A stretch of 64,000 nucleotides of DNA from Zoogloea sp. (GTDB lineage Bacteria; Pseudomonadota; Gammaproteobacteria; Burkholderiales; Rhodocyclaceae), in assembly GCA_016703645.1 (NCBI GenBank), contig JADJBR010000009.1:239935-303934 (forward strand). Reading direction: 5' to 3'. Within the stretch, counting starts at the first letter, position 1, and each line of letters starts with the position of its first letter. Made by a program: the position numbers and the translations under genes. A model generated the notes under the pieces. It ran no database searches and had not been told where the DNA came from. It worked only from the letters and a program-made list of their open reading frames with translations. This document shows positions 1 through 64,000 of this stretch, piece after piece.

Positions 1-312
1 CCCGGCCGGCGCCGTCACCGCACCAGCAGTGTGCGCCGCCACCCGTGCCAGGGCGAAATCGGTGCGCACCGCCAGCACCTTCCAGGCGCTGCGCAGGGTA
101 AAGACGCAACCCGCCAGGAACAGCAGCGCCAGCACGGCCTGCATCAGCTCCACCCCCGCCAGGCGCGACGCGGCCACCCCGCCCGGTGCCGCCCGGGCCG
201 CCAGTTCCAGGCGCACGGCCAGGCCGGCGCTGAAGAACAGGCCTGCGGCGATGCTCGCCAGGCAGGCCAGCATCAGGCTCAAGCGGGACAGGAGAGGGTA
301 ACGATGGAGCAC
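1..312 (-). CDS. Partial two-helix membrane protein (3' part outside the window)
   Basis: Reading leftward from a GTG at 312, the minus strand stays open to the window edge. The roughly 104 visible residues have two strongly hydrophobic stretches, about residues 10-32 and 50-68, joined by a short Ala/Arg-rich loop. This looks like the membrane anchor at the N-terminus of a larger protein. An AAAGG about 10 bases upstream of the GTG could be its ribosome site; the start is uncertain. The gene is divergent from the PAS protein starting at 481, with about 170 bases between them. I do not recognise the family; an N-terminal anchor of a signalling protein would fit the neighbours but is a guess. 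Confidence 0.5.
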   Translation of the reverse strand, partial: MLHRYPLLSRLSLMLACLASIAAGLFFSAGLAVRLELAARAAPGGVAASRLAGVELMQAVLALLFLAGCVFTLRSAWKVLAVRTDFALARVAAHTAGAVTAPAG

Positions 313-2266
313 GGTCAAGGGGCCTTTGAGGACGCGCCATCCTTCGGCGCATTCAACCAAAAAGCAACTTTCGCGCCCCACATGAAACTCATGCCAACGG
401 CCTTGGCCCCGGTGGATGCCCCGGCGGTGGAGTGAATCATGCTTTGTGCACCCCACGCCTCGCCCCGCCGAACACCCCCGATGACCCTCTATCTCTTCGC
501 CACCCTGCTGGCCTCCGGCCTCCTTGCCCTCGCCCTCGGCGACGCGGGTCAAGCCTCACCCATGGTGTGGAGCCTGCCCTTGCTGCCAGCCCTGGCCTGG
601 ACCGCCCTGCGCTTCGGCAACGGAGGACAGGTCGCCATCCAGGCCCTGGATCGCACCGATGCCGGCCAGCCGCTCGCCCATTTCGCCCTGCACAGCGGGC
701 AGCCCGCCCTGCTCGCCGAAGGGGGGCGCATCGCCAATGCCAACCAGGCCCTGCTGCGCACCCTCGGGCTGGAGGGGCGCGGCGACGAGCTGATCGGCAT
801 GCCCCTGGACAACATCGTGCATCCCAAGCACCACAGCCGCCTCACCGCCCTGCTGGCCGCCGAGACGGCCTCCGGCGACGCGGGCGTGATCACCCTGCTG
901 CGGGCTGACGGGGTACCCTGGCTGGCCCGCCTGAGCCTGTTCCGGGGCGACCGCTCCCCCGTTGCCCTGCTCCAGTTCGGCGCCCCGGCCGACCTGCCCG
1001 ACGCCGGACCCGACCGTCAGTGGGGCAACCGCCTGGCCCATTTCGCCGGCGAGATCCTCTTTGCCCTCGACAGCCAGTTGCTCGTTACCTGGCTCAACCC
1101 CCAGTGGGAAAAGGCCAGCGGCCGCCCGGTGGCCGACAGTCTGTTCCTGCCCTTCCTGCCCCTCTTCCACCTGGAGGACCGGGCCGCCCTGACCAAGGGC
1201 CTGCGCCAGCTACAGGCCGGCGAGCGGGACGCCCTGACCCTGGAAGTGCGTACCCTGGCCGGCCGCGCCCTCGGCCCGCGCTGGGTGGAGCTGCGCGCCT
1301 GGCCCCTCGACCTCCCCGCCAGCGGCGAGGCCGGCATCGTCGGCATGCTGCTGGACATCGACCAGCGCCGCCGCCACGAGGAAGCCCTGCGCGCCCAGCG
1401 GCGCAGCCTGCACACCATGCTCGACAACCTGCCGGGCATGATCTACCGGGGCCAGAACGACAAGCACTGGACCATGGAATTCGTCAGCGAAGGCTGCTTC
1501 GAGCTGACCGGCTACACCCCGCTGGAACTGGTGGACAACCAGTCGGCCAGCTTTGCCGACCTGATCCACCCGGAAGACCGGGATTTTGTGTGGAACTACG
1601 TGCAGATGCGCCTCACCCGGCGCGAGCGCTACGAACTCAGTTACCGCATCATCGACCGGGACGGCCAGACACGCTGGGTGTGGGAACAGGGCCGCGGCAT
1701 CCATTCAAGCCGGGGCGAGTTCCTGGGCCTGGAGGGCTTCATCACCGACGTGAGCAGCAGCCGTGGCGCCCAGGAAGAGGCCCGGCGCCGCCTGTTCTTT
1801 GACAATGCCGCCGGCCTCCTGGGTTTCAGCCTGTTCCTCGACCGGCTGCAGCATCTCTTCCGGCACGCCCCCATCGCCGGCTACCCCTTCGCCCTCTTCC
1901 ATCTGGCCGTGGACGCCCTGGACGGCATCCAGACCGAGCACGGCACGGCCATGGCGGAACGGGTGATGGTGGAAAGCGGCAAGCGCCTGCGCGTGGTTCA
2001 CAGCGACTGCAATGGTGCGGCCCGTCACGGGGACGGTTTTGCCGTGCTGATTGCCGACTTCCGCCCCGAGACCCTGGCCTGGGCGGGGCCCTGCAGCGCG
2101 GAACCCGCTTCGGAGGCGGGCCTGCACCACCTGGCCGCAGCCCTCGCCGGCCTCATCGAACGCCCCCTGCGCATCGACGGGCACACCATCAACGTGCGCG
2201 CCCGCGTCGGCATCGCGCCGGCACCCTCCACCTGCGCGGACGCGGCGGCGATGCTGGCCGAAGCGG

Positions 2267-3667
<1,401 letters not shown>

Positions 3668-3670
3668 GGC

Positions 3671-5026
3671 TCAGGCCCTGGAAAAAAGGAGGGTCACCGT
3701 CGTGCCGCCCTCGGGCCGGCTGAGCACGCGGATCGCACCATCAAAGCGCTCGATGATCCGCTTGGCCAGCGGCAGGCCCAGGCCGAGGCCCTTCGGTTTG
3801 GTGGTGAAGAAGGGCCGGAACACCTGGCCCATGACATCCGGGGGAATGCCCGGCCCCGAATCGATGATGTCCACCTGCAGGTGGCGGCCATCGGGCACCG
3901 ACAGGCGCAGCACGCAATCCCCGCCCTCGCCCATGGCCTCGGACGCATTGGCGATCAGGCTGAGGATGACCTGACGGAACAGCGAGGTCTCGCCGCGCAC
4001 CAGGAAGAGCCCCGCTCCGCAATCCACGGCGATGCGCTGCCGGCGCCGGGCAAAGGTGGCCTCCGACTGACTGGCGCACTCACCCAGCAGGCTCGCCAGA
4101 TCCACCTGACCACCCATTCCGGAGCCGGTGCCCGCGTAGGTGAGTAGCTCGGTGATGCAACCGCTGATGCGGTCCACCTGGGCGATGATGTCCCGGGCCT
4201 CGTCCGAGCAGTCCTCCCCCGGTGATTCCAGGGTCAGCTCGGCACAGGCGCGGATCGACGACAGGGGGTTGCGGATATTGTGGGCCACCGACGAGGTCAG
4301 CTCCCCCACCACCGCCAGCATCTCGGCATTGAGCAGGCGGGCGTGCTGGCGCTTGATGGTCCTGTCGGCGCGCCGGATCAGCCCGAACAGGGTGCCGTAC
4401 AGCAGCAGGGCGCTGCCCAGGGCCGTCAGCCATACCTGCACCCGCCCCTCCTGGATCGCCTCGGTCAGGGCCAGGGGCGCCTTGTAGAGCTCCACAGCCC
4501 CCACCACCGCGCCGCTGCCCGGGCGCATCACCGGGATGTAGCTCTCCACGAAGAAGCGGACCGACGGGTCGAGGCCCACGTGCTCGGGCTTCTCCTCCTG
4601 CCCTTCGACGATCTGCCCGGCATGCACCACCAGCCGCCCGCCCATGGCCTCGTCGAGCTCGTCGTTGTCCTCGAAGCGGCGGCCGATCAGGGACGGGTCG
4701 GTGGACCACAGGATGGTCCGGTTGGCGCCGAACACGTTGGCCCGCAACACGTCGCGCATCTGCCCGAGATGCTGCACGGTGTTGGCAAAACGCTCACGCA
4801 GCACGGGGTCGTCCGGCCGGGCAAGGAACTCCAGGGAGCCGTCCGCCACCAGGATGTTCTGGACGAAATCCCGACTGATGCTGGCCTCGCGCTGGAACAG
4901 ATGGCTGTTGAGAAAGCTCGAGATCAGCCAGCCGTTGGCTACGGCAATGGCAATGATGACCACCGGGCTGAGCCACGCAAACCAGCGCAACAGGTTGAAA
5001 GGTTTACAGTCTTCTGCGGCTTGCAT
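3671..5026 (-). CDS. Membrane sensor histidine kinase
   Basis: 451 aa from the ATG at 5026, chosen because AGGGAGGT lies 4 bases upstream; a longer in-frame ORF to 5086 lacks such a site. Membrane segments lie near residues 13-32 and about 205-225, enclosing a periplasmic sensor region of about 170 residues. The dimerisation/phosphoacceptor helix reads VAHNIRNPL, so Asn follows the phosphorylated His where Glu is usual. A C-terminal HATPase domain has the N box (NASEAM) and G boxes (DSGPGIP, GLGLGLP). It is first in a two-gene operon with the NtrC-type regulator downstream. The signal is unknown. Confidence 0.9.
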   Translation of the reverse strand: MQAAEDCKPFNLLRWFAWLSPVVIIAIAVANGWLISSFLNSHLFQREASISRDFVQNILVADGSLEFLARPDDPVLRERFANTVQHLGQMRDVLRANVFGANRTILWSTDPSLIGRRFEDNDELDEAMGGRLVVHAGQIVEGQEEKPEHVGLDPSVRFFVESYIPVMRPGSGAVVGAVELYKAPLALTEAIQEGRVQVWLTALGSALLLYGTLFGLIRRADRTIKRQHARLLNAEMLAVVGELTSSVAHNIRNPLSSIRACAELTLESPGEDCSDEARDIIAQVDRISGCITELLTYAGTGSGMGGQVDLASLLGECASQSEATFARRRQRIAVDCGAGLFLVRGETSLFRQVILSLIANASEAMGEGGDCVLRLSVPDGRHLQVDIIDSGPGIPPDVMGQVFRPFFTTKPKGLGLGLPLAKRIIERFDGAIRVLSRPEGGTTVTLLFSRA

Positions 5027-5511
5027 CGGCACCTCCCTGTGCCGGCGGACCATAGCACGCTGGGTCAAATCACCCAACGGCTTCACGATCCGAGTGCCCG
5101 ATGGCGCACAGCATCAGGGCAGCCCGCCACGACGGAGGGCGACGGATGGCAGCTTACGGGTGGGGTTTGGGGAAAGCTGCCGTGGGCGGGCAGACAGCGG
5201 CAAGCGGCGTAAACGGGGGGACTGAACGGAAGCATGTTTCCTTCAATGCAGCCCCCGTGCCAGGTCTGACGGGCCTTTCGATTCAAACACTTGGCACAAG
5301 TCCTTACAAAAATCGGGGCAAATCCCCCACTTCGCCGGGCCAGATCCCCCAAACCCTGCACGGGCTGACCAACAGGCCGGGAAGCGCCGATCAAGAAATA
5401 TTTTCAAATGCCTGCATCCGGATGGCCGCGCCGTGAGTAGTAGAGATAGCAGCGCCCTGCGCGCTGCCCACAAGAAGCCCCATCCAGCCCCAGACCCACG
5501 GAGCACCGACA
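5027..5511. other. Divergent intergenic region, kinase operon / DUF3455 lipoprotein
   Basis: About 485 bases with no convincing gene. It holds a perfect 8-bp inverted repeat, GGCAGCTT (5148-5155) with AAGCTGCC (5174-5181), and the promoters of two divergent genes. A TGGCAC at 5292 recalls a sigma-54 -24 box, but its -12 partner is poor. Nothing else is visible. Confidence 0.5.
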
Positions 5512-6051
5512 ATGAAAACCACCCTTGCCACCCTCGTATCCGCCCTGGCCCTCGGCGCCTGCACCAGCATGCCCATGGGCAGCACCTACAGCCAGGACAC
5601 CCTGCCCGAAAACGTCCGCGTGCCCGCTGGTCACATGGTGGCCTGGGAGACCGTCGGCAGCGGCGACATCACCTACGAATGTCGCGACAAGACCAACATG
5701 CCGGGCCAGACCGAATGGGTCTTCGTCGGCCCCCGGGCGGTGCTGAAAGACCGCGCCGGCCGGGCAGTGGGCAGCTACTACGGCCCGCCCGCCACCTGGG
5801 AAGCCAGCGATGGCTCGCGCCTCACCGGCACCCAGCTGGCAGTGGCCCCCGCCGGTGCCGGCAATCTGCCCTACCAGCTCGTCAAGGCCAACCCGGCCAT
5901 GGGCCAGGGTGCCCTGAGCGGCGTCACCCACATCCAGCGGGTGGCCCTGCAGGGAGGCGTGGCCCCGGCATCGGAATGCAGCGCCGGTACCCGGGGCAAG
6001 CGCGAGACAGTGGCCTACCAGGCCGACTACATCTTCTGGAAGGCGCGCTGA
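5512..6051 (+). CDS. DUF3455 lipoprotein
   Basis: 179 aa. The N-terminus is a lipoprotein signal: basic MKTT, a hydrophobic core, then the lipobox LALGAC with Cys17 as lipidation site. The mature part follows the DUF3455 layout, with the YECR and WVFVGP blocks, the YGPPATWEASDGS block and the C-terminal ADYIFW. The family is secreted or membrane attached and of unknown function. The ATG at 5512 has only a weak upstream purine stretch. It is transcribed alone and ends just before a hairpin-forming repeat shared with the convergent oxidoreductase gene. Confidence 0.85.
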   Translation: MKTTLATLVSALALGACTSMPMGSTYSQDTLPENVRVPAGHMVAWETVGSGDITYECRDKTNMPGQTEWVFVGPRAVLKDRAGRAVGSYYGPPATWEASDGSRLTGTQLAVAPAGAGNLPYQLVKANPAMGQGALSGVTHIQRVALQGGVAPASECSAGTRGKRETVAYQADYIFWKAR

Positions 6052-6080
6052 GCAAAGCCTGCGCGCAGCCATCAGCGCTC

Positions 6081-6166
6081 CTGAAGAAATCCTGGCGAGC
6101 GCTTCGACTTCGCCCCGAGAAGCGCGGGGGCGAAGTCGGGCCGCGCAGTCGATTCATTCACGCCCC
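6081..6166. repeat. MITE-like interspersed repeat, shortened copy
   Basis: One of at least three related intergenic elements (others at 34409-34529 and 56655-56774). They share a TGAAGAATCGTCGCGAG-like left end and a CGGGCCGCGCAGT, then ATTCATT-like right end. This copy lacks the middle. The deletion leaves a perfect 12-bp stem, CGACTTCGCCCC (6105-6116) with GGGGCGAAGTCG (6127-6138). It sits between two convergent genes and may act as their terminator. Confidence 0.7.
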
Positions 6167-6167
6167 A

Positions 6168-7184
6168 TCAGTCGCCCACGCGCACCACGATCTTGCCGAA
6201 GTGGCTGCCGCTCTTCATGTACTCGAGGGCGGCCGGGGCATCGGCAAAGGCAAACTCTCTGTCGATCACCGGGTGGATGACGTGGGTCTGGATGGCCGCC
6301 AGCATGTCGGCAAACATGGCCCGGCTACCCACGAAGATACCCTGGATGCTCGACGCCTTCGGGATCAGCATGACCGGGTTGGCCGCCCCGGCCAGACCGG
6401 TGAGCACGCCGATGTAGGCAATCCGGCCGCCGGTGGCAACGCTCATCAGTGAACGCTCCAGGGTGCCCGGGCCACCCACTTCCAACACCACATCCACGCC
6501 CTGCCCGCCGGTCAGACGCAGCACTTCCTCGTGCCATTCCGGGTGACGGCGGTAGTTGATGCCATGGTCGGCACCCAACACCCTGGCCCGCTCCAGCTTG
6601 GCGTCGTCGCTGGAGGTGATGATGACCTTCGCCCCCGCCGCCTTGGCAAACTGCAGGGCGAAGATGGACACCCCGCCGGTACCCAGCAGCAGCACGGTCT
6701 GGCCAGGCTTGAGGTCGCCGGCTTCAAACAGGGAATTCCAGGCGGTCACTGCCGCGCAGGGCAGCGTGGCCCCCTCGGCATAGCTCAGGCCGTCGGGCAG
6801 CTTGATCAGACCACGCTCGTCCGACACAAAGTGCTCGGTGAAGGCCCCGGCCGACTCGGCGCCGCGGGCATCGGACAGGGCCCGGGCGTCCGGCTTGCCG
6901 CTCTGCCAGTGGGGAAAGAACAGGGTCGCCACGCGGTCGCCCACGGCCAGGCCCTGCACCTGACTGCCCACCGCCACCACCTCGCCGGCGCCGTCGGAGC
7001 ACGGCACCAGCCCGCCGGAAATCGGCGCGAAGTAGGTGTTGCGGGTCACCAGGATGTCGCGGAAATTCAGGGACACCGCCTTGATGGCCACCGCCACCTC
7101 GGTATCGCCGAGGGGCGCCGGCTCAAAGCTGGCCTGCTGGAGAGGAGCGTCGATATTGTCGGGGAAGACTTCGTAGCGTCTCAT
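6168..7184 (-). CDS. Zinc-independent MDR-family alcohol/quinone oxidoreductase
   Basis: 338 aa, the usual size for medium-chain dehydrogenase/reductase proteins. The N-terminal GroES-like domain (about 1-125) carries the block CSDGAGEVVAVG, and the Rossmann domain has GTGGVS (about 167-173) for NAD(P)H binding. The four structural-zinc cysteines of classical alcohol dehydrogenases are absent, which points to the quinone oxidoreductase-like branch. The substrate cannot be told from sequence. It is a single leftward gene; upstream is the 3' end of the MocR regulator in the same direction, 70 bases away. Confidence 0.88.
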   Translation of the reverse strand: MRRYEVFPDNIDAPLQQASFEPAPLGDTEVAVAIKAVSLNFRDILVTRNTYFAPISGGLVPCSDGAGEVVAVGSQVQGLAVGDRVATLFFPHWQSGKPDARALSDARGAESAGAFTEHFVSDERGLIKLPDGLSYAEGATLPCAAVTAWNSLFEAGDLKPGQTVLLLGTGGVSIFALQFAKAAGAKVIITSSDDAKLERARVLGADHGINYRRHPEWHEEVLRLTGGQGVDVVLEVGGPGTLERSLMSVATGGRIAYIGVLTGLAGAANPVMLIPKASSIQGIFVGSRAMFADMLAAIQTHVIHPVIDREFAFADAPAALEYMKSGSHFGKIVVRVGD

Positions 7185-7253
7185 TGGGGGGCTCTCTTGT
7201 TGTTGGGGTGGGAGCGGGATTCTGGCACGGCAGACCCGCGCCGAACATCTGTC

Positions 7254-8735
7254 TCAGGACGAGACACCCCCCGCCTTCCGGACCTTTTCAGCCACACCCA
7301 CCAAGCGCGTCACCAGCTCCGGGATGCGCGCCACCCCGGTCAGGCCGTAGCCCAGCACCAGTCCGTTGTCCGGCGTGGTGCCCACGTAGTAGGCGCTCAG
7401 GGGGCGGGGCGCGAGGCCCTGCTCCAGCGCGGCCTCGGCCAGGGCCGTGTCGGGCACCGACGCCGGCAGCCCCAGCACCAGGTGCAGGCCGGCCTGCCCG
7501 CCAAGAACGGGGCATCCCGCGCCGAACCCCGCCTGCAAGGCCGCCCGCAGCGCCGCCTGACGCTCCCGATACAGCGGCGCCATGCGCCGCAGGTGGCGGG
7601 TTAGCTGCCCGCTTTCCAGCAGCCGGGCGAGGGCCCGCTGCTCGACGGCCTGGCCGCCCCGGTAGAGCTTGCGGATGCCCTCCCCCAGCCCGCTGGCCGC
7701 CCAGCGCGGCACCACCATGTAGGCGATGCGCAACCCCGGATAGAGCAGCTTGCTGAAGGTGCCGACGTAGATCACCGGTGCCTCGGGGCGCAGGCCCTGG
7801 ATGGCCGGCAGCGGTCGGGCACCGGGCTGGGCGTGGTTGAAGTCGCTGTCGTAGTCGTCCTCGATCAACCAGCCACCGCCGGCCTCCACCCCCGCCAGCA
7901 GGGCCAGGCGCCGCTCCAGGCTCAGCACGCTGCCCAGCGGATACTGGTGCGAGGGCGTGACATACACCAGGCGGGGCGGTGCCGCCTGCCACAGGCCGGA
8001 CGCCGGCGCCATGCCGTCCCGGTCCACGTCCACCGCCACCGGCGTGAGCCCGGCGGCCAGCATCACATTGCGGGCCGCCGGGTAGCAGGGGTTTTCCAGC
8101 CACACCGTATCGCCGCTGTCGGCCAGCAGCCGGGCACAGGCATCCAGGGCCACCTGCCCACCCGCCACGATGAAGACCTGCTCCGGCGTGCATGCCACCC
8201 CGCGGCGCGCCGACAGAAAGGCCGCCACCGCCCGCCGCAGGTCCGGCTCACCCCCGGGCTCCGCATAGGCGAGCTGACGGGCCGTCACCTCACCCCAGGC
8301 CCGGTGCAGAAAGCGCGCCCAGGTCGCCCAGGGAAAGGCATTCAGATCCGGCACACCGGGGGCAAAGGGCAGCAGGGATTCACTGCGATTGATGGCCGGC
8401 AACTGGTGCGCCCGGCGCGACAGCCTGTCGGCCCCGGCCGGTCCGCGCTGCGGGCTGCGTGCGGCCATGCCCAGGGGCAAGACCGCCACCCGGGTGCCGC
8501 CCCGGTCTGCCTCGACAAAGCCTTCGGCCAGCAGGAGCTGATAGGCAAACAGCACACAGTTGCGCGCCATGCCCACATCAGCGGCAAGTTGGCGGGTGCC
8601 CGGCAGACGGGCGCCCGGTGCCAGGCGCCCTTCGAGGATGGCGGCCTTGAGCAGCCGGTACAGGCGCAACTGGCGCGCCTCACCGGCCCCTGCGGCGGGG
8701 TCATCGAGGGCAGCGAGAACGAGGGCGAGGGACAT
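7254..8735 (-). CDS. MocR/PdxR-type regulator (GntR helix-turn-helix fused to aminotransferase-like domain)
   Basis: 493 aa from the ATG at 8735; the longer ORF to 8864 runs across the operator region and is rejected. Residues about 15-80 are a GntR winged helix (PGARLPGTRQLAADVGM). Residues about 120-490 are a class I aminotransferase fold with the PLP-lysine motif GTFSKLLYPGLR. MocR proteins use PLP or an amine to sense ligands. It is divergent from a pyridoxamine-oxidase-like gene at 8821 and the two are probably co-regulated through the direct repeats between them. The effector is unknown; a B6-related role is plausible by context. Confidence 0.9.
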   Translation of the reverse strand: MSLALVLAALDDPAAGAGEARQLRLYRLLKAAILEGRLAPGARLPGTRQLAADVGMARNCVLFAYQLLLAEGFVEADRGGTRVAVLPLGMAARSPQRGPAGADRLSRRAHQLPAINRSESLLPFAPGVPDLNAFPWATWARFLHRAWGEVTARQLAYAEPGGEPDLRRAVAAFLSARRGVACTPEQVFIVAGGQVALDACARLLADSGDTVWLENPCYPAARNVMLAAGLTPVAVDVDRDGMAPASGLWQAAPPRLVYVTPSHQYPLGSVLSLERRLALLAGVEAGGGWLIEDDYDSDFNHAQPGARPLPAIQGLRPEAPVIYVGTFSKLLYPGLRIAYMVVPRWAASGLGEGIRKLYRGGQAVEQRALARLLESGQLTRHLRRMAPLYRERQAALRAALQAGFGAGCPVLGGQAGLHLVLGLPASVPDTALAEAALEQGLAPRPLSAYYVGTTPDNGLVLGYGLTGVARIPELVTRLVGVAEKVRKAGGVSS

Positions 8736-8736
8736 C

Positions 8737-8801
8737 TGGCTCCATGAACAAAGCGTCTTGTGGCTCCATGGATGGTGCCACGGTCTGGCTATGCTGGCAC
8801 C
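8737..8801. promoter_or_regulatory. Likely MocR operator: paired direct repeats plus inverted repeat
   Basis: The 85-base gap between the divergent MocR and PNPOx genes contains two exact copies of TGGCTCCATG, at 8737-8746 and 8761-8770 (24-base period). An inverted repeat follows, GGTGCCA near 8774 with TGGCACC near 8795. Paired direct repeats are typical of MocR-family sites. The role is inferred from position and architecture. Confidence 0.6.
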
Positions 8802-8820
8802 ACTTATCCAGGAGCCCCCC

Positions 8821-9465
8821 ATGTCGACGCCGTCCCCCAGCCCCCGCACCCAGGTCCACCGCAAACCCCAGCGCGCCCATTACGACGCGACCACCGTCCA
8901 CGCCATCATCGACCAGGCCCTGGTATGCCAGATCGCCTTCAACCAGGGCGGCAGCGTGCACTGCCTGCCCACCGCCTGCTGGCGTGACGGAGACCACCTC
9001 TACATCCACGGCGCCAACAACTCGCGGCTCACCCAGACCCTGCTCACCGACGACTGCGCCGTGTCCATCACCCACCTGGACGGCCTGGTGCTGGCCCGCT
9101 CGGCCTTCCGCCACTCCATGAACTACCGCTCGGTGGTGATCTACGGGCGCTTCGCCGAGGTGACGGACACCGACGCCAAGGCCGCCGCCTTCCGCAGCTT
9201 CGTCGAGCACGTCAGCCCCGGCCGCGCCGCCCGGGTACGCCTCCCCTCCCCCGCCGAGATCGCCGGCACCCGTCTGTTGCGCATCCCCCTCGATGAAGCC
9301 GTCGCCAAGATCCGCAACTGGGGCGTGGAGGACTCCGCCGACGACATGGACATCTCCGTGTGGGCCGGCGTGATGCCCTTGGCACTGACAGCGGGGCCAC
9401 TGCGACCGGAGGCCGGGTGCGAGGGGCGGGCGCTGCCGCAGAGGCCGGGGTTTGTCGCGGGGTGA
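8821..9465 (+). CDS. Pyridoxamine 5'-phosphate oxidase-family flavin protein
   Basis: 214 aa from the ATG at 8821. The fold is the FMN-binding split barrel of the PNPOx-like group that includes NimA-type proteins, seen in the block RAHYDATTVHAIIDQA, the CLPTACWRDGDHLYIHG strand pair and the YRSVVIYGRF strand. His at about 20 is the conserved position used by NimA-like proteins. Substrate unknown. It is divergent from a MocR regulator, a common arrangement. The C-terminal 30 residues are low-complexity and may be an extension. It ends about 95 bases before a toxin-antitoxin pair. Confidence 0.82.
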   Translation: MSTPSPSPRTQVHRKPQRAHYDATTVHAIIDQALVCQIAFNQGGSVHCLPTACWRDGDHLYIHGANNSRLTQTLLTDDCAVSITHLDGLVLARSAFRHSMNYRSVVIYGRFAEVTDTDAKAAAFRSFVEHVSPGRAARVRLPSPAEIAGTRLLRIPLDEAVAKIRNWGVEDSADDMDISVWAGVMPLALTAGPLRPEAGCEGRALPQRPGFVAG

Positions 9466-9560
9466 TTGACACCGCGAGCCATGGGCCTTGAACACAGTTG
9501 GACACAACGGACCGGCGACGGTAGGATTGGGTTACCACAAATGTAGCAAGAGTCCCCATC

Positions 9561-9794
9561 ATGCCCGCCACCACCTCCATTCGCATTGACCAGACCTTGT
9601 ACGATCAGGCGAAAGCCGATGCTGCTGCGGAACACCGAAGCATCGCCGGCCAGGTGGAGTACTGGGCAAAGATTGGCCGCGCTGCGCTCGACAATCCGGA
9701 CCTTCCTGTCAGCTTCATCGCCGAGTCCCTGGCGTCGATGGCAGAGCGTCGCGAGGACGCAAGCCCCTTCGTGCCGAGAAGCCGTCCCCAGTGA
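9561..9794 (+). CDS. ParD-like antitoxin
   Basis: 77 aa. The start TTSIRIDQTLYDQAKADA followed by RSIAGQVEYWAKIG is the ribbon-helix-helix pattern of ParD/TA_inclusion-type antitoxins, which bind their own promoter and neutralise a ParE/RelE toxin. Its stop codon overlaps the GTG start of the toxin gene by three bases, so translation is coupled. The roughly 95 bases upstream should hold the autoregulated promoter. A chromosomal addiction or stress module is likely. Confidence 0.82.
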   Translation: MPATTSIRIDQTLYDQAKADAAAEHRSIAGQVEYWAKIGRAALDNPDLPVSFIAESLASMAERREDASPFVPRSRPQ

Positions 9795-10075
9795 GCCGCT
9801 ACAGTGTTGTCCAGACCCGCCGCTTCGCCCGTCAGTACAAGAAGCTGCACGACAACATTGCCGCCGACGTGGACCAGGCCGTTGCCGATGTGGCTGCGAA
9901 CCCCGAAAGCGGGGAACGCAAGAAGGGCGACCTATCCGAATTGCGGGTTGTGAAGTTCAGGAGCCAAGGCCAGTTGTACCTGTTGGGCTATACGCTCGAA
10001 GACGCTGTACGGCTGGTCTACCTGGAAGCGGTCGGCCCGCACGAGAACTTCTATCGCGACCTGAAGCGCAGCTGA
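9791..10075 (+). CDS. RelE/ParE-family toxin
   Basis: 94 aa from a GTG at 9791 that overlaps the antitoxin stop. The pattern is that of the ParE/RelE fold: an N-terminal helix pair (ARQYKKLHDNIAADVDQAV), ESGERKKGDLSELRVVKF, then the C-terminal GPHENFYRDLKRS. The C-terminal motif is shared with the decayed toxin at 11488-11847, so both come from the same subfamily. The target (gyrase or ribosome) cannot be decided from sequence. Confidence 0.87.
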   Translation: MSRYSVVQTRRFARQYKKLHDNIAADVDQAVADVAANPESGERKKGDLSELRVVKFRSQGQLYLLGYTLEDAVRLVYLEAVGPHENFYRDLKRS

Positions 10076-10109
10076 CGGACCGGAGCGGAACTCCGGGAAG
10101 CCGCCAAAC

Positions 10110-10556
10110 CTAAGACTGCAGGGTGTCACCCACCGTCGTGCGGCGCAGCCTGCGCCAGGTGGTGAGTGAGGCCACGCCGGGCGCAAGCCACAGGGACAGC
10201 CACAGCCCCGCCAGGACAGCCAGCGCCAGCGCGTTCGGCCCCGAGCGCGTGATGGCATAGATGATTGCCAGTGCAAGGGCCGCGATGACAATGGCCGAAG
10301 CGGCATAGACCAGCGCCAACTGGCGCAGGAAAAGGCCCACGAAGGGCCACCAGGGCACCCCGTCCAGCCGCATGCCGCCCTTGCGGAACGCAACAAAGCA
10401 GACGCCCGCACACAGGGCGAGGGACGCCGCAACAAGCTGCAGCCAGAACGCCGTCGTCCACTCCGCCCGGCCGCGCACGAAGAGCACCAGGATGACGGAA
10501 CTCGCGAACGCGCTCGCGGCAAACACGACACGCAGGGTTTGGGTGGGGATGTTCAT
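10110..10556 (-). CDS. Small four-helix membrane protein, unknown
   Basis: 148 aa with four hydrophobic stretches near residues 8-26, 38-58, 85-105 and 110-128, and a basic C-terminal tail (WRRLRRTT). No domain is recognised. It is convergent with the toxin gene, whose stop lies 35 bases away, and is transcribed alone. It could be a real inner-membrane protein; the clear membrane periodicity and the GC pattern favour coding on this strand over the overlapping frames. Confidence 0.6.
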   Translation of the reverse strand: MNIPTQTLRVVFAASAFASSVILVLFVRGRAEWTTAFWLQLVAASLALCAGVCFVAFRKGGMRLDGVPWWPFVGLFLRQLALVYAASAIVIAALALAIIYAITRSGPNALALAVLAGLWLSLWLAPGVASLTTWRRLRRTTVGDTLQS

Positions 10557-10814
10557 GCAAGGGGTCCCGGGTGGCAGGCGGTGTCGTTATATCCGGCCAG
10601 GCGGCGGGCCGTCCTTGATGAGCGTGAAGTCACCGCCGCGCCGGCCGACTCACTCGCCCCCTGCAACCTGCGCCTGCCGCAGGCAGGCATCGTGCCTTTC
10701 TTTGTGGCATAAGGATGCGAGCCCGGCCTTCCCGTGCAACAAGGCGAGAACCCGCCAGATCACGCGAATCGAGTTGCCGGCTTATCCGAAACTGACGAAA
10801 CAATCCCCAACCCA

Positions 10815-11213
10815 ATGGACTACCTCATCGGCTTTATTCTCGCCCTGGAGGTCGGCATCTCGGCAAATGCCGCAGGCTTTGACAAGGATCGCAGCTTCTA
10901 CGCAACCATTCTTGTCGTCATCGCCTCGTACTATCTGCTGTTTGCCGCCATGGCGGGCTCAGCCTCGGCATTTGCCCTCGAACTCATCCCCTTTGCCGGC
11001 TTCTCGATCCTGGCAGTGCTCGGCGCCAGACGGTGGCCAGCCCTTGTAGCGCTGGGTCTGTTCCTGCATGGGGGCTTTGACGTGATGCACGGCCACGTCA
11101 TCACCAACCCCGGCGTGCCGGCCTGGTGGCCCGGGTTCTGTCTTGCCTATGATGTCACCGCTGGCGCATACCTTTTGCACCTGAGCCAACGACGCAAGAA
11201 GCTGGCGGCCTGA
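10815..11213 (+). CDS. Small membrane protein, unknown
   Basis: 132 aa from the ATG at 10815; an earlier in-frame ATG at 10734 would add an unlikely polar leader. Four or five hydrophobic helices are visible (about residues 2-17, 29-50, 51-65, 71-87, 106-120). A HGGFDVMHGH segment gives a conserved-looking His cluster in a loop, and the C-terminus is basic (RRKKLAA). The His pattern recalls small DUF-type membrane proteins, but I cannot assign a family. Confidence 0.6.
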   Translation: MDYLIGFILALEVGISANAAGFDKDRSFYATILVVIASYYLLFAAMAGSASAFALELIPFAGFSILAVLGARRWPALVALGLFLHGGFDVMHGHVITNPGVPAWWPGFCLAYDVTAGAYLLHLSQRRKKLAA

Positions 11214-11298
11214 GCGTAGCTGAATGCCGCAGCCATGCGCCGGAAAAGCAGGGTCTGCCGCGGGTTTCTCACCCTGGCTTCTTCCGGCCTCTCCATCG

Positions 11299-11460
11299 TC
11301 CCGTCCATGCTCTTGCGGGCGCAGCAACGGCTCGGCCTTAACCCTTCACATCTCGGGGTGCTCTTCCCGCTTGCCGACTACTGGTGGAGTTCGGACCGCA
11401 AGCCATATCCTGGCGAGCAAGCGTTGAGGGACGGGCGGCGCATCGAGGCAAGTTGCGTAA
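11299..11460 (+). pseudogene. Remnant of a helix-turn-helix replication/regulator-type protein
   Basis: About 54 codons in the forward frame read LLRAQQRLGLNPSHLGVLF, then a DYWW segment and KPYPGEQAL. This resembles the start of a plasmid/phage-type helix-turn-helix family in which LLxAQxxLGL, then DxWW and KPYPSK, precede the winged helix. Homology fades after residue 50 into unrelated sequence, so the gene is truncated. It lies in a short gene graveyard with the broken toxin that follows. Confidence 0.5.
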
Positions 11461-11487
11461 TGAGTATGACCTTTCCGGCCCGGTAGG

Positions 11488-11847
11488 CGGCTGAAGCAAC
11501 TTGCCCCGGAGATCGAGGAAGCCAACGAACTTAAGCGGCAATCGACGGGGCGTGGTGGACTGCCTAAGAGCCCAAATGCGGAGCAAAAGTGAGCGGAAGA
11601 TGATGCGGTAGAAGAGATCTGTGAAGATCCGGCAATAGGGGAATCAAAGGCTGGCGACCTGGCCGGGATCCGGGTTTTCAAGTTCAAGTTCAACCGCCAG
11701 GAGTATCTGGTCGCCTACCGGCCGCCGACACCCATAGCGCCGGAACAAGAGACCAATCTTGAACTCTTGATCATCGATTTCTACCAAGTCGATTCGCACG
11801 AGAATTTTTACGACGAACTCAAACGGTACCTACGAGCCGAGGGATAG
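11488..11847 (+). pseudogene. Decayed RelE/ParE-family toxin with in-frame stop
   Basis: The frame ending at the TAG at 11845 reads EEICEDPAIGESKAGDLAG, then RVFKFKFN and a C-terminal DSHENFYDELKRYL. That is the core and tail of a RelE/ParE toxin like the intact one at 9791. Upstream the same frame is open but carries a TGA at 11590-11592, and no start codon follows that stop at a sensible place. The toxin is therefore probably dead, while the gene four bases downstream (11852) for its likely antitoxin is intact. A single-base sequencing error at 11590 is the main alternative. Confidence 0.6.
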
Positions 11848-11851
11848 AAAA

Positions 11852-12175
11852 ATGGCGCACGCAGTCACTGCTGAAGATCTCTTCCACGAGCTCAAGCGCA
11901 TGCCCGCACTTGAGCGGGAAAAGTTCTTTGTTCTCCTATCCACCAATGCATTCCGTAGCGAAGATCTCAGCCACGAGGAACTGTTCGGCCACCTTTCCGG
12001 TGATGAATTCACCGCAGAAGAGGCAAGCGAATACCTTGAGGTGTCGATGTCGACCTTTCGTCGATACGTGGCGAACCACAAGCTCCTTCCGCGCTCAACG
12101 GTCGGGCGAAGTCAGCTATTTTCGGTATCTGATCTCAAGCGCTTCAAGAAAGCACTTAAAGCAGCCAAGGGCTGA
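11852..12175 (+). CDS. Helix-turn-helix antitoxin-like protein
   Basis: 107 aa. The C-terminal half (about 55-100) is an excisionase/MerR-type helix-turn-helix: TAEEASEYLEVSMSTFRRYV, then LLPRSTVGRSQLFSVSDLKRF. The N-terminal half is a charged helix pair. Proteins of this layout follow RelE/ParE-type toxins in many proteobacteria as the antitoxin, and here the gene begins 4 bases after the decayed toxin. With the partner apparently inactive it would be an orphan antitoxin, or still repress a shared promoter. Confidence 0.72.
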   Translation: MAHAVTAEDLFHELKRMPALEREKFFVLLSTNAFRSEDLSHEELFGHLSGDEFTAEEASEYLEVSMSTFRRYVANHKLLPRSTVGRSQLFSVSDLKRFKKALKAAKG

Positions 12176-12395
12176 TCTGCCAAGCCCCCGCAAGTCTGCG
12201 GAAACATGGTGCTGCACTGTTGTTGCGTCAAACTCATCCTGCTTTCCTCGGTTTTACGTCGTCGGACACTCTGGGCTTGCCATAGGGCCGGTGGCTTTCC
12301 GTTGTGCAACGTGACGTCGGCCGGCCCAGCCAATCCCGTGGGGTCTGGGCATGGAGTCCTTTTCCCCCATGGCCCCCTCCGACCAAGGGAGCATG

Positions 12396-14318
12396 TCAGG
12401 CCCGCACCCGCGCCTTGGTCGGGTCGTAATGGGGGAAGGCGCACACCGTGGCATCCAGCCGCTTGCGGTGCCCGTCCAGTTGCCCCACCTGCAGCGCGGT
12501 CTCCAGGGCCGAGTAGGCCACGTCCACCCGGGCCAGGGCGATCTGGGTGTTGAGCACCGGGGAGCGGACGCTGCTGGTGATCTCGCCGACCTTGGCGCGG
12601 CCCAGGTAGATGCCGTCGCCGTGGCTGGCGGGTTCGTTGCCGGTGATGGCGAGGCCAACCAGTTTGCGGCGGGGGTGGGCCTTGCGCGCTTCCAGGGCGG
12701 CCTTGCCGATGAAGTCTTCGGGCTTGGAGAGGGCCACGGTGAAGCCGATGCCGGCTTCGAAGGGGTCGGTCTGGTCGCAGAACTCGTGGCCGGCGAAGGC
12801 CAGGCCGGCTTCGATGCGCAGCATGTCGAGGGCGTCGAAACCCAGGGGGACGATGCCCAGGGGGGCGCCGGTTTCCATCACGGCGGTCCACACCGCGGCG
12901 CCGTCACGGGGATGGCACCACAGCTCGAAGCCCAGCTCGCCGGTGTAGCCGGTGCGCGACACCACCACCGGGATGCCGGTGGGGCCGCCCAGGCGGGCGG
13001 CCGTAAAGCGGAACCAGCCGAGCTCGGCGATGGCGGGCTGGACGGGGGCGGTCCACAGCATGCGGGTAAGCAGTTCGCGGCTCTTCGGCCCCTGCACGGC
13101 CAGGTTGTGCAGGGCGTCGGTCGTGTCGCGGACGTGCACGTCGTAGCCGCCGGCGGCGGCCTGCTCCTTCAACCACAGGCCGGTGGTGTCCTCGCCGCAG
13201 ACGAAGCGGAAGACATCGCGGCTCATGCGGAACACGGTGCCGTCGTCCATCATGCCGCCGTGGGCGTGGCACACGGCGGTGTAGACGATCTGGCCGACGG
13301 GGAGCTTGCGCAGGTCGCGGGTCTGCACCTTCTGCAGCAGGGCCTCGGCATCGGGGCCGGAAACATCGAACTTGCGCAGGGCCGACAGGTCCATGACCGC
13401 CACCTTCTCGCGGCAGGCCCAGTATTCGGCCAGGGTGCCGTGGCCGACAAAGCTCCTGGGCAGCCAGAAGCCCTTGTAGTCGATGAAGTCGCGGGTGAGG
13501 GTTTCGGTGACGGGGGCGAAGGCCGTCGGGCGGGTCAGGCGGGCGGGGGAGTCGGGCGTCATGCGGTGGGCCATCGCGCGGGGGAAGGAGTGGTCGGCAG
13601 CGTAGATGCGCGCCTCGATGTCGGTGGGCTGCCAGGCGTTGGCGGGGTCGATGTCGTCGGCGCAGGACGACACCGCCACCACCAGATCCTTCATGGCGCG
13701 CAGCAGCACGTAGTCGCCGGGCTTCGACCAGGGTTCGGCAAAACCCAGGCTGCCGCAGGGCTGGATGAAGGTGTTGTAGAAGAAGTTGATGGCCGGCCAG
13801 CCCACCCGCGGGCGGATGCCGAAGCCCTCCAGCGCCGCGTTGAAGTTGTCGCTGCAATTGGCGTGGCCGGGAAAGCCCAGGTCGTCGTAATACTTGCTGG
13901 TGCAGGCCAGGGCAAAGGCATCGTGGCGGCCGACGGTGTCCTGCACGGTTTCGAGCAGGGGCTGCATGCGCGCGTCGAAGTACTTGGCGTGCAGGCCCGG
14001 CTGGGGGTAGGCGGCGCCGGCGAGGGTGCGCGTCACGGTGGGGTCGAGGCCCCATTCGTCGCCGGCCTCCAGGGCTGCGGCGTCGAAGGCCAGCAGGTCG
14101 GAACACTGCCGCCCCTCCACGTCGATGACCTGGATGAACTGCCCGGCCTTCACCGTGAAGGCCCGGGCCGTGGCGGCGGCAACGCGGATCACCGCCAGCG
14201 GCTCCGGGAAGACCTGGGCGCAGGGCCGGGGCGCCTCGGCGGCGAGCAGGAAGGGGTCGCCCTCCGGCTCGACGGCGTCGGGTGCGGCGGCGAGGGGGCC
14301 GGGCAGGATCGCATTCAC
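12396..14318 (-). CDS. DUF1989-GcvT fusion, folate-dependent aminomethyltransferase-like
   Basis: 640 aa from a GTG at 14318 that overlaps the flavin reductase stop by four bases; the longer ATG ORF to 14531 runs over that gene and is rejected. Residues about 25-225 are a DUF1989 domain (urea carboxylase-associated family; RQCSDLLAFD, ANCSDNFNAAL). Residues about 265-635 are a GcvT/aminomethyltransferase domain with a C-terminal barrel (RTGYTGELGFELW, DALDMLRIEAGL, DPFEAGIGF). GcvT-type domains hold tetrahydrofolate and catch a one-carbon unit from an amine. It is last in the methylated-amine operon, which suggests capture of formaldehyde or a methylene unit as methylene-tetrahydrofolate. The DUF1989 role is unknown. 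Confidence 0.85.
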   Translation of the reverse strand: MNAILPGPLAAAPDAVEPEGDPFLLAAEAPRPCAQVFPEPLAVIRVAAATARAFTVKAGQFIQVIDVEGRQCSDLLAFDAAALEAGDEWGLDPTVTRTLAGAAYPQPGLHAKYFDARMQPLLETVQDTVGRHDAFALACTSKYYDDLGFPGHANCSDNFNAALEGFGIRPRVGWPAINFFYNTFIQPCGSLGFAEPWSKPGDYVLLRAMKDLVVAVSSCADDIDPANAWQPTDIEARIYAADHSFPRAMAHRMTPDSPARLTRPTAFAPVTETLTRDFIDYKGFWLPRSFVGHGTLAEYWACREKVAVMDLSALRKFDVSGPDAEALLQKVQTRDLRKLPVGQIVYTAVCHAHGGMMDDGTVFRMSRDVFRFVCGEDTTGLWLKEQAAAGGYDVHVRDTTDALHNLAVQGPKSRELLTRMLWTAPVQPAIAELGWFRFTAARLGGPTGIPVVVSRTGYTGELGFELWCHPRDGAAVWTAVMETGAPLGIVPLGFDALDMLRIEAGLAFAGHEFCDQTDPFEAGIGFTVALSKPEDFIGKAALEARKAHPRRKLVGLAITGNEPASHGDGIYLGRAKVGEITSSVRSPVLNTQIALARVDVAYSALETALQVGQLDGHRKRLDATVCAFPHYDPTKARVRA

Positions 14319-14863
14319 GCGCGGGTCTCCTTTTCCATCAGCTGACGGTAGCCGCCGGCGCAGAACACCAGCGGCTCTCCCTCCTGGAAGCGCATCTGGC
14401 GCACCTCGGCCACGAAGATGATGTGATCGCCGCCCGGGTACTGGGCGAAGGGCACGCATTCGAAGGTGGCCAGGGCGCTGTCGAAGACCGGCGCCCCGTG
14501 CTCGCCGGTGGCGTAGTCCAGGTCGGCCCACTTGTCGCCGCCGCCCCAGGCGAAGCGGTTGGAGAGTTCCGCCTGGCCGGCGTCGAGCACGTGGATGGCC
14601 AGCGGCCCGCCGGCGGCAAAGGTGTCGCAGCAGGCGCTGCTGCGCGCCAGGCTGAAGAGCACCAGCGGCGGGTCGATGGACACGGAGTTGAAGGAGCTCA
14701 CGGTGGCCCCCACCGGCCGCCCCAGTTCGTCCCAGGTGGTGACGATGGTGACGCCGGTGGGAAACAGGCCGAGGGCCCGACGGAACAGGCGTCCTTCAAA
14801 CGGCGCCCGGTGGGCGGGCGCCGCGGCAGACACCGGAGCAGGCTGGCGGAGGGCGGCTTGCAT
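14315..14863 (-). CDS. Flavin reductase-family protein (HpaC-like)
   Basis: 182 aa. The FMN-binding split barrel of flavin reductases is clear: RRALGLFPTGVTIVTT, then GRPVGATVSSFNSVSIDPPLV, LARSS, and a C-terminal AGGYRQL. Such proteins reduce FMN or FAD with NAD(P)H and hand it to a partner oxygenase. The upstream gene encodes an acyl-CoA-dehydrogenase-fold protein 15 bases away, and that fold also serves as the oxygenase of two-component flavin monooxygenases. A functional pair is therefore likely. Translation is coupled to the downstream GcvT fusion by a GTGA overlap. Confidence 0.87.
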   Translation of the reverse strand: MQAALRQPAPVSAAAPAHRAPFEGRLFRRALGLFPTGVTIVTTWDELGRPVGATVSSFNSVSIDPPLVLFSLARSSACCDTFAAGGPLAIHVLDAGQAELSNRFAWGGGDKWADLDYATGEHGAPVFDSALATFECVPFAQYPGGDHIIFVAEVRQMRFQEGEPLVFCAGGYRQLMEKETRA

Positions 14864-14878
14864 GGCGGGCTCCCGTGC

Positions 14879-16261
14879 TCAGGCCTGGGCTTCGGCGAGG
14901 AGCTTGGTGGCGAAGGCGGCCTTCTCTTCCTTGCTCATTTTCTTCAGCTCGTTGGACAGCACCCGCTGGTTCACCGACTGGTTCCAGTAGTCCAGCACCT
15001 CGAAGCCGAGCAGGGCCGACTTGCCGACGAACTGGCGCAGCACCTCGTTGGTGGGGCCCATCACCCAGCCGGCCTTGCCGTCGCGGAGCAGGCGCTCGAT
15101 GCCCAGGGCCGGCTTGTAGCCCGTGCCACCGCAGGCGTGGAGCATCTTGTCCACCACGTGGGTGACGGTCTTGGAGGAGAAGAACTTGACCTGCCACAGC
15201 CAGTTGAGGATGCCGGTACGCGGCAGGTGGGCGATTTCCGTGTGGGCGGACCAGTCGCAGTTGTTGGTCAGGTCGTCGAGGGCCTTGGCGGCCAGGTACA
15301 CGTAGCTGCGGCTGGCGTTGGTGTCGATCAGGCACTCACCCACGTAGTCCTGGATGGTGGGGTAGTCGGCCACGCGCATGCCCACGTCGCTATGCACCTT
15401 GCGGGTGGTGTGGTTCTTGGTGATGTCCATGGCGGCCAGGCAGATGCCGTTCCAGCAGGCCGAGGAGCACACCAGGAAGAAGGGGTCCACCACTTCGTCG
15501 TTGGACTTGGCGCCATCGCCCACCGGGCCGACCAGCGCGTCGGGGGCGATCTCGACCCCATCCACGGAGATCGGGCCGGACTGGTTGCCGCGCATGCCCA
15601 GGCCGTCCCAGTTGGCGGGGTCGGCCTTGATCTGGTCCTTGGTGACCAGGAAGCAGGACAGGTCGGAGTAGTCGCCGCCGAAATCCGGCGAAGTGGTCTG
15701 GATGATGTACCAGTCGGCGAAGCCGCCGGAGGTGGTCCAAGAAGCCTTCTTGAAGACCTTCCAGCCACCGTCGGTGCGCTCGGCGCGGGACGACATGGGG
15801 TACCAGAAGTGGGAGCCGGTCTCCGGGTCGGAATAGGACAGGGTGCCGATCAGCACATCCTTGTCCACCCGGCGCAGGATGTCCTTGAGGCGTTCGTTGT
15901 CGTGGTGGCGCAAAAGGGCCGCGGCGCAGGCGCCCAGGTGCATGGTGTAGCACATGGCGGTGGAGGGGCAGCCGTAGCGGGCGATGGTCTCCACGACCAT
16001 GGCGGCACACAGGTGGCTCTCACCGCGGCCGCCCAGCTCCTTCGGCACGGTCAGGCTCATCAGGCCCATGGCGGCCAGGGCTTCGAAGTTCTTGCGGGGG
16101 TAGATGTACTTCTTGTCGCTCTCGATGGCGTTGGGGCGCAGGGTGGTTTCGCACAGGGCGATCAGGTCGGCCTGCAGGGCCTTCTGCGCGGGGCTGAGCA
16201 GCCACTGGGGGCTCCATTCGGCACCGATACCGACGGGGGTCATTTGGGAGATGGCGTTCAT
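14879..16261 (-). CDS. Acyl-CoA-dehydrogenase-fold protein, probable flavin-dependent monooxygenase
   Basis: 460 aa. The acyl-CoA dehydrogenase layout is complete: an N-terminal helical domain (about 20-135), a middle beta domain (140-245), and a C-terminal four-helix domain with DKMLHACGGTGY and NEVLRQFVG. Where many dehydrogenases have the catalytic Glu (consensus YEG before the TxEI block), this protein reads VMGPTNEV, so that base is absent. Some dehydrogenases carry the base elsewhere, so this alone is not proof. With a flavin reductase directly downstream, a DszC-like two-component monooxygenase acting on an amine or an N-alkyl compound is the better reading. A plain dehydrogenase is the alternative. 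Confidence 0.78.
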   Translation of the reverse strand: MNAISQMTPVGIGAEWSPQWLLSPAQKALQADLIALCETTLRPNAIESDKKYIYPRKNFEALAAMGLMSLTVPKELGGRGESHLCAAMVVETIARYGCPSTAMCYTMHLGACAAALLRHHDNERLKDILRRVDKDVLIGTLSYSDPETGSHFWYPMSSRAERTDGGWKVFKKASWTTSGGFADWYIIQTTSPDFGGDYSDLSCFLVTKDQIKADPANWDGLGMRGNQSGPISVDGVEIAPDALVGPVGDGAKSNDEVVDPFFLVCSSACWNGICLAAMDITKNHTTRKVHSDVGMRVADYPTIQDYVGECLIDTNASRSYVYLAAKALDDLTNNCDWSAHTEIAHLPRTGILNWLWQVKFFSSKTVTHVVDKMLHACGGTGYKPALGIERLLRDGKAGWVMGPTNEVLRQFVGKSALLGFEVLDYWNQSVNQRVLSNELKKMSKEEKAAFATKLLAEAQA

Positions 16262-16350
16262 GGTGATGTCCTTTGCGTGAGTGTTTGAGAAGACAGATTC
16301 GTGAAATTCGGATCCGGTGAAGCGGGTTCGGGCCGTTCCCCACAGGGGGC

Positions 16351-17421
16351 TCAGCTCAGGGTGCTGACCCCCGCCTCGGTGCCCACCGGCAGCGCGCGCC
16401 CGTCGTCATGCCGGCTCAGCCACGCCAGGGCGGCGGGCAGGTAGCGGGTGAGGCCCTTGTATTCGACGAGCTGGGGCGGCAGGGTCGACAGCACCCGGTG
16501 CAGGCGGGCGCCCCACTTGGGCACCCGGGCCAGGTCGTCGAGGGAGGCCAGGTAGCAGCGGATCGGGAACAGGATTGCGTTGCTGCGGGGCAGGCGCCAC
16601 AGGGTCTGAAGTTCGACCCGCAGGTGCACCTTCTGCCCGGCGTTGTCGGGGGTCACGCTGGCCCGGTCGGTGCCCCATTCGGGGAAGCTCTCGGGCGAGG
16701 TGTCGAGGCGCGGGTTGATGGTCATGGTCCAGTTGAGGCGGCGCACCGGCTGGCCCAGGCGCAGCATCAGCAGGTATTTGAGGGCACGCTCGAAGACGCC
16801 GGTCTGGTGGGCCAGGGGCACCGGGCCGTGCCATTCCATGAAGCTCATGCCCACGTCGAACTCCAGGGACCAGTCGGCCTGGGAGGTGACCATGCCGGCG
16901 TCCATGTAGAGGTTGTCGTCGCGCTGGTCACAGATGGCGAAATCGCCCTGGGCCTGGCGGGTGATGTACTCAAAGGGCTCGCAGGGCAGCGTGGCGGCGT
17001 CGCCGAAGATGAAGCTCTGCTCGATGCCCAGGGGCCGGTTGGTCCAGGTCCAGCGGCTGCCGAAGTCGTCGCCCTCCTTGGTCAGGGTGAAGTGCTCCGG
17101 GTAGTCGGCCGACAGGTTCTCCATCAACAGCTCGAGGGTGTCCCACTGGGCCAGCATCATGTGGGGCAGCACCTGGCAGCGGCCGGGGTCGCGCTCCAGG
17201 GTGATGGCCCGGTCGCGGCATTCGGCGATGTAGTGCTCATCCACATCGAAGGGCCGCAGATACACGTCGCTGGGGCCGCTGCGCACATGGGGCTCGATGT
17301 TGACGCTGTACATGTACTTGTCTTCCGGGAAGGGGAAGGGAAAGCGCAGGATGGCGGCGTCGCTGTTGCGGTAGCTGTAGTCGCCGCGGAAGGTTTCTTC
17401 GGGCTTGAAGGCGATGCTCAT
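16351..17421 (-). CDS. Heme-dependent oxidative N-demethylase (DUF3445), dimethylamine monooxygenase component
   Basis: 356 aa from the ATG at 17421, preceded by AAGGGAG; the ORF extends to 17442 without a better site. The full-length DUF3445/HODM family pattern is present: NIEPHVRSGPSDVYLRPFD near the N-terminus, the RWTWTNRPLGIEQSFIFGD segment, then PVPLAHQTGVFERALKYLLML and the PRLDTSPESFPEWGTDR block. These are heme proteins that oxidise a secondary amine to a primary amine plus aldehyde. The neighbouring reductase and DmmA-type protein make dimethylamine the most likely substrate. It follows the reductase gene closely on the same strand. Confidence 0.87.
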   Translation of the reverse strand: MSIAFKPEETFRGDYSYRNSDAAILRFPFPFPEDKYMYSVNIEPHVRSGPSDVYLRPFDVDEHYIAECRDRAITLERDPGRCQVLPHMMLAQWDTLELLMENLSADYPEHFTLTKEGDDFGSRWTWTNRPLGIEQSFIFGDAATLPCEPFEYITRQAQGDFAICDQRDDNLYMDAGMVTSQADWSLEFDVGMSFMEWHGPVPLAHQTGVFERALKYLLMLRLGQPVRRLNWTMTINPRLDTSPESFPEWGTDRASVTPDNAGQKVHLRVELQTLWRLPRSNAILFPIRCYLASLDDLARVPKWGARLHRVLSTLPPQLVEYKGLTRYLPAALAWLSRHDDGRALPVGTEAGVSTLS

Positions 17422-17447
17422 GTCGGGCTCCCTTGGGGACAATGGGT

Positions 17448-18398
17448 TTACAGATCCAGTACCAGCCGCCCTGCCCTGGCCCGCGAGACGCAGGGCATGA
17501 TCAGGCGGCCGGCGGCGCGCTCTTCAGCGGACAGAAAGTGGTCGCGGTGCTCGGCCTCCCCTTCCAGCAGGGGGGTGGCGCACACGCCGCAGGCGCCGCC
17601 GCGGCACAGGCAGGGGGCGGCCACGCCGGCGCGCTCGATGGCGTCGAGCAGGCTTTCGTCCTCGGCCACCTCCAGCTCGATGCCCGAGCGGGCCAGGAAA
17701 GCGCGGAAGGCTTCGCCGCCCGACAGGGCCGAGCCGAAGTGCTCGCAATGCACGTGATTGGCGGGCCAGCCGGCCGCGGCAGCGGCGGCCATCACCTCGT
17801 CGTTCATGGCCGCCGGGCCGCACACGTAGAGGTGGGTGCCGGCCGGCTGGCGGGCCAGCAGGGCCGGGATGTCGAGGCGGTGGCCGTCGGCGTCCCAGTG
17901 GAAGGCGACGGCCGGGCTGTTGCCCAGCCAGGGGGCAAAGACGTCCTTCTCGGTTTCCCGGCAGCACACGTGCAGGGCATGGCCGGCGCCGGTGAAGCCG
18001 AACTCGGCCAGGTAGGACTGGAAGGGGGTGATGCCGATGCCGCCGGCGATCATCAGGTGGTGGCGGGCGATGCGCACCGGCGCAAAGAGGTTGCCCGGCC
18101 AACCAGCCACCAGCCTGTCCCCCGCCTTAAGCTGTTCGTGGATGAAGGCCGAGCCACCGCGGGAGGTGGGCACCCGGCGCACGATGATCTCCCAGGCATC
18201 CCGGGCACCGGGCCGGCTGACCAGGGAGTAGGCGTTACGCCAGGTGCGCGCCTCGCCTTCCAGCACAAACTGGACATGGGCGCCGGCAGCGGCCGGGGGC
18301 AGCTTGCCGCCATCGGCCGCCACCAGGCGCAGGTGGCGCAGGCCGGGGGCGATGTCGGTCACCGCCGCCACCTGCAGCAGGAGGGTGTCGCCGATCAT
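17448..18398 (-). CDS. Phthalate-dioxygenase-reductase-type ferredoxin reductase
   Basis: 316 aa with three modules: an FMN/FAD barrel (about 1-105, RNAYSLVS), an NAD-binding domain (about 110-225, AGGIGITPF, CGPAAM) and a C-terminal plant-type [2Fe-2S] ferredoxin (about 230-316) with cysteines in PCLCRGGACGVC and a last Cys in MPC. It would pass electrons from NADH to the heme N-demethylase encoded next. Its ATG overlaps the stop of the upstream DmmA-like gene (ATGA at 18395-18398), so the two are translationally coupled. Confidence 0.92.
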   Translation of the reverse strand: MIGDTLLLQVAAVTDIAPGLRHLRLVAADGGKLPPAAAGAHVQFVLEGEARTWRNAYSLVSRPGARDAWEIIVRRVPTSRGGSAFIHEQLKAGDRLVAGWPGNLFAPVRIARHHLMIAGGIGITPFQSYLAEFGFTGAGHALHVCCRETEKDVFAPWLGNSPAVAFHWDADGHRLDIPALLARQPAGTHLYVCGPAAMNDEVMAAAAAAGWPANHVHCEHFGSALSGGEAFRAFLARSGIELEVAEDESLLDAIERAGVAAPCLCRGGACGVCATPLLEGEAEHRDHFLSAEERAAGRLIMPCVSRARAGRLVLDL

Positions 18399-18976
18399 GC
18401 GAAGACCTCCTCGATGGCCGGGATCTCACCGGGCGCTTCGGCATCCACCATCACGCCCATGAAGGCGCCCAGGCGGCGGGAGAAGTGGTCGCGCACCAGC
18501 AGGTGACGGCCACAGCCCGCACAGGGCACGACGTTGGTGGTGACCTGCTCGGTGAAGCCGTGGCAGTGGGTGCACCACACCCGGCGCTGCAGGCTGCCGG
18601 CATGGCATAGCTGGATCTGGCCGGGGCCGAAGCCGACGATGGCCGCGGCGGTGGCCACCGACCACAGGAAGGGCTCGGTGCCCTGCACATACAGCCGGTC
18701 GCCGATGCCGTAGCCGCGGGTGGCGCAGGCCAGGGCATCCACCACGTCGGCCACGGCCGGTAGCTGCCAGGGCTTGCCGAGGCCGGGCACGGCCTGCGCT
18801 TCGCCCACCAGCCACGTGTGGAGCTTGGCCGCCACCGGGGCGAAGGTGTCGGCCAGGTTTGCCAGCCCCCCGGGCTGCAGGGTGGCCGTCTCGACCACCA
18901 GCAGGTGGCCGGCGGCGGCGAGGTCGGGTTCCAGCGCCCGGTAGGTCGGGCGGCTCTTGATGTCGGAGTGCAGCAT
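18395..18976 (-). CDS. dmmA: DmmA-family dimethylamine monooxygenase subunit
   Basis: 193 aa. The C-terminal third has a zinc-ribbon pattern, CTHC (about 134) and CAGC (about 152), followed by the conserved LLVRDHFSRRLGAFMGV. This ending, with a central PFLWSVATAAAI helix region, fits the DmmA family associated with dimethylamine monooxygenase operons. The exact biochemical task of this subunit is less clear than that of the heme and reductase parts. It is flanked by the APC permease (11 bases upstream) and the reductase (overlapping). The family name rests on recalled similarity. Confidence 0.75.
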   Translation of the reverse strand: MLHSDIKSRPTYRALEPDLAAAGHLLVVETATLQPGGLANLADTFAPVAAKLHTWLVGEAQAVPGLGKPWQLPAVADVVDALACATRGYGIGDRLYVQGTEPFLWSVATAAAIVGFGPGQIQLCHAGSLQRRVWCTHCHGFTEQVTTNVVPCAGCGRHLLVRDHFSRRLGAFMGVMVDAEAPGEIPAIEEVFA

Positions 18977-18987
18977 CGCGGGCCTCC

Positions 18988-20682
18988 TCAGAGCACGGCC
19001 ACGGCGTGGGCGATGACGATCACCGCCGCACCACCGGCCAGGGTGAGGAAGGGCAGGATGCCGGCGCGGGTGCCCACACCCGCTTCGCTGCCCAGGTGCA
19101 TGTCTTCCTGCATCGCGGCGGGGAATTCCCCCTTATCGACGATGTAGTGACGGTAGAAGAACACCGGCAGGATCATCGCCGCCGCCAACAGGCCGGTGGC
19201 CAGGGTGCCGGCGCCCCAGATGTCGGCGCCCATGCCCATCAGCGCCAGATTGACGAAGGCCAGCACGGTGCCGATGGCGATCAGCCAACTGGGCGCCTTG
19301 AAGGGGCGCGGCCAGGTCGGGCGGTCGATGCGGTGGATCCAGGCGGCGTTGAGGTTGAGGAAGTTGAAGAGGATGTAGCAGACGTTGGAGATGGCCAGCA
19401 CGAAGACGTAGTCGGACATCATGAGCAGCAGCAGGTTGAAGCCCAGGTCGGTCCACATCGCCGCGGTGGGGGCGCCGTTGGCATTCACGTGGGAGAGATA
19501 CTTGGGCAGCCAGCCATCCACCGAGGCCTGGTACAGGGTGCGCGAGGAGCCCGCCATGGAGGTCATGATGGACAGCACCAGGGCCAGCACCAGCATGGCC
19601 ATCAGCACATGCTCGATCAGCGCGCTGCCGCCCAGCATGTGGGCCATGGCGTGGGCCACGCCCATGCCGCTGTAGATGTCCGGTGCCAGGATGCCGTCGT
19701 ACACCGCCGGAGTGACCACCGTGCCGGCCGCATCCACCACCGCAGGCGTAACCAGCTGGCCGAGGCCGATGGAACCCTGGAAGGCCAGCGGCACCACGGT
19801 GAACACGAAGATGCACAGCAGGCCCGAGTACAGGATGGCCTTGAACGTGTCGGTGCGCGGGTTGCGGAACTCGCGGGTGTAGCACACCGCCGTCTCGAAG
19901 CCGTAGGTGGACCAGGCCGCCATGAAGAGGCCGCCGGCGATCAGGGTCAGCCCGGCCATGTCCCAGGCGCCGTCGATCACCGCGCCGCCGGCGTCCTTGG
20001 CCAGGGGGTAGAGGGGCGTCAGGTTGGCGGAGGGCACGTCACCGGAGAGCAGCGGCCACAGGCCGATCAGCATCAGCGGCGCGAGGGCGGCAACGCCCAG
20101 CACCATCTGCATGCGCGCCGCCTGCAGGATGCCCCGGTGCTGGATGGCGAAGGCCGCCAGCAGCACCGCCGCGCCCAGCACGAAGGTGGCATTGATGCGC
20201 AGGGACAGGCCGGCCTTGATGCCGGAGAGATCCAGCAGGGTGATCTGCCAGGTGTTGATGGCCGCGTCCGGCGCAAACAGGATCGACAGGATGTAGCCCG
20301 CCGCGAGCCCCGAGCCGATGGCCAGCACCGGCGACCAGGCCAGCCAGTTGCACCACACCGACAGGGGCGCCAGCATCTTGCTGTAGCGCACCCAGGCCAC
20401 CGCCCCATACACCGACGCCCCCCCCGACTTGTGCGGAAAGAGGCCGGCGATCTCGGCATAGGAAAAGGACTGCAGGAAGCCGAAAGCGATGGAAATGATC
20501 CACACCGCCCACGATGGTTTGCCCACCGTGGCGGCGATGGAACCGATGGAAAAAAGGACCAGGGCCGGGACCCCGCTGGCTACCCAGAAGGCGCCCGCCC
20601 AGCCGATCTTGCGATGGAGCGTCGCGCTACCGCCGCCGCTCCCGATGCCGCCTGCTGCGGCATCCACTGTCGTCGTGTTCAT
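18988..20682 (-). CDS. APC-superfamily amino acid/amine permease
   Basis: 564 aa from the ATG at 20682, with GGAGAACG upstream. Twelve to fourteen hydrophobic helices are evident, with the APC signature near the first helix (GAFWVASGVPALVLFSIGSI) and a second conserved block YGAVAWVRYSKML. The N-terminal 30 residues are Gly/Ala-rich and cytoplasmic. As first gene of the operon it probably imports the substrate, either a methylated amine or a compound that yields it. The transported compound cannot be read from sequence. The divergent porin gene starts 175 bases away and may serve the same nutrient. Confidence 0.86.
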   Translation of the reverse strand: MNTTTVDAAAGGIGSGGGSATLHRKIGWAGAFWVASGVPALVLFSIGSIAATVGKPSWAVWIISIAFGFLQSFSYAEIAGLFPHKSGGASVYGAVAWVRYSKMLAPLSVWCNWLAWSPVLAIGSGLAAGYILSILFAPDAAINTWQITLLDLSGIKAGLSLRINATFVLGAAVLLAAFAIQHRGILQAARMQMVLGVAALAPLMLIGLWPLLSGDVPSANLTPLYPLAKDAGGAVIDGAWDMAGLTLIAGGLFMAAWSTYGFETAVCYTREFRNPRTDTFKAILYSGLLCIFVFTVVPLAFQGSIGLGQLVTPAVVDAAGTVVTPAVYDGILAPDIYSGMGVAHAMAHMLGGSALIEHVLMAMLVLALVLSIMTSMAGSSRTLYQASVDGWLPKYLSHVNANGAPTAAMWTDLGFNLLLLMMSDYVFVLAISNVCYILFNFLNLNAAWIHRIDRPTWPRPFKAPSWLIAIGTVLAFVNLALMGMGADIWGAGTLATGLLAAAMILPVFFYRHYIVDKGEFPAAMQEDMHLGSEAGVGTRAGILPFLTLAGGAAVIVIAHAVAVL

Positions 20683-20856
20683 CTGCGTTCTCCTCAAGGT
20701 CGAATAAAAACCACACCGCCGGAAGCGATATGGCTGCACTGTCCGCCGCGGGGCCGTGGCGAACAATTCGACTTTGGGAGTAGGTCGGAGGGGGAATTGA
20801 GGAAGGTCGCGGGTGCGCGTGAAATGGCCTCACCCCAACACCCAGAGGCACCTCCA
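20683..20856. promoter_or_regulatory. Divergent promoter region, amine operon / porin
   Basis: 174 bases between divergent genes. A perfect inverted repeat is visible: GGTCGAAT near 20697-20704 and ATTCGACT near 20766-20773, about 60 bases apart. These are candidates for a looping regulator of the amine operon. No regulator gene lies next to the operon. Confidence 0.4.
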
Positions 20857-21708
20857 ATGAAAACCGCACTTCGGACTGTGAGAACCGGCCTGCTGATCGG
20901 CCTGCCCGCCCTCGTCGCCCCCGCCTTTGCAGAAGACGCCCCGGCCGCCGCGCCCGAGCTCACCGCCAACATCGGCCTGGTTTCGGAATACGTATTCCGC
21001 GGCATCCGCCAGACCTGGGGCAACCCGGCCATCCAGGGTGGTGTCGACTACGCCCACGCCTCGGGCTTCTACGCGGGCGCCTGGATGTCCAACACCAGCG
21101 CCAACCTGTATGCCAACGCCAATGTCGAGATCGACCTCTACGGCGGCTACCGGGGTGCGGTGGGCGATTTCAGCTACGACGTGGGCCTGCTGCAGTTCAT
21201 CTTCCCGAAGGCCAACTACGACAAGATCACCCCCGCCGGCAGCTACGCCAGCAAGACCTACGACACCACCGAGCTCTACCTCTCGGGCACCTGGCAGTGG
21301 CTGAACGTCAAGTACTCCCGCGCCCTCACCGACGTGGGCTACTTCGGCTTCACCAGCAACAACGCCGGCTTCGGCGCCTTCCCCAACAAGCCGAACGCGG
21401 GTGTCACCGGCAAGGACACCACCGGCTCCTGGTACATCGAGGCCAACATCGCCTACGAATTCATCCCCACCTGGACCGCCACCCTCCACGCCGGCCGCCA
21501 GACCATCGCCAACTCCAAAGGCCTGGACTACAGCGACTACAAGGTGGGCGTGACCAAGGCCATGCCCGGCGCCTGGACCCTCGGCCTGGCCTACACCACC
21601 ACCGTCGGCGCCGACTACTGGAAAAACTACCCCAGCCTGGCCGGCAACGGCACCACCAAGGACATGAACGCCGGGACGTGGATCGCCTCGGTGAATCGGG
21701 TGTTCTGA
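20857..21708 (+). CDS. TorF-family putative outer-membrane porin
   Basis: 283 aa from the ATG at 20857. A typical Sec signal peptide (residues 1-23, ending AFA) precedes ELTANIGLVSEYVFRGIRQTW, the hallmark start of TorF-type porins. The rest is amphipathic beta strands with many Tyr/Trp residues and a terminal aromatic Phe (VNRVF) for BAM assembly. It is divergent from the amine permease operon and followed by a strong terminator. The solute is unknown; shared control with the permease is a reasonable inference. Confidence 0.88.
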   Translation: MKTALRTVRTGLLIGLPALVAPAFAEDAPAAAPELTANIGLVSEYVFRGIRQTWGNPAIQGGVDYAHASGFYAGAWMSNTSANLYANANVEIDLYGGYRGAVGDFSYDVGLLQFIFPKANYDKITPAGSYASKTYDTTELYLSGTWQWLNVKYSRALTDVGYFGFTSNNAGFGAFPNKPNAGVTGKDTTGSWYIEANIAYEFIPTWTATLHAGRQTIANSKGLDYSDYKVGVTKAMPGAWTLGLAYTTTVGADYWKNYPSLAGNGTTKDMNAGTWIASVNRVF

Positions 21709-21743
21709 TTCAAGCTTTCTCCCAGCAAGGTTGGCACCTGCGG

Positions 21744-21771
21744 CGGCCCCCGGAAACGGGGGCCGTTTTTT
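21744..21771 (+). terminator. Rho-independent terminator after the porin
   Basis: A perfect 9-bp stem, CGGCCCCCG with CGGGGGCCG, a GAAA loop and six T residues (21766-21771), 35 bases after the porin stop codon. Confidence 0.93.
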
Positions 21772-21888
21772 CGTGGCCGCGGCCCGTCCTCAAGCGCCTC
21801 GCCGCAGGAGCTTGAGGTTCTTCCAGTGGCGCCCACGGATATCCGCTGCGACTATCCCGGGACGGCAGCAGCGGACCGGAAGGCGCAT

Positions 21889-23952
21889 TTACATCTTCAG
21901 GTTGAGGGACAGATAGGCCGACCGCCCCGGCCCCGGTGAATACATGGGCTGCTCGCTGCCCGCCGGCCAGAAGAAGTTGTCGTACCAGACGTACTCATAC
22001 TTGCGGTCGGTCAGGTTCTTCAACTGCAGATCCAGGCTGGCGGCCTTCGTCAGGGCGTAGCGCACGGAAGTATCGAAGAGCACGAAGCCACCGTGTTTGC
22101 CCTTGGCGTTCAGGTCGTCGATGTAATAGCTCCCCTGGGCACGCCCCTGGAGGCTGAACCGCCACTTTTCGGTGGCCTGGTACTCGGCGCCGACGTTGGA
22201 GATGTAGCGCGGCGTCGAGAAGACCTCCTTCCCGGCGAGGGACACACCGCCGGCGGTGAAGGCGCGCTGCACGGTGGCCTCCTGCAGGGAGTGGGACAGC
22301 CACAGCTTGAGCTTGTCCGTCACCCGGCCGGTAGCCTGGAAGTCCACGCCCTTGCGGCGCGTCTGGCCGAGGCCGACGGTGGTGCCGGTGCTCGGCATGT
22401 TGGCCACTTCGTCGGTGGCGTCCTGCTGCCACACGGCCACCCGGACTTCCGTATCGGCGAGGGGCTTGAGCTTGACCCCGATCTCCTTGCCCGTGTTGAT
22501 GGACGGCCTGAACTCGGCCTGGCCGGGGGTGAGGTAGGCCGGCGCCCGGGAGCCGGTGAGGATCTGGAACGTGCGGCCCCAGTTGGCATAGACGCTGGTT
22601 GAAGGCGTCACGCCATACACCACGCTGAACTTGGGCTGGCTGATCCAGCCGTAGTCCTGCAGGGACGCCGTGGCGCCGGTGGTGTGAAGTTCGGTGCGGC
22701 CGGAGAACTTGTCGGCGCGGAAGCCGGGGATGATCTTCAGGGAGTCGATGGGTTTGATGACCGCTTGTACGTAGGCCCCCAGGTTGCGCAGGGTGTAGCT
22801 GTCATCGTTCGACGTGGAAACCGGCTTGGAGAAGTCCGTGGGGACGGCGTAGGCGTAGCGATAGCGCCGGTAGCGGTTGTCCTGGTGCTCCACGTTGAAG
22901 CCACCGTCGATCACCAGGGCGTCGCTGGCGCGCCAGGTCAGGGTGGTCATCAGGCCGGTCTGGTCCTCGTCCCACATGCGGCGCTGGCGGGGTGCGGAGC
23001 CCGCCGGATTGCTGGTGAAGGTCACCTTGCGGTCGTCGGTGCAGGTGTTGAAGTAGAGTTTGCTGCTGAGGGAGGTGCTGGGGTTGAGCTGCCAGTCGAG
23101 GTGCGCGCTGACGTGCTTCATGTCCCGATCGTCGCCATCCCGGGCGTTCTTCGCCGCCGACTGGCTGCGGCTGGCGGCCAGCTCGCTGGCGGTCAGGAAA
23201 CCCGGCTCCTCCGCCTGATGGCTGTAGGCCCGCACGATCACGCCGGCGGTGAGATCGGCACCGGTGGGCGTGTAGAACCACTTGGCGCTCGCCGAGTACT
23301 TTTCCGATTCGGAATGGTCCCGGTGGCCATCGGTGTCCTGCTTGGCAAAGAAGTAGCTCTGGGACCAGCCGCCGGAATCGCGACCCAGCGCCACCTGCAG
23401 CTCCCGGGTGTTGAAACTGCCAACGGTGAGGCGGCCGTCGGTGTAGTTGCCGCCCTGGCGGGTCACGAGATTGATGTTGCCGCCGATGTTGTGCAGGCCG
23501 TAGCGCGGGTCGTTGGTCCCCCGCACGACTTCGATGTACTCGATGTCGAGGGGGAAGATCATGTCGATGAAGCGCTGGTTGCCGCTATTGACGTTGCTGG
23601 GGATGCCGTCGATGAGCACCTTGATGCCGTTGATGTAACCCTCGCCATTGAAGGCCCGGAAGGTCGCCTTGCCCGACTCGGCCCCCATGCGGGTTTCGGT
23701 GAGCTGGATGCCGGGCATCTGCCCGATCAGCTCCCAGCTGTTCATGACGTTCTTGTCCTGTACCTTGTCGCCGCCGAGGATATCGACGGAACTGAGGATG
23801 CTGTGGGTCGGCAGGGGGCCGCTGGCCGGGGCACGGACGGCCACCTCGCCGAGCACGATGGCCGAATCGCCATCGGGTGCGGCAGCATGGCCTGGGGAAT
23901 ACAGGGACGACAGGGCGGATGACACCGCCAGTGACAGCAGTTTCGTTTTCAT
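21889..23952 (-). CDS. TonB-dependent outer-membrane receptor
   Basis: 687 aa from the ATG at 23952, preceded by AGGAG. The signal peptide covers residues 1-23 (ending GHAAA). A TonB-box-like AIVLGEVAV lies near residue 30. The plug domain spans about 40-165 (ELIGQMPGIQL, VLIDGIP, IEYIEVVRGTNDPRYG) and is followed by the 22-strand barrel, ending in the aromatic-poor NLKM. It imports a metal chelate or cofactor. The next gene encodes a DUF2946 protein with a His/Cys cluster, a family often found near metal (notably copper) receptors, so a metal substrate is favoured. Direct evidence for the ligand is lacking. Confidence 0.88.
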   Translation of the reverse strand: MKTKLLSLAVSSALSSLYSPGHAAAPDGDSAIVLGEVAVRAPASGPLPTHSILSSVDILGGDKVQDKNVMNSWELIGQMPGIQLTETRMGAESGKATFRAFNGEGYINGIKVLIDGIPSNVNSGNQRFIDMIFPLDIEYIEVVRGTNDPRYGLHNIGGNINLVTRQGGNYTDGRLTVGSFNTRELQVALGRDSGGWSQSYFFAKQDTDGHRDHSESEKYSASAKWFYTPTGADLTAGVIVRAYSHQAEEPGFLTASELAASRSQSAAKNARDGDDRDMKHVSAHLDWQLNPSTSLSSKLYFNTCTDDRKVTFTSNPAGSAPRQRRMWDEDQTGLMTTLTWRASDALVIDGGFNVEHQDNRYRRYRYAYAVPTDFSKPVSTSNDDSYTLRNLGAYVQAVIKPIDSLKIIPGFRADKFSGRTELHTTGATASLQDYGWISQPKFSVVYGVTPSTSVYANWGRTFQILTGSRAPAYLTPGQAEFRPSINTGKEIGVKLKPLADTEVRVAVWQQDATDEVANMPSTGTTVGLGQTRRKGVDFQATGRVTDKLKLWLSHSLQEATVQRAFTAGGVSLAGKEVFSTPRYISNVGAEYQATEKWRFSLQGRAQGSYYIDDLNAKGKHGGFVLFDTSVRYALTKAASLDLQLKNLTDRKYEYVWYDNFFWPAGSEQPMYSPGPGRSAYLSLNLKM

Positions 23953-24063
23953 GAGCGCAAACTTTCTCCTGGGCAAAGGCTGCCCGATGATCGACACCCT
24001 CTCCCCCCGGCATGCCGATAGGCGGCAGGGCGATGAGGAAAGGGCGGGTACTGGAAGGACGGA

Positions 24064-24489
24064 TCAGGAGAAAGACGCGGGTGGGGCGCGGGGGGCCGGT
24101 ATCAGCCAGGGGGTCCGCCCGGCGGGTGCACCCAAGGCCAGGGGGAAGATGAATGCCCCGTACCCCGCCACCGCCTTGAAACCGGGGATGTCGGCCGTTG
24201 GCAGCAGGGGCTGGGCCAGGTGCAGGCACAGGGGGCAGTGGTCGGCGTGGGTGCGCGGCGCGGTCGGGCAGGGATCGTCCGCGCCCCATGGCAACGGGGA
24301 GCCCCCAGCGGGGACACAGTCGGCCACCGGACCATCACCGCCCCCATGGAGGTGCAGGTAGGCGTGGGACACCGGCAGCAGCGTGGCCGCCAGCATGGCC
24401 AGCACGATGAGGCAGGCGAGCGGGAATCTCCGCACACCGGAGATCGACCTTCCGAGGCCCTTCAGGGGGGCGGAAAGGCGCTGCTTCAT
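24064..24489 (-). CDS. DUF2946-family protein with His/Cys cluster
   Basis: 141 aa from the ATG at 24489, one base after the stop of the upstream DUF1624 gene. An N-terminal membrane helix (about 22-42, ending SHAYLHLH) precedes a linker rich in Gly/Pro and the cluster HADHCPLCLHLAQP, the mark of DUF2946 proteins. The cluster could bind a metal. It lies between a TonB receptor (downstream) and a membrane acyltransferase-like gene (upstream), all leftward, so the three are probably co-transcribed. No function is established for the family. Confidence 0.7.
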   Translation of the reverse strand: MKQRLSAPLKGLGRSISGVRRFPLACLIVLAMLAATLLPVSHAYLHLHGGGDGPVADCVPAGGSPLPWGADDPCPTAPRTHADHCPLCLHLAQPLLPTADIPGFKAVAGYGAFIFPLALGAPAGRTPWLIPAPRAPPASFS

Positions 24490-24490
24490 C

Positions 24491-25633
24491 TCAGAAATAA
24501 CTCGCCCAGCCCGCGCCACTGCGCTGCTTCACGCCCGCAAACCAGCGGCACGGCAGGTAGAGGACCACCAGCGCAGCCCCGGCCACCACCCAGATCGGCC
24601 ACACCTCGACAAAGCCATAGCGATCGCCCTGGGTGCGCCCCAGCACCGCCATGAAAATCAGGTAGAGCAGGTGCAGCCCAAAGATGTGCAGCAGGTAGAA
24701 GAACAGCGGAACGCGGCCGAAGCAGGCCAGCACATTCCACGCCCGGCTGCGTTCGAGCAGGCTCAGGGCCAGCATGCCGACGCCCAGCGTGAGCAGCAGG
24801 AAAAGCAGCGAGGGCGGGTACTTCGTGACGTTCAGGAAGGACATCACCGTTGCGAGACCCGTCCCCCCCTCCACCCAGGCACGGTCGCCATAGACGTTGA
24901 GAAAGCGCAGCAGGAAGAACCCGGCCAGGGCCCCTGCACCCATCAGCGCCAGGTAGCGCTGGCGCTGCTCGGGCAGCACCTGCGACCGGTACAGCGAACC
25001 CGCCGCATGACCAAGGAGGATCACGCCGATCCAGGGCAGCACCGGGTAGGACGTGCGGACACGCAGACCCTCGCCCAGGGCGATCATGCTCCGGTCGTGG
25101 AGGATCGCCCAGGGCACATGGGCCGCGCTGCCCACCGCAAAATGGACGCTGTCGAGCAGGTTGTGCCCGCCGATGATCAGCAGCCCGAGGGCCACCTGCC
25201 CCCACACCGGCAGCCACAACAGGGCCGCCAGGGCCAGCATGGAGAGCCCGATGGCCCAGATCACCTGCAGGTAGAGGATCGTCGGCGGAAAGGTGAAGCT
25301 CCACGCGAAACTGACCAGCGTCAGTTCAAGGGCAATCATCAGCAGGCCGCGCTTTGCCAGGTAGGCCGCCGTGCCCTGCCGCGTCGCCCCGTCGCGGCGG
25401 CCATGAAACCAGGCCCCGAGCCCCGTCAGGAAGATAAACACCGGTGCACAGAAATGGCTCGTGAGCCGGGTGAAGAACAGTTCCGGCGACGTCTCGCCGA
25501 TCACCATCGGGTCGGCCACCTGCCGGTGCAGGTAGAAAAACTCACGGACATGATCCACCAGCATCAGGGCCATCACCAACCCGCGCAGGGTATCGATGGC
25601 GCCGATGCGATGAAACCGAGTGACACGATGCAT
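24491..25633 (-). CDS. DUF1624/heparan-alpha-glucosaminide acetyltransferase-like membrane protein
   Basis: 380 aa from the ATG at 25633; the longer ORF to 25735 has a non-membrane, low-quality leader. About ten hydrophobic helices are visible. The N-terminal block RIGAIDTLRGLVMALMLVDHVREFF is the DUF1624 signature shared with eukaryotic HGSNAT-like acetyltransferases, including the conserved Asp and His in the first helices. The family is thought to move acetyl groups across membranes. The acceptor here is unknown, and the tie to the DUF2946 and TonB genes is by position only. Confidence 0.83.
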   Translation of the reverse strand: MHRVTRFHRIGAIDTLRGLVMALMLVDHVREFFYLHRQVADPMVIGETSPELFFTRLTSHFCAPVFIFLTGLGAWFHGRRDGATRQGTAAYLAKRGLLMIALELTLVSFAWSFTFPPTILYLQVIWAIGLSMLALAALLWLPVWGQVALGLLIIGGHNLLDSVHFAVGSAAHVPWAILHDRSMIALGEGLRVRTSYPVLPWIGVILLGHAAGSLYRSQVLPEQRQRYLALMGAGALAGFFLLRFLNVYGDRAWVEGGTGLATVMSFLNVTKYPPSLLFLLLTLGVGMLALSLLERSRAWNVLACFGRVPLFFYLLHIFGLHLLYLIFMAVLGRTQGDRYGFVEVWPIWVVAGAALVVLYLPCRWFAGVKQRSGAGWASYF

Positions 25634-25770
25634 GCGAGCCCAGTCTGAAGGTGCCGGAGCCCGCAAAAGTCCAGGTGGCTTCGCGGCCCGGCAGGAAACC
25701 CGAAAACCGGGCGGGTCGCATTCTAACCCATGCAAAACGCCCGGCCACCGGCACGCCGCTCAGCAAAGTC

Positions 25771-25796
25771 TGCAGGCGGCGGAAGTCGCCCCTACA
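25771..25796. repeat. Short interspersed hairpin repeat (GGGGCGACTTC type)
   Basis: Read leftward it gives TGTAGGGGCGACTTCCGCCGC. A closely related copy lies at 46962-46992 (TGCAGGGGCGACTTCAGTCGC, leftward). Both are intergenic and have partial dyad symmetry. They resemble the REP-like families of other proteobacteria. Confidence 0.5.
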
Positions 25797-25837
25797 ATCA
25801 TGGGCATTCCTCCCCGATTCCCGCCCAGGAGCACCCA

Positions 25838-26332
25838 ATGACTCTCCCCGCCCATCAGCTCAGCATGACGGTGCTGATGACCCCCGACATGGCCAACTTC
25901 TCCGGCAATGTGCATGGGGGCGCGATCCTCAAGCTGCTGGATCAGGTGGCCTATGCCTGCGGCGCGCGCTACGCCGGCTGCTATGTGGTCACCCTCTCCG
26001 TTGACCAGGTGGTGTTTCGCCAGCCCATCCATGTGGGCGAGCTGGTGACCTTCATGGCCTCGGTGAATTACACCGGCAATTCGTCCATGGAGATCGGCGT
26101 GAAGGTCATCGCCGAAGACATCCGCACCCAGGTGGTCCGCCACGCCAATAGCTGCTTCTTCACCATGGTGGCGGTGGACGAGGACCGCAAGCCCATCACC
26201 GTACCGCCCCTGCGCCCCTTCACCCCCGAAGAGAAGCGCCGCCACCGCGCGGCACTGGCCCGCAAGGAGCTGCGCCGGGAGCTGGAGCAGCGCTACGAGG
26301 CCCTTCGCGACGCACCCGCAGGCGAAGCTTAG
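25838..26332 (+). CDS. Acyl-CoA thioesterase (hotdog fold)
   Basis: 164 aa. The start NFSGNVHGGAILKLLDQVAY carries the hotdog-helix catalytic Asp (LLDQ), and SVDQVVFRQPIHVGELVTFMASVNYTG is the central sheet of the YciA/BFIT-type acyl-CoA hydrolases. The C-terminal 40 residues are charged and helical (EEKRRHRAALARKELRRELEQR). It hydrolyses acyl-CoA; the chain-length preference is not evident. It is a single gene with a GGAGC ribosome site. Confidence 0.9.
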   Translation: MTLPAHQLSMTVLMTPDMANFSGNVHGGAILKLLDQVAYACGARYAGCYVVTLSVDQVVFRQPIHVGELVTFMASVNYTGNSSMEIGVKVIAEDIRTQVVRHANSCFFTMVAVDEDRKPITVPPLRPFTPEEKRRHRAALARKELRRELEQRYEALRDAPAGEA

Positions 26333-26442
26333 GACGCCGGGCTGACGGTCATGGGTCACCCTGGACGAATGCAGGCCGTCACTGCCGGCCCCGGCCTTCC
26401 GTGGCACCATGACGCCACCCGCATCTTCCCCCAGGTTACCCC

Positions 26443-26934
26443 ATGAACGCCTCTGCCCTGCCCCGCCGCGTCATCCTTGCGGCTTTCGCCGCCCTGTCCT
26501 CCGGGGCCATGGCCGACGCCCCGGTCCAGCCCGGCGGCTGGGAGATGAAGGCCGTCATCACGGCCCGCGAAAACCCCTCCAGCCCCCCCAAGACCCTCAC
26601 CGAGTCCACCACCCGGGTGTGCCTGACCAAGGATTTCCTGGCCAAGGACCCTTACCTCACGCCGGGCATCGACCAGGACAAGATGGAGAAGAAGGGCGCC
26701 AAGTGCAGCATCTCCGACCCCAGGCGCGCGGCCAACAGCGCCTCCTGGAAGATGAACTGCGTGATGGCCGACGGCAATTCGGTGGACATGCAGATCAGCA
26801 ACACCGTCGCCCCGCGCAAGATGAAGTCCGAAGTCCAGCAGACCGTGCGCAAGGGCGGCCAGGATCTGGAGATGAAGATCATCATCAACTCGAACCACAT
26901 CGGTGAGTGCACCAAGGACATGATGACCCTGTAG
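26443..26934 (+). CDS. DUF3617 periplasmic protein
   Basis: 163 aa with a signal peptide (about 1-24, ending AMA). The mature part starts PVQPGGWEMKAVI and has Cys residues in RVCLTKDF, AKCSI and MNCVM plus a last Cys near the C-terminus (GECTKDMM). The pattern matches DUF3617, a family of small secreted proteins with two probable disulfides and no known role. It is followed by the metallo-beta-lactamase gene on the same strand, 29 bases away. Confidence 0.82.
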   Translation: MNASALPRRVILAAFAALSSGAMADAPVQPGGWEMKAVITARENPSSPPKTLTESTTRVCLTKDFLAKDPYLTPGIDQDKMEKKGAKCSISDPRRAANSASWKMNCVMADGNSVDMQISNTVAPRKMKSEVQQTVRKGGQDLEMKIIINSNHIGECTKDMMTL

Positions 26935-26963
26935 TCCCACGCCGCCCCTCCCGGGAGACTGCC

Positions 26964-28433
26964 ATGACCGATCACGCCTTTGCCGGCTACCCTGCCCCCT
27001 TCGTCTTCGAAGCCCCGAGCACCCGGAGCAAGAAAACCCAGCAACTGATCTGGGGCGACTACGTCACCCTGCTGGGGCCGCCGACCAAGGGCTGGCAACA
27101 GGTTCGCGCACGGGGAACACCGGGATGGATGCAAACCAAATCCCTGCAGGCCAAGCGCCTGCTGGAAATCTGTTTTGTGGACATCGGCCAGGGTGACGGC
27201 GCCTTCCTGGTACTGCCGGACGACCGCTTCATGCTGGTGGATGCGGGGGAGTCCGACAACATGCTGCGTTTTCTGAGTTGGCGTTTCAACCTCCGCAGCA
27301 ATCCGAAGAAGGTCATCCCCTTTGACACGGCCGTCATCTCCCACCCGGACCAGGACCACTACAAGGGCTTCACGCCCCTCTTCGAGTCACCCCAATTCCG
27401 TTTTGAGCGGGTGGTGCACAACGGCATCGTTGAGCGCAGCGGCACCGACAGCCTCGGCCCGACCCGGGTCGAAGGGGGCGTCCGTTACCTTGCCGAAACC
27501 CTCGACGACACCGACACCCTGCGCAGCCGTCTGGCCGACTCCGCCTTCACGGGGCGCAAGACCTATCCCCGAATGCTCAAGAAGGCCCTCGACTCGGGGC
27601 GCGTGGAAGCCATGCTCGGTGCCGGCGCCCTGGGGCGCTACCTGCCCGGTTTCGGTGCCGACCAGGACGTCTCCATCGAAATCCTCGGCCCCAAGGCCGA
27701 CGAGGTGGCGGGCCGACGCCTGCTGCGCTGGTTTGGCGATGTCGGCCCCACCAAGAACGGCCATTCGGTGGTGCTCAAGCTCGTCTATGGCAAGGTTCGC
27801 GTGCTTCTCGGCGGTGATCTGAACCGCGACGCCGAAGAACATCTGCTGACGACGCATACCGGCCTGCCCCTGCCGGGCAATACCACGACGGAGACCTTTC
27901 TCGCCGCGGCCCGGCGGATCTTCGAGGTGGACGTGGCCAAAGCCTGCCACCACGGCAGCGCAGACTTCACCTCGCTCTACCTTCAGGCAGTCAATCCGGC
28001 AGCAACCGTCATTTCCAGCGGCGACAACGAACCCTACGCCCACCCCCGGCCGGATGCCCTCGGCGCCTTCGGCAAGCACGCCCGGGGCGAGCGCCCGCTG
28101 ATCTTCAGTACCGAGCTGGCCCGCTCCAGCAAGGAGAACATCCGCACCCCGAATGCCTTGCGAGCCGAATTCAGGGCGCTTTACGCCAAACGCCAGACCG
28201 CCGCGAGCGCCGACGAAAAGGCAGCCCTCGATGCCCAGCTGGAAACCCTGCTGTCGCATCTGGAACGCAGCGTGGCCGTGTACGGCATGATCAATCTGCG
28301 CACCGACGGGCAACGCGTCGTACTTGCCCAGAAGCTCGAAGACACGTCGCCCGACGGCCGCAAGTGGGACGTGCACTGCCTCGAACCCGATGCGGCCGGC
28401 GTGCTGCGCTACGTATCGAAACACACCGGCTGA
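26964..28433 (+). CDS. Stand-alone ComEC-like metallo-beta-lactamase protein with SH3-like N-terminus
   Basis: 489 aa from the ATG at 26964 with GGGAG upstream. Residues about 25-65 look like a bacterial SH3 domain (WGDYVTLLGPPTKGW, then GTPGWMQT). A metallo-beta-lactamase domain of ComEC/Rec2 type follows: FVDIGQGDGAFLV, LVDAGESD, metal motif SHPDQDHYKG, LLGGDLN and the second metal site KACHHGSADF. There are no membrane helices, so this is not the DNA-uptake channel but a soluble relative, possibly a nuclease or phosphodiesterase. Proteins of this layout turn up in accessory and defence neighbourhoods, but nothing adjacent supports that here. Confidence 0.72.
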   Translation: MTDHAFAGYPAPFVFEAPSTRSKKTQQLIWGDYVTLLGPPTKGWQQVRARGTPGWMQTKSLQAKRLLEICFVDIGQGDGAFLVLPDDRFMLVDAGESDNMLRFLSWRFNLRSNPKKVIPFDTAVISHPDQDHYKGFTPLFESPQFRFERVVHNGIVERSGTDSLGPTRVEGGVRYLAETLDDTDTLRSRLADSAFTGRKTYPRMLKKALDSGRVEAMLGAGALGRYLPGFGADQDVSIEILGPKADEVAGRRLLRWFGDVGPTKNGHSVVLKLVYGKVRVLLGGDLNRDAEEHLLTTHTGLPLPGNTTTETFLAAARRIFEVDVAKACHHGSADFTSLYLQAVNPAATVISSGDNEPYAHPRPDALGAFGKHARGERPLIFSTELARSSKENIRTPNALRAEFRALYAKRQTAASADEKAALDAQLETLLSHLERSVAVYGMINLRTDGQRVVLAQKLEDTSPDGRKWDVHCLEPDAAGVLRYVSKHTG

Positions 28434-28549
28434 GCACAGCCCCGCAAGCAGCGGGGCCGCGGGGCGTCCTTCACCCATCCCGACAGGGGCGACTTCAGCC
28501 ACCCGTCGTGCGATGAATCAACGGCCTGCCGATGACCGAAGCCCGCAGC

Positions 28550-29833
28550 TCAGCCCTGCCGGGACTGGCGAAAATCCACCGATCCCGGCCGGCCGGGGAG
28601 GCTCAGGGTGGCGACGGCCGGCGGTGTGCGGGCGATGACCCGGCCGGCGCGCAGCACCAGCAGGCGGGTGGCGCGCAGGCGCAGGGCTTCGATGGGGTCG
28701 CCGGCCTGGAGCACCACCAGATCGGCACGGCAGCCGGGGGCGATGCCGTAGCCCGCCAGCCCGAGGATGCGCGCCGGCGTGTCGGTGACGGCGGCGAAGC
28801 AGGCGCGCATGCCGTCCTGCCCGGTCATCTGCGCCACGTGCAGGCCCATGGCGGCCACTTCCAGCATGTCGCCGCTGCCCAGGGAATACCACGGGTCCAT
28901 CACGCAGTCGTGGCCAAAGGCCACCGGCACGCCGGCCGCCAGCAGCTCGGGCACGCGGGTCATGCCGCGGCGCTTGGGGTAGGTGTCGTGGCGGCCCTGC
29001 AGGGTGATGTTGATGAGGGGGTTGGCGATGGCGGCCACGCCCGCTTCGGCGATGAGGGGCAGCAGCTTGGAAACGTAGTAGTTGTCCATGGAATGCATGG
29101 ACGTGAGGTGGGAGCCCGCCACCCGCCCCTGCAGCCCCAGGCGCCGGGTGTGGAAGGCCAGGGTTTCGATGTGGCGCGACAGCGGGTCGTCGGACTCGTC
29201 ACAGTGCATGTCCACCGGCAGGCCGAGCCCGGCCGCCAGCTCGCACAGGATGCGCACCGATTCGGCGCCGTCGGCCATGGTGCGCTCGAAATGGGGAATG
29301 CCGCCGACCACATCCACGCCCATGGCCAGGGCGCGTTTGAGATTGTCCAACGCCCCGGGTGCCCGCAGCACGCCATCCTGGGGAAAGGCCACCAGCTGCA
29401 GGTCGAGCCAGGGGCGCACTTTTTCCTTCACGTGCAGCAGGGCCTCCACGGCCAGCAGGCGCGGGTCGCACACATCCACGTGGCTGCGGATGGCCAGCAG
29501 CCCCTTGGCCACCGCCCAGTCGCAATAGGCCAGGGCGCGCTCCACCAGGGCCTCCTGGGTGAGCAGGGGCTTCAGCTCACCCCACAGGGCGATGCCCTCC
29601 AGCAGGGTTCCGCTCTGATTGACCCGCGGCAGGCCGTAGGACAGCGTGGCGTCCATATGGAAATGGGCATCCACAAAGGGCGGGGCAACGAGCTGGCCGG
29701 CCACGTCGATGACCTCACCGGCAGCGCCCGCCAGCCCCGCCTCCACGGCCACGATGCGACCATCGCGAATGCCGATGTCGATGCCGGCGCGGCCATCGGG
29801 GAGGGCGCACTGGCGCAGGATCAGGTCGAACAC
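28550..29833 (-). CDS. codA: Cytosine deaminase / amidohydrolase-family protein
   Basis: 427 aa, the size of CodA. The amidohydrolase metal site is visible as DAHFHMDAT (about 55-62), the substrate/metal His in DMHCDESDD (about 208) and SHLTSMHSM (about 240), and the last Asp in FGHDCVMDPW. It hydrolyses cytosine to uracil and ammonia. As last gene of the upp-rutR operon it would feed uracil into the URC pathway. The convergent metallo-beta-lactamase gene ends about 115 bases away. Confidence 0.88.
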   Translation of the reverse strand: MFDLILRQCALPDGRAGIDIGIRDGRIVAVEAGLAGAAGEVIDVAGQLVAPPFVDAHFHMDATLSYGLPRVNQSGTLLEGIALWGELKPLLTQEALVERALAYCDWAVAKGLLAIRSHVDVCDPRLLAVEALLHVKEKVRPWLDLQLVAFPQDGVLRAPGALDNLKRALAMGVDVVGGIPHFERTMADGAESVRILCELAAGLGLPVDMHCDESDDPLSRHIETLAFHTRRLGLQGRVAGSHLTSMHSMDNYYVSKLLPLIAEAGVAAIANPLINITLQGRHDTYPKRRGMTRVPELLAAGVPVAFGHDCVMDPWYSLGSGDMLEVAAMGLHVAQMTGQDGMRACFAAVTDTPARILGLAGYGIAPGCRADLVVLQAGDPIEALRLRATRLLVLRAGRVIARTPPAVATLSLPGRPGSVDFRQSRQG

Positions 29834-29860
29834 GGCATCACTCCTCGCTGCATGATTTGA

Positions 29861-30502
29861 TCAAAGGCCGCAGCCGCGCAGCACCAGGGCCTGCACATGG
29901 GCCGTGGCCCGCCGGTAGTCCTCGGGGCCGAGCTGCGGGCGGCCGAGCACGGCGCACACCTGGGTCTCGAAGTCGGCGTAGGTCTGGGTGAGCGCCCACA
30001 GGCTGATAAAGAGATGCACCGGGTCCACCGGGGCCATGCGCCCGGCGGCGATCCAGCCCTCGATCACCTGCGCCTTGTCGGCCACCAGGGTGCGCAGCTC
30101 GCCGCGCAGATAGTCGCCGATCTCGGGGGCGCCGTGGAGGAGTTCGTTGGCGAAGACCCGGGAGGCGTCGGGGCGCTCGGCGGTGAGGCGCATCTTGGCC
30201 GCGATGTAATGGCCCAGGGCCTCGCGGGGGTCGGCGTCGGGGGTAATGCAGTCGGTTTCGGCCAGCCACAGGCGCAGGATGTGGCCGAGCACCGCCCGGT
30301 AGACCTCGGCCTTGGTGCCGAAGTAGTAGTGCAGATTGGACTTGGGCAGACCGGCGCGCAGGGCGATCTCGGCCATGGTGGCCCCCTGGAAGCCGGCCCG
30401 GGCAAACACCTGCTCGGCGGCCTGCAGGATGGCGCACTCCTGCTGCTGGCGGATGCGCCCGCCCCGGCCGTCCTCCCGGGGGAGGGGCGCCGTTGCCGTC
30501 AC
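29861..30502 (-). CDS. rutR: TetR-family regulator, RutR-like
   Basis: 213 aa from a GTG at 30502 that overlaps the upp stop codon. The TetR helix-turn-helix is at about residues 15-62 ([27 protein letters not shown], then [12 protein letters not shown]). The C-terminal ligand domain is RutR-like in length. E. coli RutR senses uracil and thymine and binds TTGACCA-nn-TGGTCAA. An almost exact copy of that site lies upstream of the first gene of this cluster (33673-33688), which is strong support. Symbol by analogy; experimental proof would be binding to that site. Confidence 0.82.
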
Positions 30503-31131
30503 TTGGTGCCGAAGATGCGGTCTCCCGCATCGCCCAGGCCGGGCACTATGTAGCCGTGGTCGTTGAGGTGGCTGTCCACCGCGCCGGTGGTGATGGGCAC
30601 GTCCGGGTGGGCCGCCTGCAGGGCGGCGATGCCCTCGGGCGCCGCCAGCAGGCACACGAACTTGAGGCTGGAGACGCCCGCCTCCTTGAGCCGCGAGAGG
30701 GCCGCACTGGCCGAGTTGCCGGTGGCGAGCATGGGGTCCACCACGATCACCAGGCGGTCTTCCACGTCTTCCGGCAGCTTGAAGTAGTACTCAATGGCTT
30801 CCAGGGTCTCCGGGTCGCGGTACAGGCCGATGTGCCCCACCCGGGCGCCGGGCAGCAGGTCGATCATGCCGTCGAGCATGCCGTTGCCGGCCCGCAGGAT
30901 GGACACCAGGCACAGCTTCTTGCCGCTGATCACCGGCACCTCGCAGTCGGCCACCGGGGTGGTGACCTTGATCAGCTCCGTGGGCAGGTCGCGGGTCACC
31001 TCGTAGGCCAACATGGCGGCGATCTCCCGCACCAGGCGGCGGAAGTTGTCGGTGGTGGTGTCGGCACTGCGGGCCATGGACAGCTTGTGCTGCAACAGGG
31101 GGTGATCGATGACGGTGACGGTTGCGGTCAT
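30499..31131 (-). CDS. upp: Uracil phosphoribosyltransferase
   Basis: 210 aa. PRPP-binding block [12 protein letters not shown] (about 128-140), the uracil-binding [13 protein letters not shown]-terminal block, and [10 protein letters not shown] (about 77) are all present, so the enzyme looks functional. It makes UMP from uracil and PRPP. In the URC pathway the yeast orthologue FUR1 performs this first committed step, which matches the gene's place between the regulator and urc4. Its stop overlaps the regulator start. Confidence 0.96.
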
Positions 31132-31154
31132 GGTGTCCTCCGGCGCGTGGGATT

Positions 31155-32414
31155 TCAGAAAACGGTGCCGTCGCTGATGAGGCGCAGGGGCGGGCCGCCC
31201 CCCTGGCGGCGCTGGGCAGCGATGCGCCGGCCGGCCGACCAGGTGCCTCCTTCCAGCACCCGGGCGAGGGGAAAGGCCTCGCGGCTCAGCCCCAGTTCGC
31301 CGCGCACCGCATCGGCCAGGCGGTCCAGGCCGATGACGGTGAGCGCCCGCCATTCAACGATGGCCGGCGCATCCATGGTCCAGGTGTGGTGCCAGAAGCG
31401 TTCGTCCCGGGGCTGGATCAGGCCGAAGTCCAGCAGCAGGCCGCCATTGCGGTACTCGGGCAGGCCGGTGAGTTCATCGAGCCCGGTGATGATCAGGCCG
31501 GCGGCCTCCAGGGGTTCGAGCAACGAATAAGTGAGCCACTGGGTGAGCTTGTGGAAGGGCAGCAGGCCGTCTTCCGGCCCCGGGTGCCCCCAGCAATCCC
31601 CCAGGGGAACCCCCTTCAGGCGCAGGCGGCCCGGCCATACGGGGCCCAGGGCGCGCAGCAGGGTTTCGAGGATGAAGGAGGCGGTGACGCGCCCGCCGGC
31701 GGCGTGGGCACGCAGGTAGTCCACCAGCCGTCCGGCCCGGGCCGGCGTGCCGAACACGGCCGGCGTGGCCGCCATCACCTCGCCGAGGCGCTGCAACAGG
31801 GCCAGGCGCCCGTCCAGCCCCACCAGGGGGTTGGCCGGCCCCACCTGGAAGGCGTCGGCGAGGGTTTCGGGGGCCAGTGCGATGAGTGCGGCGGCATCGC
31901 AGCGCAGGGGGCCGCCGGCATCGGACGACAGGGCACCGCTGGCAAACAGCGCCAGGCTGGCCACGCCCAGCCCCTCCGAGCGGGGCAGGCGCTGGCTGTT
32001 GGGGATGTCCAGGTAGCGCCAGTCGGGGCCGGCGCCGGCATCGAGCAGCACGCTGGGGATCACCAGGTCCACCGCCACCCGGGCCGCCTCGATGGGGTCA
32101 CCGTCCAGCCCGGCACGGGCCTTCAGCGCGCCCCAGCGATCCACCCCGCCCGCCTCGAAGTGGCGCCAGCGGGCGTGGTAGGGCACGTCCAGATCCGGGT
32201 AGTTGAGGCGGATCGTCTGGGCGACGTACTCGGCGCACAGGGGCAGGTGTTCCGGATGCCAAGTGAAGAAAGGCGAGCGGCCGCCCTCCACCTGGGCCAT
32301 CACGATGCTGCAGCGGCTGCGCACCGCCCTGGCCGAGAGCAGGCTGGCGGCCGGGTGCCCGGCGGGCACCGGGGTATGCCAGCCGGGGGCCGGGCGGTCG
32401 GTCAAAACACTCAT
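31155..32414 (-). CDS. urc4: URC4/DUF1688-family uracil degradation protein
   Basis: 419 aa. Sequence blocks of DUF1688: [17 protein letters not shown] near the N-terminus, [27 protein letters not shown], and the C-terminal [17 protein letters not shown]. The yeast member, URC4 of Lachancea kluyveri, is needed for the reductive-independent URC route of uracil breakdown. Its chemistry is not settled. The ATG overlaps the stop of urc1, and upp lies 23 bases downstream. The neighbourhood (urc1, upp, codA, rutR-like) matches the pathway exactly. Confidence 0.87.
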
Positions 32415-33655
32415 GCGTGAAGCTCCCTGCCCTTGGCGAGGGCCAGTTCGGCGGCGCTCGGGGGCGCCATGGGGGTGAAGTAGCCGGCGGCCGTCTTGGC
32501 GTCCATCTCGACGCGGGCATCGGCCGGAATCAGTTCATCGGGGATCGCCACCCGCTCGACCACGGCAATGCCCGCCGCCGTCAGGGCGCCATGCTTCATG
32601 TTGCTCATGGACGCCCAGCGGTCGATGCGGGTGACGCCGAGCCAGTGGAAGACGTCCGGCATCAGCTCCTGGAAGCGCATGTCCTGCACGCCCGCCACGC
32701 ATTCGGTGCGTTCGAAGTAGGTCTCGGCCCGATCGCCGCCATACTGGCGCTTGCGGGCGTTATACACCAGGAACTTGGTCACCTCGCCCAGGGCACGTCC
32801 TTCCTTGCGGTTGTAGATCACCAGGCCCACGCCCCCCTGCTGGGCCATCTCGACACACACTTCGATGCCATGGGCCAGATAGGGCCGGCAGGTGCAGATG
32901 TCGGAGCCGAACACGTCGGAGCCATTGCACTCGTCGTGCACCCGGCAGGCGACGCGGGTGTCGGGGCGCCCGAGCAGGCTCACATCACCGAAGAAATACA
33001 AAGTCATGCCACCGATGGGGGGCAGAAAGACTTTCAGGTCCGGGCGGGTCACCAGCTCGGGGAACATGCCCCCGGTCTGCTCGAACAGGGCCCGGCGCAG
33101 GGCACGCTCGGCAATGCCAAACCGCTCCGCCACCCCCGGCAGGTACCACACCGGGTCGATGGCCGCCTTGGTCACCCGCACGTCGCCATTGGCTTCGAGG
33201 ATGTCCCCATCCGGCACCAGGCGCCCGGCCTCGATGGCATCGCGCAGCTCGGGCATGTTGATGTGGGCGGTGGTGATGGCAATGGTCGGGCGGATGTCCA
33301 TGCCCGCCCCGATCTCCGCCGCAAACTCATGGGCCACCCGGTGCCCCCACGGGTCGAGGGACACGATGCGCCCCGGATCGCCCCACTGGGGGTGGGGGCC
33401 GATGGCCGCGGCGGGCACGGTGTTGGTCAGGTCGGGGCGATGATCGGCCTGCAGGTTGCCGGCCGCCACGGCCAGCGCCCGGTACACCGCGTAAGAGCCC
33501 GAATGGGTGCCGATCACGTTGCGCATGGCCGGCTCCGCCAGCCCGGCCACCAACGGCCCCCGCGCCCTGGCGCTGGCCGCGCCCCACTGCACCGCCGGCG
33601 CCTGCCGGCTGCCGGCCCCGCGGGGGTGGGAAGTCAGAACGATATGGGATGCCAT
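32411..33655 (-). CDS. urc1: URC1-type GTP cyclohydrolase II homologue
   Basis: 414 aa from the ATG at 33655 with AGGAG upstream; the longer ORF to 33751 crosses the operator. The C-terminal half carries the cyclohydrolase II zinc site, CNGSDVFGSDICTC (about 245-260), and the GRALGEVTKFLVYNARK block. The protein is twice the size of RibA, with an N-terminal DUF1688-associated extension. True riboflavin-type cyclohydrolase is encoded elsewhere (43030-43692). In yeast, URC1 acts in uracil catabolism after UMP formation. It is first in the operon, behind the RutR-type operator. Confidence 0.88.
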   Translation of the reverse strand: MASHIVLTSHPRGAGSRQAPAVQWGAASARARGPLVAGLAEPAMRNVIGTHSGSYAVYRALAVAAGNLQADHRPDLTNTVPAAAIGPHPQWGDPGRIVSLDPWGHRVAHEFAAEIGAGMDIRPTIAITTAHINMPELRDAIEAGRLVPDGDILEANGDVRVTKAAIDPVWYLPGVAERFGIAERALRRALFEQTGGMFPELVTRPDLKVFLPPIGGMTLYFFGDVSLLGRPDTRVACRVHDECNGSDVFGSDICTCRPYLAHGIEVCVEMAQQGGVGLVIYNRKEGRALGEVTKFLVYNARKRQYGGDRAETYFERTECVAGVQDMRFQELMPDVFHWLGVTRIDRWASMSNMKHGALTAAGIAVVERVAIPDELIPADARVEMDAKTAAGYFTPMAPPSAAELALAKGRELHA

Positions 33656-33672
33656 GGCGCGCTCCTGAAAAC

Positions 33673-33688
33673 CTGACCAACTGGTCAA
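33673..33688. promoter_or_regulatory. RutR-type operator upstream of urc1
   Basis: CTGACCAACTGGTCAA: a perfect TGACCA-AC-TGGTCA inverted repeat that differs from the E. coli RutR consensus TTGACCA-nn-TGGTCAA at one base. It lies 18 bases upstream of the urc1 ATG, in the path of the promoter. The operon encodes a RutR-like TetR protein. Confidence 0.82.
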
Positions 33689-33835
33689 TTTTTGACAAGC
33701 GAATTTCATGCCACGGAAATTTCCCCGAAACATCGGGGGGATTCGCGCCAATCACGCACCACGACGACACGACCGGGACACGATTGCGCCGGAATGGTGC
33801 AAGGGCTGGAAGCCCGATACACCCTTCGGGTACGC

Positions 33836-33900
33836 TGCGCTTCCTTGCGCGGCATTGCTGGCGCGAAATCGGGCCGCACAGTCGTTGTATCCTCAGGCGC
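33836..33900. repeat. Diverged copy of the MITE-like element (right half)
   Basis: GCGCGAAATCGGGCCGCACAGT at 33861-33882 closely matches the right half of the elements at 6081, 34409 and 56655, but the left half is weak. It sits between urc1 and the Nudix gene. Called on one shared half only. Confidence 0.4.
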
Positions 33901-33943
33901 CCGGACCGGCCCCCCTTCTTCGACCCAATGCAGGAAACACCCC

Positions 33944-34408
33944 ATGGAAGACAAAGAACGCTTCATCGAGCTGATCCGGGCGCTGCCCCTGGTGTCGGTG
34001 GATCTGGTGCTGGTGCGCGACGGCCGCGAGGTGCTGCTGGGCCTGCGCACCAATCGCCCGGCCCAGGGCTGGTGGTTTGTACCCGGCGGCCGCATCCTCA
34101 AGAACGAAAAGCGCGCCGACGCCCTCAGCCGGGTGGCCGCGCGGGAGCTGGGCATCGTCGACATCCACGCTCTCAAGCCGGCCTTTCTCGGCCCCTTTGA
34201 GCATTTCTACGACGACTGCTTTGCCGGCGACATCGGCGTGAGCACCCATTACGTGGTGCTGGGCCACCGCATCGACGTGCCGGCGGGCTTCGAGATTCCC
34301 GGCTGCGACGACCAGCACGAAGCCCTGCGCTGGTGGCCCATCGACGACGCCTTGGGCAGCAACCAGGTGCACCGCTTCACCCGGGATTACCTGCCCCTGC
34401 TCACCTGA
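33944..34408 (+). CDS. GDP-mannose mannosyl hydrolase-like Nudix protein
   Basis: 154 aa from the ATG at 33944. The box is PGGRILKNEKRADALSRVAARELGI: the first Glu is kept but the RExxEE core is changed, which is the known GDP-mannose hydrolase (Gmm/NudD) form. The FEHFYDDCFAG segment is typical of that subgroup. It would split GDP-mannose into GDP and mannose. It is a single gene ending at an inserted MITE-like element. Confidence 0.82.
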   Translation: MEDKERFIELIRALPLVSVDLVLVRDGREVLLGLRTNRPAQGWWFVPGGRILKNEKRADALSRVAARELGIVDIHALKPAFLGPFEHFYDDCFAGDIGVSTHYVVLGHRIDVPAGFEIPGCDDQHEALRWWPIDDALGSNQVHRFTRDYLPLLT

Positions 34409-34529
34409 GAGGGTATGAACAAGTCTACTGCGCGGCCCGATTTCGCCCCCGCGATGTTCACCCTACGCTAGTACGCTTGCGCTTCCCGGCGCGAACTCGA
34501 AGCACTCGCGACGATTCTTCACACCCTCT
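34409..34529. repeat. MITE-like interspersed element, longest copy with terminal inverted repeats
   Basis: About 121 bases with near-perfect terminal inverted repeats, AGAGGGTATGAA at the left and TTCACACCCTCT at the right (11 of 12 paired). Reverse-complement alignment to the 56655-56774 element shows shared ends and a shared GCGTACTAGCGTA-like centre. No coding capacity. It begins directly after the Nudix stop codon. Confidence 0.72.
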
Positions 34530-34595
34530 GACCTGCCCCACCGGCGGCCGGTGTTCACGGCACAATGGCCGCCCACGCCCCCGGAGCCCCATGCC

Positions 34596-35639
34596 ATGTC
34601 CATCACCGCACTCTTCGGTATCGACCTGCCCATCATCCAGGCCCCCATGGCGGGCGTGCAGGGCAGCGCCCTGGCCATTGCGGTCAGCCGGGCCGGCGGC
34701 CTGGGCTCCCTGCCCGGCGCCATGCTCACCGCCGACACCCTCGCGCGGGAGATCGCCGCCATCCGCACCGCCACCGACCGCCCCTTCAACGTCAACTTCT
34801 TCTGCCACACCCCGCCGGTGCCCGATGCCGAGCGCGAAGCCGCCTGGCGCGCCGCCCTGCTGCCCTACTACCGGGAATTCGGCATCGACCCCCAAGGCAT
34901 TTCCAGCGGCCCGGGCCGCAGCCCCTTCAGCGCCGAACTCGCCGACACCGTCGCCCCCTTCCGGCCGCCGGTGGTGAGCTTCCACTTCGGCCTGCCCGCC
35001 CCCGCGCTGCTGGCCAGGGTCAAGAGCTGGGGCGCCCGCGTGCTGTCGTCCGCCACCACCGTGGAAGAAGCCCTCTGGCTTGAGGCCCACGGCGCCGACG
35101 CCATCATTGCCCAGGGGCTCGAAGCCGGCGGCCACCGGGGCCTCTTTCTCAATGACGACCTCAGCACCCAGACCGGCACCTTCGCCCTGCTGCCGCGCAT
35201 CGTCAGCGCCGTGCGCATCCCGGTGATTGCCGCCGGCGGCATTGCCGACGCCACCGGCGTGGCCGCCGCCCTGGCCCTGGGCGCCGCCGGCGTGCAGGTG
35301 GGCACCGCCTACATGCTGTGCCCCGAAGCCACCACCAGCCCCGTGCACCGGGCCGCCCTGCAAAGCCCCGACGCCGGCCACACTGCCCTCACCCGCCTGT
35401 TCACCGGCCGGCCGGCACGGGGCATCGTCAACCGCTTCATGCGCGAACTCGGCCCCCTCAACCCCCTGGCCCCCGCCTTCCCCCTCGCCACGGCCGCCGT
35501 CGCCCCCCTGCGCGCCGCCGCCGAAAGCCAGGGCAACGCCGACTTCTCGCCCCTGTGGTGCGGGCAGAACCCCCTGGGCTGCCGCAACATCGGCGCCGGC
35601 GAACTCACCTTGGCACTGGCCGGCAAGGCCCAGGCCTAA
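34596..35639 (+). CDS. Nitronate monooxygenase / 2-nitropropane dioxygenase-like protein
   Basis: 347 aa from the ATG at 34596. FMN-binding TIM barrel with PIIQAPMAGV at the N-terminus, the catalytic-His region EAGGHRG (about 176-182), and IPVIAAGGIADATGVAAALALGAAGVQVGTAY. These flavoenzymes oxidise nitronates (such as propionate-3-nitronate) to protect the cell, with no NAD. It is a single gene followed by a VOC protein about 90 bases away. Confidence 0.93.
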   Translation: MSITALFGIDLPIIQAPMAGVQGSALAIAVSRAGGLGSLPGAMLTADTLAREIAAIRTATDRPFNVNFFCHTPPVPDAEREAAWRAALLPYYREFGIDPQGISSGPGRSPFSAELADTVAPFRPPVVSFHFGLPAPALLARVKSWGARVLSSATTVEEALWLEAHGADAIIAQGLEAGGHRGLFLNDDLSTQTGTFALLPRIVSAVRIPVIAAGGIADATGVAAALALGAAGVQVGTAYMLCPEATTSPVHRAALQSPDAGHTALTRLFTGRPARGIVNRFMRELGPLNPLAPAFPLATAAVAPLRAAAESQGNADFSPLWCGQNPLGCRNIGAGELTLALAGKAQA

Positions 35640-35730
35640 AAAGCACCGGGCAAGCTCGCCCCGGCTTGCCTATGCTTACGGGGTTCCGCCGGACACCCCG
35701 GCCCCCGCCCAAACCCAAGGAGACCCCACC

Positions 35731-36117
35731 ATGAACAACCCCGTCGGCTGGTTTGAAATCTACGTGGACGACATGCCCCGCGCCAAAGCCTTCTACGAGA
35801 CCGTGTTCGGCGCCCCCCTGACCCGCCTCGAAACCCCCGAAGACCCCGGCAGCCCCGACCTGGAAATGTGGGCCTTCCCCATGCAGGACAACGCCTACGG
35901 CGCCGCCGGCGCCCTGGTGCGCATGCCCGGGTTTCGCAGCGGCGGCAACAGCGTGCTGGTGTACTTCCACTGCGCCGACTGCGCCGTGGAAGCCGCCCGG
36001 ATCGTCCCCGCCGGCGGCCAGATCCAGCGCGACAAGTTTCCCATCGGCCACTACGGCTTCATCGCCCTGGCCGTGGATACGGAAGGCAACATGATCGGGC
36101 TGCATTCGATGGCCTGA
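35731..36117 (+). CDS. VOC-family (glyoxalase/bleomycin resistance) protein
   Basis: 128 aa with an AAGGAGA ribosome site upstream of the ATG at 35731. The VOC beta-alpha-beta repeat begins GWFEIYVDDMPRAKAFYETVFG and ends with FIALAVDTEGNMIGLHS. Metal-ligand positions of glyoxalase I are not all recognisable, so the activity is open. It lies in the same direction as the nitronate monooxygenase gene but has its own ribosome site and a small gap. Confidence 0.85.
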   Translation: MNNPVGWFEIYVDDMPRAKAFYETVFGAPLTRLETPEDPGSPDLEMWAFPMQDNAYGAAGALVRMPGFRSGGNSVLVYFHCADCAVEAARIVPAGGQIQRDKFPIGHYGFIALAVDTEGNMIGLHSMA

Positions 36118-36265
36118 CCCCCCGGGCGCCGCACGCCCACTGCGGCGCCCCCATGGCATTTTCGCACTCTCCCCGAGTGCATTGCGTCACTGTTCCACCC
36201 ACCGCCTCCGGTGGCACCATCTAGGCCATACCCGCCCCCAATAAAAAGAACTGCGTCATCACCGG

Positions 36266-36829
36266 ATGAAGCACGAACTCCAGTCCCTTGCCGTGCTCAT
36301 CGACGCCGACAACGTCCGCCTCGATACCCTCACGCCCATCCTCGACGCCATCGCCCGCCTGGGCCGCGTGACGGTACGGCGCATCTACGGCGACTTCACC
36401 ACCCCCCACCTGGCCGGCTGGCGCCTCAAGCTCTCCGAACACGCCATCCACCCCATCCAGCAATACCGCAACACCACCGGCAAAAACGCCAGCGACAGCG
36501 CCCTCATCATCGACGCCATGGACCTGCTCCACTCCCGGCGCTTCGACGGCTTCTGCCTGGTGAGCAGCGACAGCGACTTCACCCGCCTGGCCACACGCAT
36601 CCGCGAAGACGGGCTGATGGTCTTCGGCTTTGGCGAAAAGCAAACCCCCAGCGCCTTCGTCAACGCCTGCGACCGCTTCAACCATGTGGAAGAGCTGACC
36701 ACCTCGCCGCTGGAAGTGATCGCCACCCATGCCGCGACGGCTGAAACGCCCGCCGCAGCCAGCGCCCCGGCCGCACCTGTCACCCCACCAGCGACACCCC
36801 CTGCCCCAGGCGGCAGCCGCCCTGCGTGA
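36266..36829 (+). CDS. NYN-domain ribonuclease-like protein, C-terminal LOTUS domain lost by frameshift
   Basis: 187 aa. The NYN (PIN-like) fold is clear: AVLIDADNV (catalytic Asp), then NASDSALIIDAMDLL and CLVSSDSDFTRLATRIREDG, with acidic residues for metal binding. A proline/alanine-rich linker (about 150-187) ends at a stop. In the +1 frame the adjacent sequence (from about 36800) encodes an OST-HTH/LOTUS-like domain, the normal C-terminal partner of these proteins. A single frameshift in the linker would explain this. NYN-LOTUS proteins are thought to bind and process RNA. Confidence 0.75.
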   Translation: MKHELQSLAVLIDADNVRLDTLTPILDAIARLGRVTVRRIYGDFTTPHLAGWRLKLSEHAIHPIQQYRNTTGKNASDSALIIDAMDLLHSRRFDGFCLVSSDSDFTRLATRIREDGLMVFGFGEKQTPSAFVNACDRFNHVEELTTSPLEVIATHAATAETPAAASAPAAPVTPPATPPAPGGSRPA

Positions 36830-37025
36830 CGCCTACTGCGGGATGGAAGCGGAAGACGGATGGGTGATGGTGGTGAAGCTCTATTCAAAGATCCGCAGTA
36901 CCCAGCCGGAATTCAAGCCGCCGCTATTTGGCTGTAGCAACGATCTGGATCTGATTGAAAAGACCAAAGCCAGCGGGCGAAGAAGACGGCCAGCTTGGGG
37001 TGGCAAGGGCCCCGGAAGGGGCCCT
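36790..37025 (+). pseudogene. Detached LOTUS/OST-HTH domain of the NYN protein
   Basis: In frame +1 relative to the NYN gene, the sequence reads AAALRDAYCGMEAEDGWVMV, then SQ-type SKIRSTQPEFKP and LDLIEKT. That is the pattern of an OST-HTH/LOTUS domain (consensus LRxA, DGW, a helix, PxF, LxxLIE). It has no start of its own and runs into a terminator-like hairpin at 37005-37026. Joined to the NYN part it would restore a normal protein of about 240 aa. Confidence 0.6.
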
Positions 37026-37026
37026 T
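37005..37026 (+). terminator. Hairpin terminator after the NYN/LOTUS gene
   Basis: A 9-bp stem, AAGGGCCCC with GGGGCCCTT, and a GGAA loop, followed by a T-rich stretch (TTGTTTAT). It marks the end of the NYN-LOTUS gene and the edge of a phage-derived segment. Confidence 0.75.
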
Positions 37027-37035
37027 TGTTTATGG

Positions 37036-37530
37036 ATGGCCCCCGGACAGATTGGGAGGAAGGGATGCTTTCAGCACGATGAAATCCTCACCCACAGCAT
37101 CCGCGTGGTATCCATAGAGGACCAGCCGTGGTTCGTGGCTGCCGACGTGCTGAAGAGTCTTGGTATGCCAACCGATAAGGGTGTCGGTAAGTACCTTCTT
37201 GCGCTTGGTAGCGACGAGCGGATGCTAACTACCCACGGACAGATTGGGGGTAAGGGGATGGCTGTGACAACCATCATCTCTGAATCGGGGCTTTACAAAT
37301 TCACGATGCGATCCGACAAGCCGCAGGCTAAGTCTTTCCAAGACTGGGTCACTAAAGAGGTCCTGCCGAGCATCCGGAAGACTGGCTCCTATGTGACTGG
37401 CCAGCCGAGTCTGGTAGAGAACCCGAAGATGTCCGCCCTGCAACTCGCCTGGGCTCAGATTGATTCCATGCAGGCCATCTTGACGGCCCTGGATGAGCAG
37501 GAGCGCATCCAAGCGAAGCAGGCGCAGTGA
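37036..37530 (+). CDS. BRO-N domain phage antirepressor-like protein, possibly N-terminally damaged
   Basis: About 164 aa from the in-frame ATG at 37036, which has no good ribosome site. The BRO-N domain (about 18-115) has HSIRVVSIEDQPWFVAADV, the central GSDERMLTT and the end LYKFTMRSDKPQAKSFQDWV and EVLPSIRKTGSY. The typical leader before HSIRVV is replaced by sequence shared with the preceding terminator region, so a truncated gene is likely. GC is below that of the neighbours. It belongs to a phage-type regulator remnant with the KilA-N piece at 38488. Confidence 0.7.
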   Translation: MAPGQIGRKGCFQHDEILTHSIRVVSIEDQPWFVAADVLKSLGMPTDKGVGKYLLALGSDERMLTTHGQIGGKGMAVTTIISESGLYKFTMRSDKPQAKSFQDWVTKEVLPSIRKTGSYVTGQPSLVENPKMSALQLAWAQIDSMQAILTALDEQERIQAKQAQ

Positions 37531-37622
37531 TTCGGACGTTCGACACCCTGCAGGCTCAGGGCGTGGCCGTGGCAGAGTGCTTCAGATAGCATCCGCAATG
37601 CATGCACAATATTGGAGACAAC

Positions 37623-38486
37623 ATGACCCACCGCCCAACAGTGTTCGTAGGCTCATCCTCTGAAGGCAAACAGATTGCCAAAGAAGTGCAGCAGGCATTA
37701 AAGGATGTTGCCGATGTCACGATATGGAGTCAGGGAATCTTTCAGCTAAACCACAGTTATCTAGAAGATCTAATCTCCGCATCGGAAACGGCAGACTTTG
37801 CAATATTCGTACTAACCCCTGACGATGTAACAGAATCACGGGATCAGCAATTATCCTCACCCCGAGATAACGTCGTCTTTGAGTTCGGTCTTTTCTTGGG
37901 GTGCCTGGGGCGGGATCGATGCTTTACATTCCACGATAAGTCACAGGACATAAAAATTCCGTCTGATCTTTTTGGAATCTCATCGGCAACCTTCTCACCC
38001 CACTCAGACGGAAATCTAGAAGCCGCCGTAGGGAGCGGATGCCGCGGAATCGAGAAATGTATTCTCAAGAAGGGGCGACGCCCACGGCAACTCAATACCT
38101 ACGTCCATTCTTACCGCTTACCAGCAATCCACGGTAGCTGGAAAGGTACCGCCACTCAAGAAGATGGACCAGATGGCCACCCTCTTGTTGCTGAAGTTAC
38201 AGCCACTTTCGATGCGCGCAGCACCCAGATTGTTGGCAACGGAACATTTCGCTTCACTCGGCCAGAGGGAGAAGAGCTAGAAGCACGTTACAAGTTTAAT
38301 GGTGGTTTCCTCTTTGACCAGTTTTTAAGAATCGAATACGACAGCGAAGAGCAATTCCGCATTCAATTCGGCTCAATAGTATTGGAGTTAGGCACCGATG
38401 CAAAATCACTTCATGGCCGCTTTCAGGGCTACGGATTGCTAACCAAAAGAATAATCCACGGCACCCTCAAGCTGACCAAAGCGTAA
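37623..38486 (+). CDS. TIR-like nucleotide-binding protein with unknown C-terminal beta domain
   Basis: 287 aa from the ATG at 37623 (GGAG upstream). Residues about 5-140 are a TIR-like domain of the PF10137 type: TVFVGSSSEGKQIAKEVQ, then NHSYLEDLISASETADFAIFVLTPDD and VVFEFGLFLGCLGR with Glu87 in the catalytic position. Such domains hydrolyse NAD+ in CBASS, Pycsar and related systems. Residues about 165-287 form a beta-rich domain (GSWKGTAT, GNGTFRFT, HGRFQGYG, GTLKLTK) not obviously STING or a cyclic-nucleotide-binding domain. The gene is AT-richer than its surroundings and lies between phage remnants. A stand-alone defence effector is an inference. Confidence 0.78.
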   Translation: MTHRPTVFVGSSSEGKQIAKEVQQALKDVADVTIWSQGIFQLNHSYLEDLISASETADFAIFVLTPDDVTESRDQQLSSPRDNVVFEFGLFLGCLGRDRCFTFHDKSQDIKIPSDLFGISSATFSPHSDGNLEAAVGSGCRGIEKCILKKGRRPRQLNTYVHSYRLPAIHGSWKGTATQEDGPDGHPLVAEVTATFDARSTQIVGNGTFRFTRPEGEELEARYKFNGGFLFDQFLRIEYDSEEQFRIQFGSIVLELGTDAKSLHGRFQGYGLLTKRIIHGTLKLTKA

Positions 38487-38487
38487 A

Positions 38488-38679
38488 GATCTCAACGGCC
38501 TCCCGATCACCTTCCGGGAAGACGGCTATATCAACATGACGAGGGCTGCCAAGCACTTCAAGAAGCGCCTCGACAAGTTCTGGGGCACGGATGAGACGGC
38601 CCAATACATCCAGGCCTTGGACGACTTTCTAACTACCACCGAAAAGGGGGAATTGATCCAGTCCAAGAAGGGCCGCTAG
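38488..38679 (+). pseudogene. KilA-N domain fragment
   Basis: Two bases after the TIR stop, an open frame reads DLNGLPITFREDGYINMTR, then AAKHFKKRLDKFW, the first half of a KilA-N phage domain, and stops at 38677. The usual N-terminal residues and the rest of the domain are missing, and there is no start codon. It is the cut end of a phage antirepressor gene, probably truncated when the TIR gene entered. Confidence 0.68.
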
Positions 38680-38929
38680 GGGGGCACCTATTGCTGTCGC
38701 ATCTGCTGGGGGTCAGGCTGCTGCTACTGCTCTTCCGCTATCCACGACCAGACGCATCCCCAAGGCGGCCACGTTGAGGCTCCCGCAGTGCGCATTCCTC
38801 CAGGTCTCCAGCCACTTGCCGCTGGGGGTGGGACCCTGCCCTGCCTCCAGAACGAAACCGCGCTCCTGCCGGCCGCAGAGGACCGATAGGTGCCCGGCAG
38901 TGGCCAGGATGGAGAGACGGAAGGGGGCG

Positions 38930-39250
38930 GTGTCACCGACCGGCACATTGGAGCCAGCGCCGGATCGGCGTAATGGAGCCAGTCTCACTCTGACGGACGT
39001 CTCGACCTTTCGCGGTCCATCGCTACCCTGCCGGGTTTGGCAGGAGAAAGCCGGTGGCCCGCAGGAGTATCGAGATGCACGAGTACCGCCAGGCCCTGAT
39101 GCGTTTGCGTCAGGGCGATTCGGAGCGCGAGATTGCGCGCTCCGGTTTGATGGGACGGGCCAAGGCGGCCCGTTTCCGGGAGTTGGCCTGCGAGAAGGGC
39201 TGGCTTGAGCTCACTCGGCCCCTGCCGGCAGACGCCGAGATCGCAGCCGT
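38930..39250 (+). mobile_element. Left end of an IS21-family element (truncated)
   Basis: Repeated TGGAGCCAG motifs at 38948-38957 and 38972-38982 resemble the multiple terminal binding sites of IS21-type elements. The start of istA follows. The element is cut at about 39251, where a GGGAATCAGGGGACGGACCA tag and IS30-type sequence begin. Between 38680 and 38930 nothing convincing is visible; a 91-aa minus-strand ORF there is not called. Confidence 0.6.
39054..39250 (+). pseudogene. IS21 transposase IstA, N-terminal fragment
   Basis: From a GTG at 39054 (CAGGAG upstream) the frame reads RRSIEMHEYRQALMRLRQGD, then SEREIARSG and GRAKAARFRELACEKGW, the DNA-binding N-terminus typical of IS21 IstA proteins. 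It is cut after about 66 residues by unrelated IS30-type DNA, so no active transposase is made. Confidence 0.75.
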
Positions 39251-39280
39251 GGGAATCAGGGGGAATCAGGGGACGGACCA

Positions 39281-39374
39281 GCTGGTGTCAAGTTTGAAGC
39301 GCAACACGGCGATTAATGCATTTAGGATTGACTGGAGAGGTGTTTAATTTGTTCGTCAGCCAGAAGTTTGTCGA
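39281..39374. mobile_element. IS30-family end fragment, copy 1
   Basis: 94 bases, 92 identical to 40523-40616. Copy 2 runs straight into an IS30-type transposase gene, so this is the same terminus of another or earlier insertion, cut at 39374 by the IS3-type element. A GGGAATCAGGGGACGGACCA tag lies directly before it (39261-39280), and the same tag recurs at the far end of the IS30 remnant near 40888. Confidence 0.75.
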
Positions 39375-39533
39375 TGACCCGGCCCCGATTTTTCTGGACA
39401 CGAATTTGGGGTAAAACCGTGTCACAGGAAAGGGGTTGGAAATGCGAAAGAGAAGGATGCAGGTGGGGTTGCGCCGGGCTCGCGGGAAGGAGCGCGTAGC
39501 GCGACTGGAGGCGAGCCCGGCGCGGCCGCGGAA

Positions 39534-39827
39534 GTGAAGCGGTGGTCGGCGGGCCGGAAGAAAGCGATAGTGCTGCGGCTGCTGCGCGGTGAGGCGGTCG
39601 ATGCTGTTTCGCGGGAGGTGTCGGTCCCGATATACAAGCTTGAACAGTGGCGTGACCGAGCGCTAGCTGGGATCGACGCGGGTCTCAAGGAGCGCGAGAA
39701 CGATCCGCTCGAGCGCCAACTCGACGAGGCCAAGCGGCGTATCGGCGAACTGGTCATGGAAGTCGAGATCCTGCAAAAGGAAAGGCGGGCGAAGCACCCT
39801 TTGGCCGGACGGAGGTCGTCGCGATGA
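39534..39827 (+). CDS. IS3-family transposase OrfA
   Basis: 97 aa from a GTG at 39534. A helix-turn-helix half (RKKAIVLRLLRGEAVDAVSREV) precedes a coiled-coil-like region (DPLERQLDEAKRRIGELVMEVEIL), the standard IS3 OrfA design. The ATG of OrfB overlaps its end (39824), typical of programmed frameshift IS3 elements. The element is defective because OrfB is cut. Confidence 0.87.
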   Translation: MKRWSAGRKKAIVLRLLRGEAVDAVSREVSVPIYKLEQWRDRALAGIDAGLKERENDPLERQLDEAKRRIGELVMEVEILQKERRAKHPLAGRRSSR

Positions 39828-40558
39828 GCCGACAGACCTCCGAAGGCGCTGGCAAACGCTACGGCCTGAAGCGGGTGTGCCGGGCGCTTGAATTTCCCCG
39901 TTCGACCCTCTATGACCGGCAGGCCAGAGAATCGGCCACGGTGATCCCCTTGTGCCCACAGAGGCGCGGCCGAAAGCCTAAGGTGGCGGACATCGACCTC
40001 CTGGCCGCCATCCGCGCCGATCTGGAAGCATCGCCTTTCATCGGCGAGGGTCACCGCAAAGTATGGGCGCGGCTGCGCATCCTGCACGACATCCGTGTCT
40101 CCCGCGCCCGTGTGCTGCGCCTGATGCGCGAGAACGCCTTGCTGTCGCCCCATCGGCAACCCCAGGGCGCCTCCAAGCTGCACGACGGATCGATTACGAC
40201 GGATCGCCCGAATGAAATATGGGGTACCGATGGCATCCGCATTGAGACCGTGGATGAGGGCTGGGTCTGGGTTTTCTCGGCGGTCGACCATTTCGATGCC
40301 TGCTGCGTTGGCATTCATACCGTCAAGACGGGCAACCGTTTCGCGGCGTTGCAGCCGATTGCTCAGGGGCTTCACACCGAATTCGGTGCCACCGGCGCCG
40401 ATGCCGGGCGCGGCCTGACGCTGCGCATGGATCACGGCACGCAATACACGGCCGACGACTTCCTCAACCAGGTCAGATTCTGGGGCATCGCCCCCAGCTT
40501 TGCCTTCGTTGCCGAGCCGCAGGCTGGTGTCAAGTTTGAAGCGCAACACGGCGATTAA
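39824..40558 (+). pseudogene. IS3-family transposase OrfB, truncated by IS30 insertion
   Basis: The true OrfB part runs to about 40522: an HTH-like block (VCRALEFPRSTLYDR), then the DDE core with TDRPNEIWGTDG (first Asp) and RMDHGTQY (second Asp). It stops at FAFVAEPQ, where the last Glu motif and the C-terminus should follow. The final 12 residues come from IS30 end sequence. It is therefore inactive. The left end of the IS3 element lies near 39375; its right end is lost. Confidence 0.85.
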
Positions 40559-40888
40559 TGCATTTAGGATTGGCTAGAGAGGTGTTTAATTTGTTCGTCA
40601 GCCAGAAGTTTGTCGAATATCTCTCTGGGGGTCTGATAGCCGAGAATGCGTCGGGGACGTTCATTAAGGCGATCGGCGATGGTGTTGAGTTCGTCCTGAG
40701 AGGTTCCGGACAGGTCGGAGCCTTTGGGTAGATACTCACGGACCAGGCCGTTGGCATTTTCATTGCTGCCCCGTTGCCAAGGGCTGTGAGGATCGGCGAA
40801 ATAGACTTGAATGCCGTTAGCAGTAGCCAGATCGCGATGGCGGGCCATTTCGCTGCCTCGGTCGTAAGTCATGGTTTTGCGAACGCGG
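40523..40888 (-). mobile_element. IS30-family transposase remnant (C-terminal part)
   Basis: The minus-strand frame from about 40887 to the stop at 40564 encodes RKTMTYDRGSEMARH, then PHSPWQRGSNENANGL and LNERPRRILGY, the catalytic end of IS30-type transposases (DDE, with DPHSPWQRGxNEN). The N-terminal two thirds are missing. It is inserted into the IS3 OrfB gene at 40523 and is joined on the right to a GGGAATCAGGGGACGGACCA tag. Bases 40891-41073 beyond hold unassigned sequence. Confidence 0.8.
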
Positions 40889-41073
40889 GAATCAGGGGAC
40901 GGACCACAGTATTACCAATCCGCGACGCACTGCGCAGGAGGCGGCCTGCGAGCGCCTCATCGAGCGCCTGGAGCACGATCGTCAGCGGGCCGCCGCGGCC
41001 TCAGGATGTGGGCGTGCAACGCGCCCTGGCGAACCTTGCGCAGAGGTACAGCGCGGACTGCCGCTGAAGGGTG

Positions 41074-42387
41074 TCAGGGTCGTCGGAACGGGCTTGTCCG
41101 CTTTTTCCTGGCGGGCGTTTCCTGGAATCGGGCCGGGTTGAAACCGGTGCGCTGAGCAAGGAGGTGTTCGCCATCGATGCGCTCGGCCAGGCTGTCGATG
41201 TCGCGCGCGCTTACACCGACCCGGGCGAAGTGCGCTTGCCAAGTGTTAACAACCTCGATTACGGCGGCAACTTCGGCCGCGGCTTCTTTGGGCAGCAGGC
41301 CGAAGGCGTCGCACTGGGACATGGCATTGTCGAGCGTCGAATCGCGGCCATGGCTGCCGCAGATGAACTCCTGGAAGCCCTGCCCCGAATTGCCCGGTAG
41401 CACGTCGTAGGCCGGCGCCAGTTTCAGGCGGCCATTCCTGTGCAGGTCCACAACCAGCAGGGCGTGGTTCTTTTCGTGATCGTCGGTATTGTCGACCAGG
41501 ATATTGAAGACCATCCGACGGAAGAGTTCTCGGGCGTCGCGCTGATGGGTGTCGTCCTGGGTGATGCCCACCCGACGCAGGATCCGGGCGAGTCCGGGGT
41601 AACCCAACTCGGGCTCCTCCCCGGACGGGGTGGCTGCACGGATGGCGGTGCCAGCCGAGATGGCGTGAATCCGCCGGCCTTGCTCCCGGTCGAAACGGCG
41701 GATCGCGAGGGCGTGGGCGCCCGCAAGAGGGATGATCTGCGTTCTTGCCACGGTGATGCCTGCACGCTCGGCAAGTGTCATCGTCGCGTGCTCGATGAGC
41801 GGCGTGACCACGGGCTCGCCGTTGAAGAACTTGATGACCCACTGCTCGCCACCGATGTCGATGAGGGCCTTGGGCTTTGCGCCACCGAGGCTGCCACCGG
41901 CGCGAATGATCTTCGCCTCCATGGCGCTGATGGGCTCTGCGGCCTCGATCTTGGCGGCCACCTCGCTCAGCCGCTGCGCGTCGTCGAGTCGCGGCAGCGG
42001 GCTCCCTGCGCGCGGGATGTAGGAGGTGGACGACCGGGAAACGCCGAGCGCACCAAATCGGTCGTCACCCGCGTAGTAGAGATACTCCATGAGGGAGAGG
42101 CGCCCGGGCTTGTCCAGGAAGCGGATGACCTTCTCTCCCCAGCGGTCCGGCCGCGCATCGTCCACTGCACCGACCGCACGCTGGGCATCGGCCGCCAGGC
42201 GGCCCGGGGGAAGGTGTTCGATGTCGACAAGGGGGAGATCCTCGCTCAACGCAAACCCATCGGCCAGCCATGCCTCCCCGTAGCGCAAGGAGACGCCCTT
42301 TCCGGCAGCGACGAGCCTCAGTGTGCCGACATGGCGGGGGGTGGCAGGGTCGCCCAGATACCACAGGAACAGCTCGTCCAGACGCAT
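41074..42387 (-). CDS. hipA: HipA-family serine/threonine kinase toxin
   Basis: 437 aa. The HipA layout is complete: N-terminal subdomain with DRWGEKVI and DRFGALGVS, Gly-rich loop GGSLGGAKPKAL (about 167), RRFDREQG, catalytic NILVDNTDDHEKNHALL (about 295-312) and metal-site PAYDVLP. HipA kinases phosphorylate tRNA synthetases and arrest growth. The ATG is one base after the hipB stop, so the pair is one operon with antitoxin first. It borders the IS graveyard, suggesting acquisition together. Confidence 0.9.
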   Translation of the reverse strand: MRLDELFLWYLGDPATPRHVGTLRLVAAGKGVSLRYGEAWLADGFALSEDLPLVDIEHLPPGRLAADAQRAVGAVDDARPDRWGEKVIRFLDKPGRLSLMEYLYYAGDDRFGALGVSRSSTSYIPRAGSPLPRLDDAQRLSEVAAKIEAAEPISAMEAKIIRAGGSLGGAKPKALIDIGGEQWVIKFFNGEPVVTPLIEHATMTLAERAGITVARTQIIPLAGAHALAIRRFDREQGRRIHAISAGTAIRAATPSGEEPELGYPGLARILRRVGITQDDTHQRDARELFRRMVFNILVDNTDDHEKNHALLVVDLHRNGRLKLAPAYDVLPGNSGQGFQEFICGSHGRDSTLDNAMSQCDAFGLLPKEAAAEVAAVIEVVNTWQAHFARVGVSARDIDSLAERIDGEHLLAQRTGFNPARFQETPARKKRTSPFRRP

Positions 42388-42388
42388 C

Positions 42389-42751
42389 TCAGTCTTTCAC
42401 CCGCTGCATGCGGGCCTCCGCGGAAGCCTGGGCGCGTTTGCGCCCCAGCTCCACTGCCGCACGCACATCCATCTCGATGGCGCCCCGGTCGTGTTCGGGC
42501 GCGGCGAGGGCCCTCAGTTCGCCGTCACGCTGGATGAGCCAGAGGGCGGTGGCGACGATGCCGATCCCCACGGCGGGGTCGCCGGCTTCGAGCCGCTGCA
42601 GCGTGGGCACCGAGACGCCCATGCGCTTCGCCCAGGTCTTCAGGGATTCCTTGCGGCGCAGGCGGGCCACCGCGAGGTCTGCGCCCAGCTTTTCAATGGC
42701 GGCGGCCGTGGCCGGCGGTAACTGCAGCAGAGCACGAGCGGTTCTAGACAT
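42389..42751 (-). CDS. hipB: HipB-like XRE-family antitoxin
   Basis: 120 aa. An XRE-type helix-turn-helix spans about residues 24-75 (LAVARLRRKESLKTWAKRMGVSVPTLQRLEAGD). A C-terminal tail rich in charged residues (RKRAQASAEARMQRVKD) probably contacts HipA. It represses the operon through the inverted repeat just upstream. The start at 42751 sits next to this operator. Confidence 0.85.
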   Translation of the reverse strand: MSRTARALLQLPPATAAAIEKLGADLAVARLRRKESLKTWAKRMGVSVPTLQRLEAGDPAVGIGIVATALWLIQRDGELRALAAPEHDRGAIEMDVRAAVELGRKRAQASAEARMQRVKD

Positions 42752-42752
42752 A

Positions 42753-42797
42753 CATATAGATGGTTGCTAACCAAGCGCTTCCGTACACATCTATATG
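42753..42797. promoter_or_regulatory. hipBA operator (perfect 10-bp inverted repeat)
   Basis: CATATAGATG (42753-42762) and CATCTATATG (42788-42797) form a perfect inverted repeat just upstream of the hipB ATG. The AT-rich arms contrast with the GC-rich context, as expected for HipB-type autoregulation. Confidence 0.75.
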
Positions 42798-43029
42798 CAT
42801 ATTCATCTCCACTCCATGCCGCGTGGGCTTGTCGCCCAGGCCTGGCCCCGTGCGTCAGTCCTTCACGGAACTGTCTGTCCGCAATGGGCTCCATGCATCA
42901 GGATGTACCGCCCGATGACCGTTTTGGCGTTGTTACACCCGCGCGCTCGTGGTAAACCTCCATCCTCGGCCTGGCGCTTTTCCTTACGCGCATCGGCCTT
43001 CGGATCACCGCCCTTGCTTCAACACATTC

Positions 43030-43692
43030 ATGCCCACCACCGCCCCCCCCACCGAGTCTTACCGCCACTCCGAATGGCTGGCTTCCACCGAGCTGCCGAC
43101 CACCCATGGGGTGTTCTCCATGCACGTTTTCCGCACCACCGTCCCGTCGGCGAGCCAGGGCTTCCAGGAGCATGTGGCCCTGGTGTATGGCGCGACGGAA
43201 GGGGTGGCCGGGCTGCCGGTGCGGGTTCATTCCGAATGCCTCACCGGCGAGGTGTTTGGCTCGCTCAAATGTGACTGCCGCGACCAGCTCGACCTGGCCC
43301 TGTCGGAGATCGTCCGCCTGGGGGCCGGCATCGTGCTGTATCTGCGCCAGGAAGGGCGGGGCATCGGCCTGGCCAACAAGGTAATGGCCTATCAGCTCCA
43401 GTCCCAGGGGCACGACACCGTGGACGCCAACCGCCTGCTCGGCCTGCCCGACGATGCCCGCTCCTACGAGATGGTCCCGGAGATGCTGGCCCACTTCGGC
43501 GTGCCCAGCATCCGCCTGATGACCAACAACCCGGACAAGCTCGCCAAGCTCACCAAACTCGGCGTCCAGGTGGAGAGCTGCCTGCCGGTGATCACCACCC
43601 CCAACACCCACTCCATCGGCTACATCCGGGCCAAGCGCCAGCGCATGGGGCACGCCCTGCCGGACGTCCCCGGTAACGTGAAGCCCCGCTAG
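43030..43692 (+). CDS. ribA: GTP cyclohydrolase II (riboflavin synthesis)
   Basis: 220 aa from the ATG at 43030; a longer ORF from 42949 lacks a site. Zinc ligands CLTGEVFGSLKCDC (about 65-78) and the catalytic block YLRQEGRGIGLANKVMAYQLQ are intact. It opens GTP to start flavin synthesis. The gene stands alone, and no FMN-riboswitch-like structure is visible upstream. Note the longer urc1 homologue at 32411 with a different role. Confidence 0.95.
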   Translation: MPTTAPPTESYRHSEWLASTELPTTHGVFSMHVFRTTVPSASQGFQEHVALVYGATEGVAGLPVRVHSECLTGEVFGSLKCDCRDQLDLALSEIVRLGAGIVLYLRQEGRGIGLANKVMAYQLQSQGHDTVDANRLLGLPDDARSYEMVPEMLAHFGVPSIRLMTNNPDKLAKLTKLGVQVESCLPVITTPNTHSIGYIRAKRQRMGHALPDVPGNVKPR

Positions 43693-43705
43693 CAGCGGGC
43701 AAGCC

Positions 43706-44665
43706 TCAGCCGCTCGGCCCCTCGGGGGTCGAAGTTGATTCGACTGCCGCGGGCTGACGTCGGGAGGCGCTGAAGAATCGATTTCCACCCAGCTCTTGCC
43801 GCAGAAACTCGACGAAGACGCTGACCTTGGCCGGGATCTGCCGGGCGGACGGGAAAACGGCATGGATGTCGAAGGCCGGCGGGCAGGCTTCGGGCAGCAC
43901 ATGGCACAAGCTTCCGGAATCCAGCTCCACGTCGACCATCCATTGCGGCAGGCAGGCGACGCCCAGCCCCGCGACCGCGGCGTCCTTCAAGGCAAGCAGG
44001 TTGTTGCAGCGATAGCTTCCGGAAACCGCTACGGCCTGGTGGATGCCGGCGCTTGTAAAAGTCCATTCGCCTGGGTTGAGCTGATTGGAATACAGCAAGC
44101 ACTCGTGGTCATGCAGGTCTCCGGGGGTGCCCGGCCTCCCCCTGCCGGCCAGGTAGGCGGGCGACGCGACGATCACAAACGCGCTGTCACCCAGTTTTCT
44201 GGCAACGATACCGGGCGTCGCCAGATGGCCGAGCCGGATGGCGACATCGATATTCTGCTCGACCAGGTTGGATGGTTTGTCGTTGAGCTCAAGGTCGATG
44301 ACCAGCCCCGGATGCATCTGGCGGAACCGGATGAGCAGCGGTGATATGAACATGAGGCCGAAAGGGACCGGCGCCGCAATGTTCAACGTCCCGGTCAGAC
44401 CCAGTTGGAGATTGCTCACAAGGGCATCGGCTTCATCGAGGTCTTCGATGATCCGCCGGCACCGTTCGTAATAGCGCTGTCCGGCCTCCGTCAGGGAAAC
44501 GTTTCGCGTGCTGCGGCTGACCAGGCGCGCACCAAGGCTCTCCTCCAGCGCACGGATTGCCCGGCTGACAGCGGACTGGGTAACCCCCATATCGCGTGCA
44601 ACCGCAGAAAAGCTCGCCCGCTCGGCAACACGAACGAAGGTTCGAAGCTGGGTCAGTCTATCCAT
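43706..44665 (-). CDS. LysR-family regulator
   Basis: 319 aa from the ATG at 44665. The N-terminal winged helix-turn-helix (about 1-60, RTFVRVAERASFSAVARDMGVTQSAVSRAIRALEE) and a substrate-binding domain (about 90-295) are typical. It is divergent from a DJ-1-type gene, so that gene is the likely target. The effector is unknown. The GGCCAT-ATGC-ATGGCC palindrome between them is a candidate site. Confidence 0.93.
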   Translation of the reverse strand: MDRLTQLRTFVRVAERASFSAVARDMGVTQSAVSRAIRALEESLGARLVSRSTRNVSLTEAGQRYYERCRRIIEDLDEADALVSNLQLGLTGTLNIAAPVPFGLMFISPLLIRFRQMHPGLVIDLELNDKPSNLVEQNIDVAIRLGHLATPGIVARKLGDSAFVIVASPAYLAGRGRPGTPGDLHDHECLLYSNQLNPGEWTFTSAGIHQAVAVSGSYRCNNLLALKDAAVAGLGVACLPQWMVDVELDSGSLCHVLPEACPPAFDIHAVFPSARQIPAKVSVFVEFLRQELGGNRFFSASRRQPAAVESTSTPEGPSG

Positions 44666-44697
44666 GGCGCTTTGATCATCTATGCGGCGGAGGCATG

Positions 44698-44713
44698 GGC
44701 CATATGCATGGCC
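44698..44713. promoter_or_regulatory. Candidate LysR operator between divergent genes
   Basis: GGCCATATGCATGGCC: a perfect inverted repeat with a 4-base centre, in the 150-base gap between the LysR and DJ-1-type genes. Confidence 0.5.
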
Positions 44714-44816
44714 TGTGGATTCCGGGAAAACATGGGCAAACCTAGACTGCAGGCGTCCCGGGAAGCAAGGCCAGCGCCCCGGGGCACCAACGACCACTCA
44801 ATGAAAAGGCATTCCC

Positions 44817-45491
44817 ATGAAAAAAATTGCGTTCGTCCTGACCAACCACGACCGTAAAGGCAATACCGGTCAGAAGACGGGATTCTATCTTCCGGAGGCA
44901 GCCCATCCCTGGGCCATTCTCGATACAGCCGGCTACGGGATTGATTTCGTCAGCCCGCTGGGCGGCATGGCCCCGATGGATGGCGCCGACAACCCCGACG
45001 CCGTTTGCCAGCGCTTTCTGGACACGCCCGCCCTCATGGAAAGAACCCGTACCACCTTGCAACCGAAACAGGCCCTCGCCACCGACTATGCCGGGATTCT
45101 CTACGTCGGCGGCCATGGGACGATGTGGGACTTTCCGGACAGCGGGGGGATCGCCCGGCTTGCGGCGGACATTTATGAGGCGGGCGGAATTGTCGGCGCC
45201 GTTTGCCACGGGCCGGCCGGGCTGGTGAACCTGAAGCTGTCGAACGGACATTTCCTCGTCGAGGGCAAGCGTGTTGCGGCATTTACGGACGACGAAGAAC
45301 GCGCCATCAAGCTGCAAGATGTTGTTCCCTTTCTGCTCGCCAGCACCTTGCAGCAACGGGGGGCCATTCATGTGCTGGCCCCCAACTGGCAAGCCAATGT
45401 GGTGGTGGATGGGCGTCTCGTCACCGGTCAGAACCCGGCTTCGGCGGAAGGCGTTGCCCACGAAATGGTGCGCCTGCTGAAGCAAAGCTGA
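44817..45491 (+). CDS. DJ-1/PfpI-family (type 1 glutamine amidotransferase-like) protein
   Basis: 224 aa. The nucleophile elbow is VGAVCHGPAGL (Cys at about 126), and an acidic residue in PEAAHPW (Glu26) fits the DJ-1/HchA catalytic layout. The block GYGIDFVSPLGG is typical of the HchA/glyoxalase III-like branch, which detoxifies methylglyoxal or repairs glycated groups. Two AUGs are close; the ATG at 44817 has an AAAGG upstream. It is under probable control of the divergent LysR gene. Confidence 0.88.
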   Translation: MKKIAFVLTNHDRKGNTGQKTGFYLPEAAHPWAILDTAGYGIDFVSPLGGMAPMDGADNPDAVCQRFLDTPALMERTRTTLQPKQALATDYAGILYVGGHGTMWDFPDSGGIARLAADIYEAGGIVGAVCHGPAGLVNLKLSNGHFLVEGKRVAAFTDDEERAIKLQDVVPFLLASTLQQRGAIHVLAPNWQANVVVDGRLVTGQNPASAEGVAHEMVRLLKQS

Positions 45492-45561
45492 ACGACGCAA
45501 GACCCGCCCTTCAGGAACGATCCGGCCGGATACGGGCGGTGCCACCGGCCTTGCGCGCGCC

Positions 45562-45948
45562 CTAGCCCGCCACCACCTTCACCGCCTCGCGCTTCCACTC
45601 TGCACTGCGGGTCACCGACACGCGGCGGGCCTTGGGGACGGCGAGGGGTTTGGCCAGGGTGATCTCGGCACGTTTGATGGGGAAGCGCTGGCCGAGCACG
45701 TCGAGCATGGCCTGGCTGAGATGTTCGAGCAGGTTGAAGTGGCGGCTGGCGAGGAGTTCTTCGAGGGCGCTCACCACCTGGTCGTAGTCCACGGTGTGGC
45801 GGATGTCATCGCTGCGGCCCGCCAGGGTGCCGTCGATGGCAAGGCGCAGGTCGATGTCGAGGGGCTGGGGGGCGGCCAGTTCGTGGGCGTAGATGCCAAT
45901 GGAGGCTTGCAGGCGCAGGCCTTCGAGGCCGATGAGGCAGTCGTCCAT
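45562..45948 (-). CDS. folB: Dihydroneopterin aldolase
   Basis: 128 aa with the FolB pattern: LEGLRLQASIGIYAHEL, the TVDYDQVVSALEEL block, then FNLLEHLSQAMLDVL and ITLAKPLAV. It acts in tetrahydrofolate synthesis, converting dihydroneopterin to 6-hydroxymethyl-dihydropterin. It lies one base downstream of folD, so the two are one operon. This fits extra folate demand from the C1 pathway encoded upstream. Confidence 0.87.
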   Translation of the reverse strand: MDDCLIGLEGLRLQASIGIYAHELAAPQPLDIDLRLAIDGTLAGRSDDIRHTVDYDQVVSALEELLASRHFNLLEHLSQAMLDVLGQRFPIKRAEITLAKPLAVPKARRVSVTRSAEWKREAVKVVAG

Positions 45949-45949
45949 G

Positions 45950-46855
45950 TCAGTGCCCCTTGAGGACGGGTGCTTCCCAGTCCTGGTAGTCGTCGGTCTG
46001 GCGCATGGAGAGGGCGCGCTCCGCCGAGCGCAGGGTGTTCTCGATCAGCATGGTCACCGTCATGGGGCCGACACCGCCCGGCACCGGGGTGATCCAGCTG
46101 GCCTTCTCCTTCACCCCCTCAAAATCCACGTCGCCAACGATCTTGCCGTCAGGCAAACGGTTGATGCCCACGTCGATGACGATGGCCCCCTGCTTGACCA
46201 TCTGCGGCACGATCAGCCCCGGCTTGCCGGCGGCCACGATGAGGATGTCGGCCAGGATGGTGTGCTGGGCCAGATCACGGGTCTTGGCGTGGCAGAGGGT
46301 GACGGTGGCTTCCCGCTGCAGCAGCATCAGGGCCATGGGCTTGCCGACGATGTTGCTGGCCCCCACCACCACCACGTTCTGGCCGGCCACGTCGGTGCCG
46401 GTGGTGTCGAGCAGCAGCTGCACGCCGTAGGGGGTGCAGGGCGGGAAGATGGTGTTGCCCACCACCAGCCCGCCCACGTTGTAGAGGTGAAAGCCGTCCA
46501 CGTCCTTGTGCACGCTGATGGCCTCCAGCACCTTGCGCCCGTCGATATGGGGCGGCAGGGGTAGCTGAATCAGGATGCCATGCACGGCCGGGTCGGCGTT
46601 GAGGCGGGCGATGGTGGCGAGGACTTCCGATTCCAGCGTGTCCTCCGGCAGGGCGATGTGGAAGGAACGCACCCCACACTCCTCGCAGGCCTTCACCTTG
46701 TTGCCCACATAGACCCGGCTGGCCGGGTTGTCGCCCACCAGGATCACCGCCAGGCCGGGGGTGACGCCCTGGGCCACGAGGGCGCCGACGCGGGTCTTGA
46801 AGCCTTCGCGCAATTGTTTCGAGAGGGCCTTGCCGTCGATGATGCGGGCGGTCAT
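45950..46855 (-). CDS. folD: Methylenetetrahydrofolate dehydrogenase/cyclohydrolase
   Basis: 301 aa from the ATG at 46855, with GGAGA about nine bases upstream (an upstream in-frame TTG is rejected). The catalytic Lys lies in YVGNKVKACEECG (about 55-60), the loop PLPPHIDGRKVLEAI and NAD(P) block VVVGASNIVGKPM are intact. It turns methylene-tetrahydrofolate into methenyl- and 10-formyl-tetrahydrofolate. Here it lies directly after the methylamine pathway, whose product is methylene-tetrahydrofolate, and shares the C1 route with purU. Confidence 0.96.
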   Translation of the reverse strand: MTARIIDGKALSKQLREGFKTRVGALVAQGVTPGLAVILVGDNPASRVYVGNKVKACEECGVRSFHIALPEDTLESEVLATIARLNADPAVHGILIQLPLPPHIDGRKVLEAISVHKDVDGFHLYNVGGLVVGNTIFPPCTPYGVQLLLDTTGTDVAGQNVVVVGASNIVGKPMALMLLQREATVTLCHAKTRDLAQHTILADILIVAAGKPGLIVPQMVKQGAIVIDVGINRLPDGKIVGDVDFEGVKEKASWITPVPGGVGPMTVTMLIENTLRSAERALSMRQTDDYQDWEAPVLKGH

Positions 46856-46870
46856 GAATTCAGTCTCCAG

Positions 46871-46903
46871 CAAAAAAATCGGGGCGGCCCGAAAGCCGCC
46901 CCG
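46871..46903 (-). terminator. Terminator of the N-methylglutamate operon
   Basis: Leftward, a 9-bp perfect stem CGGGGCGGC/GCCGCCCCG with a 6-base loop is followed by A and seven T residues. It lies between mgsC and folD and should end the mgs transcript, so folD-folB probably uses its own promoter or readthrough. Confidence 0.9.
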
Positions 46904-46961
46904 GTGAAACGCCTTGCGGGGCGAGAGGGAGAAACAAGGTTGCAGGCAGGCCGGTGATCAG

Positions 46962-46992
46962 CGTCCGCGGGCGACTGAAGTCGCCCCTGCAG
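46962..46992. repeat. Short interspersed hairpin repeat (GGGGCGACTTC type)
   Basis: Leftward TGCAGGGGCGACTTCAGTCGC, with stem arms GGGCGACT and AGTCGCCC. It is related to the copy at 25771-25796 and sits just downstream of mgsC. Confidence 0.5.
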
Positions 46993-47017
46993 ACTTCAAT
47001 CAGCGGCCGACCCTTGC

Positions 47018-48379
47018 TCAGAAGCCCTTGCCGGGGATCCAGTTGGTGCCGGCCAGCGGGACGCCGGCCATGGCGGCGGCTTCGATGGTGAGGGCGACCA
47101 GATCTTCCGGTTCCAGGTGATGCACGTTCTGCTTGCCGCAGGCCCGGGCGATGGTGGTGAGCTCCATGTTCAGGGTCTTGATGTAGTTCTTGAGGTGCTT
47201 GGCTCCCACTTCCGGCGACAGGCGCTGCTCCAGGATGGCGTCCTGGGTGGTGATGCCCACCGGGCACTTGCCGGTGTGGCAGTGGTGGCAGTAGCCCGGC
47301 GCGGTGCCCAGGGCGTTGTAGTCGGCGATGGCGTCGTGGTGGGCGCCGTTCTGGAAGTAGGTCTCGCCATTGCAGCCCAGGGCCACCAGCACGCCCTGGC
47401 CGATGGCCACCGCATCGGCGCCCATGGCCAGGGCCTTGGCCACGTCGGCGCCGGTGCGGATGCCGCCGGAGACGATGAGCTGGACCTTGCCCTTCATGTC
47501 CAGGTCTTCCAGGGCATTGACGGCCTGGCGCACGGCGGCCAGGGTGGGGATGCCCACGTGTTCGATGAAGCAGGTCTGGGTGGCGGCGGTGCCGCCCTGC
47601 ATGCCGTCCACCACCACCACGTCGGCGCCGGAATGCACGGCCAGCTTGACGTCATTGAAGGTGCGGGTGGCGCCAACCTTCACGTAGATGGGCTTTTCCC
47701 AGTCGGTAATCTCGCGCAGTTCCTGGATCTTGATGGCCAGGTCATCCGGGCCGGTCCAGTCCGGGTGACGGCAGGCGGAGCGCTGGTCCACACCTTCGGG
47801 CAGGGTGCGCATCTTGGCGACGCGGGGGTTCACCTTCTGGCCCAGCAGCATGCCGCCGCCACCCGGCTTGGCGCCCTGGCCGATCACCACTTCAATGGCG
47901 TCGGCCTTGCGCAGGTCATCCGGGTTGAAGCCGTAGCGGGAGGGCAGGCACTGGTAGATCAGGGTCTTGGAGGAGCGGCGCTCTTCCTGGGTCATGCCGC
48001 CGTCGCCGGTGGTGGTGGAGGTGCCGAGGGCGGTGGCCGCCAGGCCCAGGGATTCCTTCACGTTGGCAGACAGGGCGCCAAAGCTCATGCCGGCGATGGT
48101 GATGGGGATGTCGAGCTCGATGGGCTTCTTGGCGAAGCGGGTGCCGAGCAGGGTCTTGGTGATGCACTTCTCCCGGTAGCCCTCGAGCGGGTAGCGGGAC
48201 ATGGAGGCGCCGAGGAAGACCAGGTCGTCGAAGTTGGGCAGCTTGCGCTTGGCGCCCATGCCGCGGATTTCATACAGGCCGTGGGCCGCGGCGTTGCGGA
48301 TGTAGTCGAGGGTCTTGCGGTCGTAGCCGTAGGATTCCTCGCGGGAGAGGTTCTTGAAATTCACGGGTTTGGTTTCCAT
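47018..48379 (-). CDS. mgsC: N-methylglutamate synthase subunit C (FMN/Fe-S glutamate synthase domain)
   Basis: 453 aa from the ATG at 48379 with AGGAG upstream. The central glutamate synthase domain is clear: GMSFGALSANVKESL, GQGAKPGGGGMLLG, KVGATRTFNDV, VVVDGMQGGTAATQ and SGGIRTGADVAKALAMGADAVAIG. The Fe-S cysteines are in CHHCHTGKC. As a stand-alone subunit with mgsA and mgsB it forms N-methylglutamate synthase, which makes N-methylglutamate from glutamate and methylamine. A conventional glutamate synthase would be one long protein. It is last in the operon. Confidence 0.92.
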   Translation of the reverse strand: METKPVNFKNLSREESYGYDRKTLDYIRNAAAHGLYEIRGMGAKRKLPNFDDLVFLGASMSRYPLEGYREKCITKTLLGTRFAKKPIELDIPITIAGMSFGALSANVKESLGLAATALGTSTTTGDGGMTQEERRSSKTLIYQCLPSRYGFNPDDLRKADAIEVVIGQGAKPGGGGMLLGQKVNPRVAKMRTLPEGVDQRSACRHPDWTGPDDLAIKIQELREITDWEKPIYVKVGATRTFNDVKLAVHSGADVVVVDGMQGGTAATQTCFIEHVGIPTLAAVRQAVNALEDLDMKGKVQLIVSGGIRTGADVAKALAMGADAVAIGQGVLVALGCNGETYFQNGAHHDAIADYNALGTAPGYCHHCHTGKCPVGITTQDAILEQRLSPEVGAKHLKNYIKTLNMELTTIARACGKQNVHHLEPEDLVALTIEAAAMAGVPLAGTNWIPGKGF

Positions 48380-48495
48380 GGTGGAACTCCTCAATATTCG
48401 TCGGCTAGGTCCGTCTGCCTGATTCGGTTTGGTGGCGGGCCGGCCCTGTCGGCGGGGCCGGCCTCACCTGATCACTGGGCGGGCCTGCGCCCTGA

Positions 48496-49185
48496 TCAGT
48501 ATTCCTGGTTGGCGTCGGCGTTCCAGTGGTACAGGGCGCGCTGGGAGGCGATGCGCCGGAAGGCCTTGGGGTCGTGGTCGAGGCCGGCCTGGTCGAGCAG
48601 GCTGGCCACGGCGGCGATGTCCGCCTCGGTCATCTCTTCGTACTGGGCGTCGGCACCAAGGGATTTCACCTTGCCCTTCACGTAGAGCACGGCCTCGTAG
48701 AGCGAGTCGCCCAGGGCATCACCGGCGTCGCCGCAGATCACCATGCGGCCGGCCTGGGCCATGAAGGCCGAGAAGCTACCCACCGAGCCGCCGACGACGA
48801 TGTCGCCGCCCTTGAGGGAAATGCCGCAGCGCAGGCCGGCGTCGCCCTCGATGACCAGCAGGCCGCCGTGGGCCGAAGCACCGGCGCCGTTGGAGGCAAA
48901 GCCCTTCACGTGCACCTTGCCGCTCATCATGTTCTCGGCCACGCCGGTGCCGGCGCTGCCGGTGATGGTGACGGTGGCCGACTTGTTCATGCCGCCGGCG
49001 TAGTAGCCGGCGTGGCCGACCACTTCAACTTCGATGGGGCAGTCGAGGCCGACGGCGATGTTGTGGGCGCCGTCCGGGTTGAGGACGGTCACGTGGCCGA
49101 CTTTGCCTTCCTTGGCACCCGTGTGCAGGAAGGTGTTGAGCTCCCGCAGGGGCTGTGCGGCCAGGTCGAAGGTCAGGCGTTCCAT
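48496..49185 (-). CDS. mgsB: N-methylglutamate synthase subunit B (GXGXG domain)
   Basis: 229 aa, the right-handed beta-helix domain at the C-terminus of glutamate synthases: GHAGYYAGGMNKSATVTITGSAGTGVAENMMSG, then GASAHGGLLVIEGDAGLRCG and GGDIVVGGSVGSFSAFMAQAGRMVICGDAGDALGDS. As a separate protein this is the MgsB form. The start overlaps mgsA by 13 bases, so translation is coupled. It has no catalytic residues and structures the complex. Confidence 0.9.
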   Translation of the reverse strand: MERLTFDLAAQPLRELNTFLHTGAKEGKVGHVTVLNPDGAHNIAVGLDCPIEVEVVGHAGYYAGGMNKSATVTITGSAGTGVAENMMSGKVHVKGFASNGAGASAHGGLLVIEGDAGLRCGISLKGGDIVVGGSVGSFSAFMAQAGRMVICGDAGDALGDSLYEAVLYVKGKVKSLGADAQYEEMTEADIAAVASLLDQAGLDHDPKAFRRIASQRALYHWNADANQEY

Positions 49186-50081
49186 ACGTACATCTCCTCG
49201 GGGGCGGGTTCGAAAACGGTGGCGTGCTTGACGCCGGGCAGGTGGGCCAGGGAACGGAACTCGGAGGCGATGGCCACGTAGTCGTCGGTCTCGGCCACCA
49301 CCGCCGGTTTGCAGGCGAAGGGGTCGCGGATCAGGGCCAGCTTGTCGGGGGTGCCCATCAGGAAGGTGAAGAAGCCGTCCAGCTCTTCAAAGCCCTTCTG
49401 CAGGGCGGTCTCCAGGTCGTCCCCTTCACGCAGGCGCCATTCCAGGAAGCGGCAGGCGGCCTCGGTGTCGTTGTCGGTCTCGAAGGTGATGCCCCGCGGC
49501 TCGAGCATGCGACGGATGCCGTTGGGGTTGGACAGGGAGCCGTTGTGCACCAGGCAGAAGTCTTCACCGGCGGTGAAGGGGTGGGCACGGTCGGGGGTCA
49601 CGGCGGATTCGGTGGCCATGCGGGTGTGACCCACCAGGTGGGAGCCGGTCAGCTTGTCAAAGCCGTAGCGCGCGGCCACCTCGGCCGGGGTGCCGATGTC
49701 CTTGTAGAGGTCGATGCTGCGGCCGGTGGACAGGATGTGCAGCTTGGGGTGGTGTTCCTTGATCCAGCGCTTGACCACCGTCGGGGCGATGTCGAAGCCG
49801 AGGATGGCGTGGTTGCCCTTGGGGGTGATGCTGGCATTGACGCCCAGGTGGGCCTTGAGCTCGTGGGTGAGGCCGAGCCAGTTGAAGTCGGCCCCGTCTT
49901 CGGTGAGGCCGGAGTACAGGCTGATCTTGCGCTGGCTGTCGGCCAGGGGCGTGCCGAACACGGCCAGGCCGGCGGAGTCGGGGCCGCGCTCGGTCATGCC
50001 GATGAGCATCGGGACCATCAGCTCACCAAGCTTCTCCCGCAGGGCCGGTGTCTTCACCAGCAGTCCAACGATTCCACACAT
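49173..50081 (-). CDS. mgsA: N-methylglutamate synthase subunit A (class II glutamine amidotransferase-like)
   Basis: 302 aa from the ATG at 50081; a longer ORF to 50279 crosses gmaS. It begins MCGIVGLL with the N-terminal nucleophile Cys2 of Ntn amidotransferases, followed by TERGPDSAG (ring contacts) and VGHTRMATES. With mgsB and mgsC it forms the three-part N-methylglutamate synthase, where this subunit binds gamma-glutamylmethylamide or releases methylamine. An 81-base gap to gmaS holds a GGGGTCGA hairpin. Confidence 0.9.
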   Translation of the reverse strand: MCGIVGLLVKTPALREKLGELMVPMLIGMTERGPDSAGLAVFGTPLADSQRKISLYSGLTEDGADFNWLGLTHELKAHLGVNASITPKGNHAILGFDIAPTVVKRWIKEHHPKLHILSTGRSIDLYKDIGTPAEVAARYGFDKLTGSHLVGHTRMATESAVTPDRAHPFTAGEDFCLVHNGSLSNPNGIRRMLEPRGITFETDNDTEAACRFLEWRLREGDDLETALQKGFEELDGFFTFLMGTPDKLALIRDPFACKPAVVAETDDYVAIASEFRSLAHLPGVKHATVFEPAPEEMYVWNA

Positions 50082-50130
50082 GGTTGTTTCTCCTTCGTTA
50101 AGTCTTTGATTCGCTTTATCTGTCGGGTCC

Positions 50131-50152
50131 GGGGTCGAAGGACATCGACCCC
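50131..50152. repeat. GGGGTCGA hairpin repeat
   Basis: Perfect 8-bp stem GGGGTCGA / TCGACCCC with a 6-base loop. A near copy (GGGGTCG / CGACCCC) is at 62377-62398, and a weaker version is seen at about 43728. It sits between gmaS and mgsA. Confidence 0.55.
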
Positions 50153-50161
50153 ACGGCTGCG

Positions 50162-51490
50162 TCAGAAGAATTCCAGGTAGCTCTTGATTTCCCAGTCCGA
50201 CACGTGGCGCATGTACTCCACCCACTCCATGTGCTTGAGGCGCAGGAACTCGCCGGCGACGGGGCCGAGGGCCTTGCACAGCACGGTGTCCTTCTCCAGG
50301 GCGAGCAGGGCCTCGTGGAGGTTCTGGGGCAGGATCTCGATGCCCTCGGCCTTCAGCTCTTCGGGGCTGAGGGCGTAGAGGTTCTGGTTGTGGGGGGCGC
50401 CCGGGTCGAGCTTGCGCTCGATGCCGTCGAGGCCGGCGGCGATCACGGCGGCGGTGGCCAGGTAGGGGTTGCAGGCGCCGTCGGGCAGGCGCAGCTCCAG
50501 CCGGCCGTGGGGGATGCGCACCATGGACGAGCGGTTGTTGTCGCCGTAGCTGATGTAGGCCGGGGCCCAGGTGGCGCCGGTGAGGGAGCGGCCCACCACC
50601 AGGCGCTTGTAGCTGTTCACCGTGGGGGCGCAGATGGCCGCCAGGGCCGGCGCGTGGGCCAGGATGCCGCCCAGGAACTGGTAGGCCAGGGCGGACAGGC
50701 CAAGGCCGTATTTGTCGGATTCGTCGGCGAAGAGGTTGGTCTTGCCGTCGCCGATGGACATGTGGATGTGCATGCCGTTGCCCGGCCGGTTGGCGAAGGG
50801 CTTGGGCATGAAAGAGCAGATCATGCCCAGGTCGTTGGCGATCTCCGAGGCGGCCATCTTGAACAGCAGGTAGTGGTCGGCGGAGGTCAGGCAGTCGGCA
50901 AAGGTGTAGTTGATCTCGAACTGGCCGTTGGCGTCCTCGTGGTCGATCTGATAGACGTCCACATCCACCTGACGCAGGCTGTCGGTGAGGGTTTCGAGGA
51001 ACTGGCGGTTGCGCGACAGGCCCTTGTAGTCGTAACAGGGCTTGGGCAGGGTGTCGGTGGGGTCGGTGGGGATGATGTTGCCGTCGGCGTCCTTCTTGAG
51101 CAGGGAGAACTCCGGCTCAAGCCCGGTAAAGAAGGTGTAGCCCATGGCGTCGAGGCGCTTGATCTGCTCCTTCAGCACCACGCGGGTGTCCAGGGGCCAG
51201 GGCTCGCCTTTCACATGGCCGTCGCAGGCGATGCGGGCGTAGCCGGGCTGCCAGGGCACCAGGGTCAGGGTGTCCAGGTCACCGATGGCCATGAAATCCG
51301 GGCCATTGGGCTCGATGCCGAGGCCCCACACCGCAAAGCCCGCAAAGCCGGCCCCGGTGGTGAGGATGCTGTCGAAATGGGCGGTCGGGACGGCCTTGGT
51401 CTTGGCCGTGCCGTGGATGTCGACAAACTGGGCCAGCACATATTTGACTTCGTTGTCGGCGAGAAACTTCTTGGCTTCCGTGGGCGTCAT
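50162..51490 (-). CDS. gmaS: Gamma-glutamylmethylamide synthetase (glutamine-synthetase family)
   Basis: 442 aa. The glutamine synthetase active site is intact: [37 protein letters not shown] and [20 protein letters not shown]. The size and the sequence are those of the GlnT/GmaS branch, not the 470-aa GlnA. Next to mgsABC and mgdABCD the role is to join glutamate and methylamine to gamma-glutamylmethylamide with ATP. A plain glutamine synthetase is the alternative by sequence alone, but context decides. Confidence 0.9.
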
Positions 51491-51526
51491 TGCCGCTCTC
51501 CTGATGTTGGGTTGGGTTCGGGCGAT

Positions 51527-54500
51527 TCAGTTGAAGCTGTGGGGGGCAACGGCGCCCCCGCCCAGCTCGACGGCGATGCCGAGCAGGGTTTCCCACAGGT
51601 AATGTCCATAGGTGCCGTCGCACCAGATGCGCGCGGCGGGCAGCCCATTGCGCACTTCCGGGATGACCGTGACACCGACGCCGACCATCGAGGTGAGCAC
51701 CACCGGGCGGCTGGCCGGGTCGAGGGGGCGGAAGTTGACGTTGCAGGTCTGGCGCAGCAGCTCGTCCAGGCGCGATCCGCCGACGATCAGGGCGGCGTCC
51801 TGGCGCAGCACCGGATACACGCCGGGGCCGCGGGGCGTGGCAGCAATGGGGGCGATCAGGGCGTCCGGGCCTTCGATCAAAAACTCGGTGAAGCCGAGCC
51901 GGGCGATCAGCCCGCCACCATCGAGGGGCAGCCAGCTATTGGTGTTCGGCGGGATGGGCAGGCCGAGGCTTTCCAGCCAGGCGATGGCGCCGGGCCCCTT
52001 GCAGCCGTGGCGGGCGGTGAGGGACAGGTCGGCGATGCCGAGGCTGGCGGCCGCGGCGGCCTGGTCCTGGGGCTTGAGGAGCGAGGTGGCGAGGCGCTCG
52101 GCCACCGGGCTCACGGCGAGGTTTGTACTTGTTGGGGTACCTCCGTGCTGCGCACTGCGGTGCGAGCCTGCTTGGGGACGGCCCGGCGCAGCGCTCTCTG
52201 CTGCCTCCTTCTGCTTGAGGTTGTCCGGGTCGTAGAACGGGGTCGTGCTGACCTGGGCCTGCACCCGGGTGCCGTCGGTGAGGCGGATGCTGACGGTGCG
52301 GCCGGGGGTGGCCAGGTCGGGGCGCAGGAAGGCCAGGCCGATGTAGCGCTCGAGGCTGGGGCTGAAGGCGATGCTGGTGACCCGGCCGGCGATGTCGCCC
52401 CCCTCGATGACCAGGTTGCACTCCAGGGGCACGGCGCCGCTGTAGCCCACCGGGAAGACGATGCCGGCCAGTTGCTGCTTGCGCGGCTTGCGGGCGATGG
52501 CGGCGAGGCTGCGCTGGCCGACGAAGAAGGGCTTGGCCATCTTCACCGCCCAGTCCATGCCCACCTCCAGCGGGGTGGTGAGGCCGTCGGTGTCCTGACT
52601 GATGATGATGTGACCCTTCTCGAGGCGCAGCAGACGCTGGGCTTCGACGCCGAAGGGGCGGATACCATGGGCCTTGCCGGCCTGCATCAGGGCGTCCCAC
52701 AGGGCGCCGCCCATGCTGGCGGGCACGTGGATCTCGTAGCCCCACTCACCCACGAAGCCGACGCGCATCAGCCGGGCGGGGATCTTTCCACCGCCCACGG
52801 TCACTTCGCCCTCGCGCACCGCCAGGTAGGGGAAGGCGGCGGCGGAGAGATCCAGGCTGGTGAGGGTCTTCAGCACCTCGCGGGACTTGGGGCCCGCCAG
52901 GTTCACCGCGGCGAAGGCGCCGGTGTGATTGACGATGCCGCAGTCGAGCCGCCACATAGTGTTGAGGCGCGACAGCTCCCGGTAGATGGTGGCGGCGCCG
53001 GAAGTGGTGGTGGTGAAGTAGAAGTGGTCGTCCGCCAGGCGGGCCACCACGCCGTCATCGATGACCACGCCGGACTCGTCGCACATCACGGCGTAACGGG
53101 TCATGCCGACCTTGAGATTGGCGTAGTTGGAGGTGTACACCCGCTCCAGGAACTCGGCGGCCTGGGGGCCGATGACTTCGAGCTTGCCCAGGGTGCCCAC
53201 GTCAATGAGGCCGACGGCGTTGCGCACCGCGTGGGCTTCGCCGCGGATGCAGGCCAGGCGGTCCTGGCCGGCGACCTGGTAATACTCGGGGCGCTGCCAC
53301 ACGCCGGCCGGCATCCACTTGGCGCCCAGGGCGTCGTGGCGGCTGGTGAGGGGGGTGCGACGCTCCGGGTTGAAGCCGCGCCCGGCCAGGATGGCCATGG
53401 GGACCGGATGGTAGAAGGGGCGCGCGGTGGTGGTGCCGACCTGCTGGGGCTCCTTGCCGGTGAGGCGGGCCAGGATGCGCAGCCCGTTCATGTTGGAGTG
53501 CTTGCCCTGGCTGGGGCCCATGCCGTTGGTGGAGAAGCGCTTGAGCAGCTCGATGTTGTCGAAGCCCTCCTGCACGGCGTTGCAGAAATCCTTGAACTGC
53601 AGGTCTTCGTCGAAATCGACGAAGTTCTTGCCGGCCGGGTGATCGACGATGGGCCAGGGGTGGCTGGGGCTCTCCACTTCGGGCGGCAGGGCTTCGCCGA
53701 TGGGCTGGCCGAAGCCGGCGGCCGCCGCGGCGTGGCTGCCGGCGCGGGTGCCGTCGGCCACGCGCCGGGCCAGCTCATGCACGCCATTGACACGGCCACA
53801 GGCAAACACGCCCTCGGGCAGCACGTCGGGGACGAACTGTTCGACCTTCTTGTCGTAGCGCATGCGCGTGCCGGCCTGGTAGAGCAGGTTGGCGGCGGGC
53901 GCCCAGCCCACGCTCATGAGAATGCCGTCGCAGGCGATGTCGCGGGTCGGGACGCCGGGGGTGCCGTTGGCTTGCAATGGGGCAACGCGGGCGCCGGCAC
54001 ACAGGCCCTTGCCGTCGGGCAGGGCTTCGACCACGGTGTGGCCGCTGAGGATCTCGACGCCGGACTGCTGCAGCAGGCGTGCCAGGGGGTCGGCGCTGCC
54101 GGCGGTGGCGCGCAGGTCCACCACGGCGGCCACACCGACACCCTGGGCCAGCAGGTCCAGGGCGGCGCGATAGCCATCGGCGTTGGCCACCAGCACCACG
54201 GCCTTGTTCACCGGCTTGACGCCATAGCGGTACATCAGGCGCTGGGCGGCGCTGGCCAGCATCACGCCGGGCAGATCGTTGTTGTGGAAGACGGCGGGCT
54301 GCTCGAAGGCGCCGCTGGCCACCACCACGCTGCCGGCGCGCATCTTGAGCATGCGTTCGGCACTGACCAGGGGAATCCAGTGGTCCTTGTAGTAACCGGC
54401 GGCGTAGGTGGCGGTGAGCACGCGGATGCGGGGCTGGGCAGCCACCTGGACAAGGAGCTCGGCCAGCAGCCGACGGCGGCTGGCTTCGTTGCCGATCTGG

Positions 54501-55108
54501 TAGCTGGCGCTGCCGCCGGCCCGGGCGTTTTCATCCACCACCACCACCTCGGCCCCCTGGGCGGCGGCGGCGAGGGCCGCCGACAGGCCGGAGGGGCCGG
54601 CGCCGATGACCAGCACGTCGCAGAAGTCATAGGCCTTGGGGGTGCTGCGGTGGGGGGCCTGGAGGTCCACCCGGCCGAGGCCGGTCATGTAGCGGAACAT
54701 GCGCTCCCACAGGGGGAAGAGCTTGCGGGTGTGGAAGGCCTTGTAATAAAAGCCCACCGGCAGGAAGCGCGCCATCTTGCCCAGGAAGCGACCCTTGTCG
54801 CCCTCCAGGCTGCCGAAGGTATTGACCGCGCGGAGGTCCATGCCGGCAACGAGCGGGGTCACGTCGGCGCGCACATTGGGGGTGCCGCCCAGCTGGTGCA
54901 GGGCGTTGGTGTCATGGTTGGCCAGGGACAGCACGCCCCGCGGCCGGTGGTACTTGAAGCTGCGGCCGAGGACGCGCACATCGGCACCCCACAGGGCCGA
55001 GCTGATGGTGTCGCCTTCGTAGCCCTTGTAGCTGCGGCCTTCGAAGTGGAATTCGAGGGGGCGGGAGCGGTCGATCCACTCGCCGCTGGTGGCGGGCAAT
55101 CGCATCAT
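51527..55108 (-). CDS. mgdCD: N-methylglutamate dehydrogenase subunits C and D fused (SoxA-SoxG type)
   Basis: 1193 aa. Residues 1-110: N-terminal ferredoxin-like domain of SoxA (RVLGRSFKYHRPRG). About 160-470: FAD/NAD domain (VIGAGPSGLSAALAAAAQG, GVFACGRVNG). About 490-580: SoxA A3-type domain. About 590-960: GcvT folate-binding domain (GPKSREVL, VEAQRLLRLEKGH). About 961-992: a low-complexity linker. About 993-1193: SoxG (LSLTARHGCKGPGAIAWLESLGLP). In other organisms mgdC and mgdD are separate genes. Its ATG overlaps the mgdB stop. It oxidises the N-methyl group of N-methylglutamate onto tetrahydrofolate. Confidence 0.9.
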   Translation of the reverse strand: MMRLPATSGEWIDRSRPLEFHFEGRSYKGYEGDTISSALWGADVRVLGRSFKYHRPRGVLSLANHDTNALHQLGGTPNVRADVTPLVAGMDLRAVNTFGSLEGDKGRFLGKMARFLPVGFYYKAFHTRKLFPLWERMFRYMTGLGRVDLQAPHRSTPKAYDFCDVLVIGAGPSGLSAALAAAAQGAEVVVVDENARAGGSASYQIGNEASRRRLLAELLVQVAAQPRIRVLTATYAAGYYKDHWIPLVSAERMLKMRAGSVVVASGAFEQPAVFHNNDLPGVMLASAAQRLMYRYGVKPVNKAVVLVANADGYRAALDLLAQGVGVAAVVDLRATAGSADPLARLLQQSGVEILSGHTVVEALPDGKGLCAGARVAPLQANGTPGVPTRDIACDGILMSVGWAPAANLLYQAGTRMRYDKKVEQFVPDVLPEGVFACGRVNGVHELARRVADGTRAGSHAAAAAGFGQPIGEALPPEVESPSHPWPIVDHPAGKNFVDFDEDLQFKDFCNAVQEGFDNIELLKRFSTNGMGPSQGKHSNMNGLRILARLTGKEPQQVGTTTARPFYHPVPMAILAGRGFNPERRTPLTSRHDALGAKWMPAGVWQRPEYYQVAGQDRLACIRGEAHAVRNAVGLIDVGTLGKLEVIGPQAAEFLERVYTSNYANLKVGMTRYAVMCDESGVVIDDGVVARLADDHFYFTTTTSGAATIYRELSRLNTMWRLDCGIVNHTGAFAAVNLAGPKSREVLKTLTSLDLSAAAFPYLAVREGEVTVGGGKIPARLMRVGFVGEWGYEIHVPASMGGALWDALMQAGKAHGIRPFGVEAQRLLRLEKGHIIISQDTDGLTTPLEVGMDWAVKMAKPFFVGQRSLAAIARKPRKQQLAGIVFPVGYSGAVPLECNLVIEGGDIAGRVTSIAFSPSLERYIGLAFLRPDLATPGRTVSIRLTDGTRVQAQVSTTPFYDPDNLKQKEAAESAAPGRPQAGSHRSAQHGGTPTSTNLAVSPVAERLATSLLKPQDQAAAAASLGIADLSLTARHGCKGPGAIAWLESLGLPIPPNTNSWLPLDGGGLIARLGFTEFLIEGPDALIAPIAATPRGPGVYPVLRQDAALIVGGSRLDELLRQTCNVNFRPLDPASRPVVLTSMVGVGVTVIPEVRNGLPAARIWCDGTYGHYLWETLLGIAVELGGGAVAPHSFN
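52126..52212. repeat. Repeat-like insert coding the MgdC-MgdD linker
   Basis: The reverse-strand segment encoding SAAPGRPQAGSHRSAQHGG-like residues has a base composition and Ser/Gly/Pro-rich product unlike either domain. I recall similar peptides (GRPQAGSHRSAQ) from interspersed elements in Rhodocyclales genomes; this is memory, not a search. It contains CGGAGG, which could act as a ribosome site for an internal GTG. Confidence 0.5.
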
Positions 55109-55362
55109 TCTTCTCCCTGATAAAAGTAGGTCTTGAGCACGACGTCCTTCTCGGTGTCACGCTCGGCGATGAACCAGGTGTTGCTGGGGGTGTGGCACCA
55201 CCATTCCTTCTTCACGCCGGGCGCGCCGTTGCGGTTGAAGACGTAGTCGGCCCATTCGTCATCGCTGGCCAGATTCGGGTTGGGCATGGGGCGCACTTCG
55301 CCCCAGTAGAAGAACTCGGAGACGGGGCGGGGGCCGTTGAGGGGGCAGGTCAGGATCTTCAT
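55105..55362 (-). CDS. mgdB: N-methylglutamate dehydrogenase subunit B (SoxD type)
   Basis: 85 aa. It starts MKILTCPLNGPRPVSEFFYWGEV and carries EWADYVFNRNG and KEWWCHTPSNTWFIAERDT. The zinc-binding Cys/His residues (Cys6 and CH in WWCHTP) are typical of the SoxD-type delta subunit of heterotetrameric sarcosine oxidase. The stop overlaps the mgdC start. It is a small structural/zinc subunit. Confidence 0.93.
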   Translation of the reverse strand: MKILTCPLNGPRPVSEFFYWGEVRPMPNPNLASDDEWADYVFNRNGAPGVKKEWWCHTPSNTWFIAERDTEKDVVLKTYFYQGEE

Positions 55363-55387
55363 GGTGGGTTTCCTCTCTGTGGCCGAC

Positions 55388-56629
55388 TCAGTGACCCACG
55401 CTCGCCGCGCCCTTTTCGCCGGTGAGGGCGTAGTTGCGGAAGCGGTCCATGGAGAAGCCGGTGATCAGCGGATGGGGGGTGTCGTTGACCAGGGTGTGGG
55501 CCATGGTCTTGCCGCACACCGGCGTGGCCTTGAAGCCCCAGGTGCCCCAGCCGGAATCCAGGTAGAAGCCTTCCACCGGGGTCTTGCCCATCACCGGGGC
55601 GAAGTCGGGGGTCATGTCGGCCATGCCGGCCCACTGGCGCATCACCTTGACGCCGGAGAGGAAGGGGAACATCTCCAGCATGTGGGTGCTGAGGCCTTCG
55701 ACGAAGTCGAGGGTGGAGCGGGTGCCGTGCAGCTCGTAGGGGTCGAGGGAGGCACCCATCACCAGCTCGCCACGGGCCGACTGGCTGATGTAGACGTGCA
55801 GGCTGCCGGACACCAGGATGGGGTCGAGCCAGGGCTTGATGGGCTCGCTGACCATGGCCTGCAGGGGGTGGATGTAGATCGGCGTCTTGACGTCCACCAT
55901 CTTGAGGATGCGCGGGGTCGAGCCGGCCACCGCGCACAGCACCTTGTTGGTGGCGATGTAGCCGCGGGATGTGTTCACCCCCTTGACCTTGCCGGCCTGC
56001 ACGTCGATGCCGAGCACTTCGGTCTGCTGGTGGATCTCCACGCCGCGCTGGTCGGCGCCGCGGCCGTAGCCCCAGGCCACCGCGTCGTGACGGGCCACCG
56101 AACCGGGCGCGTGGTACAGGGCGCCGAGGATGGGGGCGTGGCCGGCACAGGACAGGTCGATCATCGGCGCGGCTTCCTTCACCACTTCCGGGCCGACCAC
56201 TTCCGAGTTCACCCCGTAGTGCTTGTTCACCTCGGCACGCCAACGCATGGTGCGCAGGGCGGAGTCGGTATGGGCCAGGGTGAAGTGGCCGCGGTTGGCG
56301 TAGAACAGGTTGAGGTCGAAGTCGGTGGACAGGTCCTGCCACAGCTTCACCGACTCGTCGTAGAACTGCACGCCCTCGGGCGTGAGGTAGTTGGAGCGGA
56401 TGATGGTGGTGTTGCGGCCGGTGTTGCCGCCGCCGATGTACCCCTTCTCAAGCACGCACACATTGGTGATGCCGTGCTCCTTGGCCAGGTAGTAGGCGGC
56501 TGCGAGACCGTGGCCACCGGCACCGATGATGACCACGTCGTAGCTCGACTTGAGCTTCTCGTGGAAGGTGAACATCCGGGGCTCCGGATGCTTCTTGTTC
56601 AGCGCAAAGCGCAGGAGACGCCAGGGCAT
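55388..56629 (-). CDS. mgdA: N-methylglutamate dehydrogenase subunit A (SoxB type)
   Basis: 413 aa from the ATG at 56629, with GAGG upstream. FAD-dependent DAO fold: VVIIGAGGHGLAAAYYLAKEHG (about 30-52), then GNTGRNTTIIRSNY and WGTWGFKATPVCGK at the C-terminal FAD contact. SoxB-type subunits hold the substrate-oxidising flavin, covalent FMN-linked in sarcosine oxidase. It is first in the mgd block, and a MITE-like element separates it from purU. Confidence 0.93.
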   Translation of the reverse strand: MPWRLLRFALNKKHPEPRMFTFHEKLKSSYDVVIIGAGGHGLAAAYYLAKEHGITNVCVLEKGYIGGGNTGRNTTIIRSNYLTPEGVQFYDESVKLWQDLSTDFDLNLFYANRGHFTLAHTDSALRTMRWRAEVNKHYGVNSEVVGPEVVKEAAPMIDLSCAGHAPILGALYHAPGSVARHDAVAWGYGRGADQRGVEIHQQTEVLGIDVQAGKVKGVNTSRGYIATNKVLCAVAGSTPRILKMVDVKTPIYIHPLQAMVSEPIKPWLDPILVSGSLHVYISQSARGELVMGASLDPYELHGTRSTLDFVEGLSTHMLEMFPFLSGVKVMRQWAGMADMTPDFAPVMGKTPVEGFYLDSGWGTWGFKATPVCGKTMAHTLVNDTPHPLITGFSMDRFRNYALTGEKGAASVGH

Positions 56630-56654
56630 GTCATTGATCCTCAAGGTTCGGGCA

Positions 56655-56774
56655 GGGAGAGCCCGTGAAGGAATCGTCGCGGGCGGGCCCGAGCTTGCGA
56701 TGGGGCGCGGCGCTGTACTGGCGTACAGCGAGCACCGGAGTCGCGAGATCGGGACGCGCAGTGGATTTATTCAT
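56655..56774. repeat. MITE-like interspersed element between purU and mgdA
   Basis: About 120 bases with imperfect terminal inverted repeats, AGCCCGTGAA at the left and TTCATGGGCT at the right. It shares end and centre motifs (GTGAAGGAATCGTCGCGGG, GCGTACAGCGAG, CGGGACGCGCAGT) with the inverted element at 34409-34529. It fills the purU-mgdA gap almost exactly. Confidence 0.72.
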
Positions 56775-56778
56775 GGGC

Positions 56779-57639
56779 TTAGCGGAACACCACGGTCTTG
56801 TTGCCATGGACCAGCACCCGGTCCTCCAGGTGGTAGCGCAGGCCGCGGGCCAGCACGGCCTTCTCGATGTCCTTGCCGTAGCGCACCAGGTCGTCGGGGG
56901 CGTCCGAGTGATCCACACGGATCACGTCCTGCTCGATGATCGGGCCCTGGTCCAGCTCGCTGGTCACGTAGTGGCAGGTGGCGCCGATCAGCTTGACGCC
57001 GCGGGCGTAGGCCTGGTGGTAGGGCTTGGCGCCGACGAAGCTGGGCAGGAAGCTGTGGTGGATGTTGATGATCTGCCCCGGGTAGTTCTCGCACAGCTCG
57101 GGGGACAGGATCTGCATGTAGCGGGCCAGCACCATCACGTCGCCTTCGGCCTCGCGGAACAGGTCGGCCACCTTGGTGTAGGCGGCGGGCTTGTTCTCCG
57201 GCGTCACCGGCACATGGTGGAAGGGGATGCCGTGCCACTCCACGAAGCCACGGAAGGTTTCGTGGTTGGAGATGACGCAGGGGATCTCGATGTTCAGCTC
57301 GTCCGCCTGCCAGCGCGCCAGCAGGTCGTACAGGCAGTGCTCCTGCTTGGACACCAGGATCACCACGCGCTTCTTGCGTGCGCTGTCGCTGATGCGCCAG
57401 TCCATCTGGAACTCGGCGGCGATGGGGGCGAACTTGTCGCGCAGGGTTTCGATGCCGAAGGGCAGCGAGTCGGCCAGGATCTCCTGGCGCATGAAGAAGC
57501 GGCCGGCCTCGGCGTCGGCGTGGTTGTTGGCCTCGGTGATCCAGCCCTGGTTCTGGGCCAGGAAGCCGCTCACGGCAGCCACGATGCCGACCCGATCGGG
57601 GCAGGACAGGGACAGGGTGTAACGACGACTCGATGGCAT
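56779..57639 (-). CDS. purU: Formyltetrahydrofolate deformylase
   Basis: 286 aa from the ATG at 57639 with GGAG upstream. An N-terminal ACT domain (about 5-85, CPDRVGIVAAVSGFLAQN) and a C-terminal formyltransferase-type domain with the catalytic set Asn/His/Asp (INIHHSFLPSFVGAKPYHQA, ATCHYVTSELDQGPI). It splits 10-formyl-tetrahydrofolate into formate and tetrahydrofolate. With folD it closes the C1 route from methylamine to formate. It is first on this strand, opposite the XRE-cupin gene. Confidence 0.95.
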   Translation of the reverse strand: MPSSRRYTLSLSCPDRVGIVAAVSGFLAQNQGWITEANNHADAEAGRFFMRQEILADSLPFGIETLRDKFAPIAAEFQMDWRISDSARKKRVVILVSKQEHCLYDLLARWQADELNIEIPCVISNHETFRGFVEWHGIPFHHVPVTPENKPAAYTKVADLFREAEGDVMVLARYMQILSPELCENYPGQIINIHHSFLPSFVGAKPYHQAYARGVKLIGATCHYVTSELDQGPIIEQDVIRVDHSDAPDDLVRYGKDIEKAVLARGLRYHLEDRVLVHGNKTVVFR

Positions 57640-57681
57640 GCTTTCAACTCCGCAGGGAAAGTTCATGTAGAGAATTATTTT

Positions 57682-57694
57682 TGCACATGGTGCA
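57682..57694. promoter_or_regulatory. Inverted repeat in the purU / XRE-cupin divergent promoter
   Basis: TGCAC-ATG-GTGCA, a perfect 5-bp dyad, in the 150-base divergent gap next to AT-rich runs (AATTATTTTT, TATTTTTC). It is a candidate operator for the XRE-cupin protein. Confidence 0.45.
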
Positions 57695-57789
57695 TCTCGC
57701 CAGAAACCATGTCAACTATTTTTCCTACAGTGAAACAAATGACGCCTGTGCAATAATCCCGCCATCCACATTTCGGCGGGAGATCCCCC

Positions 57790-58392
57790 ATGAGCGACAC
57801 CGACAGCCCGGGAAGCCTTGAGCGCTACCTGGGAAACACCATCCGCGATCTGCGCCAGAAGCACGGGCTGACCATCGCCGATGTGGCCAGCCTGGCGGGC
57901 ATCAGCCGGGGCATGCTGTCCAAGATCGAGAACGCCCAGACGGCCACCAGCCTCGACACCCTGTCGCGCCTGGCCGGTGCCCTGGGGGTGTCCATCGCCA
58001 CCCTGTTCCGGGGCTACGACGTGCGCGACGGGAGCGCGCAACTGGTGAAGAAGGGGGAAGGCATGGAGGTGGTGCGGCGTGGCACCAAGAAGGGCCACAC
58101 CTATCATCTGCTGGCCTACGATCAGGGGCCGACCAAGGTTTTCGAGCCCTTCCTGATCACCATCGACCACGAATCCGAAACCTTCCCGATCTTCGAACAC
58201 CCGGGCACCGAGTTCATCTACATGCTCGAAGGGGAGATCGAGTATCGCCACGGGCAGAACACCTATGTGCTCACCCCGGGCGATGCCCTCACCTTCCGGG
58301 CTGACATTCCCCACGGCCCCGAGAAGCTCACCCAGTGCCCGATCCGCTTTCTCAGCGTGTTGATGTATCCCAACCCGGGCGACACGGCATGA
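57790..58392 (+). CDS. XRE-family regulator with cupin sensor domain
   Basis: 200 aa. The XRE helix-turn-helix spans about residues 10-70 (IRDLRQKHGLTIADVASLAGISRGMLSKIENAQ). The C-terminal cupin_2 domain (about 115-195, HPGTEFIYMLEGEIEYRHG, LTPGDALTFRADIPHGPE) suggests binding of a small amine or acid. This PuuR-like design is common beside amine-catabolic genes. It is divergent from purU and is the best candidate regulator of the purU/mgd/gmaS/mgs block. Confidence 0.88.
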   Translation: MSDTDSPGSLERYLGNTIRDLRQKHGLTIADVASLAGISRGMLSKIENAQTATSLDTLSRLAGALGVSIATLFRGYDVRDGSAQLVKKGEGMEVVRRGTKKGHTYHLLAYDQGPTKVFEPFLITIDHESETFPIFEHPGTEFIYMLEGEIEYRHGQNTYVLTPGDALTFRADIPHGPEKLTQCPIRFLSVLMYPNPGDTA

Positions 58393-58471
58393 CGACAGGG
58401 CGGGGCCGGACGCATTCCTGCGCCGACCCCGCCCCGAACCCACGAGAGACCTGATTGATCGCAGCGGAGGC

Positions 58472-58499
58472 TTCCCGGCCGGCCGCGGCCGGCCGGGAA
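58472..58499. terminator. 28-bp perfect palindrome between convergent genes
   Basis: TTCCCGGCCGGCCG followed by its exact complement: a 28-base perfect dyad between the convergent XRE-cupin and amtB genes. With the imperfect GGCGGGGCCGG hairpin at 58398-58435, it likely terminates both transcripts, though long T runs are absent. Confidence 0.5.
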
Positions 58500-58554
58500 A
58501 TCGCTCAGGCGGGGGCGGCAGCGCCCCCCGCATCGAACGATGCGCTGCCATGGC

Positions 58555-59949
58555 TCAGACGTGATAAGCGGATTCGCCGTGGGCGCTCAGGTCCAGCCCC
58601 TCGCGCTCGTCCTCCTCGCTGACACGCAGGCCGATGGTCACGTCGATCAGCTTGAAGGCGATCCAGGACACCACCCCGGACCACACCACCGCGGTGCCCG
58701 CACCCCAGGACTGGGCCACCAGCTGGGCGCCCATGTCGTAGGCAGCCGGCGCATTGGCCACGTAGTCCCACACACCGGTCCCCCCCAGCTCCGGAGAGGC
58801 AAAGACACCGGTGAGCAGCGCACCCAGGATGCCGCCCACGCCATGCACGCCAAACACGTCGAGGCTGTCATCCACGCCCAGCATGCGCTTGAGGCCATTG
58901 ACCCCCCAGTAGCACACGATGCCGCCGAGGAAGCCCATGATGATGGCGCCCATCGGACCCACCAGGCCGCAGGCCGGGGTGATCACCACCAGACCGGCAA
59001 TGGCGCCGGATACGGCACCCAGCATGGAGGGCTTGCCCTTGAAGAGGGCCTCGATCACCGTCCAGGCCACCGTGGCCGCGCAGGCTGCCACCAGGGTGTT
59101 GAAGAAGGCCAGGGCCGCGGTGGCGCCGGCTTCCATGGCCGAGCCCACGTTGAAGCCGAACCAGCCGACGAAGAGCAGCGAGGCGCCGACCAGGGTCATG
59201 GTCAGGCTGTGGGGGGCCATGGATTCACGACGGTAGCCGATGCGCGGCCCCACTGCGTAGGCACCCACCAGCGCGGCCACGCCGGCATTGATGTGCACCA
59301 CCGTGCCGCCGGCAAAGTCCAGGGCGCCCTTGTTGAACAGGAAGCCGGCGAACTCGCCCGCCTTGGCAGCGGCCTCGGCCGAGGTGAAGGCATCCGGGCC
59401 GGCCCAGTACCAGACCATGTGGGCCATGGGGATGTACGAGAAGGTGAACCACAGCACCATGAAGATCAGCACCGCCGAGAACTTGATGCGCTCGGCGAAG
59501 CCCCCGATGATCAGCGCCGGCGTGATGGCGGCGAAGGTCAGCTCGAAGGAGGCAAACAGGTACTCGGGCAGCACCACGCCCTTGCTGAAGGTGGCCACCA
59601 CGGTTTCCGGCGTCACCCCCTTCATGAACAGCTTATCGAAGCCGCCGATAAAGGCATTGCCATCGGTGAAGGCCAGGCTGTAGCCATACACGGCCCACAG
59701 CACGCCGAGCAGACAGAAGATCACCAGGGTCTGCATGAGCACCGAGAGCATGTTCTTGGCGCGGACCATGCCGCCGTAGAACAGACCCAGGCCCGGGGTG
59801 GCCATCATGACCACCAGCAGGGTGGCGGTGATCAGCCAGGCGGTGTCGCCCTTGTTGGGCACCGGCGCGGGTGGCGCGCCATCGGCCCAGCCCGGAGTGG
59901 AGAAGAGGGCAGCAAAGAGTACGGGGGCGAAAGCGAGAAGACGGTTCAT
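58555..59949 (-). CDS. amtB: Ammonium transporter AmtB
   Basis: 464 aa from the ATG at 59949. Signal peptide (about 1-22, ending GWA), then eleven membrane helices. The pore His pair is present in PMAHMVWYW and VFGVHGVGG, and TPGLGLFYGGMVRAKNMLS is the conserved Amt block. It imports ammonium and is shut by GlnK, encoded 10 bases upstream. The pair is transcribed under a sigma-54 promoter. Confidence 0.97.
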   Translation of the reverse strand: MNRLLAFAPVLFAALFSTPGWADGAPPAPVPNKGDTAWLITATLLVVMMATPGLGLFYGGMVRAKNMLSVLMQTLVIFCLLGVLWAVYGYSLAFTDGNAFIGGFDKLFMKGVTPETVVATFSKGVVLPEYLFASFELTFAAITPALIIGGFAERIKFSAVLIFMVLWFTFSYIPMAHMVWYWAGPDAFTSAEAAAKAGEFAGFLFNKGALDFAGGTVVHINAGVAALVGAYAVGPRIGYRRESMAPHSLTMTLVGASLLFVGWFGFNVGSAMEAGATAALAFFNTLVAACAATVAWTVIEALFKGKPSMLGAVSGAIAGLVVITPACGLVGPMGAIIMGFLGGIVCYWGVNGLKRMLGVDDSLDVFGVHGVGGILGALLTGVFASPELGGTGVWDYVANAPAAYDMGAQLVAQSWGAGTAVVWSGVVSWIAFKLIDVTIGLRVSEEDEREGLDLSAHGESAYHV

Positions 59950-59959
59950 GGGAATCTCC

Positions 59960-60298
59960 TCAGATGGCGGCCGCGCCGGACTCACCGGTGCGGATGCGGA
60001 CAGCGCGGACCAGATCGAAGACGAAGATCTTTCCGTCGCCGATCTTGCCGGTGGCTGCGGCCTGTTCAATGGCGGCAATGGCGGAATCGAGCACGTCGTC
60101 GTGGACCGCTGCCTCGACTTTCACCTTGGGCAGGAAATCCACCACGTACTCGGCACCTCGGTAGAGCTCGGTGTGCCCCTTCTGACGGCCGAAGCCCTTC
60201 ACGTCGGTCACGGTCAGCCCCTGCACGCCGACGGCGTTGAGGGCCATGCGGACCTCGTCGAGCTTGAAGGGCTTGATGATTGCGCTAATCCACTTCAT
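59960..60298 (-). CDS. glnK: PII nitrogen regulatory protein GlnK
   Basis: 112 aa from the ATG at 60298, the size of PII proteins. T-loop uridylylation site Tyr51 in TELYRGAEYVVDFLPK, B-loop GKIGDGKIFV, and the basic FGRQKGH are all present. It senses 2-oxoglutarate, ATP/ADP and glutamine and regulates AmtB. A sigma-54 promoter lies about 115 bases upstream. Confidence 0.96.
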   Translation of the reverse strand: MKWISAIIKPFKLDEVRMALNAVGVQGLTVTDVKGFGRQKGHTELYRGAEYVVDFLPKVKVEAAVHDDVLDSAIAAIEQAAATGKIGDGKIFVFDLVRAVRIRTGESGAAAI

Positions 60299-60411
60299 GG
60301 CACCCTCCGCGGCGGATGACATGTACGGCCGGGACGGCCGGACTGCTGTGCTGGATCTTCATGGGACATCGCTCCTGTTTGCACTCAATGAAAAAAAGTT
60401 TCTTCTTGAGA

Positions 60412-60427
60412 AGCAGAAGCTGTGCCA
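60412..60427 (-). promoter_or_regulatory. Sigma-54 promoter of glnK-amtB
   Basis: Leftward TGGCACAGCTTCTGCT: GG and GC are separated by exactly ten bases, as the -24/-12 consensus TGGCACG-N4-TTGC requires, with one mismatch at -13. It lies in the otherwise gene-free 60299-60724 stretch, which also holds the rightward tRNA promoter. Confidence 0.82.
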
Positions 60428-60659
60428 AGCGCCGACGACACGAAAAATCAAGGATTTAGCATTGGAGGACAGAGTTTCATGCACAGAAACATGGCGTCCC
60501 GTGGCGGCCCTGCACCAAAGATGACCCCCCCTGCCCTGCCGGCCTCGGATACAGCCTTGTAATGCAAGGACATTTGCTGCCCGAGATGGCCATGCCCCCC
60601 GCCCCCGGCCCGACAGAGAATGAAATTTTTCAATCGGAGCCTTCCCAAATCGCGGGTTT

Positions 60660-60672
60660 CAGGTATAGTGCC
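60660..60672 (+). promoter_or_regulatory. Probable promoter (-10) of the tRNA genes
   Basis: TATAGT at about 60665-60670 lies roughly 55 bases upstream of tRNA-Gly, followed by a GC-rich discriminator-like GCCGCCC, typical of stringently controlled stable-RNA promoters. The -35 box is not clear. Confidence 0.45.
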
Positions 60673-60724
60673 GCCCTTCGGACAAGGCGCACGCAACACG
60701 CGTCAGCAATACGTACAGTCCATT

Positions 60725-60800
60725 GCGGCAGTAGCTCAGTTGGTAGAGCGCAACCTTGCCAAGGTTGAGGTCGAGAGTTCGAGACTCTTCTGCCGCTCCA
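60725..60800 (+). tRNA. tRNA-Gly (GCC)
   Basis: 76 bases including the encoded CCA. Acceptor GCGGCAG pairs with CTGCCGC, anticodon loop TTGCCAA gives GCC, and T loop TTCGAGA is present. Confidence 0.97.
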
Positions 60801-60848
60801 GTTTTCGGTCCTCCGGGCAGCAGTCTGGTCAGGACACAGCGGGACACC

Positions 60849-60923
60849 GCTCATGTAGCTCAGTGGCAGAGCACTCCCTTGGTAAGGGAGAGGTCGGCAG
60901 TTCAATCCTGCCCATGAGCACCA
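60849..60923 (+). tRNA. tRNA-Thr (GGT)
   Basis: 75 bases including CCA. Acceptor GCTCATG pairs with CATGAGC, anticodon loop TTGGTAA gives GGT. The CCA (60921-60923) is the first part of a 46-base direct repeat that recurs at 62320. Confidence 0.97.
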
Positions 60924-60966
60924 CCCGATTGGCAAAAAGGCCGGTTCCGCAAGGAACCGGCCTTTT
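60921..60966. repeat. Direct repeat 1 (46 bp) containing the tRNA terminator
   Basis: Starts at the CCA of tRNA-Thr and includes the terminator hairpin AAAAGGCCGGTTCC-GCAA-GGAACCGGCCTTTT (about 60933-60967). An exact copy of all 46 bases is at 62320-62365. The pair brackets the ATPase gene. Confidence 0.93.
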
Positions 60967-61050
60967 TTCTGCGCCCCCGGCTTGACGTGAGCATACGGAG
61001 CTTGGCGGGCGCCTTGCACGTTTGCTCCCCCCTTTTGAGTTTACAGAAAA

Positions 61051-61084
61051 TTATCTTAGGCTGATAATTAGCAGCCTAAGATAA
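61051..61084. promoter_or_regulatory. Perfect 13-bp inverted repeat abutting the ATPase start codon
   Basis: TTATCTTAGGCTG - 8-base centre - CAGCCTAAGATAA, ending two bases before the ATG at 61087. There is no room for a ribosome site beyond the palindrome, so translation may be leaderless or controlled through it. Strongly AT-rich against the GC-rich genome. Probably an operator. Confidence 0.82.
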
Positions 61085-61086
61085 AT

Positions 61087-62289
61087 ATGGGTAACTTGAT
61101 GCAGCCAGCGGCCGTATTCCATCGCTCTCAGTACGCTACGGACATGGCCCGGCAGTTGTTGCAGCCGAACGCTTTGCAGGTCCAGGTACGCTCAGGGGTG
61201 TTTCTCTCGGGCATTCGCCGGATCGGAAAAACAACGTTTCTTCGTCAAGACCTGATACCGGCCCTGGAGTCCATGGGGGCCTTGGTGATCTATGCGGATT
61301 TGTGGGCCGACCGCAGCAAGAGTCCGGCTTCGCTCGTGCATGAGGCGGTACGGGTCACACTGTCCGAGTTGGCCGCCCCAGGTACAAGGCTGCTGGACCG
61401 GTTCAAGGGTTTGAACATCGGTGCTGCAGGTTTTTCTTTTGGCTTCCAGGTGGACGCCGTGGGCAAGCCAGGTGGCGCCACGTTGAGTGAGGTGTTCACC
61501 GAACTGGTCTTCAAGGTGAAGACCGATGTCGTTCTCATCATTGACGAGGTGCAGCACGCCCTGGGGACGGAGGATGGAAACAACGTGCTGTTCGCCTTGA
61601 AGGCTGCGCGCGATGCCGTCAACACCCGCCCTGAAACACCGGGTTACCTGCTCTTCCTGGGCACTGGCTCCCACAAATCGCTGGTTGCGGACATGGCCAC
61701 GCGGCGATCACAACCCTTCGCGGGCGCGGTGTCGACCGCGTATGAGCCTTTGGGCTCGGATTTCGTGAGCTGGAAGAAGGCGCAGCTGGAGCAGATCGAT
61801 GGAATCAAGCTGCCTTCGCATGAACTCATGTATCAGGGGTTCCTGGCAGTCGGCCAGCGCCCCGAGGAATTGCAGAATGCACTGGTGCTGCTTCAGTCGC
61901 GTCCGGAAGATCCCAATGTCGCTTTCCCCATCATCTGCTCGACGCTGGCATCGGCAGCGGCAGAGGTCGAGATCGCGAGCATCGAGTCCTTGGGCGAATT
62001 GGCCGCGATCATATTCGACCGCGTCGTCCATGGAAACGAATCTGGAGAATCAGGGCTTTTCTCTGCGGACGCGATCAGCAGCTACTCTGAGCAGATCGGC
62101 ATGGCAGTGGATACGCCTCAGGTGCAAAACATGGTTGACCGCATGATCACGGCCAACGTCATCCATCGTCAGTCACATGGCGTCTATGCGGTGGCGGACC
62201 CGTTTGTTCGGCAGGCCTGGCAGCAGCGCAAGACGATACAGGTGTCGGTCCGTCAATTGCAGACCCATCCCCCTGGGGATGCAGATTGA
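61087..62289 (+). CDS. AAA/STAND-type ATPase with C-terminal winged helix, tRNA-linked insertion
   Basis: 400 aa from the ATG at 61087. Walker A is GIRRIGKTT (about 40-48), and Walker B VVLIIDEVQHAL (about 151-162), typical of ArsR-like archaeal ATPase/STAND-type P-loop proteins. A sensor-like GTGSHKS follows near residue 196. The C-terminal 80 residues look like a winged helix (QNMVDRMITANVIHRQSHGVYAVADPF), which could bind the upstream palindrome. The gene lies between 46-bp direct repeats beside tRNA-Thr, with no integrase. Function unknown; defence or regulation are both open. Confidence 0.75.
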   Translation: MGNLMQPAAVFHRSQYATDMARQLLQPNALQVQVRSGVFLSGIRRIGKTTFLRQDLIPALESMGALVIYADLWADRSKSPASLVHEAVRVTLSELAAPGTRLLDRFKGLNIGAAGFSFGFQVDAVGKPGGATLSEVFTELVFKVKTDVVLIIDEVQHALGTEDGNNVLFALKAARDAVNTRPETPGYLLFLGTGSHKSLVADMATRRSQPFAGAVSTAYEPLGSDFVSWKKAQLEQIDGIKLPSHELMYQGFLAVGQRPEELQNALVLLQSRPEDPNVAFPIICSTLASAAAEVEIASIESLGELAAIIFDRVVHGNESGESGLFSADAISSYSEQIGMAVDTPQVQNMVDRMITANVIHRQSHGVYAVADPFVRQAWQQRKTIQVSVRQLQTHPPGDAD

Positions 62290-62319
62290 ACGATCCCGCC
62301 GTCGGCCAGATTTAAAGAG

Positions 62320-62365
62320 CCACCCGATTGGCAAAAAGGCCGGTTCCGCAAGGAACCGGCCTTTT
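62320..62365. repeat. Direct repeat 2 (46 bp)
   Basis: Exact copy of 60921-60966, including the CCA-like start and the terminator stem. It marks the right edge of the 1.4-kb ATPase insert and gives that gene a terminator. Confidence 0.93.
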
Positions 62366-62376
62366 GCTTTACCCGA

Positions 62377-62398
62377 GGGGTCGAATACATCCGACCCC
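62377..62398. repeat. GGGGTCG hairpin repeat
   Basis: GGGGTCG-AATACATC-CGACCCC, a relative of the hairpin at 50131-50152, just outside the second direct repeat. Confidence 0.5.
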
Positions 62399-62437
62399 AC
62401 AAAAGCATCAGGCCACTGGCCCGTCTGCCCCCTGCCC

Positions 62438-64000
62438 TCAGAGCCGGCTCTGGATCTCCTCAATGAAACCCTGCATGCCGGTGCGGATGTTGCCTGCGTT
62501 GCCTTCGTCGGTATCGATGTGCATGGCCAGGCGGTATGCCGGGTTCACCCGCACCACCACGTCACCGAAGATGAGTTCGCGCTCGCCTTCGATCCGCACG
62601 CGGACGATGTACTTGTCGCGCACACGGAAACGCAGGGCGTCTTCGGGGGTCATGTGGATGTGGCGCTGGGCACAGATGACGCCGCGCTCGATGGTGGTGC
62701 TGCCGGCCGGGCCTTCGAGGGTGATGCCCGGGGTGTTCACCAGGTCGCCGGATTCGCGGATGGGGGGCTGGATGCCGACCTTGAACTGCTCGGTCATGGC
62801 GATCTCCACCTGAGTCTCCTTGCGGGTCGGGCCGAGGACACGCACGTTGGCGATGCGCCCCTTGGGGCCGACCAGGTGCACCTTCTCGGCGCAGGCGAAC
62901 TGGCCGGGCTGGGACAGTTCGTGCTCGGGGGTGAGCTGGTGGCCGGGGCCAAAGAGCTTGTCCACATCGGCCTGGCACAGATGCACGTGGTGGGCGGAGA
63001 TCTCGATGGGGATGGCGGGCGCGTCTTCGGCACGGGCTTCGAGGAGGAGCTGGTTGCGTTCGATGGCGCGCAGGGTTTCCCAGGCCACCAGACGCTCATC
63101 GTCGTTGGTGATGACGAGGATGGTGACCGGTGAATCGTCGGCGGAGATGATGGCGTGGGAGCCCACCAGACCGAGGTTGCGGTTCTTCTCCTCATCCAGC
63201 TTGATGCCCATGTAGCCCAGGCCCTGGCAGGCCAGGCTGCGCACGGTGGCGCTGGTTTCGCCCACGTCGCCGGTGAAGGCCAGCACGTCGATGCCCCCCA
63301 TGGCCGCCACGTAGGCGCCGATGTTCTTGCGCACCTGGTAGCAGAAGGCCTTGTGGGCCAGCAGGGCGCGGTGGTGGCCGTCGCTGGCGGCGGTCTCGAT
63401 GTCGTGGATGTCGCTGGAGATGCCGGAGATGCCCTTCAGGCCGCTCTCGCTGTTGATCAGGCGGGAGAGATCCTCGGTGCTCATGCCGTGGTGTTCCATC
63501 AGGTGGATCATCACCGCCGGGTCGATGCTGCCGGAGCGGCTGGGCATGATCAGGCCGTCGGTGGGGGTCATACCCATGGTGGTATCCACCGAGCGACCGT
63601 GGTCGATGGCGCACAGGGAGGCGCCGATGCCCAGGTGACAGGACACCACCTCGAGTTCGCCGAGGGGGCGCTGGACGACTTCGGCAGCCTTCAGGGAAAC
63701 GTAGCGGTGGGACGTGCCGTGGAAGCCGTAACGGCGGATGCCCTCCTGCTTGTAGAGGTCGTAGGGCAGGCCGTAGAGGTAGGCGTAGGGCGGCAGGGTC
63801 TGGTGGAAGGCGGTGTCGAAGACCGCCACGTGGGGCACGCCGGGCAACTGCTTCATGGCCATGCGGATGCCCTCCACATTCACCGGGTTGTGCAGGGGCG
63901 CAAACACGGAGAGGGCTTCGATCTCGGCGATCACCTGCGGGGTGATGACCACGGCACTGGAGAACTTGCTGCCCCCATGGACGACCCGGTGCCCGACGGC
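62438..64000 (-). CDS. Acetate kinase fused to PduL-type phosphotransacylase (partial, N-terminus outside)
   Basis: The minus-strand frame is open to the window edge (520 codons visible). The N-terminal two thirds are acetate kinase from GHRVVHGG onward: LSVFAPLHNPVNVEGI, AVFDTAFHQTLPP, YGFHGTSHRYV, GIGASLCAI, TGDVGET. After a short break the last 200 residues are PduL-type phosphate propanoyltransferase: SAHHVHLCQADVDKLFGPGH, LVGPKGRIANVRVLGP, ICAQRHIHMTPEDA, with the zinc His motifs intact. PduL makes acyl-phosphate from acyl-CoA and acetate kinase makes ATP from it, so one polypeptide would run both steps of acetate/propionate formation or activation. Confidence 0.9.
   Translation of the reverse strand, partial: AVGHRVVHGGSKFSSAVVITPQVIAEIEALSVFAPLHNPVNVEGIRMAMKQLPGVPHVAVFDTAFHQTLPPYAYLYGLPYDLYKQEGIRRYGFHGTSHRYVSLKAAEVVQRPLGELEVVSCHLGIGASLCAIDHGRSVDTTMGMTPTDGLIMPSRSGSIDPAVMIHLMEHHGMSTEDLSRLINSESGLKGISGISSDIHDIETAASDGHHRALLAHKAFCYQVRKNIGAYVAAMGGIDVLAFTGDVGETSATVRSLACQGLGYMGIKLDEEKNRNLGLVGSHAIISADDSPVTILVITNDDERLVAWETLRAIERNQLLLEARAEDAPAIPIEISAHHVHLCQADVDKLFGPGHQLTPEHELSQPGQFACAEKVHLVGPKGRIANVRVLGPTRKETQVEIAMTEQFKVGIQPPIRESGDLVNTPGITLEGPAGSTTIERGVICAQRHIHMTPEDALRFRVRDKYIVRVRIEGERELIFGDVVVRVNPAYRLAMHIDTDEGNAGNIRTGMQGFIEEIQSRL

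Follow-up and report, generated by a model that had tools for sequence, protein, structure and literature searches.

Cis-mobilizable elements (CIMEs), including the integrase-less ssrA islands of Dehalococcoides, have been described (PMC5704250, PMC3146451). They resemble the locus considered below in carrying cargo between two recombination-site-like repeats beside an RNA gene, without genes for integration or transfer. The dif (pdif) modules of Acinetobacter plasmids, which are moved by XerCD, offer a second likeness, being small, recombinase-less gene modules between repeated sites in the summary accounts used here. No title that we found describes modules bounded by terminators, a search of titles that is no proof of their absence from print.

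We analyzed an insert directly behind tRNA-Thr(GGU) in a 64,000-nucleotide stretch of Zoogloea sp. DNA, the whole of which we call the window. The features of the locus are:

60725-60800, tRNA-Gly
60849-60923, plus strand, tRNA-Thr(GGU) (ARAGORN; Rfam tRNA, 70.6 bits), with the insert directly behind it
60921-60966, plus strand, left copy of the 46-bp repeat, made up of the CCA, trailer and terminator-like hairpin of tRNA-Thr
60967-61034, no strand, unplaced 68-bp filler from the left repeat to the conserved gene unit; homology with the plasmid and relatives begins beyond it
61040-61068, plus strand, promoter-like site TTTACA-17-GATAAT (consensus scan), in a layout shared upstream of many relatives
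61051-61084, no strand, 34-nt palindrome spanning the promoter, a proposed operator with its motif at a fixed distance in family regions
61087-62289, plus strand, gene for a 400-aa AAA+ (ORC/STAND-like) ATPase with a winged-helix-like C terminus
62320-62365, plus strand, right copy of the 46-bp repeat, abutting the ancestral right flank and proposed as the terminator of the ATPase gene
62438-64000, minus strand, acetate kinase/phosphate propanoyltransferase gene (Pfam), continuing beyond the window edge; the ancestral right neighbor, outside the insert

An earlier note on this DNA had described an exact 46-bp repeat that starts at the tRNA CCA and includes the terminator. The copies at 60921-60966 and 62320-62365 are indeed identical (0/46 differences), with no extra matching base on either side, and the left one begins at the first C of the CCA. 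The lone, AT-richer ATPase gene that the note placed between them was confirmed by composition: the insert has a GC content of 58.4%, against 66.5% for the window, and the ATPase gene has a GC3 of 0.72, compared with values of 0.835-0.932 for the five neighboring genes measured. A 30-bp tail separates the end of this gene from the right repeat copy. The absence of an integrase from the insert also held, with 0 Phage_integrase matches in the window; the genome as a whole has 10 such matches, 8 of them above the cut-off, and the nearest on the contig lies about 440 kb away. As in CIMEs, no integration or transfer genes lie between the repeats, which enclose one gene only, and the encoded integrase of a classical tRNA island is missing. 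An Rfam search of the region returned no RNA family beyond the two tRNAs. The right neighbor combines acetate kinase and phosphate propanoyltransferase domains in a single open frame (62438-64000, minus strand). Elsewhere in the window, at 37602-38486 (plus strand), is a gene of low GC3 (0.486) with a CAP12/Pycsar TIR domain (PF10137, E 3.3e-33), a defense-type effector.

We searched for the tRNA region in 60 genomes and for the ATPase in 23 genomes of the genus, both sets including the genome of the window. The empty site with one repeat copy that the earlier note had proposed to look for was found in G004, G013 and G022, which also keep the right neighbor; in their regions (L074, L075 and L079) a lone terminator precedes the acetate kinase gene. 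After the tRNA and its one terminator, G004 and G013 reach this acetate kinase/PTAC gene within about 100 bp; G022, whose tRNA stretch matches the window at 98% identity over 279 bp, has one terminator and then about 300 bp of other sequence before the gene. This fill of about 300 bp in the closest relative (L074 of G022) contains repeated GGGGCGACT-type inverted motifs. Across the 23 genomes of the genus, the pattern that starts the repeat occurs twice in the genome of the window, once each in G004, G009, G010, G011 and G022, and not at all in the remaining 17. Two copies in a relative without the gene, which the note had named as evidence against its view, were thus not seen in any same-genus genome. 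Neither G004 nor G022 has a match to the ATPase at E 0.001, and G013 has a single distant, partial one (34% identity) on a different contig; in all, 8/23 genomes have a match, and the seven outside the genome of the window reach just 30-35% identity. Because relatives within the genus have at most one copy, three keep the right neighbor beside it and none has a close ATPase, we take the comparison to show that the foreign ATPase gene is a true insertion behind tRNA-Thr(GGU).

Close homologs of the ATPase are rare among the genomes sampled around its host. At E 1e-60, the genome of the window was the sole one of 296 sampled same-family genomes with a hit, and five of 399 sampled genomes of the order, again including it, had one. 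The nearest ATPases are Comamonadaceae-like, at about 85% amino acid identity, and in the protein tree the window ATPase falls in a six-row clade (99/99) whose other members are four Comamonadaceae/Burkholderiaceae loci and the Acidovorax carolinensis plasmid pACP3.2. The pACP3.2 relative is 82.8% identical across 99% of the query. As judged from sequence, a horizontal origin of the ATPase gene is shown. Homology at the DNA level, to either pACP3.2 or L023, runs from about 61035, just before the promoter, to about 62325, and, by eye, L110 (pACP3.2) and L023 cease to match one another at almost this downstream position. Within 260 bp 3′ of the gene, neither of them has a terminator like the 46-mer. 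For the 68-bp filler, a search of 150 same-family genomes gave short, chance-level matches only, none of them convincing as an origin. We rejected a phage origin of the gene, with no relative in viral_contigs or phage records and no PHROG; viral_contigs also held no exact match to the start of the repeat.

Members of the ATPase family occur on chromosomes with differing neighbors and in 129 plasmid records, with no constant neighbor among different plasmids (six plasmid regions, of which L110 and L115 are near-identical plasmids). Individual contexts include an H-NS gene shortly after the relative on the same strand (L111), a type IV CRISPR csf2 annotated about 5.7 kb from the relative on a Pseudomonas aeruginosa plasmid (L112; 1260-2306 and 8001-9173), and a 37% identical relative under a gene annotated as an ERCC4 domain-containing protein (hit H8, plasmid NZ_CP031226.1). 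Some copies look degraded: the frame of L055 is shortened, and L107 has one TGA inside its own; in L058 a short tandem motif is repeated just before position 98, ahead of a truncated gene copy.

Flanking repeats are not a general property of this family, an idea that we rejected: repeats of at least 30 nt flank 3/72 loci (that of the window, L029 and L034), and 69/72 are without them, in a scan with 11-nt seeds over 1.2 kb per side in which gene ends were mostly at the standard value, so that some repeats were possibly missed; a diverged copy at L030 did escape it. At L034 the repeat is an imperfect direct one of 32 nt, its two copies lying about 122 bp ahead of the ATPase relative and 103 bp beyond it. 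The earlier note had held that it would count against its view if most relatives carried the gene in unrelated places and lacked the repeats, and for the wider family that is what these numbers describe. Its proposal to search for the ATPase beside other tRNA genes had a two-sided outcome. A tRNA lies in the retrieved stretch at 16/71 genome_contigs loci of the family (in 15 cases a Pseudomonas tRNA-Thr(UGU), in one a tRNA-His), so such neighbors do exist; a general preference for tRNA genes was rejected on this 16/71 and on 0/16 further loci.

The window protein matches the Pfam families ATPase_2, AAA_14 and AAA_22 below their cut-offs (for ATPase_2, PF01637, 27.9 bits against a curated cut-off of 33.2). 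At E 0.01, AAA_22 and AAA_14 match 36/36 aligned family members and ATPase_2 matches 33/36; G47 K48 and D153 E154 are invariant in the family alignment. An AlphaFold2 model (pLDDT 92.1, pTM 0.87) retrieved 2qen (E 5.6e-11, TMq 0.57), 2fna (5.6e-10), Orc1 2v1u (1.7e-8) and other ORC and STAND proteins with Foldseek, and a profile search of PDB sequences found 2fna at E 0.00037. By its predicted fold and its motifs, the ATPase is an ORC/STAND-like AAA+ protein with Walker motifs in an AAA+ core, and the last third of the model looks like a winged helix. Archaeal ATPase_2 proteins (2qen, 2fna) and Orc1/Cdc6 are the most similar described proteins, as the best fold matches of the model; the window ATPase differs from them in its identity of just 13-19%, its scores under the Pfam cut-offs, its bacterial and solitary setting and its own conserved operator. 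NCBIfam gave no match up to E 1, and the family is without a curated name in the libraries searched. A known defense gene was rejected as an identity, the best PADLOC hit being at E 0.012 over 16 residues. The protein may have an accessory, perhaps defense- or stress-type, single-gene function in the cell.

Upstream of the start codon, within 110 nt, the motif ATTAT-N6-9-ATAATTA is present in 55/76 family regions, compared with 2/7445 control windows, and 53 of the 55 have it at -47 to -51; the 21 regions lacking it include truncated genes, deep branches and motif variants. In the window the motif lies within the 34-nt palindrome over TTTACA-17-GATAAT. A looser pattern matches the genome four times: three of the matches are the palindrome itself, and one, elsewhere, has two mismatches. 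Because a nearly private, conserved operator precedes a lone gene whose product ends in a winged-helix-like domain, autoregulation of the ATPase via the palindrome is the likeliest reading, in which the C-terminal winged helix would probably bind the palindrome over its own promoter.

The content of the 46-bp repeat bears on how the gene arrived. Its tRNA portion is the CCA, the last three bases, and the remainder is essentially trailer and terminator; the 3′ part of the tRNA that marks the repeats of classical tRNA islands is represented by the CCA only. Both copies form a strong hairpin (-29.1 and -29.8 kcal/mol; z -5.0 and -5.9), followed by T. A simple consensus scan called neither copy a terminator, which we read as the T-run being pulled into the stem, and we use the word terminator on the basis of hairpin and sequence. 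We surveyed 1.5 to about 6.5 kb downstream of each of the 62 tRNA genes in the genome. A distant copy (>700 bp downstream) of a gene's own 3′ end or terminator was found for one of the 62, tRNA-Thr(GGU), and other matches lay within 700 bp, inside tRNA clusters. Compared with the window 46-mer, the single copies in the genus differ at two sites in G022, one each in G004 and G010, and five each in G009 and G011, and that of G013 gives no gap-free alignment (27 ungapped differences). By these alignments, the putative trailer and terminator in the repeat are species-variable within the genus. On the simplest reading, the first copy, which is the host's, was the source of the second, because the two are identical to each other yet unlike those of all six relatives compared. 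In classical tRNA insertions the repeat contains the conserved 3′ part of the tRNA, and one would expect the attP of a distant donor to have the conserved tRNA in common with the host, not a host-specific terminator. It is possible that gene conversion following a classical insertion would equally yield identical copies.

A parallel is found in Pseudomonas, where tRNA-Thr(UGU) was present in 22/22 genomes, these having been picked for carrying the ATPase. Of 20 regions fetched around this tRNA or its copies, 16 contain the ATPase as well as an intact tRNA-Thr, at distances of about 0.2 to about 17 kb; the tRNA of L164 is partial (54 nt), L165 and L169 are without the ATPase and L167 is a contig end. 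The hotspot has tyrosine integrases, as in L151 with its 440-aa Phage_integrase ORF, and mixes integrase islands with integrase-less modules that contain the ATPase family of the window. In L152 (the L029 site) a lone ATPase is followed by a 79% copy of tRNA and terminator; a partial tRNA/terminator copy follows both the ATPase and DUF5677 gene of L161 and the ATPase and PIN_8 gene of L162; and in L030 a diverged terminator-like copy comes directly after the ATPase, by eye. The modules of L160 and L159 hold an NYN-domain gene and an ORF without a Pfam match, respectively. The closest match to the arrangement in the window is L150 (656-2036), in which an Abi_2 gene, without an integrase, has tRNA-Thr(UGU) and its terminator on one side and an exact 45-bp copy of that terminator on the other; the repeated 45 bp begin 3 nt past the CCA, and the second copy is 1336 bp on. 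L150 has an additional terminator copy, 97.5% identical, at 4007-4047. This is the one further case of an exact terminator-only pattern (1/20 Pseudomonas regions), and six additional regions yielded no convincing terminator-only module; among the sites viewed, L290 has a 43-nt copy of 84% identity about 3 kb farther along. In G711 and G725 the tRNA 3′ end and terminator lie at both ends of tRNA-Thr intervals of about 10-12 kb; terminator sharing is therefore not restricted to lone genes. The sites viewed in the genus of the window showed no integrative element with the att specificity that the 46-mer would have, and the hotspot parallel is in Pseudomonas only.

The explanation we favor, with evenly balanced confidence, is that a solitary, probably self-regulated ATPase gene of Comamonadaceae-like origin was inserted behind tRNA-Thr(GGU) in an event that duplicated the host's 46-bp trailer/terminator. 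The insertion event would have copied the host's own sequence, leaving the left copy to continue ending the tRNA transcript and the right copy to end that of the ATPase. Recombination across the trailer/terminator would have involved an enzyme supplied in trans or host repair, not a tRNA-specific integrase of the element's own, and the ATPase unit would now be incapable of moving alone. Of the two origins offered by the earlier note, site-specific insertion at a tRNA stands insofar as a foreign, integrase-less gene has been inserted behind one; classical attachment at the tRNA is not supported, because the repeat lacks the tRNA body and is made up of a variable trailer/terminator. The other origin, a duplication that supplied the cargo with its own terminator, fits such a repeat better. 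The most serious competitor, possible and clearly less probable than the favored explanation, is a decayed, CIME-like integrative element that entered by means of its own integrase, with the 3′ end of tRNA-Thr serving as attB, and later lost all but one gene by deletion, the 46 bp being attL and attR. A direct repeat at a tRNA without an integrase is what it would leave, CIMEs and integrase-less ssrA islands are on record in the sources cited at the outset, and the Pseudomonas hotspot combines integrase islands with integrase-less modules of the same ATPase family. Against it, the repeat lacks the tRNA body and has the species-variable terminator, whereas the common repeat in L151, L153, L157 and L166 is 27-28 nt of the tRNA 3′ end and excludes the terminator. 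Furthermore, by our own count, 11/59 genomes have a tRNA-side copy without the query terminator and a second copy with it, as expected of integrase islands that displace the native terminator to the far end.

Homologous or illegitimate recombination, by which the gene arrived with a similar terminator or from a conspecific donor and gene conversion later homogenized the terminators, strikes us as improbable. Conversion could maintain about 45 bp of identity, and copies that match each other and none of the six relatives are what it would produce; however, homology to pACP3.2 and L023 reaches about the start of the right copy, and no such terminator occurs in the 260 bp after their genes. An assembly artifact or chimera, the least credible account by far, could be imagined for an assembly in 10 contigs, but the locus lies inside a 1.4-Mb contig, both its outer flanks agree with the ancestral order and it is unique among the 62 tRNA genes.

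When a single gene without an integrase has been inserted at a tRNA gene, it is easily dismissed as a fossil. If what is duplicated in such cases is the terminator and not the tRNA, they would escape the usual island search, which looks for a repeated tRNA 3′ end. A process that brings in a gene along with a terminator would, if real, explain how solitary accessory genes settle without disturbing tRNA expression. A broader idea, which we regard as rather unlikely, is that tRNA trailers and intrinsic terminators are themselves the recombination target, with a trans-acting or repair process that duplicates a terminator of roughly 45 bp and thereby inserts single-gene modules; were it true, each module would arrive insulated and already equipped with a terminator. 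On this idea, the insertion might even involve the ORC-like ATPase itself, whose operator is nearly private. The family is found on chromosomes and plasmids, and its unusually conserved upstream operator is directly testable.

Set beside the systems described at the outset, the insert differs from CIMEs, as those sources outline them, in that its repeat is trailer and terminator, not the 3′ part of an RNA gene, in its single gene and in having no related intact element known at the site. From dif modules, within the same summary accounts, it is distinguished by a repeat that is a 46-bp tRNA trailer/terminator. By the content of its repeat the insert is not a classical tRNA island; in the way it works it may resemble a cis-mobilizable or dif-type module.
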